Of a DNA stretch of 64,000 bases, positions 1 through 64,000 are shown piece by piece. Positions within the stretch are counted from its first letter, which is position 1, and every line of letters begins with the position of its first letter. Made by a program: the position numbers and the translations under genes. The DNA is from Candidatus Hydrogenedentota bacterium (GTDB lineage: Bacteria; Hydrogenedentota; Hydrogenedentia; Hydrogenedentales; CAILVY01), in assembly GCA_029565395.1 (NCBI GenBank), contig JAKQOG010000078.1:1-64000 (forward strand), given 5' to 3'. The notes under the pieces are model-generated. The model saw only the letters and a program-made list of their open reading frames with translations, searched no databases and had not been told where the DNA came from.

Positions 1-98
1 CAGATCGTCTCTAAAGCAAATCAATTGGCGCACTGTACCTGCGAATTTCACCCCCGCCGCATCCGCCCCCGCAGACCGGGTCCCTGAAGGGTGAACGC

Positions 99-1316
99 TT
101 AATTCTCCTTCTGCATTTCCTTCAGGGCTTCGTTAATATCATCCTGCGACAATTGATTTGCTTTAGAGACGATCTGTTCTTGTGCATTCGTGACAACCAC
201 CTGGGAACCTGCCTTGAGCGTATGCTGGCCTAAGGTAACGATGCGCGTTTTGTCATCAATGCCGGATAGAATTTCGATGCTATTGCTATCCTCCAGTCCC
301 GTTTGCACTTCAATCCGCTCAGCAAATTGTTTGGGTTCCGCAGGCTTTTCGGCGGGTTTCTCTGGCGCTGGCTGGCTGGGCGCCGGGGTTTCTTCCCGAA
401 TGACCATCAGATAGGATCGTGCATTTTCCTCGATGAGGGCGTCTTTAGGGATGAGAATCGCGTTTTCGTGCGTCTCCATTACCAGTTTCACCCGTGCGAA
501 TGCGGCTTCACGCAGGTATTGGCGCGATTCCTCGTCAAAGTCAAGAATGACTTTAACCGTGCCGCTGGTAAAATCGACGTTGGGGTTAATCCGGCGGACA
601 TGGGCCGTAAATTCTTTGTCTTCGGCGGAATCGATGCTTACTTTGGCGGTTTGACCAATCTGCAAGCGTTGTAATTCTTTTTCGGGCGCATTGATGGGAA
701 GAATGTAGGAATTTGGATCTACAATGGAGAACACAGGGGCGCCCGATGCCACCATCATGCCTTGTTGGACCGTGCGTTTTGTAATCACCCCGCTAATTGG
801 CGCATCTATGGTCTGATTGCGGATTTGCACTTCGAGCAGTTCCAAGGCGGCTTTTGCCTGTTCATAGGCAAAACGCGTATTGTCTCGTTCCGCCTTTGCC
901 CCAATCCCTTCCGCGAGGCTTTGCTCCGCGATTTCATAGGCGGTTTTTTGTTGTTCCACGCTTACCCGGCTCTGCCGTAGACGGGCTTCCAGTTCTTGCT
1001 TATCCAATTCGGCCAAGATCTGGCCTTCCTTTACTTCATCTCCTTCTTCCACCATGACTTTTAAGCATTGGCCAATGCCTTTGGAAAGGACGTCCACGCG
1101 CCGTTCCGCCATGATCCGCGTTGTGGTTTCGAAATAAGAAGAAATATTCTCGCGTTTGGGCAGTTCCACCTGGACCGGGATCAAAATAGGCTCGGATTCC
1201 GCGGCCTTGCTTTCCAGGGCGGCTTTCTCGGATGTTTTTCCTTGTACTTCGCTATTGCAGCCCATGCTGATGACGGCCATCAGGATCACTGTGCTTATTA
1301 CCCAGCCACTACGCAT
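99..1316 (-). CDS. RND-type efflux periplasmic adaptor subunit (HlyD/AcrA-like membrane fusion protein), lipoprotein
   Basis: 405 aa ORF; N-terminal signal with lipobox (VISMGC); barrel-sandwich hybrid segments (VEEGDEVKEGQILAELD, IDAPISGVITKRTVQQGMMV), coiled-coil hairpin and beta-barrel typical of MFPs. Confidence 0.88.
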   Translation of the reverse strand: MRSGWVISTVILMAVISMGCNSEVQGKTSEKAALESKAAESEPILIPVQVELPKRENISSYFETTTRIMAERRVDVLSKGIGQCLKVMVEEGDEVKEGQILAELDKQELEARLRQSRVSVEQQKTAYEIAEQSLAEGIGAKAERDNTRFAYEQAKAALELLEVQIRNQTIDAPISGVITKRTVQQGMMVASGAPVFSIVDPNSYILPINAPEKELQRLQIGQTAKVSIDSAEDKEFTAHVRRINPNVDFTSGTVKVILDFDEESRQYLREAAFARVKLVMETHENAILIPKDALIEENARSYLMVIREETPAPSQPAPEKPAEKPAEPKQFAERIEVQTGLEDSNSIEILSGIDDKTRIVTLGQHTLKAGSQVVVTNAQEQIVSKANQLSQDDINEALKEMQKEN

Positions 1317-1760
1317 AAACCCTCAATATTTTTACGTTGTTAACTGCATTTTCTTGCGCAACCCGACCACCTAGGCATCCGCTCCGCCACCCCGGCGAAT
1401 CTATTAATGTAATGTATAGAATAAGTACACCTTAGACTCGCAAATGTTACATTCTGTTTCGCTCTAGTTTCTACCTACATCTTTATCACATTTCGCAAGC
1501 AGGTTTCAATGAAAATCTCTAGGAAATGCAGGGTCCGTGCCGTTGCGGGTTTTTTCTTGATTTTTCGGGTTTTTGCAGTATCCGAGGGGGGGGATCCCTT
1601 TTTAGAAAGGCGGGCGCCTGAAAAATTGTTGACACCGGAGTATGAAACTGGCATCATGCTAGCGTGTATTGTTGTGTCTCCACGACGGATCTTGGGGACA
1701 TAGTGCCCGTATGCACGCTATTTTTTAGCGTAAGGGGTTGGAAACTAAGGAGTGGACTAC

Positions 1761-4700
1761 ATGCTTGGTATGCGGCGTATTGCAGCAGGAACATTCCTGG
1801 CGGGAATGGTAGCGGTAATGCTGACGGGGTGCCCACAAGACGTTGGGGTGACCTTGTTGGTGGCTCCAAAAACCTTGGAGTTCGGATCGTCCCTGAATCA
1901 GTTGGGATTTACGATTACCCGGAGTTTCACCAGCACCACGGCGGGTCCCGTGGTGGTGCGTTCCACTGTGCCCTGGATTATCCCCGAAACGTGCACCGAC
2001 ACGGGGGACGGTTGCTTTACGGACAGCCGCGTGGACGTATTGTTCATCCCGGTGCGGGTGGATCGATCAGCCATGACGCTGGGAAAGAATGAAGGAGTGC
2101 TGTCGGTGGAAGCGGCGCATGCCTCCACCCAATACGTTACGGTGAAAGCGCAAGATTTGCTTCAGGTGGATTTTACCGCCGCCACCCAAACTCCGGAATT
2201 GGGGAGGCCGGTGCAATTCACCGATGAAAGTCTTGTGGCCGACGGGGATGACCCCATTATTTCCTGGCGGTGGAATTTTGGCGATGGCGGCCAAAGCGTT
2301 TTGCAGAATCCGTCGCATATTTATGCCGTGGCCGGGCAATATGCGGTAACCCTTGCTGTCAATACGAATAGTCGCACGGAAACCGTAACCAAGGCGGCGT
2401 TTATTAATGCGGGAAGTTCGGCGCCTGCCGCGGATTTTCAGGCGGCGGCCACCAGCATTTTCGAGCGGGATGAAATTGGTTTTACGGATTTGTCCGTTTC
2501 GACGGCCTCCCCGATTGTTGCGCGGTTGTGGGATTTTGGCGACGGCCATACGAGTACGGCCGATGCGCCGATGCACCAATACAGCAAAACTGGAATGTAC
2601 ACTGTATCGTTGCGTGTGACTACGGCTTTGGGTGCAACAGACACCGAGACGAAAACCAACTACATCATTGTGCAGCGGACGCGGGGCCCTCAGGCGAATT
2701 TCGCCCTTTCCCAAGTCTCCCCTTATGTGTTGATAGCCGTGGAATTCCGGGATGTGTCGGATCCGGGCACTGCGCCCATCGAACAATGGGTGTGGGAATT
2801 TGGCGATGGCATCATCAGCCTGGAGCAAAATCCCACGCATGTGTATAGGAACGTGGGCCCGTATACCGTGCGGCTAACGGTTATCACGCAACATGGCTAT
2901 GACACCGCCACGCAAAACATCGAAGTGGTGTATAAACCGCCCATTGCTGAGTTTGAAGCGGATAACACCAGCCCATCGGTGGATGAAGTTGTTCAGTTCA
3001 CTGATTTGTCATTGCCTGGCGTGGCGCCCACGGGGCCGGCCGATGTGGATCGCTGGCACTGGGATTTCGGCGATGGGAAAACAAGCACCGCCCAGAATCC
3101 GGCACACGCTTACAACCGTGAAGGCACCTTTACGGTGTCATTGACGATCGGCAGCAGTGATTTACCCGCCACGATCACGGATACGGAAATTAAGAAGGAC
3201 TATATTGTTGTTATCAAGGCTCCCGAACCCGCGTTCAGCATTGGGTCGGACAGCCCCTTCACGCGCGAAACGATTCCGTTTACCAATGAAACCATCCCCG
3301 GCACGGAAACGGGTCTTACGTATGAATGGACTTTTGGCGATAATAGCGCCCCGGTGACGGAGGAAAATCCCACGCATGTATATAGTCAGCCGGGCACCTA
3401 TACGGTTGAACTTACCGCAAAAACCTCCACGCGGGAAGTGAGTGTATCGAAACAACTGGTGGTGGATGCCCGTCCGGATCCGGATTTCACCGCGAATCCC
3501 GTCAAAGGCACCACGGCCGATGCAATCCAGTTTACGGACACCACCAACACCACCAATACGCGGCCCGTGGAAACGCGTTTATGGCGTTTTGGGGACGGTG
3601 CGCTGAGCACTGTGCAGAATCCCGACCATATGTATTCCGCCCTGGGCCAGTATACGGTGTCGTTGACCATCACATTCAGCCATTCCGTCAGCCATAAAAT
3701 TTTCTCCGCGGAAGAAATCAAGACCAATTACATTACCATCAGCCTCCCCACGCCGCCGACGGCCAGTTTTTCCGTGGAAACCACCTGCGCGGCGGTCAAC
3801 GTGCCCATCCAGTTTACGGATACCTCGACACCCGGTAGCGCCCCCGCGATCATTTCCTGGCGCTGGACGTTTGGCGATGGCGCCACGAGTTCACTGAAGA
3901 ATCCCTTGCACGCCTATGCGCGTCCGGGCGATTATACGATAACGTTGCAGGTTACCACGGAGGATCGTTATGCGCCCTATAATACCGATTCCGCCATGCA
4001 GGAAGATTATATAAGCTGCCTGGCGGGAGTGACCGCTTTGGACACCTATGTCGCCGCCGCGGATCCTGAATATGGGTTTGAACAATTGGTTCCGCCCACA
4101 AAGGTGACGGTATCGCAGGGCGTCTTGTCGGCCACGGTGACGGTCCGGGTTATGGAGCTTACGTCGCAACGGTGGCGGACGACGGAGGATTACCGGATTG
4201 TGGCGGATGATTCGTCGGTCTGGAAACACCACATGACCATCGTGGAGCCGGAAGAGGCCAGTGGCAATACGGCCATCCTTTACATTAACGGCGGAAACAA
4301 TGGAAGCTCCGTGCCCAATCCCTCGCATCCCAGTGATGATCTTGAAGCCGAGATGAAAGCCTCGGCCGTACTGCAATCGGTGTTGGTGGATCTGCGTCAA
4401 GTGCCGAATCAGCCGATTGTATTTGAGGAAGATCGGGAGAATGGCGTGGATCTGCGGGAACGGACGGAAGACTCGATTATTTCGTATACCTACGACAAAT
4501 ACCTGAACGAGCGGAGCGCCGGAGGCAATGAGGCGGACTACAATACCTGGCCGTTGTTGCTGCCGATGGTGAAGAGCGCCGTCCGGGCCATGGATGCGGT
4601 CCAGGACATTTATAGCCAGGATTTGATGACCGGAGCCTTTTACAGCCGCAACCCCGTGGAGAAATTCATTGTGTCGGGCGGTTCCAAGCGCGGCTGGACC

Positions 4701-6680
4701 ACGTGGTTGACCGCGGCCTATGAAGAAGGCCCCAACGGGCAACAGCGCGTGAAGGCCATTGCGCCGATTGTCATTGACGTCCTCAACATGGACCGGCAGA
4801 TGCAACATCATTTTAATGCTTACGGTTATTGGGCGCCGGCGATTTACCCGTATGCCCAGGAAAAAGTGTTTGAGCGGTTCAGCGCCGAACATGAACAATA
4901 TGCCGCGGCCCTGGATTTGATGCATATTGTCGATCCGTATGAGTACCGGTGCCGCCTGGAGAATATTCCCCGGTATTGCATGAATTCGTCCGGGGATCAA
5001 TTCTTCCTTCCGGATGCGGCCCAGTGGTATTTCGACCGCTTGCCGGGCGATGAAAAATATCTGAATTACGTACCCAATTCCGATCATGGTCTTGGCGATG
5101 AGGCGGATCCCACGCAACCGGGCAACGCAACATCGGGTCTTTTGAGTTTCTTTGCCGCAATGCGCGACGGGTTGAGCCTGCCGCAGTTTTCCTGGTCGTT
5201 CGAGACCGACGGCTCTATCCTGGTGCGCACCCAGGGAACCACCCCATCGAGCGTGACGATGTATTATGCCAGCAATGCCGACGGACGGGATTTCCGCCTG
5301 GACAAGGTAGGCGCGATATGGGCCGCGAAAACGTTATCGGCGGAGGCTCCCGGGCGTTACCGGGCCTCCATGACGCGTCCGGCCCAAGGCTATAGCGCCT
5401 TCTATGTTCAGTTGAAATATCCAGGGCCGGCTTCTCTGTATAATATTTTCTCGTATATCTTAACTACACCCATTCGCGTGCTGCCATTCAACTCGGACGG
5501 GACCAATTTGTATCCCGTTTTTGCCGGAAAGCGCACGGTGGCGGGTATCGGCGCCGATCAGGTGCCGGTGGTGGCGGTTCATGGAACCCCCGAAGAAATG
5601 GGCCGCCAGTATGGCGGTCTTATGGCCAATGAGATCAAGGGTTCCTTGCCCGCTTTCCTGGCCGCCGCCCAGTTGAAGTATCCCAATCTGAGCAACGAAG
5701 CGCTGGATGCGGCATGGGACACGATTCAAGCCGCCTATGATCCCGGCAACACGGGCGCCATGTCCCGTGTTGAAGAAGAACTCATTGGCGTCGCGGAAGG
5801 ATCCGGACTGTACGATCCCGCGATCCCCGAAGAGACCGATGGTTTACTAATGCTCCGGCGCGCCAATATGGTGCCGGTGCTGGCCGCGCTTTCCGGCAAT
5901 GCCATAGCCACCACCCGCGACGCGAGCATGAGCGGGTACACCTATCAAAGCTGCAGCGTGAATTGGGCGCTGGACATCAATCTGCAGGGCATCCCCTGTG
6001 TGGTCATATATATTCCAGGAATGGCCCAGGGCTTCCCGCATGCCAATATCACGTTCGCTGGACTTGTCGGTTCCTTGACCGGCGTCAACCTCGCCGGTGT
6101 CGGCTTGTCCAGCGTGCCGGATGTTGATCTCTCCGGCGATCCCTATGTGTTCGATCTGACAGGCAAGCATTACAGCACGCTTTTCCGCGACATCCTCTAT
6201 GATGCGAGAAACAAGCGTGACGCACGGCTCGCTCTGGAAGACAATCTGCTGTTCCGCCGTCAGCATTTTGTGGTGGCGGATGGGCGTTATCTCTTGAGCA
6301 GCTTCAAGGCACAAAGCATCGGGCCTGAAGCCTCCATCCTCTTCTGGAGTGAAGATGACCCTGCCGATGAATTCGCCCCACATACCGTCCCCTATACCGT
6401 GTATAGCGGGCCGGAAGCCGGGGCCGTTGCCGCCGGAGACACCGACGGGCCGGTTATCCAGTTGTTGCGCAGCAACATCGGGGCCATCGACCAAAATGAC
6501 TTGAGCCAGGCATATTCCATCCTGGCCCCAATCCAAGGCAATACGAACCTTATGAATGTCATTTATGAAATACCGGATGATGACCTTGAGTTGAATGCCT
6601 ATGTTTCGTATGCGCACGGAAGCCAGAATGCGTATCAGCGGCCTATGGTGGCCATCGATCTGCAAAGCTTCCTTCCGTAA
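1761..6680 (+). CDS. Large lipoprotein: BACON-like N-terminus, 7 PKD repeats, PhoPQ-activated pathogenicity-related (PqaA) domain, C45-like acyltransferase domain
   Basis: ORF 1752-6680; AGGAG at 1748-1752 favours ATG 1761; lipobox LTGC; seven W/Y-x-W/R-x-FGDG PKD signatures; PqaA-like blocks (SGGSKRGWTTWLTAA, IAPIVIDVLNM, DQFFLPDAA); C-terminal VHGTPEEMGRQYGGLMA...FAGLVGSLTGVNLAGVGLS is C45-like. Confidence 0.85.
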   Translation: MLGMRRIAAGTFLAGMVAVMLTGCPQDVGVTLLVAPKTLEFGSSLNQLGFTITRSFTSTTAGPVVVRSTVPWIIPETCTDTGDGCFTDSRVDVLFIPVRVDRSAMTLGKNEGVLSVEAAHASTQYVTVKAQDLLQVDFTAATQTPELGRPVQFTDESLVADGDDPIISWRWNFGDGGQSVLQNPSHIYAVAGQYAVTLAVNTNSRTETVTKAAFINAGSSAPAADFQAAATSIFERDEIGFTDLSVSTASPIVARLWDFGDGHTSTADAPMHQYSKTGMYTVSLRVTTALGATDTETKTNYIIVQRTRGPQANFALSQVSPYVLIAVEFRDVSDPGTAPIEQWVWEFGDGIISLEQNPTHVYRNVGPYTVRLTVITQHGYDTATQNIEVVYKPPIAEFEADNTSPSVDEVVQFTDLSLPGVAPTGPADVDRWHWDFGDGKTSTAQNPAHAYNREGTFTVSLTIGSSDLPATITDTEIKKDYIVVIKAPEPAFSIGSDSPFTRETIPFTNETIPGTETGLTYEWTFGDNSAPVTEENPTHVYSQPGTYTVELTAKTSTREVSVSKQLVVDARPDPDFTANPVKGTTADAIQFTDTTNTTNTRPVETRLWRFGDGALSTVQNPDHMYSALGQYTVSLTITFSHSVSHKIFSAEEIKTNYITISLPTPPTASFSVETTCAAVNVPIQFTDTSTPGSAPAIISWRWTFGDGATSSLKNPLHAYARPGDYTITLQVTTEDRYAPYNTDSAMQEDYISCLAGVTALDTYVAAADPEYGFEQLVPPTKVTVSQGVLSATVTVRVMELTSQRWRTTEDYRIVADDSSVWKHHMTIVEPEEASGNTAILYINGGNNGSSVPNPSHPSDDLEAEMKASAVLQSVLVDLRQVPNQPIVFEEDRENGVDLRERTEDSIISYTYDKYLNERSAGGNEADYNTWPLLLPMVKSAVRAMDAVQDIYSQDLMTGAFYSRNPVEKFIVSGGSKRGWTTWLTAAYEEGPNGQQRVKAIAPIVIDVLNMDRQMQHHFNAYGYWAPAIYPYAQEKVFERFSAEHEQYAAALDLMHIVDPYEYRCRLENIPRYCMNSSGDQFFLPDAAQWYFDRLPGDEKYLNYVPNSDHGLGDEADPTQPGNATSGLLSFFAAMRDGLSLPQFSWSFETDGSILVRTQGTTPSSVTMYYASNADGRDFRLDKVGAIWAAKTLSAEAPGRYRASMTRPAQGYSAFYVQLKYPGPASLYNIFSYILTTPIRVLPFNSDGTNLYPVFAGKRTVAGIGADQVPVVAVHGTPEEMGRQYGGLMANEIKGSLPAFLAAAQLKYPNLSNEALDAAWDTIQAAYDPGNTGAMSRVEEELIGVAEGSGLYDPAIPEETDGLLMLRRANMVPVLAALSGNAIATTRDASMSGYTYQSCSVNWALDINLQGIPCVVIYIPGMAQGFPHANITFAGLVGSLTGVNLAGVGLSSVPDVDLSGDPYVFDLTGKHYSTLFRDILYDARNKRDARLALEDNLLFRRQHFVVADGRYLLSSFKAQSIGPEASILFWSEDDPADEFAPHTVPYTVYSGPEAGAVAAGDTDGPVIQLLRSNIGAIDQNDLSQAYSILAPIQGNTNLMNVIYEIPDDDLELNAYVSYAHGSQNAYQRPMVAIDLQSFLP

Positions 6681-6699
6681 ATGGGCATGATCATCGTAC

Positions 6700-6735
6700 A
6701 AGGCGCCGGAGTTGTTGCTTCGGCGCCTTTTCTCT
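6700..6735 (+). terminator. Rho-independent terminator after the PKD lipoprotein
   Basis: AAGGCGCCG (6700-6708) / CGGCGCCTT (6721-6729) followed by a T-rich tail. Confidence 0.75.
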
Positions 6736-6792
6736 CTCTTCAACAAAACCGCAACAGGGTTTTTCAATACAATCGGAGGAGTTTTGGACGTT

Positions 6793-7785
6793 ATGTATAA
6801 AAAGCCCGCCATTACTTCAGGCACTGGCGCCGCTTCTTCCCTCAAGGATATTCCAGGCGTCCCGCTGGCAGTCACCATGGATGTTCCCTGGCGCCTTTTT
6901 CAGAAACAGGTCTCCTGGACTCCAGACCATGTGCATTTTGTATCCGATATGGACCTGCCCACCCTTGAAGCAGCAGACCGTCTCTGTCCCCATTGCGACG
7001 TGGTTGTGGGCATTGGCGGGGGATCCTGTTGCGACACTGCGAAATATCTGGCATGGAAACGGGGATGCCGGATGATTCTTGTACCCACCATAGTTTCGGT
7101 GGATGCCCCTCTGACTAACATGATTGCCGTGCGGGTGGACAAGAAAGTCCAGTATATCGGCGACATTTTCCCTGAGGAAATCATTATTGACTATCGCCTT
7201 ATCCAAGAGGCCCCCAAAGAACTCAACCGGGCAGGCGCCTGCGACATTGCCAGCATTCATACGGCGCTCTTTGACTGGAAACTGGCCCATGAGAACACAG
7301 GCGAACCCTATTTTCCCGGCGTAGCCCGCGAAGCGCTGGCATGCCTTGAGGAATTGGATAGAAATGCCTCGGAAATCCATGACGTCACCTCCAAGGGGAT
7401 CGACACGATTGTCGATCTGTTCCGGAGGGAGGTGGAATTCTGCGCGCGCATCGGCGCCAGCCGTCCTGAAGAAGGGGCTGAACATATTGTGGCGTATGGG
7501 ATGGAACACCTCACTCGCCGTCATTTCCTGCATGGCGACTTGGTGGGGTTGGGAATATTCACCATCTCCCGGCTACAGCAAAACGCCCCGGAATGGGCGG
7601 AGAATCTTATCCGCCGCTGCGGATTGCGCTACACCGTTCCGGAGGCCACGCCCGCTGAAATCCGAAACTGTTTGTTGGGTCTGAGGGCCTTCAAAGAAAA
7701 AGCCCGCCTTTTTTATAGTGTGGTGGATACCTGTGAAATCACCGAACAATTTGTCGAAGACACCCTAGCCGCACTATATAAATAA
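6793..7785 (+). CDS. Iron-containing alcohol dehydrogenase family, sn-glycerol-1-phosphate dehydrogenase-like
   Basis: GIGGGSCCDTAKYLA, PTIVSVDAPLTNMIAV, AYGMEHLTRRHFLHGDLVGLG; the start called at 6712 overlaps the terminator, so ATG 6793 behind CGGAGGA is preferred. Confidence 0.75.
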   Translation: MYKKPAITSGTGAASSLKDIPGVPLAVTMDVPWRLFQKQVSWTPDHVHFVSDMDLPTLEAADRLCPHCDVVVGIGGGSCCDTAKYLAWKRGCRMILVPTIVSVDAPLTNMIAVRVDKKVQYIGDIFPEEIIIDYRLIQEAPKELNRAGACDIASIHTALFDWKLAHENTGEPYFPGVAREALACLEELDRNASEIHDVTSKGIDTIVDLFRREVEFCARIGASRPEEGAEHIVAYGMEHLTRRHFLHGDLVGLGIFTISRLQQNAPEWAENLIRRCGLRYTVPEATPAEIRNCLLGLRAFKEKARLFYSVVDTCEITEQFVEDTLAALYK

Positions 7786-7901
7786 TCGATGTCCGGACTT
7801 TAGGAAGCCGGGCGGCGATCCCATGGGGCAACATTTTGTGGTGGATTGTTTTTTATCCACAATAGAATGTGTTTTAAAGGGGGAAATGACGCTAAAAGGC
7901 C

Positions 7902-7930
7902 TTGACTGCCCCCCATGTTTTTGCTATACT
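7902..7930 (+). promoter_or_regulatory. Sigma70-type promoter for the porin gene
   Basis: TTGACT (7902-7907), 17-bp spacer, TATACT (7925-7930); about 120-nt 5' UTR to ATG 8052. Confidence 0.65.
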
Positions 7931-8051
7931 GCCTTCAACATACCGGGGAGTTTGTTTCAAAGTGAAAGTGAGTAGTACAGTGTACATGTAAAAAGAGGAG
8001 AAGCAACCCTGGGAAGTATCCGGGCATGTCCGGTGCAAGAAGGAGAAAACA

Positions 8052-9521
8052 ATGCGTTCCATTAAAACAATAGTGATGATGGTCTTGCTGATGAGTGTTT
8101 GTGGCATGGTGTATGCCGAACTCCAGAATGTGGAGGTTGGCGGATCAATTCGCATCCGTGGGAATTGGTTTGAAGGCGAACATAACTCAAACGTGGATTT
8201 GTCCTTTATTGAACAGCGCACGCGGTTGAGCGTTAAGGCGGATTTCACCCAGAATGTCAGCGCTTTCTTTGAACTGGACAGCTATGACATCTGGGGGGAA
8301 GATTTCCGTTCCCAAAATTACATTACGGGCGGCGACACCCGTGCGCGGAGCGTGGATGATGTTGAGTTTTATCAGGCCTATATCCAGGCGAGCAATATGT
8401 GGGATACCGGCCTGCAACTCCGCATAGGCCGTCAGGAGATCATTCTGGGCAGCGGGTGGCTGGTCGGCAATAACAGCACCTCCTCATTCTTTACGGGGCT
8501 TTCTTTCGACGCTATCTTGCTGTCCTATGTGTTGGACGATAAATTCGCCGCGCATCTCCTATTCTCGAAGTTGGCGGAAACCATGCGCGATTTTGGCGAA
8601 AACGATACAGAAGTTTACGGGCTGTATCTGTCGTGCACGGCGGTGGAAAACATGGCCTTCGACCTTTACTACTTGTTCCTGCGCGATGACGGGCCAGTGA
8701 TTGGTTCGGCGGGAGCGAACAATCTATTACGGGCGTTGTTCCCGAAATTTGCGGGGAAAACCGCCCAAACCGCGGATGTCCACACGGTTGGGCTCCGTGC
8801 CGCCGGAACCTATGAGGGGCTTGATTTTGAAGCGGAAACCGCCTTTCAATTCGGCTCCATCAGCGACGGCGGCCACCGCCACTTAAAGATTTGGGCGGCG
8901 GACAGCGACCTCACCTATTCCAATGTGGGAATCAATTTACAAACCGGGTATACCTTCGATGTAGTCACCAAGCCGCATCCTTTTGTGGGGTTTGCAGCCT
9001 TCCTGGGGTTGAACGACCATGGCAACCCCGATTTGCCTTTCAACCGCCTCTTCTCCAATTGGGAATACAGTGAGTTCCTTGAGAACACCGACTTATCCAA
9101 TTGCTACGTGTTTCAAACCGGCTTAAAGCTCCATCCCGGCATTGACAGCGTCACCCTGAAAGCAGTGGCCTCTTGTTATGTATCAGACAAGGACGAAGGA
9201 AGCCGGAACCGCATGTATGATCTCTCCACCGGCAGCTTAGGAGAGCGTCTGCGGCATTGGGCCTGGAACACAGAGAACAATTGGAAACGGATTTTCGATG
9301 GCACGGGAAAATCCAGTAATGAAGCGGCATGGGAACTGGGTCTGTACGGGGATTATGCCTACAGCAAAGATCTTACTTTCCGCGCGGGCTATGCCCACCT
9401 GTGGACGGAGAGTGGCGTTGCCAACAGTGATCGCATTACACAGAATGGCACAGCGGCCTTCAACAGTGGAAACAATAAAGACTTGGATTATCTCTTCTTT
9501 GAGACCGAACTCAAATTCTGA
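8052..9521 (+). CDS. Alginate-export-family outer membrane porin
   Basis: Signal peptide; beta-barrel pattern; GGSIRIRGNWFE..IEQRTRLSVKADFT, LQLRIGRQEIILGSGWLVGNN; terminal aromatic F. Confidence 0.75.
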   Translation: MRSIKTIVMMVLLMSVCGMVYAELQNVEVGGSIRIRGNWFEGEHNSNVDLSFIEQRTRLSVKADFTQNVSAFFELDSYDIWGEDFRSQNYITGGDTRARSVDDVEFYQAYIQASNMWDTGLQLRIGRQEIILGSGWLVGNNSTSSFFTGLSFDAILLSYVLDDKFAAHLLFSKLAETMRDFGENDTEVYGLYLSCTAVENMAFDLYYLFLRDDGPVIGSAGANNLLRALFPKFAGKTAQTADVHTVGLRAAGTYEGLDFEAETAFQFGSISDGGHRHLKIWAADSDLTYSNVGINLQTGYTFDVVTKPHPFVGFAAFLGLNDHGNPDLPFNRLFSNWEYSEFLENTDLSNCYVFQTGLKLHPGIDSVTLKAVASCYVSDKDEGSRNRMYDLSTGSLGERLRHWAWNTENNWKRIFDGTGKSSNEAAWELGLYGDYAYSKDLTFRAGYAHLWTESGVANSDRITQNGTAAFNSGNNKDLDYLFFETELKF

Positions 9522-9541
9522 TTATTTCGAGGGATAAACTG

Positions 9542-9570
9542 AACCCCCGGGAGAGATTCCCGGGGGTTTT
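9542..9570 (+). terminator. Rho-independent terminator
   Basis: AACCCCCGGGA (9542-9552) / TCCCGGGGGTT (9558-9568), then T run. Confidence 0.85.
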
Positions 9571-9598
9571 AATATGTTTAAAGGGCCTGGCAGCGGCC

Positions 9599-9880
9599 TT
9601 AAATAAGCTGGCAAATCCGCTCGGCCACGTATTCCACGATCTCCTGGACGCGATAGGTTCCTTCCTGAATCCGTTGCTTTGCCCGTTCTACTTCTTCCAG
9701 GCGGATTTCCTCTGCCTTGCTCTTTTGCTGGCTTTTGGCCATGGCCGCCGCTTTCGCGGTCCGGCTGATGGTGAGATCATCCTGAAGCTCGGTCAGGATG
9801 CGGGCATCTTTCTCTCGCCGGAGCGACTGCGGCTTTAGAGCCGCCGCTTCTGCGATTTTCTCTATGCCTGCAATTTCCAT
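9599..9880 (-). CDS. Small protein resembling the FlgM C-terminal region (anti-sigma-28)
   Basis: 93 aa; charged helix ending RAKQRIQEGTYRVQEIVEYVAERICQLI resembles FlgM IKxxIxxGxYxVd..xVAexl. Confidence 0.4.
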   Translation of the reverse strand: MEIAGIEKIAEAAALKPQSLRREKDARILTELQDDLTISRTAKAAAMAKSQQKSKAEEIRLEEVERAKQRIQEGTYRVQEIVEYVAERICQLI

Positions 9881-10431
9881 GACTCTTTTGCTCCATCGTT
9901 TTCAATTCTTCCATACAGTCATATCGGCATAAGGAAGCCGTTGCTTTAATTCCATTTTTCCCATGACACTGCGATTGCCCCGATTCCATCGGCAATCCGG
10001 CGATAGGCATCAGCCTTTGTGTATTGCACACTGGCAGAGATCCTGTCCACCCTGCCCAACGTTCGCTTACACCAAGGGATATCTCCTGCCTGCGCGCCCA
10101 GGATGAGAAGAGCATTTATTATGGAGAAGATCTATACGCGTATAGTCCGAGGCTTTGGCGATTTTTTCATCCGGAAGATAGTAGGATTTGCATGTATTCA
10201 TATATTTATCATATTGTAACACAAAAAGCTATTAATTCCTGCATATGTCCTAATTTGTGAGGAATATTCCATTCTGAAATGAGGGAAATTCCCCGGACTT
10301 TTTTGCTATTGATAGTTACTCTTACAAAGAAGCGGGGAAAAGGGGATATTTTAGTATTATTCGACATCTACTATGTTTCGGTATGAAATATGCGTCCTTT
10401 CACGTATGAGTGCAATTTGGAGCTGTTAACG

Positions 10432-10866
10432 ATGATAACAAAAAGAAATAAAGGGATGACGCTGATAGAACTGATGTTCGCAGCGGGAATCGTGGCCATG
10501 GCGTTGGCCATGCTCTTTGGCTCCCTGCTCAGCCTTTCCCTGATGGGGCAAGTGAATAAGAGCCGCATGGACGCCATTGCTTCGTTGAATAATATCATGG
10601 AGCAGGTCAATACTCTTCCGTATGAGAACCTGGTGACCTTTGTTCCCCCGGTGGATTCTTGTGGTCCGGGAGTGTCCCGTCAGGTGAGCATTCAATTGGT
10701 GGTTCCGGGAGCGGAAGGAACTGACCCTACTCTGGTTTCCATCCCGCTTCCCGCGGGTTATGCCAACCCCATTCCGAATCCCGTGGAAGTGCGTGTGACG
10801 CTCGCTTGGCAAGAACAGAACGGCTATGTGTTTCAAATCATGGCCTCCACCATGAAAGGGCGGTAA
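10432..10866 (+). CDS. Type II/IV pseudopilin with N-terminal prepilin cleavage/methylation motif
   Basis: MITKRNKGMTLIELMFAAGIVAMALAMLFGSLL: G|MTLIE class III signal; start moved to ATG 10432. Confidence 0.85.
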   Translation: MITKRNKGMTLIELMFAAGIVAMALAMLFGSLLSLSLMGQVNKSRMDAIASLNNIMEQVNTLPYENLVTFVPPVDSCGPGVSRQVSIQLVVPGAEGTDPTLVSIPLPAGYANPIPNPVEVRVTLAWQEQNGYVFQIMASTMKGR

Positions 10867-10868
10867 GC

Positions 10869-11486
10869 ATGAGAAACCAAGGCATGACCATGCTGGAAGT
10901 AATGTTCGCCATGGCAATATTCACCGTGATTATGGGCGCGCTCTTTGCCCTCATGCTGGGATTCACCGACACCACGGAAATCCGGGATATCCAAGCTACA
11001 TCCTACGATGAAGCGCGTCGTGCCCTGTCTTCGATTCTCCCGGATATCCGGCAAGCCTCCCGCATGTCGATTAACTGGGCCCAGTTGCCTGGGGAAACGA
11101 TCTCGTATCGCGTGCCGGTGGATGCCGACGGAAACGGTTTTGCCGTTGATCAGAGTAACAAAGCGGAACTCAGCCAGCCCCGGACCCTCAGCCGGGATGC
11201 CAATGATGTTAACCGGGACGGACGCTCGGCCAATCAACTCGTTTGCAGCAGCGGAGGCGTAACGCGGGTGTTGGCCAATGATCTTTCTCCCGATTCGGAA
11301 CAGCCAGATGCATCCGGCGTATTCGGTCCCGCGCAGGATGTGAACCAAAACGGGCAAATGGATCGGGGCATTTGGTTTGAACCCTTTGGGCAGGGGCTCC
11401 GCATTACCATTCAGACTCAGGGAACGACCCGGGAAAACCGAATTATCCGGTCGACGTTCCAGGAAGTCGTAATACCGAGGAATTAG
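10869..11486 (+). CDS. Prepilin-type pseudopilin (GspJ/PilW-like)
   Basis: MRNQGMTMLEVMFAMAIFTVIMGALFALML; start moved to ATG 10869, right after the upstream stop. Confidence 0.85.
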   Translation: MRNQGMTMLEVMFAMAIFTVIMGALFALMLGFTDTTEIRDIQATSYDEARRALSSILPDIRQASRMSINWAQLPGETISYRVPVDADGNGFAVDQSNKAELSQPRTLSRDANDVNRDGRSANQLVCSSGGVTRVLANDLSPDSEQPDASGVFGPAQDVNQNGQMDRGIWFEPFGQGLRITIQTQGTTRENRIIRSTFQEVVIPRN

Positions 11487-11489
11487 CCT

Positions 11490-13208
11490 ATGAAACACAC
11501 GTTACAGAATCGCACGCAAGGCATGGCCTTGATCCTGTCCCTCTTTTTCGTCACGGTGGCCATTCTTCTATTGACCGGTCTGTCCATGCGGCTGATCAAC
11601 CAGGATCGGCAGGTTGAGCATTATGTGTTCCATGAACAATGCTTTAATGGGTTGGAAGCCGCCTTTGCCGCCTGCAAAACGGAAATTGAGAACGGCGAAG
11701 ATGGCAAGGTGGGTCTGGGCAGTTATACCGTCATTCCTGGAGTTTTTCCCGATTTTGACTCCTTCGGCGTGACCCCCATGACTATGGCCTCGTGCCCACA
11801 GATTCAGTTCTTTGGCTTCGGCCATAGTTGGGCCATGGACGGCGTGGATAACAACGGAAACGGTCAAATCGATGAAGGCGGCGAATGGTGCATGTTTTCG
11901 TTTTATGCCGCGGCAAAGTATGGCGCCAATACCCGGCGGATGGAAGCCGTTCTTGCCGGCCGCGATGTCAATGTGTGGAGGAATGCCATTTTTGCCGGGG
12001 GCGGTCAGGTCGGCGGTGTGATTAAGGGGAATGTCAGCATTCACGGCTCGGTGCATATTCTCGGCAATAATCTGCCGAGCGGCGGTCAAGCCCTTGCCGC
12101 CTTGGATATGAGCGGCACCAGCCTGATCCACAACAATTATGATGGTATTCCCGCCGATTTGGCGCTCCGCGTGCCCGCTCTCGCCACCATCGACTGGAAT
12201 GGCGAAGCGGTGGAGTGTATGGAAGCCAACCTGCGCGTGAAACATGGTCTGGTCGGATTGTCCGGAAATTCCGAAGTGGGATCCATGGACATATTCGGCA
12301 ACAGTTTCAAGGAAACCATGGATGGAACCTATGTGAACGATGGCTGGACTGGCAACGCTGTGACCCCCGACGGCGGGCGCGGCGACCCCAAGAGCGTCTG
12401 GAGCGACAATGGCTGGGATGAACTCTACGACTTGGGTGATAAGGTGCCCATGCCTTTCCTTCAGGATGACTGGCGTTCGCCGGGTACAGGTGCGAAAGTC
12501 TGGGATCCCGCCACCAATGACTGGTACACCCATGAGGACTATTTTGACCAGGTGTTAGTGGCCGATCCCTTTAATAAAAATGATGGCGTGTATAACGGCG
12601 ATATTGACATTTACACGATGGGCAACAGTTTCTATTGGAATGCCACGACCAACACCACGCTTGTGGGTTCCTTGCCCGCCGTGCCCCCTGCCGCCACCGA
12701 CGACTACCTCCTCTTCAATCCCAGTGCGGCCGGCGGCCCTGTGCTTCAGGTTAACGGTCAAGTTACTGTCAACGGCAAAGTCACTATTCGCGGCAAATCA
12801 AACAAGCCTACCGTCTATTACAGCGGCCGTGCCGCGTTGCTTGTCCATGGCGATGTTCAACTGGACTGCAATCTGCTCACCTGCAACAACGGCAATCCGG
12901 CTAATGCCGCAAACAGCTTCCCAGTAAATAACTTCCTGGGCATTATGGCGGAAAACAATATGATTGTGGGGTCTGTGGCGCAGGTTTCCTTGATGGGCGC
13001 GTTTTATGCCCAGAATACGATTTCTTCCTCCAAACAATCCAATGTCATGGGCACCTTTGTGTCGAATTATTTTGACATGGGCACGAATGTCCCTTCGATT
13101 TTCCAAGTGCCTCAACTGGCGGATAATCTGCCTCTGGGAATGATCGGGAATTACCCCATCATGTCGCTTTCACAAATAACGTGGCGCGAATTGGGCGTTA
13201 CACTTTAA
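11490..13208 (+). CDS. PilX-like pilus assembly protein, 572 aa
   Basis: N-terminal QGMALILSLFFVTVAILLLTGLSMRLI, then a long repetitive beta-rich region (GNVSIHGSVHILGNN, VNGQVTVNGKVTIRGK). Confidence 0.65.
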   Translation: MKHTLQNRTQGMALILSLFFVTVAILLLTGLSMRLINQDRQVEHYVFHEQCFNGLEAAFAACKTEIENGEDGKVGLGSYTVIPGVFPDFDSFGVTPMTMASCPQIQFFGFGHSWAMDGVDNNGNGQIDEGGEWCMFSFYAAAKYGANTRRMEAVLAGRDVNVWRNAIFAGGGQVGGVIKGNVSIHGSVHILGNNLPSGGQALAALDMSGTSLIHNNYDGIPADLALRVPALATIDWNGEAVECMEANLRVKHGLVGLSGNSEVGSMDIFGNSFKETMDGTYVNDGWTGNAVTPDGGRGDPKSVWSDNGWDELYDLGDKVPMPFLQDDWRSPGTGAKVWDPATNDWYTHEDYFDQVLVADPFNKNDGVYNGDIDIYTMGNSFYWNATTNTTLVGSLPAVPPAATDDYLLFNPSAAGGPVLQVNGQVTVNGKVTIRGKSNKPTVYYSGRAALLVHGDVQLDCNLLTCNNGNPANAANSFPVNNFLGIMAENNMIVGSVAQVSLMGAFYAQNTISSSKQSNVMGTFVSNYFDMGTNVPSIFQVPQLADNLPLGMIGNYPIMSLSQITWRELGVTL

Positions 13209-13281
13209 TTGTTAGTACACGACCGAAATCCTGCGGCCGGCCGCGGGGAGGGTTCGGATCACAGTTGGGAGAAGTGTGAAT

Positions 13282-13809
13282 ATGCGCATTACACCACGAA
13301 ACGTATTTATCCTATGCGCCTTGGTGGTATTGATAATCGGCGCCGTTTTGCTTTTAAAGAAAACGAGCAACGCCCAACAGGGCGATGGGAGTGTGAGTCA
13401 GGCGGTGTCCGGCGTTCAGCAAGTCAATATGGACCCGCAGAAGTTCAAACCCGCCCTGCCCCCCAAAATCCTGACGGTGCAAGAAGAAACAAAGGCGAAA
13501 ATCGCGGAGTATCAGAAGACTGTAGAGGCCGAGCCGAATGCGGAGAATACCCCGGCGCTTATTTTTGCCATGGGGAACCTCTACCTGCAAAAACTCATGG
13601 AGTATGAAGAAGCCGCGCATTGTTACGAAACGCTTATCGAGAAGTATCCGAACGCGCCCAATACCGTCGATGCCTATGCGCAGTTAAGCACCTGCTATGA
13701 ACTCCTGAATGACGGGGAAAAGCTTAACCGCCTCCACAATGACATGATGAAAAAGTTCCCGCCCGAATCCCAGGAGTACCAATACGCCAAGTCGAAACTG
13801 GGGTTGTAG
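13282..13809 (+). CDS. TPR-containing membrane-anchored protein
   Basis: Single N-terminal TM; TPR-like YEEAAHCYETLIEKYPNAPNTVDAYAQLSTCYELLND. Confidence 0.65.
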   Translation: MRITPRNVFILCALVVLIIGAVLLLKKTSNAQQGDGSVSQAVSGVQQVNMDPQKFKPALPPKILTVQEETKAKIAEYQKTVEAEPNAENTPALIFAMGNLYLQKLMEYEEAAHCYETLIEKYPNAPNTVDAYAQLSTCYELLNDGEKLNRLHNDMMKKFPPESQEYQYAKSKLGL

Positions 13810-14070
13810 GGCGCACGCCATTTTGGCGGGTTTTCATTCTCAAAAGCGCTTACGGGACACCCAAAAGGCTTGTTTCGACGGCTTTATCGCTCGAAGGCCC
13901 CCCAAGCCCCCAAGTATACAATATAGTGTAGTTACATAAACTACAATTTTCGGGCAAACACAAACCCCACTTTTCAAAACCCTCCAAAATGTCGTGCCCC
14001 CGGGGTTGTAGTCATTTGGCGATATTCCCGTCCACGCGGTATACTGAGTAAAACGCGATTGGACAGGCGC

Positions 14071-16188
14071 ATGTCACTCGGCACCCGGATTGGTCTTTAT
14101 CTGTTGATAGCCGTCACCGTCTATGGAGTGCTGGATTATTCGATCCAGCGCTGGGTGATTCTGCCCAGTTTTGAGAAACTTGAACGGCGCGATGCAGCGG
14201 AGAACCTGGACCGGTGCGCCTCGGCAATTCAACGCGAACTCAAACACCTGGATATCTTCTGCCGGGACTGGTCCGCCTGGGATGACAGCTATGCCTTTAT
14301 CGTGAGTGGCAATCCCGAATACATCAAGGCGAATCTTATCGATCTTACTTTTACGGACAACCGGTTAAGCCTGATCTTTTTTGTCGATATTCATGGCAAA
14401 GTCGTCTGGGGGCGATTCTTCGATCTCGAACAAAACAAACCCGCGGAGCTGGACAAATTTCCCCCTTCCTCGTGGGCTTTGAACAACCCCCTGCTGCAAC
14501 ACAAGTCAGAGGACAGCTCTCTGTCCGGTATTCTGCTTACGCGGGCGGGGGCCATGCTTGTGGTATCCCGGCCCATCATTACCACCCTGAACATGGGCCC
14601 TATCCGCGGCTCATTAATAATGGGCCGCCTGCTGGACAATACATTAATCACTTCCATCGCGGAACAGATTAAGGCCGCCGTGGAAATCAAGCCCATCGTG
14701 GAGAACTGGCTCTCGCCTGAAGATCTGGACCACCTTAGCGCCCTGACCCCGGAGCACCCCTATCATTACGCGGAGCACGGGATGCGTAATCTACATGTCT
14801 GCACGACGTACGCCGGGATGGATGGGAAACCCGTCCTGTGGATTCAGGCAACGATCAACCGCTACATCATGGCACAAGGTATGGATACCGTTTGGATGGC
14901 CCGGTTGTCCATGGTCGTCATAGGCTTGCTCGTGTTCCTGGTTGTCTTGTTGTCCATCCGTTTTTCCGTCACCAAACCCCTTGCCCATCTAACCGGCCAT
15001 GTCACTCGAGTTACCAAGGAAGAGGATTTGGCTTCACTGGAACTGCCGCCCCGGCGCGATGAAATAGGCCTCCTCACGCGCGAGTTCAATCATATGGTGC
15101 GCCGAATCCAAAACGACAATGCCGAACGGCGGCAAGCCGAAAAGGCCTTGCGGGAACAGGAAACGTGGATTCATACGGTTTTGGATACGGCGCCTGACGG
15201 CATCGTCACGATCGATGAAAACGGGCTGCTGAAAACGGTTAATCCCGCGTTTGAGCGCCTCTTCGGATATACCGCCCAGGAAATGATTGGGCGGTCCCTT
15301 ACCGATTTTATTCCCGTTGCCCTCGAGAAGAAACCGGAAGGAACAGAGGAAGCCACACACACGGTTGTAGAGACCATTGGCCATCATAAAAAGGGCGGCA
15401 TGGTACCGCTGTTATGGACGCAAAGCGAAGCCACCATCAGCGGGAAACGCGTTTTCATCGGGATAGTCCGTGATATCACTGAATTCAAAGCCATGCACGA
15501 TAAAGTCCTTCGGGCGGAACACCTCGCCGCGCTCGGAGAAATGGGCGCTTCCGTAGCCCATGAAGTCCGCAATCCCCTTGCCGGCATTAGCAGCGCCGCC
15601 CAAGTGCTTCGGGAAACGCTTCCCCCGGACGATAGCCGCCGGGAGGTTATCCAGGAAATGCTGGATGAAGTTGCGCGCGTCGAAACCATCATACGGCGCC
15701 TGCTCATGCTGGCAAAATCCTGGGCGCCGGCGAAAGAGCCGATCAATGCATTCTTGCTTGCCGCACGCATTTCCCGCGAAGCCCGTGAACGCCCCCCCTG
15801 GGAACACATCGAATTCCTTTTCGAAGGAAGCGATACGCTCTCGATCTTCGCGGATCCCGCCCTCATCGAACAGGTATTCTGGAACATCCTGCAAAATGCC
15901 GCCGACGCTCTCGCCGCGCAAACCGCTCCCAAGCGGATTGCCTGGCGATTTGAAAACCTTGCCGGTGGCGCCCGCATCGTGATCAAAGACAATGGGTGCG
16001 GCATGCCGCAGGAGATTGTGGACAGGCTGTTTAATCCTTTTTTCACCACGAAAACCTATGGAACGGGCCTGGGACTCCTGATCTGTCAGCGTATCGTCGA
16101 GGCTCATGGCGGAACAATCTCCGCCGCAAGCCTGCCTGGAGAAGGAACGGAAATTATTGTGGTACTGCCCCAAGGAGAGCAAGCATGA
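14071..16188 (+). CDS. Sensor histidine kinase (CHASE4-HAMP-PAS-HisKA-HATPase)
   Basis: CHASE4-like periplasmic region between two TMs; HAMP; PAS; LAALGEMGASVAHEVRNPLAGI H-box; DNGCGMPQEI and GTGLGLLICQRIVEAHGG ATPase motifs. Confidence 0.9.
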   Translation: MSLGTRIGLYLLIAVTVYGVLDYSIQRWVILPSFEKLERRDAAENLDRCASAIQRELKHLDIFCRDWSAWDDSYAFIVSGNPEYIKANLIDLTFTDNRLSLIFFVDIHGKVVWGRFFDLEQNKPAELDKFPPSSWALNNPLLQHKSEDSSLSGILLTRAGAMLVVSRPIITTLNMGPIRGSLIMGRLLDNTLITSIAEQIKAAVEIKPIVENWLSPEDLDHLSALTPEHPYHYAEHGMRNLHVCTTYAGMDGKPVLWIQATINRYIMAQGMDTVWMARLSMVVIGLLVFLVVLLSIRFSVTKPLAHLTGHVTRVTKEEDLASLELPPRRDEIGLLTREFNHMVRRIQNDNAERRQAEKALREQETWIHTVLDTAPDGIVTIDENGLLKTVNPAFERLFGYTAQEMIGRSLTDFIPVALEKKPEGTEEATHTVVETIGHHKKGGMVPLLWTQSEATISGKRVFIGIVRDITEFKAMHDKVLRAEHLAALGEMGASVAHEVRNPLAGISSAAQVLRETLPPDDSRREVIQEMLDEVARVETIIRRLLMLAKSWAPAKEPINAFLLAARISREARERPPWEHIEFLFEGSDTLSIFADPALIEQVFWNILQNAADALAAQTAPKRIAWRFENLAGGARIVIKDNGCGMPQEIVDRLFNPFFTTKTYGTGLGLLICQRIVEAHGGTISAASLPGEGTEIIVVLPQGEQA

Positions 16189-17552
16189 CCCCGCGTATTT
16201 TGGTGGTGGATGATGAAAAGTTAATCCGATGGTCCCTCGGCGAGTGTTTCCGCAAGGAAGGGTTCCAAGTTGAACTTGCGGGCGATGGCGCCGCCGCCGC
16301 CGCCTTCCTCGAAAAACATGATGTCGACCTCGCATTGCTCGATCTGCGGCTCCCCGACACGGACGGCATACAGCTTCTTAAAAAAGCGCACGATGAAATC
16401 CCGGGGCTCCCCGTCATCATTATTACCGCTTTTTCCAGCATCGACAGCGCTGTCGAGGCCATGCGATGCGGCGCGGTGGACTACATCACCAAACCCTTTA
16501 ATATGGACGAATTGATGATTTCCGTCAGACGCGTCCTCGATACCGAATCCATCCGGCAACGCCTTTCTTCCCATATTAATGAAGAAAAGGTGCGCTTCGG
16601 ACTCGGCAATATTGTCGGTGAAAGCCCCAAAATGATTGATATCCGGCGCCTTGTGCGGCGTATCGCCCGGAGTGAAACCACGTCCATCCTCCTTCTTGGA
16701 GAAAGCGGAACCGGCAAAGACATGATTGCCCGCGCCATCCATTACGAGTCCGCCCGCGCCGACAAACCCTTCATGAACATTACCAGCACCGCCTTGCCCG
16801 AAACCCTGTTGGAATCGCAAATCTTCGGCCATGAAAAAGGGGCCTTCACGGACGCCCGCGAGCTGAAAAAGGGACTCTTCGAATTCGCCGACGGCGGTTC
16901 CGTCTATCTTGATGAAATCGGCGATATGCAACCCGCGTTGCAGGCGAAATTATTGCGCGTTCTCGAAGACAGAGCCTTCAAGCGGGTTGGTGGAACCGAT
17001 GATATCCGGGTCGACGTCCGCGTCATCGCCGCCACCAACCGGAATATCCATGAGGCGATGAAAACCGGGCAATTCCGAGAAGACCTCTTTTACCGCCTCA
17101 GCGCCGTCCCCATAGTTGTGCCGCCCCTCCGTGAAAGAAAGGAAGACCTTCCCGCACTCGCCAACCACTTCCTACAGCTCTATAACCATGAATTCCACCG
17201 CGACATTAGCCCTCTTTCCACCGAGGTAGTCGAAAAGCTCTCCACCTACAATTGGCCCGGAAATGTCCGCGAGTTGCGTAATGTCATTGAGCGCGCGGCC
17301 TTACTGGCAAAAGAAGACACCCTAATGGAAAGCGATGTGATGCTCGGAACCGCCTTGCTTGGACACATCCAACCTGCCGTTGCCTGCTTCCGCCTCCCAG
17401 AAGAGGGGTGCAACATGGAAGAAGTGGAAAAAATGCTGCTCCAACAGGCCTTGGAACGTACGCAGGGCAATCGTACCCGCGCCGCGGAACTCCTCGGGAT
17501 GACCCGCGACCAAATTCGATACAAAATGGAGAAATTTGACTTAAACGTCTAG
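16185..17552 (+). CDS. Sigma54-dependent response regulator (NtrC family: REC-AAA+-Fis HTH)
   Basis: REC VDDEKLIRWSL...DLALLDLRLPDTDG; Walker A GESGTGKD; GAFTDA loop; EEVEKMLLQQALERTQGNRTRAAELLGMTRDQIRYKM; 4-nt ATGA overlap with the kinase. Confidence 0.92.
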   Translation: MTPRILVVDDEKLIRWSLGECFRKEGFQVELAGDGAAAAAFLEKHDVDLALLDLRLPDTDGIQLLKKAHDEIPGLPVIIITAFSSIDSAVEAMRCGAVDYITKPFNMDELMISVRRVLDTESIRQRLSSHINEEKVRFGLGNIVGESPKMIDIRRLVRRIARSETTSILLLGESGTGKDMIARAIHYESARADKPFMNITSTALPETLLESQIFGHEKGAFTDARELKKGLFEFADGGSVYLDEIGDMQPALQAKLLRVLEDRAFKRVGGTDDIRVDVRVIAATNRNIHEAMKTGQFREDLFYRLSAVPIVVPPLRERKEDLPALANHFLQLYNHEFHRDISPLSTEVVEKLSTYNWPGNVRELRNVIERAALLAKEDTLMESDVMLGTALLGHIQPAVACFRLPEEGCNMEEVEKMLLQQALERTQGNRTRAAELLGMTRDQIRYKMEKFDLNV

Positions 17553-17672
17553 CCAGCGCGGGATTTCCCCAGCCCGCTGTGGAATTTCACGTCTAAGAAT
17601 TCCCGAACCCTCTTTCCTCCATTTTTTATTAAAATATTATAACATATTGATATATAATCACTTACACTTTTT

Positions 17673-17700
17673 TTGAAGTATTTTTCAAATCTGGTATAAA
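17673..17700 (+). promoter_or_regulatory. Putative sigma70 promoter for the DUF4382-like lipoprotein
   Basis: TTGAAG (17673-17678), 16-bp spacer, TATAAA (17695-17700) in an AT-rich intergenic region. Confidence 0.45.
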
Positions 17701-17768
17701 TGTTGCTGTTATCGTAAACATAAATGCTTCAGAAGTCCCGAACGGAAGTTCACATGAGGAGAGTTACG

Positions 17769-18467
17769 ATGGACGGGATGGCTGGAAGCTATAAGGGAAT
17801 ACGAGGTGTGTTTGCTCCGGGCTTGATGATACTGTTGATGGTGGTGTTGGCTGGGGGGTGCCCCCAGCCAAATGGCCCCGCCAAACTAGTCATCGTCATG
17901 GGGAGCGGTGAACTTTCCGCAGGGGAAAATCAAAAAGACGCGATAGATCTCAGTGAAATAGACACTCTTTATGTGAGCATTCATAAAGTAACGTTGGATT
18001 ATGTGGGACTCGATAATCTAACAGAGGGTGATGTGGCCTCGGATGAGGGTATGTCCTCGGAGGAAGGTGACCTTTCCTCCGAGGAGGATCAAACAACTCT
18101 GGGAAGCTTGGGACAGATCACGGTGTTCGAGGGCGATCTGCGCATGGACATCCGCGATCTGTCTTCCGTCTCAGAGATACTTTCCACCGTAGATGTGGAG
18201 CCGGGATACTATACTAAGATTCGCCTTTCAATCGGAGAACCGGAATTGCGGCTCGCTTCCGCGCCGGATGTTGCCATCATGGATATCCACCTTACGGCCA
18301 ACGCACGTCTTTTCGTCTCAGAAACCTTTAACCTGCCCGATGGGCAAACCTCCATCCTGACGCTGGATTTTCAGGATCTTCACCTTGTTGAAACAGGCCA
18401 CGGGGGCTATGTCTGGACTCCACAGCTCCGCGCCGATGTTCACGTAGAGGCCGTCGAAGGGGAATAA
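17769..18467 (+). CDS. DUF4382-like lipoprotein
   Basis: Lipobox LAGGC; YVSIHKVTLD...DIRDLSSVSEILSTVDVEPGYYTKIRLSI...LDFQ typical of DUF4382; start ATG 17769 behind GAGGAG. Confidence 0.7.
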   Translation: MDGMAGSYKGIRGVFAPGLMILLMVVLAGGCPQPNGPAKLVIVMGSGELSAGENQKDAIDLSEIDTLYVSIHKVTLDYVGLDNLTEGDVASDEGMSSEEGDLSSEEDQTTLGSLGQITVFEGDLRMDIRDLSSVSEILSTVDVEPGYYTKIRLSIGEPELRLASAPDVAIMDIHLTANARLFVSETFNLPDGQTSILTLDFQDLHLVETGHGGYVWTPQLRADVHVEAVEGE

Positions 18468-18480
18468 GTTCCGGCCCTGC

Positions 18481-19647
18481 TTACAGCGGAGGAATGGGTT
18501 GTCCTTGAATAAACACCGCCTGAAGACGCACCTTGTCCTTGGAATCCACCTCAAACACCAACAGGTTGGCTTTCTTCCCTTTTACCGCCATTGGAGGCGG
18601 TTTCAATCCGAACAAGTGCAACGGTATGCTGGAAGCGCAAGCAAAGGCCTCGCTCAACGTCAGGTCTGTTGTCCGCCAGGCATTGACGACCCCCTGGATC
18701 AGCATCAACCCGCTTCCTGCGAACAGATCTGTTCCTTTGAGGCATATTTTTCCCGAAGGTTTCACTTCCACCTGCGCGTCGAATATCGAATATGCGCCCG
18801 GTTTCATCCCTGCCAGATGAACACAATCCGACACCAGGACAATATGCTCCGGACGCTTTGCCCGCACAAACGTCTTCAGGGCAGGCGCTGGAAGATGGTG
18901 CAGGTCGGCGATTAACGAGGCAAATAACCTGTCTTCCGCGAGTTGGGGCCATAGCGGGTTCTGATGCCGGTGCATTTGACTCGCTGATCCATTGCCTAAA
19001 TGCGTGGACAAGCCCGCCCCAGCTTCCACCGCCCGCGCGATCTGCTCCGTATCCGCCCGGTGATGCCCCAGGGCCGCCAACACTCCGCGCTTCGTAATCG
19101 CGCGGATAAACGGCGCCGCTCCCGGCGCTTCCGGAGCCAGCGTTACACACCGGATATGCCCCTCCGCCGCCTTCATCCAGCGATTAAACTCTGTCAGGCT
19201 GGGCGAGCGCACATGGGCCTTCGGATGCGCGCCCCGCGGCCCGTCTTCCGGCGAAATATATGGCCCTTCAATGTGTATTCCCGGCACCGCCCGCGCCACG
19301 TCCGGCATTTTCATTGCCATCGCAATCACCTGGCAGCCATGTTCCAGCAGGTCCTGTGGGGCGGTGACCAGCGTGGGCATCCAGCGTGCCACGCCCCACT
19401 GGGCCAGATACTCCGTTATGCCGGCGACGTCCTCTGGCGTTACCGAACCTCCTTGCAGCGTGATGCCCGCCACGCCGTTCACCTGCATGTCGAACAGGAC
19501 CGGTCCGAGCCATGCCTCCGGCGAACCGATATCCGGTGAGGTTGTTCCCGCGCGCCGCACCGCCGTTACCACGCCATTTCGCAGAAAAATATCCGAGGCC
19601 CGGGTTTCTCCGGGAAACCTTCCCCGTACTACAATCGTTTCATCCAT
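18481..19647 (-). CDS. nagA: N-acetylglucosamine-6-phosphate deacetylase-like amidohydrolase
   Basis: GPVLFDMQVNGVAGITLQGG, GIHIEGPYISPEDGPRGAHP, GLSTHLGNGSASQMHRHQNP, LVSDCVHLAGMKPG. Confidence 0.8.
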   Translation of the reverse strand: MDETIVVRGRFPGETRASDIFLRNGVVTAVRRAGTTSPDIGSPEAWLGPVLFDMQVNGVAGITLQGGSVTPEDVAGITEYLAQWGVARWMPTLVTAPQDLLEHGCQVIAMAMKMPDVARAVPGIHIEGPYISPEDGPRGAHPKAHVRSPSLTEFNRWMKAAEGHIRCVTLAPEAPGAAPFIRAITKRGVLAALGHHRADTEQIARAVEAGAGLSTHLGNGSASQMHRHQNPLWPQLAEDRLFASLIADLHHLPAPALKTFVRAKRPEHIVLVSDCVHLAGMKPGAYSIFDAQVEVKPSGKICLKGTDLFAGSGLMLIQGVVNAWRTTDLTLSEAFACASSIPLHLFGLKPPPMAVKGKKANLLVFEVDSKDKVRLQAVFIQGQPIPPL

Positions 19648-19741
19648 TCTGATCTCGCCTTTTTGTTTATTTCCTGCATCTCTTCATCGGTATCGGTATC
19701 GGTATCGCTATCGGCATCGCCATACAAAGGAAATCCACGGT

Positions 19742-21121
19742 TCATTGTTGCATGGAAGCCAATCCTGCCATGAACCGGATATACGTCTCAATCCCTTTGA
19801 AGAAATTTGGCAAATACTGCCGTTCATTCGGGCCGTGGATTCCGTCATCCGGGAGTGCAAATCCCAACATGATGGAATCCACCCCGAGGAGTTCCTGCAT
19901 GATGCCCACCACGGGTACACTCCCGCCTTCGCGGCGGAATATCGGGTCTACTCCGAACGTGGCCTTAAGCGCCGCCAGAGCGGTTTTCATGTATGGCGAA
20001 TTCCGATTCATGATCGCGCCGGGACCGTGCGAATGCTCCTGCAGCGACCACTGCACCCCTGCGGGCATGTGCTCTTCCAAATACCGCTGAAGCATGCCCC
20101 GGATCGATTCCGGCTTTTGATCCGCCACCAGCCGCATCGACAGCTTCGCCGAGGCCCGCGCCGGCAATACCGTTTTTGCTCCCGTGCCTGTAAAGCCTCC
20201 CCAGATCCCGTTGATTTCCAGTGTAGGGCGCGCCCCCACCCGCTCCAGCGTGCTGTATCCGGATTCCCCATACAGGCCGGAGGCGCCGGTGAGATTGAAC
20301 CATTCCTGGTTGGAATAGGGGAATCGCGCCAGTTCCCGGCGCTCCTCTTCATCGAGAGGGCGGACCGCGTTGTAAAACCCCGGCAGTGTCACCCGCCCTT
20401 CCGCATCGTGCATCCCTGCAATCACCTCGCACAACACATGAATGGGATTGCGGATTGAGCCGCCGAACATTCCGCTGTGAAGATCCTTCGCCGGACCTTG
20501 AACCTCCACCTCAAAATAGGCCAGCCCGCGCAGCGCATACACAATCGAAGGCCCGTCCGGCGCATGGATGCCCGCATCACAATTCAATACGATATCACAC
20601 GCCAGCAGTTCCTTGTGTGTTTCAATGAATCCGCTTAAATGCGGCGATCCGATTTCCTCCTCCCCTTCCAGCAGATACTTTACGTTCACAGGGAAGTCAC
20701 CGTGCGTGGAAAGCGATTCCATCGCCTTCAACTGTGCCAGAAGCTGGCCCTTCATGTCCGATGCCCCCCGCGCATATATGTAGTTCCCCCTGACTTCCGC
20801 CGAAAACGGCTCCGATTCCCATTCCTCAATCGGGTCCACCGGTTGAACGTCATAATGCCCGTACACCAGCACCACGGGTTTTCCCGGCGCCTTCAGCCAT
20901 TCCCCATATACGATCGGATGTCCCGCTGTTGGAATACACTTCACTTGCTGCATTCCGAACCGCTTCAGATGATCCGCAAGCCATTGCGCCGTCCGAAGCA
21001 CGTCCTCCCGGTGCTCCGGAAGCGTTGATATGCTTGGAATCGTCAGTAACGCCTTATAGTCCGCAAGATGTTCCTCGCGCTTGTTCCGCGCATATGTCAG
21101 CGCCGCTTCGATGGATTCCAT
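19742..21121 (-). CDS. M20/M25/M40 family dipeptidase/metallopeptidase
   Basis: VLVYGHYDVQPVDP, YARGASDMKGQLLAQLKA, LLEGEEEIGS, NCDAGIHAPDGPSIVYALRGLAYFEVEVQG. Confidence 0.92.
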   Translation of the reverse strand: MESIEAALTYARNKREEHLADYKALLTIPSISTLPEHREDVLRTAQWLADHLKRFGMQQVKCIPTAGHPIVYGEWLKAPGKPVVLVYGHYDVQPVDPIEEWESEPFSAEVRGNYIYARGASDMKGQLLAQLKAMESLSTHGDFPVNVKYLLEGEEEIGSPHLSGFIETHKELLACDIVLNCDAGIHAPDGPSIVYALRGLAYFEVEVQGPAKDLHSGMFGGSIRNPIHVLCEVIAGMHDAEGRVTLPGFYNAVRPLDEEERRELARFPYSNQEWFNLTGASGLYGESGYSTLERVGARPTLEINGIWGGFTGTGAKTVLPARASAKLSMRLVADQKPESIRGMLQRYLEEHMPAGVQWSLQEHSHGPGAIMNRNSPYMKTALAALKATFGVDPIFRREGGSVPVVGIMQELLGVDSIMLGFALPDDGIHGPNERQYLPNFFKGIETYIRFMAGLASMQQ

Positions 21122-21159
21122 GGCATGATCTCCTTCACTACCCGCCTATTAAGTGAAAA

Positions 21160-21186
21160 ACCGGCATCCAGACGCTGGCTGCCGGT
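21160..21186 (-). terminator. Hairpin terminator on the minus strand after the small lipoprotein gene
   Basis: ACCGGCA (21160-21166) / TGCCGGT (21180-21186) with inner CCAG/CTGG; minus-strand product ends in TTTTTC. Confidence 0.6.
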
Positions 21187-21211
21187 CAGAGAAAGCACAA
21201 AACGTTAAAAA

Positions 21212-21628
21212 TTACAGCCCTTGAATATCCAATCCCGTGATTTTCCACCCCTCTTTTTCTTTTGTGAAAATCAGTTCGACGGTCGCGGAGCCAAACGATC
21301 CGGAAACTTCAATGGGGTATACGCTGGCTTTGTTGCCTTCAATTTTCTTTTCCGCTTTCGCGGTGTCGATCGTCAGGCCGTCCATATACCCCATCTCCTT
21401 CGCCTGAGACATGAAATCCTTCGCGCCGGCCTTGTCGCCCCATTCATAGTGTTCAAATGCATCCGAAAACAGCGTTGTCAGACCATCAATATCCTTGGCC
21501 AGCATCGCCGCCTTAAAAGCATCCACCTGCTTCGCCACCTGTTCTTCCGGCTTCACTGTGGCGCAACCCGCCATAAGCGCAACCACGCCCAACACTACAA
21601 CCAGCTTCATCATGTGCGTCTTTTTCAC
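21212..21628 (-). CDS. Small lipoprotein with NTF2/SnoaL-like domain
   Basis: Lipobox LMAGC; QVDAFKAAMLAKDIDGLTTLFSDAFEHYEWGDKAG...KEKEGWKITGLDIQ. Confidence 0.65.
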   Translation of the reverse strand: MKKTHMMKLVVVLGVVALMAGCATVKPEEQVAKQVDAFKAAMLAKDIDGLTTLFSDAFEHYEWGDKAGAKDFMSQAKEMGYMDGLTIDTAKAEKKIEGNKASVYPIEVSGSFGSATVELIFTKEKEGWKITGLDIQGL

Positions 21629-21801
21629 AGTACTATCCTCTCAGTTGTGGTTTAACCAGCTTTCGAACACTTTTTCCCAAAGTGTAGCCCTTTTTTCACC
21701 GTCAGGTCAAACCAATGCTCTTGGTATGCTCTCGGTATTGGTATCGCCCCCCGTACCCCATTTGGCAATCCGCACCCTGCAATTTTTTTCTTTCCCCTCC
21801 G

Positions 21802-22431
21802 CTAAAGTTCCAGTTTTATCAGCGCGTCCACCTGCTCCCGGATCGCCGTAGCAATCGCTTCGATGGATTCATCGCTGGCGATTACCTTGACGCGGCCGGG
21901 TTCCCGGGCTGCGATATCAAGGTATCCCTGGCGCACCCGCTGATGGAATTCCAGTGCTTGCTGTTCCATGCGGTCGGCGCGGCCGCGGTTCCGTGCGCGT
22001 GCAAGCCCCTGTTCCACGGGCAAATCAAGCACGAAGGTCAGGTCAGGCCACACTCCCTGCGTCGCCAAGTGGTGTAGCCGCTCGATCTCCTCCATGGGCA
22101 GCCCCCGGCCCGCGCCCTGATAGGCAGTGGTGGAATCCGCAAAGCGATCACAGAGCACAATACAGCCTTTTTCTAACGCGGGCCGGATAATCTCCTCCAC
22201 GATCTGGGCGCGCGCCGCTTCATACAGCAACAATTCGGCAATGGGAGACATCGCCGTGTGACGCGTATCCAACAGCACGGACCGGATCGCTTCGGCAATG
22301 GGAACGCCTCCCGGTTCACGGGTCACCAGCACGCGATGGCCTTTGGATTCCAGGTGTGTTTTCAGCAGTTCGATTTGCGTGCTTTTCCCGCAGCCCTCGA
22401 CCCCTTCGAACGTAATGAATCGCCCGCTCAT
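21802..22431 (-). CDS. tmk: Thymidylate kinase
   Basis: FITFEGVEGCGKSTQIELLKTHLESKGHRVLVTREPGG, DRFADSTTAYQGAGRGL. Confidence 0.95.
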   Translation of the reverse strand: MSGRFITFEGVEGCGKSTQIELLKTHLESKGHRVLVTREPGGVPIAEAIRSVLLDTRHTAMSPIAELLLYEAARAQIVEEIIRPALEKGCIVLCDRFADSTTAYQGAGRGLPMEEIERLHHLATQGVWPDLTFVLDLPVEQGLARARNRGRADRMEQQALEFHQRVRQGYLDIAAREPGRVKVIASDESIEAIATAIREQVDALIKLEL

Positions 22432-23285
22432 TCGTCCACCGTGGCGCGCCGTGCGTCATGCCCTTCCTGAAACAGTGATTCCAGGGTGGCGGCATCGGCT
22501 TTTTTTATGGCCTCGGCAAAGGCCTCCAACCGCGCATTCAACTCGCTCAATCCCTCAAGCATGGCCTCCCGGTTTGTGATGCATATGTCCCGCCATATTT
22601 CCGGACGGCTCGCCGCGATCCGCGTCATGTCCCGGAATCCCGGCCCCACAAACGGCCGCACCTCGCCATGCCGGGCGGCCAGCATGGCCAATGCCGATGC
22701 GATCACATGCGGAATATGGCTCGTCCGCGCCAGCGCCGCATCATGAACAGCCGGTGCAATATCCACTACCGTTGCCCCGACCGCCCGCCACAGTGAAACG
22801 ACGGCATCGCGCGCAGCGGCATCCAGGTCAGGCGCCGTCTCCACCAAACACACTGACCCTTCATACAGATTCGCCCGGCCATGTTCCGCGCCAAATTTTT
22901 CGGAACCCGCCATTGGATGACTTCCCACAAAGCGCCGTGGCGCGGGCCATATCTCGCGTGCATGGGCGCAGATAGCCTGTTTTGTGCTCGCGACATCCGT
23001 AAGGATTGCTTGGGGCGGGCACGCCCCTCGGATTTCATCTAATTTGGGGATTACCAATGCGGCCGGCGTTGCCAGCACAACTAAATCCACCCCCTCGACC
23101 GCTTCCACCGCATTTAAAAAAACCCTATCCACCGCCCCCATGCGCAAGGCGGTATCCAGGGAGGATTGACGATGCCCAGCCCCATAAATGCTTGTTGCCA
23201 ACCCCCGGCATTTTAAGGCCAGACCGAGTGATGCCCCCAGCAGACCTACCCCGATGATGGTCACGCGGTCAAAATGAGGTTCCAT
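22428..23285 (-). CDS. tyrA: Prephenate dehydrogenase-like
   Basis: VTIIGVGLLGASLGLALKCRG, DVASTKQAICAHAREIWPAPRRFVGSHPMAGSEKFG; 4-nt overlap with tmk. Confidence 0.88.
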   Translation of the reverse strand: MEPHFDRVTIIGVGLLGASLGLALKCRGLATSIYGAGHRQSSLDTALRMGAVDRVFLNAVEAVEGVDLVVLATPAALVIPKLDEIRGACPPQAILTDVASTKQAICAHAREIWPAPRRFVGSHPMAGSEKFGAEHGRANLYEGSVCLVETAPDLDAAARDAVVSLWRAVGATVVDIAPAVHDAALARTSHIPHVIASALAMLAARHGEVRPFVGPGFRDMTRIAASRPEIWRDICITNREAMLEGLSELNARLEAFAEAIKKADAATLESLFQEGHDARRATVDE

Positions 23286-23287
23286 AG

Positions 23288-24013
23288 TTACCCCTGCGCT
23301 GCGGCTTTGGCTTCCTGTATCGTAAATGCTCCGTGATATAGTGCCCGTCCGATGATGATTTCGTCAACCCCGTCCTTTTCCAGATCCCGTGCTTTACGGA
23401 TATCCTCGATCGAAGAGACACCGCCCGACAGCGTCACCGGAATGCCTACTGCCTTCGCCACGGCCCGCGTCGCCTCGAAATTCGGTCCGCTCATCGTGCC
23501 GTCCCGGGAGATATCGGTGTAGATGATGCGCGCCGCGCCTGCATCCGCCACTTCCTGGGCAAACTCCACTGCCGGCGTCCGTGTTTCTTCCAACCAGCCG
23601 TTTAACGCCACCATCCCCTTGCGCGCGTCAAGGCCCACCGCAATCCGGCCCGGCCAAATCCTGCATGCTTCCTGTAAAAATAACGGATCCCGATGCGCCG
23701 CCGTTCCCAGCACCACGCGTTTCGCGCCTGCCAGAATCACGGTGCCAATCGTTTCCAGCAAACGAATCCCGCCACCCACTTCGTATGGAATATCGGCTCT
23801 GGCCAAGGCATAGAGCTGCGGCTCTATACAGCACGTGCCCGTTCTTGCCCCGTCCAGGTCCACAATATGAATGATCCCGTCGCCCAGTGCGCCATACCAA
23901 ATCTGCGCCTGGGCGATGGGATCTTCGGAAAAAACCGTTTCGCGGTCGTAATCGCCTTGAATCAGGCGGACGCACCGCCCGCCTCGGATATCCACCGCGG
24001 GTACGATGCGCAT
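23288..24013 (-). CDS. hisA: Phosphoribosylformimino-5-aminoimidazole carboxamide ribotide isomerase
   Basis: [36 protein letters not shown]...VTLSGGVSSIEDIRKA; start trimmed from 24199 to 24013, overlapping the rplT stop by 1 nt. Confidence 0.93.
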   Translation of the reverse strand: MRIVPAVDIRGGRCVRLIQGDYDRETVFSEDPIAQAQIWYGALGDGIIHIVDLDGARTGTCCIEPQLYALARADIPYEVGGGIRLLETIGTVILAGAKRVVLGTAAHRDPLFLQEACRIWPGRIAVGLDARKGMVALNGWLEETRTPAVEFAQEVADAGAARIIYTDISRDGTMSGPNFEATRAVAKAVGIPVTLSGGVSSIEDIRKARDLEKDGVDEIIIGRALYHGAFTIQEAKAAAQG

Positions 24014-24378
24014 CAAGCCGACGCTTCCAATGCGGCTTTCGCCTGTTCCACGATTTGCGCGAACGCCACATCGTCCGTGGCTGCGATTTCCGCGAGCGCC
24101 TTCCGGTCCAGGCTCACGTTTGCTTTCTTCAAGCCATTGATCAGACGGCTGTAGGTGATCCCATGGGCTCGTGCGCCTGCGTTGATGCGCGCGATCCACA
24201 GCTTGCGGAAATCCCGCTTGCGCGCTTTCCGATCACGGTACGCATATTGCCCGGCGTGATCCACCGCCTGTTTCGCCGTTTTCAGCAGACGGTGACGGCT
24301 GCCTCGATACCCTTCCGCAAGTTTTAAAATCTTTCTACGGCGATCCCGGGATGCCGGATTGTTCGTTGCTCTTGGCAT
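24013..24378 (-). CDS. rplT: 50S ribosomal protein L20
   Basis: [39 protein letters not shown]...[23 protein letters not shown]. Confidence 0.97.
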
Positions 24379-24411
24379 GGTGTGTAATCCTTCTCGTTGT
24401 GCTCAATGGCG

Positions 24412-24612
24412 TTACGCGGAATATGGAAGCAATCGTTTGATGCGCTTCTTTTCAGATTCTGATAACAAACTTGGCTTCCGGTAATTGCGCTTGCGTTTCG
24501 CGTTCTTTGCGGTTTTCAAATGCCGGTTAAACGCCTTGGTGCGCTTGAATTCGCCGCTTTTCGTGCGTTTAAACCGTTTCGCGGCCGCGCGATTTGTCTT
24601 GATTTTGGGCAT
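24412..24612 (-). CDS. rpmI: 50S ribosomal protein L35
   Basis: MPKIKTNRAAAKRFKRTKSGEFKRTKAFNRH...KRIKRLLPY; start trimmed to 24612. Confidence 0.95.
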   Translation of the reverse strand: MPKIKTNRAAAKRFKRTKSGEFKRTKAFNRHLKTAKNAKRKRNYRKPSLLSESEKKRIKRLLPYSA

Positions 24613-24690
24613 ACGTATCCCTTCCTTTCGGGTGTACGGAGACCTCTCCGCTGCTCGGGCTGACTCCAATTCCAGGTTCTGCGATGCTGA

Positions 24691-25227
24691 TTATTTGGCC
24701 ACCGGTGTAAGCACCACGCTCATGTTCCGCCCTTCAAACGGAACCCGTTCCGTATCCACGTGATCCAGCGTCAAATCCTTCGTTGCTTCCACCACCTTCT
24801 TCAGAAGATCCTTTCCAAACTCAGGATGCGCCATTTCCCGGCCACGAAACATGATCGTTACTTTCACCTTGTTGCCTTCTTGTAAAAACTCCCGCACATG
24901 TTCCGTTTTGTAGGCGAAATCATGCGGATCAATCTTCGGACGGTACTTGATTTCCTTTACCGTAACCGTATGCTGATGCTTCTTCGATTCCCGCGCCCGC
25001 CGTTTCATCTCATACCGGTACTTCCCATAATCCATGATTCGGCATACCGGCGGAATCGCCTTCGGCGCTACTTCAACCAAATCCAACTCGCGCTCTTCCG
25101 CTTCGCGTAATGCGTCCCGCGGGCTCATGATGCCCAGTTGTTCGCCGGCTTCATCAATTACCCGCACTTGACGCGCGCGAATCTGTTGGTTGACCCGAAC
25201 CTGTTCTTCCTTTTGCAGCTTAGCGAT
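24691..25227 (-). CDS. infC: Translation initiation factor IF-3, probable ATC start codon
   Basis: IAKLQKEEQVRVNQQIRARQVRVIDEAGEQLGI...DYGKYRYEMKRRARESKKHQ; reading frame open to ATC at 25227-25225, AGGAGG 7 nt upstream; the ATG-based track starts at 25167. Confidence 0.92.
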   Translation of the reverse strand: MAKLQKEEQVRVNQQIRARQVRVIDEAGEQLGIMSPRDALREAEERELDLVEVAPKAIPPVCRIMDYGKYRYEMKRRARESKKHQHTVTVKEIKYRPKIDPHDFAYKTEHVREFLQEGNKVKVTIMFRGREMAHPEFGKDLLKKVVEATKDLTLDHVDTERVPFEGRNMSVVLTPVAK

Positions 25228-25314
25228 GAGTAAACCTCCTCTGGGGCACTATGCCCCAAACCACTTCACCCCCGAGGCGGTCTTCCACGCGTCACAAGAC
25301 GCGAACGCCCCGGG

Positions 25315-25357
25315 AAACACAAAAACATCGGCGGAGAACGCCAGCTCTCCGCCGATG
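25315..25357 (-). promoter_or_regulatory. Terminator-like hairpin in the infC-rpmI-rplT leader (putative attenuator)
   Basis: 12-bp perfect stem CATCGGCGGAGA (25326-25337) / TCTCCGCCGATG (25346-25357); read on the minus strand it is followed by TTTTTGTGTTT. Confidence 0.6.
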
Positions 25358-25705
25358 CTTCGGCTTTCTTCTCGGCTCGCTGCACCAACCAAGCTGGCAA
25401 TCCCGCATTTCGCGAAACGCCGCATGGTGAGGAGCCGGCGCTCCCACTTGTCGAACCGCTCCGGGATGCCCCGAAGCCATCCGATAGGAAAACTATACCA
25501 TCCGCACCCCGCCCATGTCAAAACCATCCCCTTGAAAAACGCCGGGGGGCGGGGCGGTGTAAAAAATCACTCGAAAATAGAACAAGACTGTACTTTTTAT
25601 ACAGAGCTGTGGCTTTGCGGCTGGCGTAAAACGCATCCCATCGTCTAATAGCGCCGAAACATTTTATTGTCGATGGTACTCCCGTATAATGCCGGAGAAT
25701 AACCA

Positions 25706-27049
25706 ATGAGGGCTGGGAAGCCGATGTGGACAATTCAAAATGTGGTTAAAACAATAGTGGGATTAGTAATCATGCTGCATGCGCAATCGCCGTTCGCGGA
25801 AGAACGCCAAATCACGTTTTCGCCGAAAAACCATTGTCTGGACAACAATGATAACTTCTCCCAGGACGGGCGGTTTCTCTGTTACGACACGCGGGGTTCC
25901 GTTGAACCTGCTATTGGCAATTGCCGCACTATCGAAAAAGTGGAAATTGCTACCGGCAAGGAAACCATCCTATATCAGACCACGGAATTTGAGCAGGGCG
26001 ACACCCCCTATCCCGGCGCGGGCGCGGCTTCCTATTCCCCTGTGGAAGACACGGTGATTTTCATCCACGGTCCGGTGAAAGAGGAAGTGGCCGTGCGGGG
26101 AACGTATGCCAAAAATAACCGCACCGGCGCGGAAGTGCCTGGTGATGGCTCCGGTAAAATAACCTGGGTGGACAAGCGGGACATTGAAACATCCCGTGAC
26201 ACGATCCCCGGCGCGCATCGTGGCGGCACGCACCGCCATGAATATTCCCGCGACGGCAAGCGCATCGGCTTTACCTACGACGATTTTCTCCTGCCACAGT
26301 ATGACCGCACTATCGCCTACATGGAGAAAAATCCCAAGGCCCCCCAAGGCGCCACGCATTATTTTGCCATCCTGGTGCCGGTCGTGCCGAAGGACGAGGC
26401 CAAGCCGGGCGATATCATCAAGGCGGCCGGCGATTTCTGGGTGGACCCCAAGGGCACGCTGCGTGCGTTCATTGGCACGGTCCGTGAAGAGGACGGTTCG
26501 TTTCAGGACTCACTCTTTACCGTGGAAATCCCCGACACCGTGGACATCACCACCGCCGACTCCGGCTCCGCCACTCGATTCCCCTCGCCTCCAAAAGGCC
26601 TCAAGATTCACCGCTTAACCCATAGCTGGGCCAACGGCGTCGTGCGCGGCTCCCCCACCGGCGGCCGTATTGCGTATTATGGGAAAGCCTCCAATGGTTC
26701 GACACAGATTTTTGTGATTCCCACGGATGGTTCAGATACCGATCCAGATTCCGCCAAACATCCTGTGCAAGCTACTGATCTGGCGGCAGAAAAGATCTCC
26801 GGTCTACGCTGGCATCCTTCCGGGGATTGTTTGCTTGGTTGCAGCAATGCCGGGATCTTTGTGGCCACGGTAAAACCTGGAAATGAATTCGGCAGCGTTT
26901 CCTTTATCATTCCGCAAGGTTCAGGACCCGAACGCATCGATCTTGTTGTTTCCCCTGATGGAAAAACCCTGGCCTATACAAGAATTGTTGAAATGAACGG
27001 ATCAGGAAAACGATATGCCCAAATTTTCATCACGGATTTCACCACGTGA
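25706..27049 (+). CDS. DUF3748 (YidR-like) WD40/TolB-type beta-propeller protein
   Basis: EERQITFSPKNHCLDNNDNFSQDGRFLCYDTRGSVEPAIGN; GGTHRHEYSRDGKRIGFTYDD. Confidence 0.6.
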   Translation: MRAGKPMWTIQNVVKTIVGLVIMLHAQSPFAEERQITFSPKNHCLDNNDNFSQDGRFLCYDTRGSVEPAIGNCRTIEKVEIATGKETILYQTTEFEQGDTPYPGAGAASYSPVEDTVIFIHGPVKEEVAVRGTYAKNNRTGAEVPGDGSGKITWVDKRDIETSRDTIPGAHRGGTHRHEYSRDGKRIGFTYDDFLLPQYDRTIAYMEKNPKAPQGATHYFAILVPVVPKDEAKPGDIIKAAGDFWVDPKGTLRAFIGTVREEDGSFQDSLFTVEIPDTVDITTADSGSATRFPSPPKGLKIHRLTHSWANGVVRGSPTGGRIAYYGKASNGSTQIFVIPTDGSDTDPDSAKHPVQATDLAAEKISGLRWHPSGDCLLGCSNAGIFVATVKPGNEFGSVSFIIPQGSGPERIDLVVSPDGKTLAYTRIVEMNGSGKRYAQIFITDFTT

Positions 27050-27193
27050 CAATTATGAGGATGTTCCCAGCAAATAAACGCGTGTCCGTGTGTAAATGCA
27101 TTTGTTTTTAGGAAATCTGGCTGCCTGTGTTGAATACACAAAATGTGGTATTCTGTAGGCACTTCCACGGTTGGGCATGCGGAAGCTATTTTC

Positions 27194-27304
27194 GCGTATA
27201 TCCGGCAAAATTGCCGGTTTGCCTTGAAGCCGGATATACGCTACTATGCATTTTATCGGCTTGGGTCTGAATCGTTAGTTTTTATATGCGGCAGGATACT
27301 GCCG
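27194..27304 (+). promoter_or_regulatory. Structured 5' leader with nested/alternative hairpins upstream of the purF-like gene
   Basis: 13-bp perfect inverted repeat GCGTATATCCGGC (27194-27206) / GCCGGATATACGC (27229-27241); competing CCGGCAA (27202-27208) / TTGCCGG (27211-27217); CGGCAG (27289-27294) / CTGCCG (27299-27304) just before the RBS. Confidence 0.55.
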
Positions 27305-27320
27305 GTTAGGAGAAGTACAC

Positions 27321-28754
27321 ATGGGCGGGTTTTTCGGCGTAGTTTCCAATGAAGATTGCTGTCTGGACCTGTTTTACGGCACGGATTATCATTCGCATCT
27401 GGGCACGTGCCGGGGCGGGCTCGCGGTGTTGAATGACCGCGGGTTTGCACGGAACATCCACGACATCACCAATGCTCAATTCCGCTCGAAGTTTGAATCG
27501 GACATCAAGACCATGCACGGTCCCAGCGGCATCGGGGTGATCAGCGACAACGAATCGCAGCCGCTGATTATTGGCTCGCACCTGGGCACGTATGCGATTG
27601 TGACGGTGGGCGTGGTCAAGAACGCGGAGAAGCTGGCGGGCAATGCGTACAAGAAGCGCGCGACGCATTTTTCGGAGATGAGCGGCGGCGGATTGAACCC
27701 CACGGAATTGTTCGCGACGATGATCAACCAGGAAGCCTCGTTCGAGGAGGGATTGAAGAGCGCGCTGGTTCAGGTGCAGGGTTCCATGTCGGTGCTGTTG
27801 CTTACGGAACACGGCATTTACGCCGCACGCGACGAATTAGGCCGCACGCCGGTGATCATCGGCAAGAAACCGGGATCCTGGGCGGTAACGATGGAAACCA
27901 CGGCCTTCCCGAACCTTGATTACGAAGTCGAACGCTATCTTGGCCCCGGCGAGATTGTTCTGATTACACCCGATGGCGTCGAGCAGAAGTGCCCGCCAGG
28001 CGATAAAATGCAGATCTGTTCGTTCCTGTGGGTGTACTATGGGTTTCCAGCCTCCAGTTACGAAGGCATCAACGTGGAAGATGTGCGCTACCGGTGCGGC
28101 GCGGCACTCGCGCGCAAGGATCCGGCGGAAATTGATCTGGCCGCGGGAATCCCGGATTCCGGCACGGGCCATGCCATCGGCTATGCCAACGAAAAGAAAA
28201 TTCCCTACGGGCGTCCGTTTGCCAAGTACACCCCGACCTGGCCGCGCAGCTTCATGCCGCAGGTGCAGGAAATGCGCGATCTTGTGGCGCGGATGAAACT
28301 CATTCCCATCCGCGACCTCATTGCGGGCAAACGCCTGTTGTTCTGCGAAGACTCCATTGTGCGCGGCACGCAGCTCAAGGATACGATCCAGCGGTTGTAC
28401 GATTACGGCGCGCTGGAAGTGCACATGCGTCCGGCCTGCCCGCCGCTAATCTTCGGATGCGAGTTCTTAAACTTCTCCCGCTCCCGATCTGAACTCGACC
28501 TCGCGGGCCGGCGCGCCATCCGCGAACTGGAGGGCGGTGTGGACAAGCATATGGAGGAATATGCCGATCCGAAATCGGACCGCCATGCCGCTATGGTGGA
28601 CCGCATCGGCCAGCGGCTTTCACTCACTTCGCTGCGATACCAGGAGTTGCCCGATCTCGTGGAGGCCATCGGCCTGCCCAAGGAAACGCTGTGCACCTAT
28701 TGTTGGGACGGTTGCACGGGATGCGCCGCGAAAAAAGGCGGCGCCAAGGCCTGA
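27321..28754 (+). CDS. Amidophosphoribosyltransferase-like protein (PurF family, non-canonical N-terminus)
   Basis: LIIGSHLGTYAIVTVGVVKN, AARDELGRTPVIIGKK, PRTase loop LFCEDSIVRGTQLKDTIQRL; begins MGGFFGVV instead of Cys-initiated. Confidence 0.82.
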   Translation: MGGFFGVVSNEDCCLDLFYGTDYHSHLGTCRGGLAVLNDRGFARNIHDITNAQFRSKFESDIKTMHGPSGIGVISDNESQPLIIGSHLGTYAIVTVGVVKNAEKLAGNAYKKRATHFSEMSGGGLNPTELFATMINQEASFEEGLKSALVQVQGSMSVLLLTEHGIYAARDELGRTPVIIGKKPGSWAVTMETTAFPNLDYEVERYLGPGEIVLITPDGVEQKCPPGDKMQICSFLWVYYGFPASSYEGINVEDVRYRCGAALARKDPAEIDLAAGIPDSGTGHAIGYANEKKIPYGRPFAKYTPTWPRSFMPQVQEMRDLVARMKLIPIRDLIAGKRLLFCEDSIVRGTQLKDTIQRLYDYGALEVHMRPACPPLIFGCEFLNFSRSRSELDLAGRRAIRELEGGVDKHMEEYADPKSDRHAAMVDRIGQRLSLTSLRYQELPDLVEAIGLPKETLCTYCWDGCTGCAAKKGGAKA

Positions 28755-28757
28755 TGC

Positions 28758-29639
28758 CTATTGATTCTTCGCCAACCGGAGACGGGCGGCGGCAAGATAC
28801 GGAGACGGATTGACTGGCTGGTCATTGCGACGGACCTCCAAGTGGAGGTGTGGGCCGGTGGAACGCCCGGTGGACCCGACTTGGGCGATGATCGTGTTTT
28901 CCGTAACCATGTCGCCCACTTTTGCCAGGTTTTTACTGGCATGGGCATAAAGCGATTCGATCCCGTTCTCGTGTTTTACCACAACGACCTGTCCATACCC
29001 GGATTTCCACCCGCTGTAAGTGACCGCACCGGCCTGGATGGGATATATGTTTGCTCCCTTGGCTGCGGCAAGGTCAATCCCTTGATGAAAGTCAGGTTTT
29101 CCGGTGAAGGGATCCTTGCGTAATCCATACGAAGACGTAATTTCCGTAGAAGCATGGAGTGGGGAGGCCCATGTTCCCGTGTTTGTGGATTTTTCAGAAG
29201 GAGTGGTGAGAATCTGTTGCACCAACGCTTTAAGCGATCCCGGATACCGGGGGCCTTGGAGAACGGCACGGTCCAAGAGTTGGATGGGACCGCCTTGCTG
29301 CACAGGCAATTGTTTGGTCTGAAGGGCGGATAGGTCCAGGTTTTGGCCAACGCTCAATATATCCGGGTTCTTCAGGCTGTTTGCCTTGGCCACCCGGTCC
29401 ACGGCCGAATACACCTCGGCGTTGGACGGCGTATTTCCTTGCTTGATCAGGGCGGAGCGAACAATCCCGGAAAGGTTCTCTCCGGATTGGACCGTATGGG
29501 AAAGGGGGAGGGTCTTGGCCGAGGTCTGGAGGGCTTTGGCAAGGGTGCTGGAAAATGCGGAAGTGGTTTGGGCAGGCGGGAGGTGGCGGGTGCGAAGTTC
29601 CTGGAATGCCGGATGAACCTTTACATCAACCACTCGCAT
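28758..29639 (-). CDS. LysM + M23 peptidoglycan endopeptidase
   Basis: LysM-like HTVQSGENLSGIVRSAL; M23 FHQGIDLAAAKGANIYPIQAGAVTYSGWKSGYGQVVVVKHENG...HLHLEVR; start likely ATG 29639. Confidence 0.85.
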   Translation of the reverse strand: MRVVDVKVHPAFQELRTRHLPPAQTTSAFSSTLAKALQTSAKTLPLSHTVQSGENLSGIVRSALIKQGNTPSNAEVYSAVDRVAKANSLKNPDILSVGQNLDLSALQTKQLPVQQGGPIQLLDRAVLQGPRYPGSLKALVQQILTTPSEKSTNTGTWASPLHASTEITSSYGLRKDPFTGKPDFHQGIDLAAAKGANIYPIQAGAVTYSGWKSGYGQVVVVKHENGIESLYAHASKNLAKVGDMVTENTIIAQVGSTGRSTGPHLHLEVRRNDQPVNPSPYLAAARLRLAKNQ

Positions 29640-29807
29640 AACGACTCTACTCCCATCGTTTGACCCGAAAGGAAAAAGCAATGTGCATGCCAGTATTCCA
29701 AAACCGCTTTAAGTCATTGTTATGTAAGGACATGGAATCGCACAAGAGGTTTGGAAGAAAGGCTTGGATATGAAGAAGCTGCCGCATGACCGGTCAAAGC
29801 TGCCGCC

Positions 29808-30695
29808 CTACCCCCTCGTTTCCCGAGCGGCTCTTTCTGCCAGGTAATCTTTCAGGGCTTCACGCCAGGGAGGCATGATATCGAGCCCCTGTTCCCGTGC
29901 GTGGGCATTGTCCAGCACGGAATAGTGGGGGCGTCTTACGGGGGACGGAAATTCTGACGAGGTGGTGGGGAGCAGGTTGACCGCCGTGCCGGTTTCTTCA
30001 AAAATAGCTTGGGCGAACTCATGCCAGGAGCAGGCGCCCTGGCAGGTGGCGTGGTAGAGACCCGGTTCGCCGTGTTCGGCCAGCAGCCGGATTTGCTTGG
30101 CCAATGCGACGGTATGCGTGGGCGTGGTGATTTCATCGGTGACGACCCGAACCTCCGGCTGGGTGGCGGCTCGGTGCAGCATGTTCTCCACGAAGTTGCG
30201 CCCGCCTTTCGCCCGGCAGGGCGCGGCGCCGTACAAGGCGGCGGTGCGGATAATCTGGTGATTGGGACATTGCGCGGCAACGAGATGTTCGCCTGCAAGC
30301 TTGCTGGCGGCGTAAACGTTTAGCGGTGCGGGCCGATCCGTTTCCACATAGGGACGCGTGCCGCCGTCACCAAAGACATAGTCCGTGCTGATGAACACAA
30401 ATCGCGCGCCGGCTTCATGGCTGGCTAATGCGGAATTCCGCGCACCAAGGGCGTTCACCGCAAACGCCAGATCCGGATCCTTTTCACAGTGCGGCACATT
30501 GTGCGCGGCAGCGCAGAGAATCACAAGATTCGGACGGATTTCCCTAGTGATGAGATCCAATGCGCGTTCGTGGTCGCGCACATCGAGAATGTGCCCCGCG
30601 CCGTCCAGATCAGCGGTATGCAGCTCGGTGCCGGCGAACGCACGGCATACTTCCACGCCCAGTTGCCCCTCGGCGCCGATCACGAGCGCGCGCAT
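29808..30695 (-). CDS. rfbD: dTDP-4-dehydrorhamnose reductase-like SDR
   Basis: MRALVIGAEGQLGVEVCRAFAG, FVFISTDYVFGDGG, NVYAASKLAGEHLV; start trimmed to 30695. Confidence 0.82.
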   Translation of the reverse strand: MRALVIGAEGQLGVEVCRAFAGTELHTADLDGAGHILDVRDHERALDLITREIRPNLVILCAAAHNVPHCEKDPDLAFAVNALGARNSALASHEAGARFVFISTDYVFGDGGTRPYVETDRPAPLNVYAASKLAGEHLVAAQCPNHQIIRTAALYGAAPCRAKGGRNFVENMLHRAATQPEVRVVTDEITTPTHTVALAKQIRLLAEHGEPGLYHATCQGACSWHEFAQAIFEETGTAVNLLPTTSSEFPSPVRRPHYSVLDNAHAREQGLDIMPPWREALKDYLAERAARETRG

Positions 30696-31720
30696 CAAAA
30701 GATGCTCCCGATCCGTTTGAGATGGGCGTCGATATCCACGAGCAATTCCAGCCACTTGATGTTGTAATAGCGGGGATTGTGGAAGTCGGCGTTAATGCCG
30801 GCCTGGATTTTCTGGGCCATATGATGCGCGGACTCTTCCACGGGCACGCGGGTGCGGAAACCCAGCATGCGCTCGATCTTTTTCGTTTCCACGCGGTAGT
30901 CGCGCGCGGTTTGCGAACCATACTCAACTTCGATCTCGACATCCACAATGCCCGCCAGCGCCTTTTTCACCCAGTGGGCAAGTTCCAGGATGCGGTAATT
31001 TTTATGGGAGAGGTTGAAAATTTGCCCGGCCACCAGTTGGGGGTCCGCCTGCATGCAGGCGAGATAGCATCGCGCCACGTCGGTCACGTCCACGAGGGGC
31101 CGCCACATCTCGCCGCCACAGTGTACGGTCAGCTTGCCGGATTCAAACGCGCTACGCACAAAGGTGTTGACGACAAGATCGTAGCGCATGCGCGGGCTCC
31201 AGCCGTAGACCGTCCCTTGCCGCAGAATCACGGGCTGAAAATTGTCATCGGCCAGTTCGAGCAGGGCGCGCTCCGCCTGGTACTTGCTTGTCGCATATGC
31301 GGCCCTCGGGACCACGGCGGTATCCTCATTCTGGATAAAGTCTTCGGCCATCATGCCCCGGTCATAGACGGAGCACGACGAAGCAAAAATAAAACGTTTG
31401 ATGCCCTTTCGCTTGCAACCCTCTGCAAGCGTCCGGGTGGCTACGGTATTCATGCGGCGGTTCGCTTCCGGATTGAATTCCGCCGTGGGATCATTGCTCA
31501 GGCCCGCCAGATGGATCACCACCTCCACGCCGTCCAGCACCGCTTCATTCAACTGGCAGATATCCGCCTCCACGCAATCAATGCGCGATTTCACCTCCTC
31601 CAGCGGCCCATCGCCGTATAGGAATTTATCCAACACACGCACGGCAAAGCCCTTGTCGAGCAACTCGCGCACGGCCACCGCGCCGATATATCCCGCGCCT
31701 CCGGTTACAAGAATCATCAT
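30695..31720 (-). CDS. NAD-dependent epimerase/dehydratase
   Basis: MMILVTGGAGYIGAVAVRELLDKGFAVRVLDK; FASSCSVYD...YATSKYQAE. Confidence 0.88.
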   Translation of the reverse strand: MMILVTGGAGYIGAVAVRELLDKGFAVRVLDKFLYGDGPLEEVKSRIDCVEADICQLNEAVLDGVEVVIHLAGLSNDPTAEFNPEANRRMNTVATRTLAEGCKRKGIKRFIFASSCSVYDRGMMAEDFIQNEDTAVVPRAAYATSKYQAERALLELADDNFQPVILRQGTVYGWSPRMRYDLVVNTFVRSAFESGKLTVHCGGEMWRPLVDVTDVARCYLACMQADPQLVAGQIFNLSHKNYRILELAHWVKKALAGIVDVEIEVEYGSQTARDYRVETKKIERMLGFRTRVPVEESAHHMAQKIQAGINADFHNPRYYNIKWLELLVDIDAHLKRIGSIF

Positions 31721-31977
31721 TTTTCCTTTCTTGTCCTTCTCCTATTGTATGATCGACTCGCAGAAAATAACGTTCTGTGTTTTACGTCTTTCCAGGAGTT
31801 TACGGTATTTTCATTACGATAGTATGCTTCCACCCGCTGATCCAATTTTTCACATTGGCTTGATGCAAGAGGCACACTTTCTTCAACCTTAGCTATGCTA
31901 TCCCAAATCTCTTCGACCAATAGGATTCGTTCTGGAATACTTAATTCCATAATATCAGAGAGTGTTATTTTACCCAC
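31717..31977 (-). CDS. Addiction module antitoxin-like protein (Unstab_antitox type)
   Basis: LSIPERILLVEEIWDSIAKVEESVPLASSQCEKLDQRVEAYYRNENTVNSWKDVKHR; overlaps the next gene's start. Confidence 0.7.
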   Translation of the reverse strand: MGKITLSDIMELSIPERILLVEEIWDSIAKVEESVPLASSQCEKLDQRVEAYYRNENTVNSWKDVKHRTLFSASRSYNRRRTRKEK

Positions 31978-32056
31978 AACAAACTCCCTTGAAAAGGATC
32001 ATACTGTCCAAAAAATATTGGTTCCTCTTAGTGCGTAAGGTGCACAGCAACTGTGG

Positions 32057-32422
32057 TTAGCTATCGGGTTGATATGCGCGGATACGTCCTCGTTGAATAA
32101 TCCAGAGCTTACCACGAATAGGTTCTTGTTCCAGGCCATGTATCAATGTTCGGATACAACCAATGATATCATGCATTTCCGGACGTACTGGCAACCGAAG
32201 CACTGCTATTCCAGCATATCGCCATGGCGCAAATAGTAACGGATTGCTGAAATCCAGGTCCAATGTCACCAAACAACGTCTTTCTTTCTTGCATATGTCA
32301 ATAAGATCATGATCGGATGTACCGCACAATTGCTCATTCGCTACTGTGTGTACCTCATGGCCTGCATTTCGTAGCAATTCTGCCGCCTTTTGGCCAAGGT
32401 TCTCATCCAGTTTAATTCTCAC
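32057..32422 (-). CDS. DUF5615 PIN-like protein (putative toxin)
   Basis: MRIKLDENLGQKAAELLRNAGHEVHTV...DLIDICKKERRCLVTLDLDFSN. Confidence 0.8.
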   Translation of the reverse strand: MRIKLDENLGQKAAELLRNAGHEVHTVANEQLCGTSDHDLIDICKKERRCLVTLDLDFSNPLLFAPWRYAGIAVLRLPVRPEMHDIIGCIRTLIHGLEQEPIRGKLWIIQRGRIRAYQPDS

Positions 32423-32667
32423 GTCCGTGTTTTCCTGGGAATATCCACATACCGCTCCCGGGACATTTCCGCACCGTAGGCGATGCAGGCGAGGATGTCA
32501 CGGCGTTCGATACCCGGATATTCTTTAAGGATTTCTTCAGCGCTCATGCCACCCGCAAGAAGGTCCAAAATCAAGGACACCCAAATGCGATGTCCCTTGA
32601 TGCAGGGTTTTCCGAAACAGATATCCGGCTGAACGGAGATACGGGAAAGGAGTTGTTTTTTATTCAT
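32419..32667 (-). CDS. DUF433 protein (putative antitoxin partner)
   Basis: RISVQPDICFGKPCIKGHRIWVSLILDLLAGGMSAEEILKEYPGIERRDILACIAYGAE; 4-nt overlap with the DUF5615 gene. Confidence 0.85.
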   Translation of the reverse strand: MNKKQLLSRISVQPDICFGKPCIKGHRIWVSLILDLLAGGMSAEEILKEYPGIERRDILACIAYGAEMSRERYVDIPRKTRT

Positions 32668-32723
32668 TGTGTCATAGCCTTACGTTCAATCAATAGTTAC
32701 GGTTGCGACGCTCCTCCTATGAT

Positions 32724-33299
32724 TTACATCGGCGTATAGACCACCGCGAGAATCCGCGCGGGGGTTTCGCCGGCGGCGCGCACTTCATGGGGCACCACGG
32801 AGTCGTAATAGATGCTGTCATCGGCGGAAAGCAAATGAATGTCCTTCCCGTAGGTCACTTCAATCTGGCCCGACAACACATATATGAATTCTTCGCCCTC
32901 GTGGGAGGAGAGCATGCAATCCTCGGCCACGGTGGGGTGGATATCCACGAGGAAGGGCTCCATGTGCCGGTCTTTTTTGTTGGGCGCCAGCGAAAAGAAG
33001 TCCAGGGTGCTCAAATTTGATGTTCCAAGACCGGAGAATCGCACGGAACTCTCATGGTGGCCGGTCCGGGTAATGATGGCGCCCGAATGCGGGTCATCGT
33101 CCAGGAACGTGCCCAGCCGCACGCCGAGTCCGCGCGCGATTTTCAGCAGAGGCGCCAGAGACGGCACCAGATGCCCTGACTCCAGTTGCGAGATCAATTC
33201 CGGATTACACTGGCATTGCTCCGCAAGCTCTTCCACGGACAGGTCCCGGACCTCGCGCAGTTTCCGGATCTTTTCCCCGATACGTTTATGTTCCGACAT
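32724..33299 (-). CDS. XRE-family regulator with C-terminal cupin domain
   Basis: [57 protein letters not shown]; cupin [19 protein letters not shown]. Confidence 0.9.
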
Positions 33300-33401
33300 A
33301 CCGTCGCTCCTATGTCCCGTTCACGCCTCTCCCTTCAGGGAAGGGCGTTGTATGAATTGTGCTATTTGCTGATTGAGTATGGCACGTGTCTCCAAGCCCA
33401 G

Positions 33402-34319
33402 TCAAAAGCTGTTCTTATCTTCCAGCGTGATGCGGTTGCGGCCGTTTTCCTTGCTGATGTAGAGCAGCGAATCCGCACGCGCAAGAAGCGTGTTCAAGGT
33501 ATCCCCTTTATGAATACAGGCGCATCCCATAGAGATGGTGACCCCCAGATTGCCGTGTTCCAGGGGGAGCCGGGATTCGCGCACAAGCCGGAGACAGCGC
33601 TCGGCCACTACCATGAGTGTTTCATGCTGGATGTTCGGCAGGACGATAAGGAATTCTTCCCCGCCCCAGCGCCCGATATTGTCGCAGGACCGCACGCTGT
33701 TTTGCAGGGTCTTGGCCACCATGCACAGCACGGCGTCGCCCGTCGGATGGCCATAGGTGTCGTTGACGGCTTTGAAGTGGTCGATATCCGCCATAATGAC
33801 GCCGCAAGGCCAGTTATAGCGTTCATATTCCTGCAAGCGGGCCTGCAAACACATATCGATGAACCGCCGGTTGCCGATTTTGGTAAGGGGGCAGGACAAG
33901 GCGTCGGCTTCGAGTTCCGCAAGGCGTTTGGCCCTGGCCACCGAAGCGGAGTTGTCACTGAATACTTCCACGGCTCCGATTATCGCGCCTCCGGCATCCG
34001 TGATGGGGGCCACGCGCACCACGATAGGAACGCGGTGCCCTTCCTTATGACGGAGAAAGACCTCGCCTTGCCGGTGTTCGCCATCGCCTAATGTGGCCGT
34101 GACCGGGCACGCCGTCTGGCAAAGAACATTTCCCTCGGTGTCTGTATGATTCAGGAGATTATCGGCGCAACATCGGCCTTCCACTTCCCAGCGGGCATAT
34201 CCCGTGATGCGTTCCGCCCCGTTGTTCCAATACGTGATGCGCCGCTGGCCATCCACGACATATACGCCGTCATACAAATTGTCCAGAATAGTCTGATAGG
34301 GCAACTGCTCTGTACTCAT
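33402..34319 (-). CDS. PAS-GGDEF diguanylate cyclase
   Basis: GGEEF motif (GRWGGEEFLIVLP), PAS (YDGVYVVDGQRRITYWNNGAERITGY). Confidence 0.9.
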   Translation of the reverse strand: MSTEQLPYQTILDNLYDGVYVVDGQRRITYWNNGAERITGYARWEVEGRCCADNLLNHTDTEGNVLCQTACPVTATLGDGEHRQGEVFLRHKEGHRVPIVVRVAPITDAGGAIIGAVEVFSDNSASVARAKRLAELEADALSCPLTKIGNRRFIDMCLQARLQEYERYNWPCGVIMADIDHFKAVNDTYGHPTGDAVLCMVAKTLQNSVRSCDNIGRWGGEEFLIVLPNIQHETLMVVAERCLRLVRESRLPLEHGNLGVTISMGCACIHKGDTLNTLLARADSLLYISKENGRNRITLEDKNSF

Positions 34320-34507
34320 GCAAAAACCCTCCATAAAAGCTCTTCTCCCACAACCCGAAACACACTGTTTATCCTAGAACGGAAAAGGGGGCTTGTACAA
34401 GATCTTTTTGATACGGGAAAAGTGCTTTCCGGGAATCTTGACAGACGAGGCGGGAAAAAGGGCAGAATAGGTGAAAATGGACGCATGAAACGACGCGAGG
34501 AAACACT

Positions 34508-35686
34508 ATGAAAAGCAAGATTGTGGCTGTGCTTGTGATTGTCGGACTGCTGATTTTCTGCGGAACTCTGTGGGCGGCGGAAACCAAGGTTTCTTTTCAA
34601 CTGCACCATGTAGGAACCTACCGGGGCGAGGTATGCGGCGTGGGCGATTTCAATAACGACAAAAAGCTCGATATTGTCGCGCTGCCCTATCTCTATCTCG
34701 CGCCGGATTTCAATCCCCGGAAGATTTGCGAAATCCAGGGCGAGGTGGACGATGAAGGGAAAGGCTACCGCTGGGATTTCATGAATGCCCCGCTCGACGT
34801 GGATGGCGACGGTCTGCTGGACGTGGCCACGGCCTCCTGGTTCGGTAAAAAAGCGGAATGGCTGAAGAATCCTGGAAACGCAGAAGGCCTGTGGCCCTTG
34901 ACCCTTATTGAAGAGAACGGCAATTACGAATGTGGCGAGGCGTGGGATTTGGATGGCGATGGCAAAGCCTTTGAGATCCTGCCTGCAGTTCTCCACACGA
35001 TCTGGTATGAATCCGCCGTATTGCCCGATGGTAAACGCGGGATGGTGAAGCATGTCATTAGTGAAAAGCAGATGACCTTTGGCGTGGGTTGTGGCGATAT
35101 CAATGGCGACAAGCGGCCCGATGTGCTCCGGCCTGAAGCCTGGTTTGAAGCACCGGCGGATCCGCGCAAAGACGAATGGAAAGAGCATCCTCTCGGCATT
35201 GGCGGGAAAGAGGAAGGCAAAGCCGACCACACCGCGCAGATTTTAGTTTATGATGTCAATAATGACGGGATTCCGGATATTGTGAGCAGCATTGCGCATG
35301 ATTACGGCATTTTCTGGTATCAACAAGTCCGGGATGGCGAAAATAGTACCTGGAAACGGCATATGATCGACAATACCTGGTCGCAGCCGCACAGCCTCTT
35401 TCTTGCCGATATGGATAATGATGGCGATCTGGATCTGGTGGCGGGCAAGCGGTTCATGGCCCATAACGGCGGCGATCCTGGTGCATTCGAGCCGCTGGGG
35501 GTGTATTGGTACGAATTGGACCGGCAGGCCAACCCCACGTGGACCAAACATGTAATTTCTTATGATCAGGGCATTGGTTCCGGGTTGAATATGGTTGTGG
35601 TGGATCTGGATGGGGATGGGGATCAGGACGTGGTGGTTACAGGCAAGTGGGGCGGCCCGGCATGGTTTGAAAACAAGCTGAAATAA
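34508..35686 (+). CDS. Secreted FG-GAP/VCBS repeat protein
   Basis: Signal peptide; repeated DVDGDGLLDVATA, DINGDKRPDVL, DMDNDGDLDLVAG, DLDGDGDQDVVVTG. Confidence 0.85.
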   Translation: MKSKIVAVLVIVGLLIFCGTLWAAETKVSFQLHHVGTYRGEVCGVGDFNNDKKLDIVALPYLYLAPDFNPRKICEIQGEVDDEGKGYRWDFMNAPLDVDGDGLLDVATASWFGKKAEWLKNPGNAEGLWPLTLIEENGNYECGEAWDLDGDGKAFEILPAVLHTIWYESAVLPDGKRGMVKHVISEKQMTFGVGCGDINGDKRPDVLRPEAWFEAPADPRKDEWKEHPLGIGGKEEGKADHTAQILVYDVNNDGIPDIVSSIAHDYGIFWYQQVRDGENSTWKRHMIDNTWSQPHSLFLADMDNDGDLDLVAGKRFMAHNGGDPGAFEPLGVYWYELDRQANPTWTKHVISYDQGIGSGLNMVVVDLDGDGDQDVVVTGKWGGPAWFENKLK

Positions 35687-35712
35687 TTTAGGAAAAGGAT
35701 GTAACTTTCCAC

Positions 35713-36429
35713 ATGACCCGACCGGCAGAAAAATCGTGTGCGCAGGCGGACTCTCATGTTTACGTTAACCCCCTCCGCATGGCCTGTGATGCGCGGTTTT
35801 ATTTCTGGACCATATTGCTCTTGGGGGGATTCCTTTATGTATACGTGGTGCTGTGCGGAAGAACCATGCCCCGCACATTACATCACAAGGCGTATATGGA
35901 AATCTTAAAACTGCTCATTTCCGCCCCTATTCTTTTTTATATTAGTCCGCGTTATGCCCTGCAACCCTTTATGGAAGATGGCCGCCGCGCGCTCACCTGG
36001 AATGTGCTCGGATTCGCGCTTCCTTTTTTTATTGCGCTGCACTTCTTCTATTTGCAGAAAATTCACGTTGTTAATTACTCGCTTACGGCCTCAGACTTCC
36101 AGCGCATGCCCTTTGTGGCCATCATGGTCTTTTCCATCCTCGGTCTAGTCATCCTGCTTCTTGCGGGATATCATATGTATCTCGCACAACAAGAAGGCGT
36201 ACTCTTGCGCTACATGTTCATTTTGTTCGCTGCCATCGGCTTGATCGCCGCCATTACCTGGGCCGTGCGCAGCCACCACCACCTCCACATCCACCACTAT
36301 TTTCTCGCGGGGTTCTTCATCCCATTCACCCGCTTTCGCAATCCCGTGTCGGTGGTTTGCCTTGGACTCTCCACCGGCGTTTACGTCGAAGGCATCAGCG
36401 AGTGGGGCATGGCCCCGATCTGGGTATAA
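35713..36429 (+). CDS. Multi-pass membrane protein of unknown function with His-rich motif
   Basis: Several hydrophobic helices; AVRSHHHLHIHHYFLAGFFIPFTRFRNPVSVVCLGLSTGVYVEGISEWG. Confidence 0.7.
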   Translation: MTRPAEKSCAQADSHVYVNPLRMACDARFYFWTILLLGGFLYVYVVLCGRTMPRTLHHKAYMEILKLLISAPILFYISPRYALQPFMEDGRRALTWNVLGFALPFFIALHFFYLQKIHVVNYSLTASDFQRMPFVAIMVFSILGLVILLLAGYHMYLAQQEGVLLRYMFILFAAIGLIAAITWAVRSHHHLHIHHYFLAGFFIPFTRFRNPVSVVCLGLSTGVYVEGISEWGMAPIWV

Positions 36430-36457
36430 CCATCAGGGTGTTGAATTATCCGTCAAA

Positions 36458-37804
36458 CTAGAACCTGGCAAGCCGGAAACCAAAGTTAAAGTATGTAGCA
36501 TATGGCGCTATTTGCGATCGTTGGGCGGATCGGGCGCTATTATCATTGTAGAACCAACTTCCACCTCTTATTACACGTTGTGTACCGGCATCTGGCCCTT
36601 CTGGATCACTGACAGGATCACTTATATAAAGGCCATACCAGTCATTGCACCACTGCCACACATTGCCGGACATGTCATAGCAGCCCACTGGGCTTGGGCT
36701 GTCCACGGTTTGGATATTTCCGTTCGGACTGATATTGATTCCGTTGAACCAGCCCACGGGTGATGTGTAGGGCTCGGTGAGAAAACCTAAGGGATTCACG
36801 CATCCCGACCACCCAAGAAATTCCCTGATGTTACAGCGTTCCCGGCCCAGGTTTGTATCTGACATGAAGCCGTATATCCAATGTTTTTCCGACACAGCAT
36901 CCCATGCTGCCGCATGTTCCCATTGGGCTTCGGTAGGCAAATGATATCCATTTGCGGATCGATTAAGCGTCCAAGTCTCGGTGTCGTAACAGGGAGTTAA
37001 ACCTTTTTGTTCACTCAACCAGTTGCAGTAATGTACTGCGCCATACCAGGAAACATTAATAACAGGATGTAATTTCATGGAATATGAAGTAAATCCTGGC
37101 ATGCCTATTCTCGCCGCCGAAGAAAATGTTTCACCCCCAAAAACGATCCCAGCCTCTACAGCCTCCCCGGAGAAAATACTAAAGATTATTTCATTATCGA
37201 TAAAAACAATCCCGCCTGCATATGGCATGCCCAATTCGTTTTCCAATAATCCCTGACCGAGCGCCCAATTAAGAAATTCAACATATTCCTGCGTCGTCAC
37301 ATCATATTTGCCGATTTCATAAGCGGATAGCGTTACCGAATGTCGAGGCAACTCATCTGCTTGACCCAAGAGTGCATCATCCCCCGCGTCCGTCCGTCCC
37401 ATCGTGAAAGTTCCCGCGGGAACGGATATCATCTCTCCTACGGGAAACTCCCCCTCCTCCTCTCCTTCACCGCCGGTGGATACGGTGATGAAATTAAACG
37501 CTAATCTTGTATCTTCCCCCTGATCCGTCGTGACTGTTAAGGAAACAGTAAAGTTGCCTTCCGCGGTATAGGTATGTGTCGGATCCTGTTCCGTACTGGT
37601 TACACCATCCCCAAACATCCAAAACCATTCCGTGATGGGCGACTTACCAGGAATTGATAGATCGGTAAAACGCACTTCCAGGGGCGCCGCGCCTTGTGTA
37701 TGATTTGCCCGAAAATCCGCTTGTGGACTTTCTAGCGGCGGACAGCCGGACAACCCAGCGCCAAGAAACAGAAACAGTGTGAGAGCCAATTTGGAATTTT
37801 TCAT
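36458..37804 (-). CDS. Lipoprotein with one PKD domain and an FGE-sulfatase/SUMF1-like domain
   Basis: Lipobox LSGC; ITEWFWMFGDGVTSTEQDPTHTY; VPAGTFTMGRTD...DVTTQEYVEFLNW...GYHLPTEAQWEHAA...DMSGNVWQWCNDWYG...VIRGGSW. Confidence 0.88.
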   Translation of the reverse strand: MKNSKLALTLFLFLGAGLSGCPPLESPQADFRANHTQGAAPLEVRFTDLSIPGKSPITEWFWMFGDGVTSTEQDPTHTYTAEGNFTVSLTVTTDQGEDTRLAFNFITVSTGGEGEEEGEFPVGEMISVPAGTFTMGRTDAGDDALLGQADELPRHSVTLSAYEIGKYDVTTQEYVEFLNWALGQGLLENELGMPYAGGIVFIDNEIIFSIFSGEAVEAGIVFGGETFSSAARIGMPGFTSYSMKLHPVINVSWYGAVHYCNWLSEQKGLTPCYDTETWTLNRSANGYHLPTEAQWEHAAAWDAVSEKHWIYGFMSDTNLGRERCNIREFLGWSGCVNPLGFLTEPYTSPVGWFNGINISPNGNIQTVDSPSPVGCYDMSGNVWQWCNDWYGLYISDPVSDPEGPDAGTQRVIRGGSWFYNDNSARSAQRSQIAPYATYFNFGFRLARF

Positions 37805-37894
37805 GGGGTTCTTCCTTAGATGCATATACTTCATACAACGACCTCTATATTTTTGTATGCTACCTCGTCTTCACATTCTTGTCAAGCCCCTATT

Positions 37895-38035
37895 CTAGTT
37901 CAGGCATTTGCGAAATAGCCCTTTTTCTCAAAAGTTCACCGAAAACAGAACAGATTACCCGCATTTCACAGACAAATCGTTGCCTCTTCATTTGCCCAGA
38001 GGAGAAAAAGGCCTATTTCGCAAATGCCTCTAGTT
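37895..38035. mobile_element. MITE-like element: 28-bp terminal inverted repeats and flanking 6-bp direct repeat
   Basis: Left TIR 37902-37929 AGGCATTTGCGAAATAGCCCTTTTTCTC vs right 38002-38029 GAGAAAAAGGCCTATTTCGCAAATGCCT (1 mismatch); CTAGTT at 37895-37900 and 38030-38035. Confidence 0.65.
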
Positions 38036-38168
38036 GGGTGTCTTTCACTAAGAATACTGCAAAAAGTCAATAGATTTTTTGACAGAACCGTGTTTTCCCC
38101 CATTGTATTTGCAAGCCCCTGCCAATTTGGACCATAGTGTTGGAAATTGCATGGAAGGAAAAGGAATT

Positions 38169-39221
38169 ATGAGAATATCAGGATTGTACATACTCTTGCC
38201 GATGGTGATAGGTTGGTTAGTGTTGGCTTGTTCAACTACATACGCGGAGGCGAAGTTAGAGTGGATGGTGAAGGCCTATGGGGATGATCAGCACAATGCC
38301 TTTACGGACCTCATCCAGTGGGGCGGCGTGTATTATCTGTGTTTCCGGCATGGCGCGGCGCATGGCTCCATGGACGGCGAGATCCGCGTGATGCGCAGCA
38401 TGGATCTGAAAACGTGGGCGCCTTGCGCCACGTTGGATACGCTGGGGGATGATCGCGATCCGCATTTCGTGGCGGATGGGTCAGCGCTGTATTGCTATTT
38501 CGGCACATGGGACCTTGTGCATCAGGAAGGCTCCGCCTTATTGGATCGCGGGCGGGTCCGCTCGTATTTTGCGCGTACGGAAGACGGCAAGAAATGGTCC
38601 AAGGTACAGGCGGTCTATGAACCGGGCTGGTGGCTGTGGCGCGTGCGCTATCATGATGGAAATTTCTATAGCGCGGCCTACACCGCGGTGCGGCCCAAAC
38701 CTCCGGCGCGCGAAACCCGGCTGGTGCGCTCGAAAGATGGATTGCACTGGGAACTGGTCAGCACGGTCACGAAAGAGCGCATGGCCGGGGAGGCGGATCT
38801 GGAATTCCTGAAAGACGGCGGCATCCGGCTGTTGACCCGCACCGGCGAAAAGCCAGGAAACGCTTATTGGTACCGGAGCAATGCCGCGATGACGGACTGG
38901 ACCGAATCCGATGCCAAAGTGCTGGTTCATGCGCCAGTATTCGGATTCTGGCAGGACATCTGTTTCGCCGGCGGACGCGCCAAGGCGGAAGACGGGTATG
39001 TCACCAAGTTCTGGCAGGTTTCCGGTGATGCGCTGGAAGAAATCATCACCCTGCCAAGCAAAGGGGACACTTCGTACCCCGGTCTGATCGCCGTGCCGCC
39101 CGAGGGCGATAACGGCCCCGCGCTTATCGTAAGCTGGTACTCCCAACACGAAAGCGGAACCAACAAAAACCAGGCCGCGGTATATGTCGGCCGCGTCGCG
39201 CTTCCACTGGCACAGAAATAG
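38169..39221 (+). CDS. Secreted sialidase-like/BNR beta-propeller hydrolase
   Basis: Signal peptide; MRSMDLKTWAPCATL, ARTEDGKKWSKVQAVYE, VRSKDGLHWELV repeated propeller motifs; start ATG 38169. Confidence 0.6.
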   Translation: MRISGLYILLPMVIGWLVLACSTTYAEAKLEWMVKAYGDDQHNAFTDLIQWGGVYYLCFRHGAAHGSMDGEIRVMRSMDLKTWAPCATLDTLGDDRDPHFVADGSALYCYFGTWDLVHQEGSALLDRGRVRSYFARTEDGKKWSKVQAVYEPGWWLWRVRYHDGNFYSAAYTAVRPKPPARETRLVRSKDGLHWELVSTVTKERMAGEADLEFLKDGGIRLLTRTGEKPGNAYWYRSNAAMTDWTESDAKVLVHAPVFGFWQDICFAGGRAKAEDGYVTKFWQVSGDALEEIITLPSKGDTSYPGLIAVPPEGDNGPALIVSWYSQHESGTNKNQAAVYVGRVALPLAQK

Positions 39222-39245
39222 CCTTTGTAATTTTTCAAGGACAAA

Positions 39246-40517
39246 ATGATGACTATTTCATTATCATTTCTTATTTTGCTATTCGCTGCGGCAGAACCTA
39301 TACAGCAAACAGACGATAGCTCTCTACTCTTATCAAGATCTTGCGATAAATATAGTTCCGATTTTGGCAGGGTGTGTCCCTCTTTTCTAAAAATAGAAAA
39401 TGAACGGCCCTTGGTTATAACGAGTGATAATTTTAATGGCGATGTCACTGTTCAGGAAATTTCGGAGACAACAATACGCCCCTTGGGAAAACTGGTGAGA
39501 CCGTCTGACGTCGATGCTATTTTTCGATGGTGGAGTTCGTTTGTAATTGATAACACTCCGTATTTTGCCACATTTGTTAATCAGTTATCACATAAGGATG
39601 GAAGCGCCAAAATTCGTGTATTTACCATGTCCCTGGAATCAGGCTACCTGAGTGAAGTCGCATCCTTTAATGTCCCCCTGCCAAAAGACAAATACAAGGG
39701 CTTCGGATCAACAGAAACATTTTGTGTGAAAGATGTCGTTCCCGTTGGTAATGCCACTTACATGGCATTAGGGACCTATTATGAAATCCATTGGCGCCCA
39801 CTAGGGTTTTTAAGCGGAGAACATCCTGTCTTTAACAAGGTATTTTCGGTCCTATTAAATTCACGAACTGGCCTTTATCCGAAATTCGTGGCAGAAGAAG
39901 GCCGATTCAGCATTCTATCAATGAATTTTGAATGTGATCTGACGAATAGAATGATTTACGCCGCGTGGGTTCATGATCCATCCCGTGTTGGCGTTAAAAC
40001 AAAGTTTGCTCAAACCGTGTGTTATAGCAAAAGCATTGTTGACGGGACTTGGACAAGTCCTACAAATGTATTTACTTCTGAAAAATCATTAAATGATCAA
40101 ATACGCACTATCCAAAACCTTCAAAATAAGAATGAGCAGTATATTATTTTCTCCACCGAAGACAACAAGTTATATGTATGGCGATCAGAAGGAAGGGAGT
40201 GGAAACAAGCATCTGTCTTGGAAAACATACCATGGTCAAGATCCGTGACTAGGCGTGATTATTGGAAGGATTTTAAAGCCACTATTACGAATGATGGCAT
40301 GCTTTGTTTGTGTCTCGCAACAAATGATGGCATTTTACTCCGAATATTCTATGATGGTCTATGGGAATGTGCTTCTTTGCTCTTCCGTCCACCCTCTGGC
40401 CCAAGTCTTGCAGATTTTAAAATTACTAATGACGGCATAGCGGATATTCTTTATATCAATAAGCAATCTGGTGATCTGACATGCTATTATCGCCGTGTTT
40501 GCCTTCCCAACTCATAA
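39246..40517 (+). CDS. Secreted protein of unknown function, possibly beta-propeller
   Basis: 423 aa ORF with N-terminal hydrophobic segment; AT-rich compared with its neighbours; no family recognised. Confidence 0.6.
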   Translation: MMTISLSFLILLFAAAEPIQQTDDSSLLLSRSCDKYSSDFGRVCPSFLKIENERPLVITSDNFNGDVTVQEISETTIRPLGKLVRPSDVDAIFRWWSSFVIDNTPYFATFVNQLSHKDGSAKIRVFTMSLESGYLSEVASFNVPLPKDKYKGFGSTETFCVKDVVPVGNATYMALGTYYEIHWRPLGFLSGEHPVFNKVFSVLLNSRTGLYPKFVAEEGRFSILSMNFECDLTNRMIYAAWVHDPSRVGVKTKFAQTVCYSKSIVDGTWTSPTNVFTSEKSLNDQIRTIQNLQNKNEQYIIFSTEDNKLYVWRSEGREWKQASVLENIPWSRSVTRRDYWKDFKATITNDGMLCLCLATNDGILLRIFYDGLWECASLLFRPPSGPSLADFKITNDGIADILYINKQSGDLTCYYRRVCLPNS

Positions 40518-40762
40518 TACTCCTTTATTTTGATGATTTCGGACACGGCCAGTGAAACCACCAGTGCTGCTGCCTTGCCCAAACAGGACATCCTTCTTAT
40601 TCTCCCCTGAACATCAGGTGTCATGAATCGCCAATATTTCGGACCCGGATCCCGTTTCCCGGACCCCGGTCTTCTCCGGGAGGCGCCGATTGGCTCAACG
40701 CGAGGGCGATTCTTTATACTAGGTGTGTTTTCTGGGGCTAATAGCCGGAAGGATAGAAGTTC

Positions 40763-42568
40763 ATGATGAAAAAGAAGAGTGTACCTTTGCGGAGTCAGTT
40801 GAAGGCGGTGGATACGTGGGATTTGACGCGGATGTTCCCAGCGGATGGTTCGTGGGAGCTTGGCTATAAAAAGTTGGAGGGCATGATCCCGGTGTTTGAC
40901 GAGTTCCGGGGCACGCTGGGGCATTCCGCGAAGCGGTTGCGTGCCTGCTGCGAGTTTGAGGTGAAATTCAACCGTTTGGCGGAGCTTCTGGGGGTGTATG
41001 CGTATCTGAAGTCGTCGGAAGATGTGACCAACAACGTGTATCAGGGGATGCTGGCGCGGTTTTCGTATCTGGCGACGATTGCGGCGGAAAAGGCGAGTTT
41101 TATCGAGCCGGAGATCCAGGCCATTCCGAAAAAGAAGATGGCGGCGTTTCTAGAAAGCCGGGAATTAGCCCCGTACCGCTTTAACCTGGAAAAGCTGATG
41201 CGGTTCCGTCCGCACATCCTCTCCGGGAAGGAAGAGCGGGTGCTGGCGATGCAGGGCGAGGTGGCGGGATCGGCCTCGAAGATCTTCGGGCAGCTTAACG
41301 ATGCGGATTTGAAATTCGGATTCGTGAAAAACGAAGACGGCGTGCAGGTGGAACTGACCCAGAGTTCGTTCCGGAGCCTGCTCGAATCGCCGAAACGCGC
41401 CGTGCGCAAGGAAGCCTTCACCAAGTTTTACACCGAGTATGCGGACCACGCCAACACCATTGCGGCGACCCTGAGTTCATCGGTGCTGCAAGATGTGTAT
41501 CACGCGCGGGTCCGTAATTTCTCTTCGGCGCGTGCCGGGGCATTGTTCGGTGAAAAAGTGCCGGATGCAGTATATGACAGTCTGATCGAGGCCGTGCATG
41601 CGAACCTGGACACGGTGTACCGCTATCTGGCATTGCGGAAGCGGGCGTTGCGCGTGGATGCGCTGCACGCCTACGACACTTATGTGCCGATTATTCCGGA
41701 GGGGAAAGTGAATATCCCCTATGCCAAGGCGGTGGACACCATTTGTAGCGCGTTGTCGCCGCTGGGCCCGGACTACATGCGCACCTTGCGCGCGGGGTTG
41801 CTGACGGGCCGCTGGGTGGACCGGTATGAGAACCGGGGCAAGCGCAGCGGGGCGTTTAGCTACGGCTGCTACGACAGCCCGCCGTATATTTTGATGAATT
41901 ATAAGCCGGAGGTGCAGGACAGCATGTTCACGCTCGCACACGAGGCGGGACACTCAATGCACTCGTTTTACAGCGCCAAGGCCCAACCTTATCACTACAG
42001 TCATTACACGATTTTCGTGGCGGAGGTGGCATCCACGTTCAATGAGCAATTGCTCAACGCCCATTTGCTGGATCGGGTAAAGGATAAAAAGGATCGTGCA
42101 CGCCTGATCAACCGCGAGATCGATGAGATTCGCGGGACCATCATCCGCCAGACCATGTTTGCAGAGTACGAGAAAATTATTCATGCCATGGGTGAGCAGG
42201 GCGAACCGCTGACCCTGGAAAGCCTGCGCGGGGAATATATGAAGCTCTTGCAGACCTATTTCGGGACGGCCATGGTGTTGGATCCCAATCTGGACCTGGA
42301 AGGCTTGCGCATTCCGCATTTCTATCATGCGTTCTATGTGTATAAATACGCCACGGGACTCTCGGCCGCGATTGCATTGTCGCAAGCGGTATTGCACGGC
42401 GGCACGCGCGAACGGGATCGCTATCTGGCCTTCCTGAAGAGCGGCGGGTCGAAATACCCGCTGGATCAACTCCGTGCGGCGGGGGTGGACCTGGAAAAAC
42501 CGGAACCGGTGGCAAATGCCATGGCGCACTTCAAGGCGCTGGTGGAAGAATTGGAAACTCTGGTGTAA
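40763..42568 (+). CDS. pepF: Oligoendopeptidase F (M3B)
   Basis: Zinc motif FTLAHEAGHSMHSFYSAKAQPYHYSHYTIFVAEVASTFNEQLL. Confidence 0.93.
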   Translation: MMKKKSVPLRSQLKAVDTWDLTRMFPADGSWELGYKKLEGMIPVFDEFRGTLGHSAKRLRACCEFEVKFNRLAELLGVYAYLKSSEDVTNNVYQGMLARFSYLATIAAEKASFIEPEIQAIPKKKMAAFLESRELAPYRFNLEKLMRFRPHILSGKEERVLAMQGEVAGSASKIFGQLNDADLKFGFVKNEDGVQVELTQSSFRSLLESPKRAVRKEAFTKFYTEYADHANTIAATLSSSVLQDVYHARVRNFSSARAGALFGEKVPDAVYDSLIEAVHANLDTVYRYLALRKRALRVDALHAYDTYVPIIPEGKVNIPYAKAVDTICSALSPLGPDYMRTLRAGLLTGRWVDRYENRGKRSGAFSYGCYDSPPYILMNYKPEVQDSMFTLAHEAGHSMHSFYSAKAQPYHYSHYTIFVAEVASTFNEQLLNAHLLDRVKDKKDRARLINREIDEIRGTIIRQTMFAEYEKIIHAMGEQGEPLTLESLRGEYMKLLQTYFGTAMVLDPNLDLEGLRIPHFYHAFYVYKYATGLSAAIALSQAVLHGGTRERDRYLAFLKSGGSKYPLDQLRAAGVDLEKPEPVANAMAHFKALVEELETLV

Positions 42569-42765
42569 GGATTAAGTTATCGGCGGGCATACACAGGCAC
42601 GGCAGGGATCCTGGATTCAACGTGGACGTTGCCGAAGTGGAATCTTCGTTCCGCCTGGAAGCCAAGTTGCCCCAGGATGGGCGAAATATGATAGCATTTC
42701 TTGAAACTGGGGATTGCAGTAGACCATGGGTGAGAATGGACGATAAAAAAGGAGTTTATTTTGAG

Positions 42766-44310
42766 ATGCGCATAATCATTTCCTTGATGATCCTGCTGGG
42801 AATAGCATTTCCATCGGCAAGTCAGCAGGAGGCGGCAAACGCCTTGGATTCTTTAACCCGGCAGCAGCAGTATGAAGCGCGGCGCAACAGCAGTTCGAAC
42901 GAGGATCTCGCGCGCAACGGCGATGCCCGGAGCATTGACGCGGGCGCTACATTGGTGCTGATGGATGAAGACGGACCGGGTGTTATCACCCACTTCTGGA
43001 ACACGGTCGGTTCGGAAGATCCCTTTGTAGGGCAGTCGTTGGTGTTACGCGTATATTACGATGGCAACGCAAAACCCAGTGTCGAGTCGCCCCTGGGCGA
43101 TTTCTTCGGGGTGGGGCATGCCGCCGGCAAGGACTACACTTCGCTTCCGGTGACGGTATCTTCCCGCGGGCGGAGCAGGGTTTGTTACTGGCGCATGCCG
43201 TTCCGGCAGCATATCAAAGTCACCGTAACCAACGAATCAACAACGCAGAAGCTGGATTCGTTTTACTATTACCTTGATTGGCAAAAGCATGATAGCTTGC
43301 CGGAAGATACGGCGTATTTCCACGCCCGGTATAAGCAGGCCATGCCCGCGCAACCGGGCCGCTATGTGATATTGGATACGAAAGGGCGGGGGCATTACGC
43401 GGGCACGGTATATTCGGTGTTTCAACTGGAAACGGGCTGGTTCGGCGAGGGGGATGATTTCTTTTTCATTGATGGCGCGGAGTTGCCGCAATTGCGCGGG
43501 ACCGGCACGGAGGATTATTTCAACGATGCATGGGGCTTCCGGGAATTTGCCGCGCCCTATCATGGGGTGACGTTGTATGAAGGCGTGCTGACCGGCGACC
43601 GGGTGAGCGCCTACCGCTGGCACATCCAGGATCCGATTCCGTTCAAGGAATCCCTTCGATTGGAAATTGAACATCGGGGAAGCATTTACAATGAAAAAGG
43701 CACGTTGGTCACCATGGAAGCGGGGAATTTTGAAGAGCGTCCGGACTGGATCAGCTCTGTCGCCTTCTGGTACCAGTATCCACCCGCCGTTGTCGAAGAG
43801 CCCATGCCGCCCTTGGAAGAACGGTTACCGCCTTACCGGGTGATTATGGGGTCAGAACTTAAATTCCGCGCCGATCCGCCGATTCTGGTGATGCCGCTGG
43901 GCCACTTTGTGGGATATGTGCCCAACGCCAAGGAGGCCAGTATCGAATTCGATATAGACATAGAGAAAGATGGCCGATACCGCATGGATGGCGCATTTAT
44001 CGCCAGCCTGATGTCGGGCGTTTACCAGCCATATCTGGACGGCAAGAAAATCGGCGGGCCGATCGACTTTGTCATTCCGAATTTCGATCCGCTCTGGGTG
44101 CGTCTGGACACGCATGATCTCACTGCGGGGACACATGTTCTCCGATTTGAAAGCGCGAAAGAAGATTCTCCCAATATGCGTGACATCGGGTTTAAATTTA
44201 ACGCATTTGGATTGGCGGCAATCACCCTGTTGCGGCTGGACGACATGGAAGGCTATCAACAGGTCTTGCGGCAATTGCTGGAGAAGAAAAATACCCCGGC
44301 CACCCCATGA
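42766..44310 (+). CDS. DUF2961 secreted glycan-active protein
   Basis: DEDGPGVITHFWNT, ESPLGDFFG, LRGTGTEDYFNDAWGFR; start at signal peptide ATG 42766 behind AAGGAG. Confidence 0.85.
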   Translation: MRIIISLMILLGIAFPSASQQEAANALDSLTRQQQYEARRNSSSNEDLARNGDARSIDAGATLVLMDEDGPGVITHFWNTVGSEDPFVGQSLVLRVYYDGNAKPSVESPLGDFFGVGHAAGKDYTSLPVTVSSRGRSRVCYWRMPFRQHIKVTVTNESTTQKLDSFYYYLDWQKHDSLPEDTAYFHARYKQAMPAQPGRYVILDTKGRGHYAGTVYSVFQLETGWFGEGDDFFFIDGAELPQLRGTGTEDYFNDAWGFREFAAPYHGVTLYEGVLTGDRVSAYRWHIQDPIPFKESLRLEIEHRGSIYNEKGTLVTMEAGNFEERPDWISSVAFWYQYPPAVVEEPMPPLEERLPPYRVIMGSELKFRADPPILVMPLGHFVGYVPNAKEASIEFDIDIEKDGRYRMDGAFIASLMSGVYQPYLDGKKIGGPIDFVIPNFDPLWVRLDTHDLTAGTHVLRFESAKEDSPNMRDIGFKFNAFGLAAITLLRLDDMEGYQQVLRQLLEKKNTPATP

Positions 44311-45329
44311 AGACGGAAGAACTCAACTACGATTTGCCGGAATCGCTTATTGCGCAACATCCCGCGGCCCCCAGAGATGCCGCGCGCCTGTTGGTGCTGG
44401 ATCGTCAGACCAAAACGATGCAAAGCGATGTTTTCCGGAATGTGGCGCGTTATTTGAAGCGGGGGGATTGCATGGTGTTGAATGACACCCGCGTGATTCG
44501 AGCGCGGCTGATCGGCCACAAACCAACCGGGGCGAGGATCGAGATTTTCCTCCTGCATGAAGAAGCGCCTGGAATATGGACCGCGCTGGTCCGGCCTTCC
44601 GCCAAAGTTAAACCCGGCTCCACCGTGTTGTTAACTGAAAATGTGGCGGCCCATATCGAGGATATCCTGGAGGAGGGCCGCCGCCGCGTGCGTTTCGACC
44701 GTCCGGATGTGCTGAGCCTGTTTGAGGATGCCGGACAGATCCCCCTGCCGCCCTATATCCACCGCGAAACGTCCGAAGCGCGGGATGCCGAGTGTTACCA
44801 GACCATCTATGCCGCGCATCCGGGGGCCGTGGCGGCGCCCACGGCTGGCTTGCATTTTACGGAAAATGTGTTCGCTTCTTTGGATGCGGCGGGTGTGCGG
44901 CGCGCCAAGATAACCCTGCACGTGGGATACGGCACCTTCAAGCCCATAACGGCCGACACCCTCGAAGCGCACAAGGTGGATCCCGAAGAATTTACGCTGC
45001 CGGAAGCCTCGGCCGCTTTATTAAATGAAACGCGCGCTCAAGGGGGCCGCATCGTGGCGGTTGGCACCACTGCGGCGCGGGTATTGGAAACGCAGTGCCA
45101 TAATGGGAAATTTACGGCGTGCGGCGGCATCACCAACACCTGCATTTATCCGCCCTACGCCTTCCAGGGGGTGGATATCCTTCAAACCAATTTCCATCTG
45201 CCGCGATCCAGCCTGCTCGCGCTGGTCTGTGCTTTCGCCGGCACGGAATTCGTTCTTGAGGCTTACCGATACGCCATCCGGGAGAAATTCCGCTTCTATT
45301 CCTACGGCGATGTGATGCTTATCCGGTAA
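44307..45329 (+). CDS. queA: S-adenosylmethionine:tRNA ribosyltransferase-isomerase
   Basis: LNYDLPESLIAQHPAAPRDAARLLVLDR, VLNDTRVIRARL, AAPTAGLHFTENVF; 4-nt overlap with the upstream gene. Confidence 0.95.
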   Translation: MKTEELNYDLPESLIAQHPAAPRDAARLLVLDRQTKTMQSDVFRNVARYLKRGDCMVLNDTRVIRARLIGHKPTGARIEIFLLHEEAPGIWTALVRPSAKVKPGSTVLLTENVAAHIEDILEEGRRRVRFDRPDVLSLFEDAGQIPLPPYIHRETSEARDAECYQTIYAAHPGAVAAPTAGLHFTENVFASLDAAGVRRAKITLHVGYGTFKPITADTLEAHKVDPEEFTLPEASAALLNETRAQGGRIVAVGTTAARVLETQCHNGKFTACGGITNTCIYPPYAFQGVDILQTNFHLPRSSLLALVCAFAGTEFVLEAYRYAIREKFRFYSYGDVMLIR

Positions 45330-45333
45330 AAAA

Positions 45334-45370
45334 CAACAACCATGCATCGTCCCGACACATGGTTGTTGTC
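45334..45370. terminator. Hairpin terminator between convergent genes
   Basis: ACAACAACCATG (45334-45345) / CATGGTTGTTGT (45359-45370), 12-bp perfect stem. Confidence 0.65.
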
Positions 45371-45392
45371 TCGATTTTAAAAACTTGGTTTG

Positions 45393-45890
45393 TTATTTCT
45401 TGGGTTCAGCAGCGGGAGCAGCGGTGCAGGCCGGGGCGGCGGCAGCACATGCGGCTTCTTTCACCGATTCCATTTTTAGGGCTCTATTATTGATTATCGT
45501 GCCCATCACGACAGCTTCCTTGCCCGCCAATTTCTTCACATCGGCTGTCTGCTTGGTTGCGATCCGAAGCTTTTTCCCTTTCAGGTTATCCAACGCTTTG
45601 CCATCTGCGCTCTTAGCGCTGGATACGACGATAAAACACGCTTCTTTTTCTTCGCCCTTCTTGTTCTTAACCACCTTTGTTTCGATCTTGCCGGTCACTT
45701 CACCTTTTACTTGTGTCGAGGGCTTGTTGGCTTTAGCCTGCTTCTTGACCAAGGGTTTGGTCTTGGCGGCCGGATCGGCGGCCTTGGTGGCTTTCGCCGC
45801 GTCGTTTGTGGCCGGCGCCTGTGCATAGGCCCCAAAGGACATGAAAACAGCCAGTGATACTGCCAGTGCGATTACTAACATCTTCTTCAT
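45393..45890 (-). CDS. Small secreted Ala/Lys-rich protein, unknown function
   Basis: 165 aa with clear signal peptide (MKKMLVIALAVSLAVFMSFGAYAQA). Confidence 0.6.
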   Translation of the reverse strand: MKKMLVIALAVSLAVFMSFGAYAQAPATNDAAKATKAADPAAKTKPLVKKQAKANKPSTQVKGEVTGKIETKVVKNKKGEEKEACFIVVSSAKSADGKALDNLKGKKLRIATKQTADVKKLAGKEAVVMGTIINNRALKMESVKEAACAAAAPACTAAPAAEPKK

Positions 45891-46146
45891 GGTCGATTCC
45901 CTTTCCGTTTAAAAATGGTTCGTTGCCATAATAACGCACATTTCCTGTTTTTGGGAGACATATTTCCCAAAGGCGTTACTGCGGCACGTTTAACCCCGGC
46001 GGTCGATAAAAAGTTCCCTCATCCATCCGGAATAGACTAAAATCTTCACCATGAACAGGTTACGGGGGGTGCCGGGAACAGTGTTCTCTGCGCCCAATTC
46101 CGCAGCCTGGTGTAGCGGTGAAGCCCAAGTAAAGAAGGAGTTTGAG

Positions 46147-46953
46147 ATGAAGACAAGGGGTTTTGTGTGTATGGTAAGCAGTGTGGCTTTGGCCGGCATG
46201 ATGGCCTGTTTTGGAAGCGGCTGTGCCCCGGCTGCGCAGCGATTCCATGCAAAAGGAGAACAAACCGTGCTTGATCCGGCATTTTTTCAACACTGTGCGT
46301 TTGTATGTGTGGATTTTCAGGCTGGTGAACGGGGTCCTGCGGTGACCGAGGAAACGGTGCCCGCACTTTGGAAGAAAATGGGGTTCACGGCGGAGGATGT
46401 GAATGCGGCCGTTAATTTCGGATGGGATGTGGCCTATCCCAATGCCGTCAAGGTGACCGAGGCTTGCCGCCGCATGGGTTTAAAGATGATATTTATCCAT
46501 TGGGGGTATCTCTTTGAGGACGGCATGGATCTGGATCCGGACATTTACCGCTCCATGAAGGAAGAACATGGCAATGATTACTCCAAATGGAGCGGATACA
46601 TCGGCCAGCCCGGATCACAACCCGCAAAATGGCTGAATATTCAACCGGGCGAATATGTGATTCCCAAATCGGCGCAGGACGCGTTTACTTCAAGCAATAT
46701 TAACTTTGTGCTGCAGAATCTGGGCATCAAGCATATCGTCTTTATCGGCGGGCATACCGGCGCGTGTCTCGGCAAGACCTCCAAATCCGCAAAAAGGCTG
46801 GGCTATAAAATCCTGTGCGTGGAAGACGCCACGGTCGACGCCCGCGAGTCTGCGCGTCTGAAAAACATTCAGGATGTGAGATATGACTATGTTGTGACCA
46901 CGGAACAATTTCTAGCAAGTGTTGAAGAATATTGCGCGCAAAAGCGACTTTGA
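46147..46953 (+). CDS. Isochorismatase-family cysteine hydrolase with lipoprotein-like N-terminus
   Basis: AFVCVDFQAGERG, KMIFIHWGY, IKHIVFIGGHTGACLGKTSKSAKRLGYKILCVEDAT. Confidence 0.78.
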   Translation: MKTRGFVCMVSSVALAGMMACFGSGCAPAAQRFHAKGEQTVLDPAFFQHCAFVCVDFQAGERGPAVTEETVPALWKKMGFTAEDVNAAVNFGWDVAYPNAVKVTEACRRMGLKMIFIHWGYLFEDGMDLDPDIYRSMKEEHGNDYSKWSGYIGQPGSQPAKWLNIQPGEYVIPKSAQDAFTSSNINFVLQNLGIKHIVFIGGHTGACLGKTSKSAKRLGYKILCVEDATVDARESARLKNIQDVRYDYVVTTEQFLASVEEYCAQKRL

Positions 46954-47565
46954 TGTTGCTTAGCGGCGTAATGGCTTGGCGAGAAATGTTACCGAATGTG
47001 CACGATATGATCGAGAATGAAGAGGCAGCAATATAGTAGTTCACATCTCCAGGTGGGACACTCTTGAATTCCCAACGGTTTAGCAATCCTCACCTTTTGC
47101 GGCTTACCTTTACCTCCCAAGCCGCCATACAGGGTGTGTTGATATCCAAAATCCAGACATAGCGTGGATACAGCGGTCCAGGTAACGACGGATACTGGAG
47201 TTCAAAGCACATTTTTTGTGTGAGTGTGCGACCAAGTGCAACTTGGGAATGAGACAACCGCGCCGGGTCTGCTGCCACCGACATAGCTTCCACATGGATT
47301 TCCCGCTTCGCCAGCCAGATGAATTTTTAGACCACTTTCCGAGTCGCGCTCAAACCACGGGCCTCCAACAAGCACTCTGAGGATTACTTAACGTAAGGAA
47401 CGGGAAACTATCAGAACGAGTCTCTTGGATACACCCTGCAACATATTAAGCTGATATTTCTGGAGGGTCGAGTTCATTTTCCCTTTCTGTGGATATCTTT
47501 TATTGCGTTTAGAAAACGTGTATATTGCGTAGCAACGGAAACATTGAATAGGATTAAGTATAGGT

Positions 47566-49284
47566 ATGTTGGGAGAGCCTTCTCTTACCTCGCCTATACA
47601 AGCCATAAGGGCACTTACTATGCCAAGTCAATACAGTCCGGCACGCAAGACAATCGGCGACCTCTTGTCAATGACAAATCCTCCAATCGTTGTTCCTGAC
47701 TGGCAGCGCAACTTTAGTTGGACAACATCAGAAGTAGAGACATTCTGGCAAGATCTCTTGCGATTTGACCAACTGTATCCAAACGACAATATTAACGATC
47801 AGGAGTATTTTCTCGGTGCGATCGTCATCGTTGACACTGAGCAGGGCAATCTGCTGCTTGATGGACAACAACGCATAGCTACAGCAGCAATTCTGCTTTC
47901 AACCATACGTGATTTTCTGAAACGATATAGTACCGATGCTGCGCAACGACTAAGTTCTCGATACCTTTCGGATTATGATGACGCTACAGAACGCACAATC
48001 TATAAGATTAGCCTAAATCGGTTTGATAGAGACTTCTTCAGGCGAGAAATTCTTGAGTCACGAGAGGCAAATTACACTGCACCTGCCCCCCGGTGTGAAT
48101 CCCATCAGCATATTCGCAAGGCTCGCAGTTTCTTTGAGGCAAAGTTTGATGAAAGATATACACAGATAAACGATCCAAAAGCAGCACAACAATGGTCCTT
48201 GCGTATCCTCAAAGTTTTGACCTCGCATATGTCTGTAGTGGCAGTGATTTCTCAGGATGAAGACAATGCATCGTCAGTATTCGAGACACTTAATGACCGT
48301 GGAATTGGCCTTTCCACCCCTGATTTGCTTCGCAACTTGGTTCTTCGGCGCGCTCAAGAAACCCAATCAGACGAAGTGTTGGACCTTTGGGGAGAAATAT
48401 TGGGAATTCAGAGCGATGCTAAGCTAGACGGCTTCTTTCGCCACTTCTGGATTTCCCGAGAAGGTGATGTAAAGACACGTTCGCTTTATCGTGAGATCAA
48501 GAAGCGCATACTTGAAACGGATTGGTCGAGCCTCGACTTGTCACGGACTCTTCGAAATTCGGCAAAGGTGTACGAAGACATTGTAAATGGCCGTTTTGAT
48601 GATAGCGAGAAGGTCGCCCGTTATTTTGCTGGTGTTGCCGAGCTTGGTGCAAAGGTTCTTTATCCTCCATATCTGAGTATTGTTGAGGCATGCAAGGATA
48701 TGCAGCTCATTGAACAGATGACCTGGGCACTCATGGTCGCGTATGTTCGCCATTCACTAGTTTGCGGAAAGGAAAATAGTCAAATCGAAGATTTTACTTT
48801 TTCCCTCGCCAAACGCGTCCGAGAAAATCCTGTGTCATCGCTTGTCGATGAAATTCGGGAGTTCGCTCCTAGTGATGGACGATTCCGGGAATCGTTCGCA
48901 AGTCTGATTCTAAAGCGTCAGGCTTCGGCAAGGTATTTGTTAAGAGAAATCGAGCAGTCCGAACGAACAACAGAAGAGCTTGATGTAGGGCCTCCTTCGC
49001 GAGTTCATGTCGAACATATCTACCCCCTTACACCTAAAGCCGAGAATCGTTGGGAGCATCATGACAGATTTGTTTCGCGCATTGGGAATTTGACGCTGTT
49101 GTCAAGGCGCCTAAACATAAGTATTCAGAACGGCACATATCAAGAGAAGAAGGATTCTTACATACAGTCCGAGCTCTTGATAACCAAAAAACTGCCTGAA
49201 GAATACGCGGATTGGAATCCTGAGAGTGTTGAGAGTCGCCAGAAAGTACTGGCGGACAAGGCTGTTGATATCTGGAGCTTTTAA
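47566..49284 (+). CDS. DUF262/DUF1524 protein, GmrSD-like (type IV restriction-type) nuclease
   Basis: DUF262: VPDWQRNFSWTTSEVETFWQDLL...YFLGAIVIV...LLLDGQQRIATA; DUF1524 HNH-like: VHVEHIYPLTP...RIGNLTLLSRRLNISIQN; start could be 47566 or 47620. Confidence 0.88.
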   Translation: MLGEPSLTSPIQAIRALTMPSQYSPARKTIGDLLSMTNPPIVVPDWQRNFSWTTSEVETFWQDLLRFDQLYPNDNINDQEYFLGAIVIVDTEQGNLLLDGQQRIATAAILLSTIRDFLKRYSTDAAQRLSSRYLSDYDDATERTIYKISLNRFDRDFFRREILESREANYTAPAPRCESHQHIRKARSFFEAKFDERYTQINDPKAAQQWSLRILKVLTSHMSVVAVISQDEDNASSVFETLNDRGIGLSTPDLLRNLVLRRAQETQSDEVLDLWGEILGIQSDAKLDGFFRHFWISREGDVKTRSLYREIKKRILETDWSSLDLSRTLRNSAKVYEDIVNGRFDDSEKVARYFAGVAELGAKVLYPPYLSIVEACKDMQLIEQMTWALMVAYVRHSLVCGKENSQIEDFTFSLAKRVRENPVSSLVDEIREFAPSDGRFRESFASLILKRQASARYLLREIEQSERTTEELDVGPPSRVHVEHIYPLTPKAENRWEHHDRFVSRIGNLTLLSRRLNISIQNGTYQEKKDSYIQSELLITKKLPEEYADWNPESVESRQKVLADKAVDIWSF

Positions 49285-49681
49285 ATCTGCTACTCTCGTC
49301 TCTTTGTCCCCAGAAATCGCACCTGATGACTAGAATGCAGCCTTTAGTGCTCGTCTGTAGTTCTCCAAGATCTCAACCCCATATTACTCCATGACCGTAT
49401 GCAGAATGGACGAGTGGGGATGATGATCGCGCCATTGGGGCAGTGGATGACTCTAGTCATGTTTGACGGTCATCCACAAGTTTGCAACAGGGACAAGACA
49501 GGCCCGACCGCACGGGCTGATGAGTTATCCAGGTTGATGTGGACCCCAAATATGGCAAGAACAAAATGTTTAAAATGACAATGCTGAACAGGTTTCCCGC
49601 ACACAATTCCTTGGCATTAGGTAGCTTGAAATCATGGATGAGTTCTTTGACCATACGGGCAACCAAGAAGACCTGACGGCG

Positions 49682-51187
49682 TTAATTGTTAATCTGTTTC
49701 AAAAAATCACCGAATTTGCCACTCTGGTTCAGCAAATCAATTGCCGTAGTTCCTTCTAACGCATTCCACTTTTCGAACAAAAGGCCCTTTAGCCCCGGGT
49801 CTAAAAAGTCATTTGCATCCAGACGTTGCAGGAGTGAGGCGCTAAGAGGACCATGACGAAGGTCACCCGGCTGTACACTCAGACCTTCCGCTGCCTGTTT
49901 AGAAACCAACAGCAAGTTTAAGGCCCGCTTCTGTCGAGCTAATGCCTTCGATGCCAGAATCATGACGGCCGTCAACGCAGTAATATCCTGCTCCTTCCAT
50001 TTGGAACAGAAAACCTGCTCGAGTATCAGTGCCTTTGTTAGGCGTTCCGCAATTGTTCCAGCGGCGACATCGTGTTTCTTGGACCATGTAAGCGTATTCT
50101 GTACGTCATTCACATGCAGCACTTTGAGAAGCCACTCCTGGCTTTCATGGTCTATCAAGTTTAGCAGCAGAAAGCACCCACGCCGCGACCATCTACCAAC
50201 GTCGCCCTTTTCTTCAAGCAGGCCTCCGAGTACCGGAAATGCTTCAGGAGAGCCTAAAATACCAAGCGCAAACGTAGCGGCACTCCGCACGGGTATTGCT
50301 TCTGTCGGGTTAGTCGCTATAACTGCTAATCTAGGCAGAAAATGTCGGTTTCCGGAACGCCCCGCCCTATCGCACGCCGTTGCCCGAATTCCTGGGTCAT
50401 TGTGGCACATCAGTGCTTCGACATGCTGCTGGGTGGTCTGACTATAACGATCACTCTTTGGAACAAATTTCAACGTGCGTGTGAGCCAAGCCATTGCAGT
50501 TGAGACATCCTCAACGGGGTGGATACTGGGCAGAATTTGAGCGCGAATATGAGCCAGGTGTTCTATTGCTGCTTTTGCCCCAATCGGGCGGCTGTACCTA
50601 AAGGTAAAAGCTCTGCTATTTCTCTTCCGTGACCCCTGCGATCTATTTCGCCTTGGTTCTGATTCCTCCTGTTCCCCCATGGGAAGCAGTGCAACCATTG
50701 ATTCCTCAATCTGGTCCAGATAATTTGCCGGCAACGGCGATGCGATTTCCCAAGACTCAAAGAAGACCTTGGTACAATCCGCTCCAATCTGCTTGGACTC
50801 GAACATAACGCATATTTCATGATTTCGGTAAATGCCACCATCTGTCATGTTCGCGGAACCGATGATAACACGTTGACGGTCAGATACCAGCATCTTTGCA
50901 TGCAACATTGGCAAGGCTCTTACTGCGAGTTTGATTCCGGAGGGATATGTCGTGGCTCTAAAACAGGCAATATGAGAAGCGCCGGAAAGAAAGTCTGATT
51001 CATCACACCGAGCCAAGACTTGAAAACTGAGTGGTCCTGATAGAGACAAGTCGTGCCCAATCAATCTGGCCACATTTTCTGTTATCCACGGAGACATAAG
51101 AAGTAGCTCATGCTGTGTGGCTTTTATGAATGCGGAGAGTGTGTCAATCCAGGCACCGGAGATTATTTGCACGCCAACTACGCCCAT
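49682..51187 (-). CDS. Phospholipase D-like (single HKD) domain fused to HEAT-like repeats
   Basis: LHAKMLVSDRQRVIIGSANMTDGG matches HxK(x)4D(x)6GSxN; C-terminal HEAT pattern (DPGIRATACDRAG, IPVRSAATFALGILGSPEAFPVLGGLLEE); start likely ATG 51187 behind AGGAG. Confidence 0.85.
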   Translation of the reverse strand: MGVVGVQIISGAWIDTLSAFIKATQHELLLMSPWITENVARLIGHDLSLSGPLSFQVLARCDESDFLSGASHIACFRATTYPSGIKLAVRALPMLHAKMLVSDRQRVIIGSANMTDGGIYRNHEICVMFESKQIGADCTKVFFESWEIASPLPANYLDQIEESMVALLPMGEQEESEPRRNRSQGSRKRNSRAFTFRYSRPIGAKAAIEHLAHIRAQILPSIHPVEDVSTAMAWLTRTLKFVPKSDRYSQTTQQHVEALMCHNDPGIRATACDRAGRSGNRHFLPRLAVIATNPTEAIPVRSAATFALGILGSPEAFPVLGGLLEEKGDVGRWSRRGCFLLLNLIDHESQEWLLKVLHVNDVQNTLTWSKKHDVAAGTIAERLTKALILEQVFCSKWKEQDITALTAVMILASKALARQKRALNLLLVSKQAAEGLSVQPGDLRHGPLSASLLQRLDANDFLDPGLKGLLFEKWNALEGTTAIDLLNQSGKFGDFLKQINN

Positions 51188-51760
51188 TGTATTTAAAACT
51201 CCTACTGTCGCGTTGTGTACGGGGCATCCCTGAACCACGCATCGATTGCGGACCCTGGCTTGAACTTCTCGGCCATGTTCCCTCTCCATCTGTCATCCAC
51301 CGGCTAAAGCTCGGTGTATTTCTTATTCGAGTCCCAGCATTTTTCGACCGGGTACTTTTCCGCATTCAGTTTTATTTTACTCTCAACCCCATCCGACAGG
51401 TCAATCCCGGCTCCGTGGGCAATGTACCGGACTCAAGTTATCACGGCCACAAGTTCCTCGGAAACCTGCTGTCTTCCAGCCTCGGATTGCAGGTAAGTCA
51501 AGATTTCAACGTCTCGTTACAGAGCGTGTCAGAAATGCGCGTCCATCATCTCCGCAACGCTGTAGAATCCGTCCTCCGGGGGCGTCTTACCGACGGCTGC
51601 GGTGGGAAAGCCGTTGAAACGCCTGCTGCACTGAATGTGGTTCTTTTGTTCCTGTTCGGCGTTTGATTGGAGGGGCAACAGAAGCAGACAATGAATTGTG
51701 GACATTATGCTGTAACCAATGCTTTCCCGGTTATGTTTTTATCGATGGAGACATTTTGCT

Positions 51761-52138
51761 ATGGACAGTCATTCAACAACTGGCGGCACCTCTGCAGACG
51801 CGGGTGAACCGGGTGCGCCGCTCGTCCGAAATATCAGATGCCGAAAATGCTGCAGGCATATTGACACGACGTACGCCTTCTGTCCTCACTGCGGCACAAA
51901 GCAAAAGAGTGGCGATGCTTGGTACTATCATCCGGTTTGGATTGCTGTCCTGGCCTTCGTCCTCATTGGACCGTTTGCCCTTCCGCTTGTTTGGAAGTCC
52001 ACCCGGATGGGTGTCACGCTCAAGCTGATTCTGGCAGTGTTAATTCTGGCCTACACTGGGTATGGCGTGTACTATCTCTACAAAATAGCCACCATTGATT
52101 TAGCGCAGTTCCGTGAACTTGAAAAATTATTGCACTAG
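51761..52138 (+). CDS. Zinc-ribbon membrane protein
   Basis: IRCRKCCRHIDTTYAFCPHCGTKQ zinc ribbon followed by two hydrophobic helices. Confidence 0.75.
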   Translation: MDSHSTTGGTSADAGEPGAPLVRNIRCRKCCRHIDTTYAFCPHCGTKQKSGDAWYYHPVWIAVLAFVLIGPFALPLVWKSTRMGVTLKLILAVLILAYTGYGVYYLYKIATIDLAQFRELEKLLH

Positions 52139-52229
52139 ATTCAATGACCATGATCACAAACACATTAAAATGCAAATGCGAATTTGATACGGCTTGGCGG
52201 TTTAGCGCGAGGTTATAGAAAGGAACGAA

Positions 52230-55200
52230 ATGGTTGGTATAGGAACACGAAGTATCTTGCTCTTGTTGCTTGCGGTTGGCGCAAACGCGGCGGCGCCTCA
52301 GTTGGAATGGTCTTTCGAAACCCAGGGGAAAATCTACGCTTCGCCGATCATCGTTGATTTGGACAATGATGGATCACCGGAGATCATCATTGCGGCGTCG
52401 CGCGCACAAACGATCTTTTGCCTGGATGGCCGTGGCGGTCAGCGTTGGTCGTATACGCTTGATGATGGCATGAGCGACGGCTTCCAGGCTACGCCCTCGG
52501 CGGCGGATTATGACAGCGACGGGAAAAAGGAGGTTTTCTGGCTCACGCGGGGCGGCACTGCGGGATGCTTGGATGCGCAGGGCAAGCTGATCTGGCGGGT
52601 GTTCCTCAATGATCAATTCGATTACACGGCGCCGGTGCTGGCCGACCTGAATAATGATGACCGCCTGGAGATCGTATTTGGAAGTGAAAGCGGAACGTTA
52701 TACTGTCTGGACGATACCGGCGTGGTGCAGTGGCGATACCAAAGTGAAGGCAGCATTCGCGGTGTGCCCGGTGTGGCGAAGATCAACGGCGTGGGGCGCG
52801 TGTATGCAACGTTCGGCGGTGGTTTGGAGGCCTGTTTTGACGCCGAGGGCAACATTCTTTGGCAACATAAAGAGGGATTGCCACGAGGGCAGCGGTGGTC
52901 TGCCGTGGCGATAGGCGATCTGGACGCGGATGGGCGGCAGGAGTCGGTCTGCGCGACGGAGGATTTCCAGGTGATTGCGCGCGATGCGGAAACCGGTGAG
53001 GAACGCTGGCGTTTCAAGGGAAAGGGGAATATCGATCAAACGTGCAGTTTTGCGTTGGCGGATTTTGATAATTCCGGGAAATTGGATGTAGTGACGGGCG
53101 ATTCTTCCGGAAATGTGTATAGGATAGGTGAGGGACAGGTGGTGTGGAGCGCCGATGTGCGAGACAGTATTGTGCAAGGCCCCTCCATCGGCGATGTGGA
53201 TGGCGATGGCGCGCTGGAGATATTGGTGTGCTCCCGGTCGAACCGCCTGGTATGTCTTTCGCAGGACGGACAGGAACAATGGCAGTACGCCACCGAGGCC
53301 GCCCCGCTGACCACGCCTGCGCTAGGCGATGTGGATCAGGATGGGCAGATCGAGATCATTTTTACGGCAAAAGACCGGTTTGTACGGTGCCTTTCCGTGA
53401 ATGGTGAAGCGGCGCACGCCAAACTCCCATGGCCGATGCTTGCACATGATCCGCAGCTTTCCAATAATGTCACTGGAGCCGCATTCACCCCGCCGCCGCC
53501 GGCGGAATCCATATTGGACACTCCTTTATTCTCCATAGATCATTTCGCCCCGCTTCATATGGGTAACAATCGCATTCCCGTGCATTTCCGAAACAATAGT
53601 TTTCGAGGCCGCCACCTGGAAGCGGTGGTCGAGGTGAAATGTCCGGAGGGGAACGTCGTCAGCAAAACCATTTCCCATGTATGCGAACCCTATGAAACCG
53701 CAGATTCCCATTTGGAGTTGATGGTACTAATGGGCGGCGAGTATGCGCTATCCGCCCGGTTGCTGGACGTGGGCACCGGTGCGTTACTGGATACAGTTCA
53801 AGATTCCGCCACGGTGGTTCCGTTTGAGGAGGAACGCCGGGAAGCAGGGGAGCTTGAACAAACTGCGGCGGCGCTTATTCGTGAAATTCAGGATGTTTCA
53901 TTGAAACAACGCGCGGAAGCAGCTTGTCACCAGGCGCAAAACGCCTTAAACAAGGCTTTGGACGATTTTTCGGACAGCACTACTATCAAGAACAAAGTTC
54001 AATGTGTCCAAATAGCAGCAACGATGCTTAAAAATGAATTGGCGCGTTTGTATGCGATACACGCCACGCCCGTTCCTGTGTGGAATTTCGCTGTAGTGCC
54101 TGAAACCACGCTGAGAAAGGTGTTTCAGGACGAACCCTGCCTGACATCGCTTCGTGTGCCGCAGACGATTCGGATTCATCTTGCGCGGAATGAATACGAA
54201 GGCGCGCAAGTGATCGTCGTACCGCTGTGGAGCGCTTTGAAGCAGGTGATCGTGAAGCCGGGTGCATTGAAACAGGAAAATGGCCCGGGAACCATCCCAG
54301 AGGGAAATATTCACGTTCAGCGTGTGGGATATGTTCCGATTGGGCCCTCGGAATACAACTTTCGGGTAGAAAAACAGGGCCTGTATCCCGATGTGTTGTT
54401 TTCTGAAGATCCGGTGGACATACCCGCCTCACAATGCGCCCAACCCTATTTTGTGACGGTAAAAACGGAAATGGATACCCTGCCAGGCGATTATTCCGGC
54501 ACAATTGATGTAGTGGCAGGGGAAAATGCACTCAGCATTCCAATCCAGGTGCATGTGTGGGACTTTGCATTGCCGAAAGAAACCACCTTAAAAACGTCTT
54601 TTTGGATGAATGAGGGATATATTAAAGCGTTCTACAACTATCCGGATCGCGTGCCGTTCGACGTGCGCAAGAAATTTTACGATTTGCATTTGGAACACCG
54701 GATGAGTCCGATCAAGGATTTCAGCATGGACTTGCTGGAGGACTTTGAGTATCTGATGACGCACGGACAGAACTGTTTCTTCATTCCCATTCCGGACAAG
54801 ATGGAACCGGACAAAATGGAGGCCTACAAAAAGAATGTGCTGGAAACACGGGCGTTCCTGCAGGAAAAAGGCTGGGCGGACAAAGCCCTGTTTTACAGCC
54901 GCGACGAAGTGGCGGTGATGGCGCGGCATCTCATCCCGGACGTGATGGAAATGAACGCCTGGATCAAAAGCTTCCTGCCGGAATGGCCCCGGCTCGAAAC
55001 CAGCGCGCCCGAACAGGCCCTCGCAGGCGGTGTGGATATCTGGTGCCCCACCATCGACAACTTCAATCCCGCGTTTCTGAAAACGCGCATGGCGCAGGGC
55101 GACCGTCTCTGGATGTATACCGTGTGGGGCCGGCCTGGCATCATGATCGAATTCCCCGCCACGGATCACCGATTGATGTTCTGGGAGTGTTGGAAATACG

Positions 55201-55604
55201 GTGCGGAAGGTTTCCTCTATTGGGGCACCACGCATTGGGACCTTAACACGCAGGGGGAGGAACGCTGGCCCGCGCGGCCCTGGATCACCTACAACCGTCA
55301 GCCCGGCCACAACGGCTGCGGCTACATGGTGTATCCCGGACCGGACGGCACGCCGCTGCCCTCGGTCCGCATGAGCGTCGCCCGCGACGGCATCGAAGAT
55401 TTTGAGTATTTTACGCTTTTACAATCGCTACTGACATCGAAAGGCGCATTGGCGCCTGAACCGTTGCGCAAGCAAGCGGAAGAAGAATTGGCAGTGGATC
55501 CCAAGGTGGTCATGGACAACAAGCGCTTTACGGAAAATCCTGAGGATATCCTGAACGCCCGCGCACGAATTGCGGAATTAATTGAGAGATTGAAAAAACA
55601 TTAA
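52230..55604 (+). CDS. PQQ-like beta-propeller + DUF4091 glycoside-hydrolase-like protein
   Basis: Repeated IIVDLDNDGSPEIIIAASRAQTIFCLDGRGGQRWSY units; C-terminal DUF4091-like PSVRMSVARDGIEDFEYFTLLQSLL. Confidence 0.85.
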   Translation: MVGIGTRSILLLLLAVGANAAAPQLEWSFETQGKIYASPIIVDLDNDGSPEIIIAASRAQTIFCLDGRGGQRWSYTLDDGMSDGFQATPSAADYDSDGKKEVFWLTRGGTAGCLDAQGKLIWRVFLNDQFDYTAPVLADLNNDDRLEIVFGSESGTLYCLDDTGVVQWRYQSEGSIRGVPGVAKINGVGRVYATFGGGLEACFDAEGNILWQHKEGLPRGQRWSAVAIGDLDADGRQESVCATEDFQVIARDAETGEERWRFKGKGNIDQTCSFALADFDNSGKLDVVTGDSSGNVYRIGEGQVVWSADVRDSIVQGPSIGDVDGDGALEILVCSRSNRLVCLSQDGQEQWQYATEAAPLTTPALGDVDQDGQIEIIFTAKDRFVRCLSVNGEAAHAKLPWPMLAHDPQLSNNVTGAAFTPPPPAESILDTPLFSIDHFAPLHMGNNRIPVHFRNNSFRGRHLEAVVEVKCPEGNVVSKTISHVCEPYETADSHLELMVLMGGEYALSARLLDVGTGALLDTVQDSATVVPFEEERREAGELEQTAAALIREIQDVSLKQRAEAACHQAQNALNKALDDFSDSTTIKNKVQCVQIAATMLKNELARLYAIHATPVPVWNFAVVPETTLRKVFQDEPCLTSLRVPQTIRIHLARNEYEGAQVIVVPLWSALKQVIVKPGALKQENGPGTIPEGNIHVQRVGYVPIGPSEYNFRVEKQGLYPDVLFSEDPVDIPASQCAQPYFVTVKTEMDTLPGDYSGTIDVVAGENALSIPIQVHVWDFALPKETTLKTSFWMNEGYIKAFYNYPDRVPFDVRKKFYDLHLEHRMSPIKDFSMDLLEDFEYLMTHGQNCFFIPIPDKMEPDKMEAYKKNVLETRAFLQEKGWADKALFYSRDEVAVMARHLIPDVMEMNAWIKSFLPEWPRLETSAPEQALAGGVDIWCPTIDNFNPAFLKTRMAQGDRLWMYTVWGRPGIMIEFPATDHRLMFWECWKYGAEGFLYWGTTHWDLNTQGEERWPARPWITYNRQPGHNGCGYMVYPGPDGTPLPSVRMSVARDGIEDFEYFTLLQSLLTSKGALAPEPLRKQAEEELAVDPKVVMDNKRFTENPEDILNARARIAELIERLKKH

Positions 55605-55656
55605 TTCGATTGTAGACCGACGACTACTCGTGTTCATTATCGTACTTTTGCTTGTG

Positions 55657-55768
55657 TGGGAGGGCGAGGCTCCTGCCGAGCCGTACAACAAGATCTGGAA
55701 AATCACAAATCCATATGTCGAATAAGGTATATTTGATTCAACGGCTCGGCAGGAGCCTCGCCCTCCCA
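55657..55768. repeat. Long palindromic repeat (GGCGAGGCTCCTGCCGAGCC type)
   Basis: 28-bp perfect arms TGGGAGGGCGAGGCTCCTGCCGAGCCGT (55657-55684) / ACGGCTCGGCAGGAGCCTCGCCCTCCCA (55741-55768), 56-bp loop; spurious translations give GRGSCRA, GSAGASPS, EGEAPAEP. Confidence 0.85.
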
Positions 55769-55831
55769 ATGGTGTTTTTTTAAGATACTGTCAGAGACAC
55801 GTGAAGACCTGTAGCAAAAGGAATTGTTGGC

Positions 55832-58800
55832 ATGTCGTATACACATCAAAGCATTGTGTTTGTTCTTATGATGTTCTCCCTCTCCGCGCGGGCGAATGTG
55901 GAGATCATCACGGAAAAGTACTCTGCGGAATTTCAGTGGGGGGTCCTCTGTACATTGTCGGATGCAGGCGGCAGTCTGTTTGTTTCTCCCGCGAAGGAAT
56001 GCAAGGGGGGTGGCCTGCATCGGGTGGGGGCGGATCATTGGGCGCAGAACAGCGCGGCGATGACAAATGGGGAACGCCTGACCAATTTAAGCGACTTGGA
56101 GGGGGCGCATATGGAGAATCAATACCTACCGGACAAGGCCAGCGGCGAACTGATCATCACGCAGCGGGCGGAATCGCTGCAGAAAGGGGTATGGGGCGTC
56201 GAGTGGTCCATTGAATACATTCCATTGGACATGAACGTGATCATTCCGGCGCATTCCGGCACGAAACTCACACGCCGCACGCCGGGTTCCAATCAGTACT
56301 TCGATTATCCGATGAGTTGGGAAGCGCAGTTTGTTCTTGTGGAAGGGAAGAACCGCGGTTTTTATGTATGGGCGGAGGATGCACAGGGCGTTTTTAAGCG
56401 TTTGACTGTTGAACGGCGCGCGGAAGGTTGGCGGTTAGGGTTCATTACGATGCCGCTGGCTCCATTTGAGGAGCGCAGCGGCTGCGAGTCGGTAAAGTGG
56501 CATCTGGGGGTATATGAAGGCGATTGGCGATGGCCCGTGAAACGATATCGCGATTGGATGGTGGAAGCATTCCAGCCCACGCCGCGCGAACAACAAAATC
56601 CCACATGGGTGCACGATATTCGGGCGTGCATTATCATGGGTTTGGATGTGGATATATTGAATGCCCTCTCTACGCGGCTGGAACCCCAACAAACCGTGCT
56701 CTATATACCAGGATGGCGCGCAGAGGGGTATGACCGGGATTATCCCACGTATGACAAGGCGCTCGATCCGTTGGTTCCCTTCATTCAGCGTGCGCATGAA
56801 CTCGGTTTCCGCGTGATGCTGCATGTGAATTATTTCGGCTGCGATCCGCTCAATCCTGCGTATGCCGGCTTTGAGAAATATCAGGTGCGCAGTCCGTGGG
56901 GCAATCATGACAAGGAGTGGTGGTTGTGGACCCGCGCCGATCCGATTATTAAATTTGCTTATATCAATCCCGCGTGCAAGGCATGGCGCGAATTGTTCAC
57001 CGGGCGGATGAAGACCTTGTGCGAAACCTTCCAAGTAGATGCGCTCCATCTCGATCAGACCTTGTGCAATTATAACGATTACAATGGGCGGATCGATGGC
57101 ATGACCATGATGGAGGGGAACATCGCGCTGCACCGCGAATTGCGCGAAGCGCTCCCGCACGTGGCGCTGAGCGGCGAAGGGCTCAACGAAATCACGTACC
57201 GTCATGAAGCCTTTGCGCAACGGCATGCGATGGGCATCAACCATCCCGATGGCACCTTTGACCGGCAAACGCTGAGGATGGCGCATCCTGTGAGTTCCTA
57301 TCTATTCCGGCCTTTCACCACGATCTACGGTTATCTCGGTATTGCGCCGCCTACGGACGCGCAACTCTACGCGGCGTGGTGGGAATCCTATCGCTATTGG
57401 GGGGTAATCCCGACATTAAAACCCGCACTGTCTGAAATCTTGAATCCTTCCCCTTTCACGCAACAATTCTTTGATGAAGCGGGATTCTGGCAGCGGGAGC
57501 AAGTATCCGTTGCGGTGGACGCCGCATGGCCGGAAAATGTTGCCTTTCCACTGATAACCGCAACCGGTGATTCTGCGGCGTACACGGTAAATCGGTGTTT
57601 GATGTGGGAGGATCGCGAAGTCAGCCGGACGATCAGTGATGAGAGTCATATCACTCTTCCTGGAACCATCCCCGGCTGGCGCGCTTTCAACGATCATGAA
57701 ATCATCGGCCTTGAGCCGGAGTGCTGGTATCCCTATTTCGCGGCTCCGCGCACGATGGATGGATTACACCTCACACAATTGCCGGATGGATTCACCGTGG
57801 GGGCCGTAGTGGATCAGCCGGACCTGCGGTGGGTCCAACTCAACCCCAGCAGCACGGCGATGATTCCGCTGGCGCCCAAAATTGCAGACGCCCGGTGCGC
57901 ATCCTGTCCGTTCGAGGGGGATGTGCGTGAAACACATGGCGAGTTGCACGATCCCGATGGCGCTTTATTCTATGGAACGGGCGACGCCATCTTTGCGCAT
58001 CCGCCGTATCAGAACGGGCGAATCGGCGTTGCCCGCGCGCGCATTGCGCTGCGTCTGCCCAATACCGCGCAACGCTTTGTCAGTGAGGTTGCGATGGACA
58101 CCGGTGCGGTCGGCGAAGGGCGCACCGATGGCGTTCTCTATGGCGCGCGCATTTTAGCGGATGGAAAAGAGTCCTCCGCGGAACTGCTTCAGGCCACCAG
58201 CGATCACAAAGAGCTTGCCTTGGATTTGCGATCGTTTGCGGGGAAAGAGGCGGTGCTGGAATTGAGCGTGCATCCCGGTCCGGCGCACAGTCCAAACTAT
58301 GACTGGGCGCGCTGGTATTCCCCGCGTATCGAATGTGACAAACATATCCAAGCGGAAGTGGAATTGGCGGGTATTCTTAATACGAGGCTCGCTTTGTCCG
58401 GAAAACAGGAAACCACTTTGGCGCCCGATGCCGATGCTCTTTCCTTTATCATGAACTGCCCCGGAACGGTCTACCTTCTTCTGGAACCCCCTTCGCCAAT
58501 CACACTCCCATATTCCTTAAAAGCCGCGCAATCGCATACCGCTTTCCTGAGCGATGCAGGAACCACCTTGGAAAATCCCCCGCATGCCTGTGTGGCGGAT
58601 CAATCCAGCACCGTAGACGGCATCACGCGCGAAGGGATCTTTATGCATCCCCCGGATCATGGCCGGACCGTGGCGAATTTCGCTATGCAATTGCCTGATG
58701 CTCCGACGGAATTTCATGCGTTTGTGGGCATCCGTGACACCTCGAAATCGGACAGCGTGCTGTTCCTCGTTGAGGCCAACGGCGAAGAACTCCACCGGCA

Positions 58801-58951
58801 ACTGGTTCTCCCCGGCGCATGGCACGAACTCATTTGTGATCTAAGCCCTTGGGCCGGAAAACCCCTCGTGCTCTCCCTTGTCACGGATTCAAACGGCCCC
58901 TTTGCCTGCGACTGGGCCCATTGGGGCGAACCCACCGTGCGGGAAAAATAA
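55832..58951 (+). CDS. Large secreted DUF6259-like glycoside hydrolase-related protein
   Basis: Signal peptide; TIM-barrel features (RAHELGFRVMLHVNYFGCDP, ALHLDQTLCNYNDYNG, VALSGEGLNEI) with C-terminal beta domains. Confidence 0.65.
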   Translation: MSYTHQSIVFVLMMFSLSARANVEIITEKYSAEFQWGVLCTLSDAGGSLFVSPAKECKGGGLHRVGADHWAQNSAAMTNGERLTNLSDLEGAHMENQYLPDKASGELIITQRAESLQKGVWGVEWSIEYIPLDMNVIIPAHSGTKLTRRTPGSNQYFDYPMSWEAQFVLVEGKNRGFYVWAEDAQGVFKRLTVERRAEGWRLGFITMPLAPFEERSGCESVKWHLGVYEGDWRWPVKRYRDWMVEAFQPTPREQQNPTWVHDIRACIIMGLDVDILNALSTRLEPQQTVLYIPGWRAEGYDRDYPTYDKALDPLVPFIQRAHELGFRVMLHVNYFGCDPLNPAYAGFEKYQVRSPWGNHDKEWWLWTRADPIIKFAYINPACKAWRELFTGRMKTLCETFQVDALHLDQTLCNYNDYNGRIDGMTMMEGNIALHRELREALPHVALSGEGLNEITYRHEAFAQRHAMGINHPDGTFDRQTLRMAHPVSSYLFRPFTTIYGYLGIAPPTDAQLYAAWWESYRYWGVIPTLKPALSEILNPSPFTQQFFDEAGFWQREQVSVAVDAAWPENVAFPLITATGDSAAYTVNRCLMWEDREVSRTISDESHITLPGTIPGWRAFNDHEIIGLEPECWYPYFAAPRTMDGLHLTQLPDGFTVGAVVDQPDLRWVQLNPSSTAMIPLAPKIADARCASCPFEGDVRETHGELHDPDGALFYGTGDAIFAHPPYQNGRIGVARARIALRLPNTAQRFVSEVAMDTGAVGEGRTDGVLYGARILADGKESSAELLQATSDHKELALDLRSFAGKEAVLELSVHPGPAHSPNYDWARWYSPRIECDKHIQAEVELAGILNTRLALSGKQETTLAPDADALSFIMNCPGTVYLLLEPPSPITLPYSLKAAQSHTAFLSDAGTTLENPPHACVADQSSTVDGITREGIFMHPPDHGRTVANFAMQLPDAPTEFHAFVGIRDTSKSDSVLFLVEANGEELHRQLVLPGAWHELICDLSPWAGKPLVLSLVTDSNGPFACDWAHWGEPTVREK

Positions 58952-59014
58952 TTGGAAAGGCCACAATAAAATGTCCCCTGCCATTATCAGGGCTGACGTT
59001 CGCCCTATACGCGC

Positions 59015-59043
59015 TTGAAATACACGTATCGCTCTACTATACT
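59015..59043 (+). promoter_or_regulatory. Sigma70-type promoter upstream of the yhcG-like gene
   Basis: TTGAAA (59015-59020), 17-bp spacer, TATACT (59038-59043). Confidence 0.6.
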
Positions 59044-59123
59044 TATCCTGTGCCTGAGTTCATGGTGCGTGAACAAATCAGGTTGAGAGCGTGCGAAGTT
59101 TAATAAGAAAAGAGGGTGAGAGC

Positions 59124-60308
59124 ATGTCTCAAAAAAAGAAACCGGGCAAAGTCAAGGCCTGCCTGAAAAGAGCGAAAAGGGTGGTAAAGAAACGTTCCAT
59201 TTTTGATTTCCGCGCCCTTGTTACCGCAATCCGGCAAGCCGATGAGCAATTGGTTGCACAGGCAAGTAAAGCTGTTAACATGTGCCTAACCTTGCGCAAC
59301 TGGGCTATTGGTCTCTATATTTATGAATATGAACAAAACGGCTCGGATCGCGCAAAGTATGGCCAACAGCTATTGGAGATACTTGCTGAACGGTTAAATA
59401 AATGCGGTTTGCCACGCGTTGAAGCGCGTGAACTCCGGCGCTACCGCCAATTTTATGCGACCTATCCACAGATTCGGGAGTCACTGACTCCCGAATTGCA
59501 TTACAGGCTATTTGGCAAAGCGTTAAAAGCCTGCGATAGGATTCGGGAGTCGCCGACTCCCAAATTGACGTTCGATGGAAAAGCCCTTGTTAACAGACTT
59601 TCTTTTACACACTTTGTTGAACTTGTTGCGATAGAGGACACATCGAAACGCTTCTTCTACGAATCAGAGTGCATACGCGGCAATTGGTCCGTGCGCGAAC
59701 TAAAGCGCCAAATTGGAAGTCTGTATTATGAACGCTCCGCGCTCTCCACTAACAAGAAAGCACTGGTTAAACGTTCTCACACCACTGCACAACGAGTGGA
59801 CTCGCGCCTTACCATTCGCGATCCCTACGTGTTCGAGTTTCTTGGCCTTAAGTCAAAAGAAGTTATGTGCGAATCCAGCCTGCAAGATGCTCTTTTGGCG
59901 CGACTCCAGGATTTCATATTGGAACTGGGAAAAGGTTTCTGTTTTGAGGGACGGCAAAAGCGCATTCTCATAGGGGATGAGTATTTTTTTGTGGACTTGG
60001 TTTTCTATCACCGCATCCTTAAGTGCCATGTATTGTTTGAACTCAAGATAGATGGCTTTTCCCACGAATACCTTGGTCAGCTTAATACCTATGTAAACTG
60101 GTTTCGAAAAAATGAAATGGACGCTAAAGATAATCCGCCTATAGGCATTCTTTTGTGCACTCACAAGAATGACGCCCTCATCGAGTATGCCCTCGGCGGG
60201 CTCAATAACAAAATATTCGTGTCGCGATATAAGCTTCAGTTGCCCAAACCGAAGGAAATCCAACGATTTATTCAGCGTCAAATTGAACTGCACGACACCA
60301 CACAATGA
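59124..60308 (+). CDS. YhcG/DUF1016 PDDEXK nuclease-domain protein
   Basis: FYESECIRGNWSVRELKRQIGSLYYERSALS; DLVFYHRILKCHVLFELKIDGFSHEYLGQLNTYVNWF; GILLCTHKNDALIEYAL. Confidence 0.92.
   Translation: MSQKKKPGKVKACLKRAKRVVKKRSIFDFRALVTAIRQADEQLVAQASKAVNMCLTLRNWAIGLYIYEYEQNGSDRAKYGQQLLEILAERLNKCGLPRVEARELRRYRQFYATYPQIRESLTPELHYRLFGKALKACDRIRESPTPKLTFDGKALVNRLSFTHFVELVAIEDTSKRFFYESECIRGNWSVRELKRQIGSLYYERSALSTNKKALVKRSHTTAQRVDSRLTIRDPYVFEFLGLKSKEVMCESSLQDALLARLQDFILELGKGFCFEGRQKRILIGDEYFFVDLVFYHRILKCHVLFELKIDGFSHEYLGQLNTYVNWFRKNEMDAKDNPPIGILLCTHKNDALIEYALGGLNNKIFVSRYKLQLPKPKEIQRFIQRQIELHDTTQ
59472..59565 (+). repeat. Two in-frame palindromic units inside the yhcG-like CDS
   Basis: ATTCGGGAGTCA-C-TGACTCCCGAAT (59472-59496, perfect) and ATTCGGGAGTCG-C-CGACTCCCAAAT (59541-59565, one mismatch), offset 69 bp. 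Confidence 0.8.
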
Positions 60309-60362
60309 TAAAAATGCAGTTTTATTTGGGTACACCACGCAAATCTGAACGCTCTGTCTTTC

Positions 60363-62813
60363 TCACCGCACTTTCTTGTAGATTAGGATTTTTGCCTTGG
60401 GGAGTTCTTCCATGGCGATGGTGAGGCCGGGTTTCATGAGCTCCGCGCCGGAGAGTTCTTTGAGGGTGTTGGTATCGATGTCGAGGATGGAATAGCGCGC
60501 GTCGGGTTCGAGATCGCGCAGGCAGAAGCGGGCGGATTCGTAGGGGCTTTCGAAGCGGCGGTACACCTGGACCACGCCCTCGCCGAGGTCGGGCCGGTCG
60601 AATTGCCAGGCCATCCAGACGTCGTTGGCTTGGGTGTACGGCGTGAGCGGATGGAAGTCGCCGAGGAAATAGGGAGCGATGCGCCGCCATTCGCCGGTGA
60701 GCCGCCGCCAGCGCGCGAAGTCGAACGTGGTAATGTCTTTGGCATCCGGGCCGAAACTGAACTCCGCGACCATGCTGCTGCGCACCCAGTACTCGTCTCT
60801 TTCATAAATAACACCGGTGCCGTGATAGGGTATCCAGAGGGAGAGGCCATAGGTGAGGTTTTGCTGGCCTTCCGGCGCGTTGTACCAATCGCTGCGCAGG
60901 AGCGGCACGGCGCGCCGGAGCGTTTCGAGGTCATTGCGGCGTCCGCCGGAAGCACACGAATCGATCATGCGTGTGGGAACCCTGCGCTGCAATTCGTCCC
61001 AGTAGGCAAAATATCCTTCTACATGGCGGATCTCGGTAATACCCTGGCGATCTTCCGTGTCCGCCTGACGCCAGAAGTTCAGCGGATCCATATTAAAATC
61101 CTGGCGGTAGTCTTCGATGCCTTGGTCCTTGAGCAGTTGGTCGATGTGATTGGTGAGCCATTCGCGGCATTCGGGATCGCCGAGTTTCAGCAATCCGCCG
61201 TTTTTCCCGCCATGCACCCATTCCGGATGGTTTTCAGTGATCCAGGTGTCCGGATGCACGCGCTCCGGTTCGAACCATACCATCGTTTTGCGGCCGTTGG
61301 CGCGCACATAATCGCTCAATTCACGGATGCCCTTCGGAAAGCGGACGGGGTCCACTTCCCATGTGCCGGTTTTCGGCCAGCCTACGCCATCGCATGGATA
61401 CCACCCTGCATCCTGCCACCAGCAATCGAACTGGACTCCTTCTTCGATGTGCCTGCGGATGAAATAAAGTTCCTTATCCGCCACGGTCATCAGTGCCGGA
61501 TAATAATTGCCGTTGCAGAGCGAAAGTTGCGGTTTAAGGGGGTGTCCGCCGGGTTTGTAGTAATTGTGTGCGAACATCCAGCGCCGCCAAACATTCTGCG
61601 CGCGCAGCCAATCGCCCTTGTAAAATTGGAGCACGATCATCGGCGTGCGGACCTCCTCGCCGGGGTGCAATAGGAAGTGGGTGAGTTCCTGGCCCGCGCG
61701 CAACTGCAGGCCGTTCGCGGTATCGCGGGTGAATGCCGTGCTCCATTGACCCGGCCAGCTCACCACGAAAATCACGCCTTCGCCGGGCCATTCTATATTG
61801 AAATAGGGGAACGAGACCTGCGTGGGGCGGCCGCCGGTGTTTGCGATGCGCTTTTCCGAACCGGGCGCCAATGCTTCCACATGCGGCGCATAGCTCTCCG
61901 GCGTGCAATTGTCGCCGTCGATATAATGCACGTTAAACTCGCCGTCCGCGCTGCGTTCGATGCGAGTGTCAATCGCCTGGATATTCTCGATGATGGGTGT
62001 GTCCGCGGTGCTGGTATTCTTGAAAAAGAGTGTCCACTCAACCGTTGGAAAATCGCGGTACTCGATGCCCGCGCACCGCACCTGCAATCCCGTTGCGGAA
62101 TCCGTATATGTGACACTATGTTCGACCCGCTGATCATCCAGATTCTTCGAGGAGTGTTCGCGTTTCCAAGAAGCGAGAAATTCCTGGGATGGTTTTCCGC
62201 CGTATACGAAGGAGAAAAAGGGATCCGTGGTGAAGGCATGCTGTTCCATGCCGGACAACGGCAATTCCGCCAGCCATACCACCGTGCCGTCCTCCAATGT
62301 CACGCGGGCATCTGCCCAATCGGACTGATCACAGGAAATGCCGTCGCCCCCGTCTTCCACGGCAAGCTCAAATTGCGTGGCGCCTTTAAGGTCAACGGAA
62401 ACCGTCACGCCAGGCATGCCTTCCCGCATCAATGGTGAACGCCATGCCTCGCGTTCGCCCACGCGCGCCACAAACACTACGCTGCCTTGTCCGCCGCTGG
62501 TTTGGTCATTTGAGTCTACCCCCGCGATGGCGTCAAAGGTTTTTCCCGGTCCCGGCAATACGATGGTCATCTTGCTGGGTGCGTGACAATAGAATCCGCG
62601 TGTGTACGATTTGTCCACGATCTGCATGGGTTTTTCACCCCGTGCATTGCATTGGACCGGCCCGTGGTTCTGGAGCACCTCGATATGCGGTGTCACAATG
62701 GGGGCTTCCACCGATTGTTCAAACTTCGCTACCGCCCAACGGTGCGCGGTGTCCACTTCGCCGGGCGCAGGCATTACGGCCAATACACTTACCATCACAA
62801 GAAATGTAGTCAT
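60363..62813 (-). CDS. GH36-type alpha-galactosidase with N-terminal NPCBM-like domain
   Basis: NPCBM-like FYCHAPSKMTIVLPGPGKTFDAIAGVDS; GH36 WWQDAGWYPCDGVGWPKTGTWEVDPVRFPKGI, MVWFEPERV, DYRQDFNMDPL, DSCASGGRRNDLETLRRAVPLLRSD. Confidence 0.9.
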   Translation of the reverse strand: MTTFLVMVSVLAVMPAPGEVDTAHRWAVAKFEQSVEAPIVTPHIEVLQNHGPVQCNARGEKPMQIVDKSYTRGFYCHAPSKMTIVLPGPGKTFDAIAGVDSNDQTSGGQGSVVFVARVGEREAWRSPLMREGMPGVTVSVDLKGATQFELAVEDGGDGISCDQSDWADARVTLEDGTVVWLAELPLSGMEQHAFTTDPFFSFVYGGKPSQEFLASWKREHSSKNLDDQRVEHSVTYTDSATGLQVRCAGIEYRDFPTVEWTLFFKNTSTADTPIIENIQAIDTRIERSADGEFNVHYIDGDNCTPESYAPHVEALAPGSEKRIANTGGRPTQVSFPYFNIEWPGEGVIFVVSWPGQWSTAFTRDTANGLQLRAGQELTHFLLHPGEEVRTPMIVLQFYKGDWLRAQNVWRRWMFAHNYYKPGGHPLKPQLSLCNGNYYPALMTVADKELYFIRRHIEEGVQFDCWWQDAGWYPCDGVGWPKTGTWEVDPVRFPKGIRELSDYVRANGRKTMVWFEPERVHPDTWITENHPEWVHGGKNGGLLKLGDPECREWLTNHIDQLLKDQGIEDYRQDFNMDPLNFWRQADTEDRQGITEIRHVEGYFAYWDELQRRVPTRMIDSCASGGRRNDLETLRRAVPLLRSDWYNAPEGQQNLTYGLSLWIPYHGTGVIYERDEYWVRSSMVAEFSFGPDAKDITTFDFARWRRLTGEWRRIAPYFLGDFHPLTPYTQANDVWMAWQFDRPDLGEGVVQVYRRFESPYESARFCLRDLEPDARYSILDIDTNTLKELSGAELMKPGLTIAMEELPKAKILIYKKVR

Positions 62814-62870
62814 AGCGGGTCCTCCAAAAACAATTGATGTTGCGGTATCTAATTCTTCATATGAAAGAGG

Positions 62871-64000
62871 CTACAGGTTCTCAAACTCCGATCGCTGGAT
62901 GATTTCGTCTTGAAGCGCTTTGCCGAGGTCGGTGAACAGGGCGGAGTAACCGGAAACCCGCACCACGAGGTCGCGGTATTGATCGGGATGCTGTTGTGCA
63001 TCCCGGAGCGTATCGTTCGAGACGACGTTGAACTGGACCTCCATCCCGCCCAGTGCAAAAAAGCCCTTCACCAGCGCTATGACCCGATTCAGGCTGTCCT
63101 CCTCCTTGAACAGTTTGGGCATCATTTTCATGTTAAGAGCGCAACCGTTGGAGATGAGCGTGTGATCCGTTTTGGCCACGGATTGCATGGCCGCCGTCGG
63201 GCCTCTTTTCTCGGAGTTATTGGCGGGCGAAAAGCTGTTGCTGACCGGCTCCCCGGCGCGGCGTCCGTCCGGGGTTGCGCCTAGAAACAGCCCTTCCAGC
63301 ACGTGCATTCCATACGAGAAAAATCCCGGACGGAACGGTCCACCGCGAAGCGTCTGTTGTGCCGCGACTTCCCGGCAGAAAAATCCACACACCTCCCGCG
63401 CGATGTTATCCACTGCGTCGTCCCCGCATCCATATTTCGGGCCGCCGTTGGCCAGACGGAGGCGAAGGGTTTCCTCTCCCTTAAAATTGACTTCCAGCGC
63501 CCGCAAAAGCTGCTGCATCGTTATCGTGCGCTGATCGTAGACAAAATGCTTGATGGCCGCGAGGCAGTTAACGGCCGTGCCGAAGCCGCGTGCCGAGATC
63601 GATCCATAATTATATTGGCTCCCGCCCGCAGTCATATCGCGCGCATGTTCAACGCATCCCGACAGCGTGGCGGAAATAAATGGACAGGGGAAGCCCTCGC
63701 GGTATGCCTGATCTTTCAGATTGACTGCCTTGGCGACGGTATGCACCATAAATTCCACCTGCCGCTTGTATGCGGTTAAAAACTCGTTAAAATCCTGGAA
63801 GTGGCATGGATTGCCGGTCCTGGGGCCGATCCTGCGGCCCATGATGCGCAGATATCCATTCAGCAAGGTCATTTCGACCGCCGCGGCAAGGGAGATATCA
63901 TTGCCGGAGGTGCATCCGAAGGTGTTGCCGTCGCCGGTGGGTTCGACGCAACCGATGATGCCATAGTCTCGCGCATCCTGCTCCGGCATTCCGCAATTTT
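62871..64000 (-). CDS. Glycyl radical enzyme (PFL-like), N-terminus beyond the window
   Basis: Active-site Cys DYGIIGCVEPTG and C-terminal glycyl-radical motif VVRVSGYSALFTDL; frame stays open to position 64000. Confidence 0.9.
   Translation of the reverse strand, partial: NCGMPEQDARDYGIIGCVEPTGDGNTFGCTSGNDISLAAAVEMTLLNGYLRIMGRRIGPRTGNPCHFQDFNEFLTAYKRQVEFMVHTVAKAVNLKDQAYREGFPCPFISATLSGCVEHARDMTAGGSQYNYGSISARGFGTAVNCLAAIKHFVYDQRTITMQQLLRALEVNFKGEETLRLRLANGGPKYGCGDDAVDNIAREVCGFFCREVAAQQTLRGGPFRPGFFSYGMHVLEGLFLGATPDGRRAGEPVSNSFSPANNSEKRGPTAAMQSVAKTDHTLISNGCALNMKMMPKLFKEEDSLNRVIALVKGFFALGGMEVQFNVVSNDTLRDAQQHPDQYRDLVVRVSGYSALFTDLGKALQDEIIQRSEFENL

Follow-up and report, generated by a model that had tools for sequence, protein, structure and literature searches.

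PLD-HEAT, a rare family of putative single-HKD nucleases with a HEAT-type C-terminal part and a possible role in defence

The PLD-HEAT gene and its domains

The window, i.e., the whole stretch of 64,000 nucleotides analysed here (Candidatus Hydrogenedentota bacterium, assembly GCA_029565395.1, contig JAKQOG010000078.1), carries on its minus strand a gene for a protein that combines an N-terminal PLD domain with a helical, HEAT-containing C-terminal part, and which is designated PLD-HEAT. The gene, its predicted domains and motifs, and two nearby nuclease genes are located as follows:

47566..49284, plus strand: single-chain GmrSD-type restriction enzyme (PADLOC HEC-06; Pfam GmrSD_N/C), convergent with the PLD-HEAT gene
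49682..51187, minus strand: PLD-HEAT gene, 501 aa plus stop, with homologues of similar length
49685..50563, minus strand: all-helical C-terminal domain, residues 209-501 (AlphaFold2; conserved in P0006 and P0007)
49850..49870, minus strand: residues 440-446, conserved PGDLRHG (the three members agree throughout PGDL-x-HG)
50171..50197, minus strand: residues 331-339, conserved GRWSRRGCF (the three members agree throughout GRW-x-RRGCF)
50201..50419, minus strand: HEAT_2 core, residues 257-329 (Pfam; also HEAT_PBS at 300-325)
50564..50692, minus strand: basic linker, residues 166-208 (pLDDT <50 over 171-208)
50693..51187, minus strand: Nuc/NucT-type single-HKD PLD domain, residues 1-165 (Pfam PLDc_2, AlphaFold2, Foldseek)
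50849..50902, minus strand: catalytic motif HAKMLVSDRQRVIIGSAN, residues 96-113 (alignment of 16 relatives)
51199..51203, minus strand: likely ribosome-binding site AGGAG, 11 nt upstream of the 51187 ATG
59091..60308, plus strand: YhcG/DUF1016 PD-(D/E)xK nuclease (PADLOC PDC-S02, 7.9e-127), ~8 kb from the PLD-HEAT gene

The coordinates assigned to the PLD-HEAT open reading frame in the initial annotation were right. Although the frame continues open upstream as far as 51289, the ATG at 51187 is the likely start, since it is preceded by the AGGAG sequence and the alignments with the homologues begin there.

Exactly one HxK and one GSxN are present in the protein, and they form the single complete HxKx4Dx6GSxN motif that had been recognised earlier (H96-A-K98-x4-D103-x6-G110-S-A-N113), within a ~160-aa alpha/beta domain, which places the protein among the single-HKD members of the PLD superfamily. 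Pfam PLDc_2 was matched above its cut-off at residues 81-146 (3.9e-12), and H96, K98, S111, N113, and E124 are unchanged across 16 aligned relatives. The linker, described as basic from the outset, has a pI of 11.5 over residues 166-208 and includes the sequence EPRRNRSQGSRKRNSR at residues 177-192, with residues 171-208 predicted to be disordered. Basic residues are likewise carried by the linker regions of both homologues in a three-way alignment, and this composition is consistent with nucleic-acid contact. The C-terminal part comprises ~290 aa with a pI of 8.7, and its earlier description as HEAT-like held insofar as the whole region is predicted to be helical, whereas HEAT is recognisable by sequence only at residues ~250-345. 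Pfam HEAT_2 scored 29.6 bits against a cut-off of 27.7 (8.4e-7), which, together with the predicted helical solenoid, identifies PLD-HEAT as a HEAT-repeat protein; the remainder of the C-terminus is a conserved helical extension, its final ~150 residues belonging to no named family.

Predicted structure

The full protein was modelled with AlphaFold2 using an input of 13 related rows, from which rows from plasmid records had been left out, and the model had a mean pLDDT of 82.5. Residues 1-165 were predicted to adopt an alpha/beta PLD fold and residues 209-500 to form helical hairpins, giving a two-domain layout with a flexible linker (pLDDT <50 at 171-208); pLDDT was mostly >90 across residues ~250-410. 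Foldseek comparison with the PDB returned nucleases at the top ranks, i.e., NucT (6ehi), mouse Zucchini, and Nuc (1byr), with TM values normalised to the target of 0.62-0.74 over the top matches (up to 0.73 for NucT and 0.74 for Nuc), and the restriction enzyme SauUSI was also among the matches. These results agree with the Nuc-like fold suggested earlier, and a Nuc/NucT-like single-HKD fold of the N-terminal domain is well supported at the level of the model.

The C-terminal region modelled by itself (three rows) reached a pLDDT of 76.6 and a pTM of 0.79, and resembled HEAT and alphaRep proteins. Foldseek retrieved nothing from the PDB at E <=0.001 for this region (best E ~0.02), with short cores superposing at 1.5-2.4 A, and its profile matched a synthetic fusion of the alphaRep type at 6e-14, the matches to natural-type HEAT chains being weaker.

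Homologues and distribution

Relatives were reached through a non-exhaustive scan of a genome collection for the pattern [ILV]GSAN[LM]TxGG, which matched 211 stretches. The pattern was shaped with artificial alignments that were constant at the GSAN[ML]TxGG motif alone and are themselves no evidence. Full-length homologues were found in an Acidobacteriales MAG (G068; L030:2942-4447, 45% identity over 475 residues) and in an Acidobacteria MAG (G069; L031:7974-9515, 33-34% identity over 490 residues). When the three proteins were aligned, the C-terminal GRW-x-RRGCF, GT-x2-ERL-x-KAL, and PGDL-x-HG motifs were invariant like the catalytic motif, and in a tree of PLD domains the three proteins formed one clade (support 0.915). 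The occurrence of two full-length homologues in another phylum excludes a chance fusion, and the shared invariance of the C-terminal motifs argues that the fusion is old and under selection.

Full-length searches covered 68 genomes of the own phylum (Hydrogenedentota), Acidobacteriota samples of 396, 250, and 250 genomes, 301 Chloroflexota genomes, and 399 genomes of the phylum to which G1161, a 'Proteobacteria' MAG, belongs. No further full-length member was found in any of these sets, including the other 67 genomes of the window's small phylum. With only three members among ~1,700 sampled genomes, PLD-HEAT is a real, unnamed protein family that is rare and patchy; additional members may exist elsewhere, since the genome sets searched were samples. 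Exact-peptide scans using the PLD-HEAT protein alone gave no match, the phage records contained no relative detectable by tblastn, and the plasmid collection held only relatives of the PLD domain with other C-termini, the HEAT part alone being unmatched. Viral scans returned PLD-domain matches only: L028, a phage-like contig, carries a PLD of the DrmC type, and L029 gave a weak match of 27 residues.

PLD proteins with other C-termini

The same genome searches revealed that the PLD domain recurs with different C-termini in many proteins, among them forms of ~300 aa (L002, L077, L082-L086, L095-L097) and of ~400 aa (L010-L013, L028, L079-L081, L100), and one of the latter (P0002) is a full-length match to the PADLOC DrmC model PDLC02599 (9e-96). 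That one domain is combined with no fewer than three types of C-terminus points to effectors that form a modular set. The ~300-aa family is unnamed and occurs in some genome sets at a frequency of a few percent; it has its PLD domain family in common with PLD-HEAT, but forms a separate clade and carries, instead of HEAT, a short, conserved C-terminus of ~120 aa with DICDDSxDRVI-x-GxHFGKKWKH that is winged-helix-like by eye.

Several DrmC-type PLD genes were encountered in other surroundings. The gene at 5995-7173 (plus strand) of L028, an IMG/VR contig, resembles those of the PDLC02599 proteins and adjoins ORFs that appear phage-structural by eye. In L010 (Rhizobium pRL10, 4467-9157) such a gene, apparently split in two frames, lies beside an ATPase and an S8 peptidase, and in L012 (Agrobacterium, 6900-9206) another lies beside an Abi family gene, with no DISARM immediately adjacent in either case.

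Genomic context and mobility

The GmrSD-type neighbour in the window (PADLOC HEC-06, 7.7e-114) contains the DGQQR and HVEHIYP/GNLTLL motifs and is intact. Its GC3 (0.435) is in the same range (0.44-0.49) as that of the PLD-HEAT gene (0.48) and the YhcG/DUF1016 gene (0.488), compared with 0.60-0.73 for most genes flanking these three, and by this composition all three are foreign-looking. Comparison of ten other window ORFs with PADLOC at 1e-20 gave one match only, a generic sigma-54 regulator. The product of 16185-17552 (plus strand) is probably an ordinary sigma-54 activator and not a CARF regulator, since PADLOC RtcR models matched it solely across the AAA/HTH part. Between two genes, at 55657-55768, lies a perfect inverted repeat of 28 nt that encloses a 56-nt loop and is possibly a small repeat element. 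Direct repeats of >=20 bp framing the window island were not found. The PLD gene is absent from the same-genus and same-family genomes, whose matching contigs lack the segment; contig ends preclude the definition of an exact empty site, both contigs of one genome (G001) ending nearby and the flanking genes of the other (G002) lying on separate contigs.

In the Acidobacteria MAG G069, a tyrosine recombinase gene (Pfam Phage_integrase, 8.9e-24) ends directly before a tRNA-Leu, the first 41 bp of which, i.e., its 5' half, are repeated exactly 13.4 kb away, with the PLD-HEAT gene in between. Enclosed between the tRNA-Leu/recombinase end and the 41-bp repeat, the G069 copy is carried as cargo by an integrative element in tRNA-Leu(CAA) (L092 plus L091; contig C12, ~97596-110986), which also encodes a Prim-Pol primase and a pentapeptide-like gene. 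The gene at L031 6485-7993 (minus strand), which encodes 502 aa and is oriented divergently to the PLD-HEAT homologue, had no Pfam or PADLOC match, and its product contains a C-terminal R-x4-H-like stretch, RSRIVHDGEW, that is HEPN-like by eye. In the Acidobacteriales MAG G068 the PLD-HEAT gene comes after an HTH_17/PIN_3 pair, with a tRNA-Thr at a distance of ~0.8 kb and metabolic genes nearby, and no direct repeat was found at this locus. The neighbours differ at all three loci, and no conserved partner or antitoxin gene is common to them, so the association with defence genes counts as weak evidence.

Proposed function and alternatives

We give about even chances to the proposal that PLD-HEAT is a nuclease that acts on its own, is horizontally mobile, and probably serves to protect its carrier, be it a genome or a mobile element, from foreign nucleic acid. 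The N-terminal domains of two copies would most likely pair, such that two HKD motifs form one metal-independent active site. A dimeric nuclease is proposed by analogy with BfiI and Nuc, single-HKD enzymes that work as dimers with one shared, metal-independent site, and with the endonuclease NucT. The disordered basic linker would tether the PLD and HEAT parts and may help to load nucleic acid, and the HEAT-type solenoid would hold the nuclease off, or position it, until a trigger is met, which could be a nucleic-acid structure or an invader protein. This HEAT part, conserved at specific residues, is likely a recognition or control element, and its role as a 'sensor' is a guess from architecture, since it has no specific known counterpart in the PDB. 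Defence is the best guess for the role of PLD-HEAT, since its distribution is patchy, one lineage carries it on mobile DNA, and other nucleases of the restriction type are encoded near it. The defence role suggested by the initial annotation was supported by association only, through the mobile cargo of G069 and the defence-candidate neighbours in the window, but not by any conserved partner. The architecture is clear and the mobility evidence partial, and function is argued from analogy and association. More tentatively, PLD-HEAT may be a single-gene immune effector, with a PLD nuclease controlled by a fused invader-sensing HEAT solenoid, spread between phyla on small integrative elements as one of several C-terminus-swapped single-HKD effectors.

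HEAT-type solenoids are able to bind DNA, e.g., AlkD, and the linker and C-terminus of PLD-HEAT are both basic, as might be expected of a restriction-like enzyme whose C-terminus binds specific or modified DNA while the PLD dimer cuts nearby. The order of parts is also that of BfiI, in which an N-terminal PLD dimer with one shared metal-independent site precedes a C-terminal DNA-binding part (PMC4081073). We nevertheless consider such an enzyme unlikely, given that the protein has neither a RE_NgoFVII Pfam match nor a B3 domain, and that no methyltransferase domain was found among the neighbouring ORFs scanned in the window, L030, and L031; the latter argues against a classical restriction-modification enzyme, and modification-dependent cutting is possible. 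An abortive-infection toxin, in which a specific phage protein releases the HEAT part and the cell is killed through degradation of its own DNA or RNA, would fit a single gene lacking any antitoxin or partner conserved across the three loci, a nuclease-plus-repeat architecture, and carriage as mobile cargo, but its phage-protein trigger is purely hypothetical and we regard it as rather improbable.

It is distinctly unlikely that PLD-HEAT is a DrmC-kind accessory nuclease serving a helicase complex, be it DISARM or a different YprA system, whose genes lie elsewhere, even though DrmC models are the nearest in PADLOC, DrmC is dispensable, and the PLD nucleases have been proposed to be interchangeable (PMC9142583). 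The score with the NCBIfam DrmC equivalog is 36 bits against a cut-off of 133 (35-36 bits for the homologues), and the N-terminal four-helix bundle that most DrmC carry (PMC12458937) is absent, the PLD domain starting at the N-terminus in the AlphaFold2 model. Moreover, neither a DrmA helicase nor DrmB (DUF1998) is encoded beside the window gene, and the genome has a single MZB/DUF1998 protein, a 763-aa open frame located on a different contig. A housekeeping PLD enzyme, i.e., a cardiolipin synthase, a phospholipase, or a NucT-like nuclease for DNA uptake or salvage, is hardly credible: PLD-HEAT belongs to the same superfamily and weakly matches the models for cardiolipin synthase (16.6 bits) and NucT (17.2 bits), but these scores are far under the respective cut-offs (290 and 787, and 297 bits), it has one HKD instead of the two of cardiolipin synthases and two-HKD phospholipases, no signal sequence or membrane segment is visible by eye, and its distribution is patchy with one homologue on a mobile element.

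Single-HKD PLD nucleases are common in bacterial immunity, typically either working for a helicase complex or bearing a DNA-reading domain. If PLD-HEAT is indeed a small nuclease complete in itself, with a HEAT recognition part of its own, it would offer a simple test object for the switching of PLD nucleases. The modular effector set suggested by the different C-termini on one PLD domain is worth surveying.

Comparison with known families

No NCBIfam model scored above its cut-off and no PADLOC model aligned over the full length, so PLD-HEAT is not a named family, in line with the initial annotation, which recognised none; the GRW-x-RRGCF and PGDL-x-HG motifs matched no named family, and no description of the fusion was found in the open-licence literature. 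The initial annotation had set membership in a helicase-associated PLD or cardiolipin synthase family against its own reading; both were checked, and the cut-offs for DrmC/DISARM and for cardiolipin synthase were missed. DpdK scored 21.9 bits against an NCBIfam cut-off of 100, and the combination of a score above cut-off with Dpd neighbours was not found.

Nuc of Salmonella and NucT of Helicobacter, both homodimeric single-HKD nucleases, have the PLD fold of PLD-HEAT and are its top structural matches, but are stand-alone nucleases of ~150-180 aa without a HEAT domain. NucT is an endonuclease with a preference for single-stranded nucleic acid (PMC5714352). The PLD domain nearest in sequence is that of DrmC of DISARM, especially PADLOC PDLC02599 (5.5e-15, confined to residues 7-170); the PDLC02599 proteins, however, have a different C-terminal domain, and the PLD-HEAT locus is without DISARM genes. 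At residues ~250-345 PLD-HEAT shares a HEAT core with the HEAT_2/PBS-lyase HEAT proteins and with the alphaRep designs based on these, but they have no nuclease. Finally, BfiI and NgoFVII have the same layout of an N-terminal single-HKD nuclease and a C-terminal recognition part, which in these enzymes is a B3 fold and in PLD-HEAT an all-helical HEAT solenoid.
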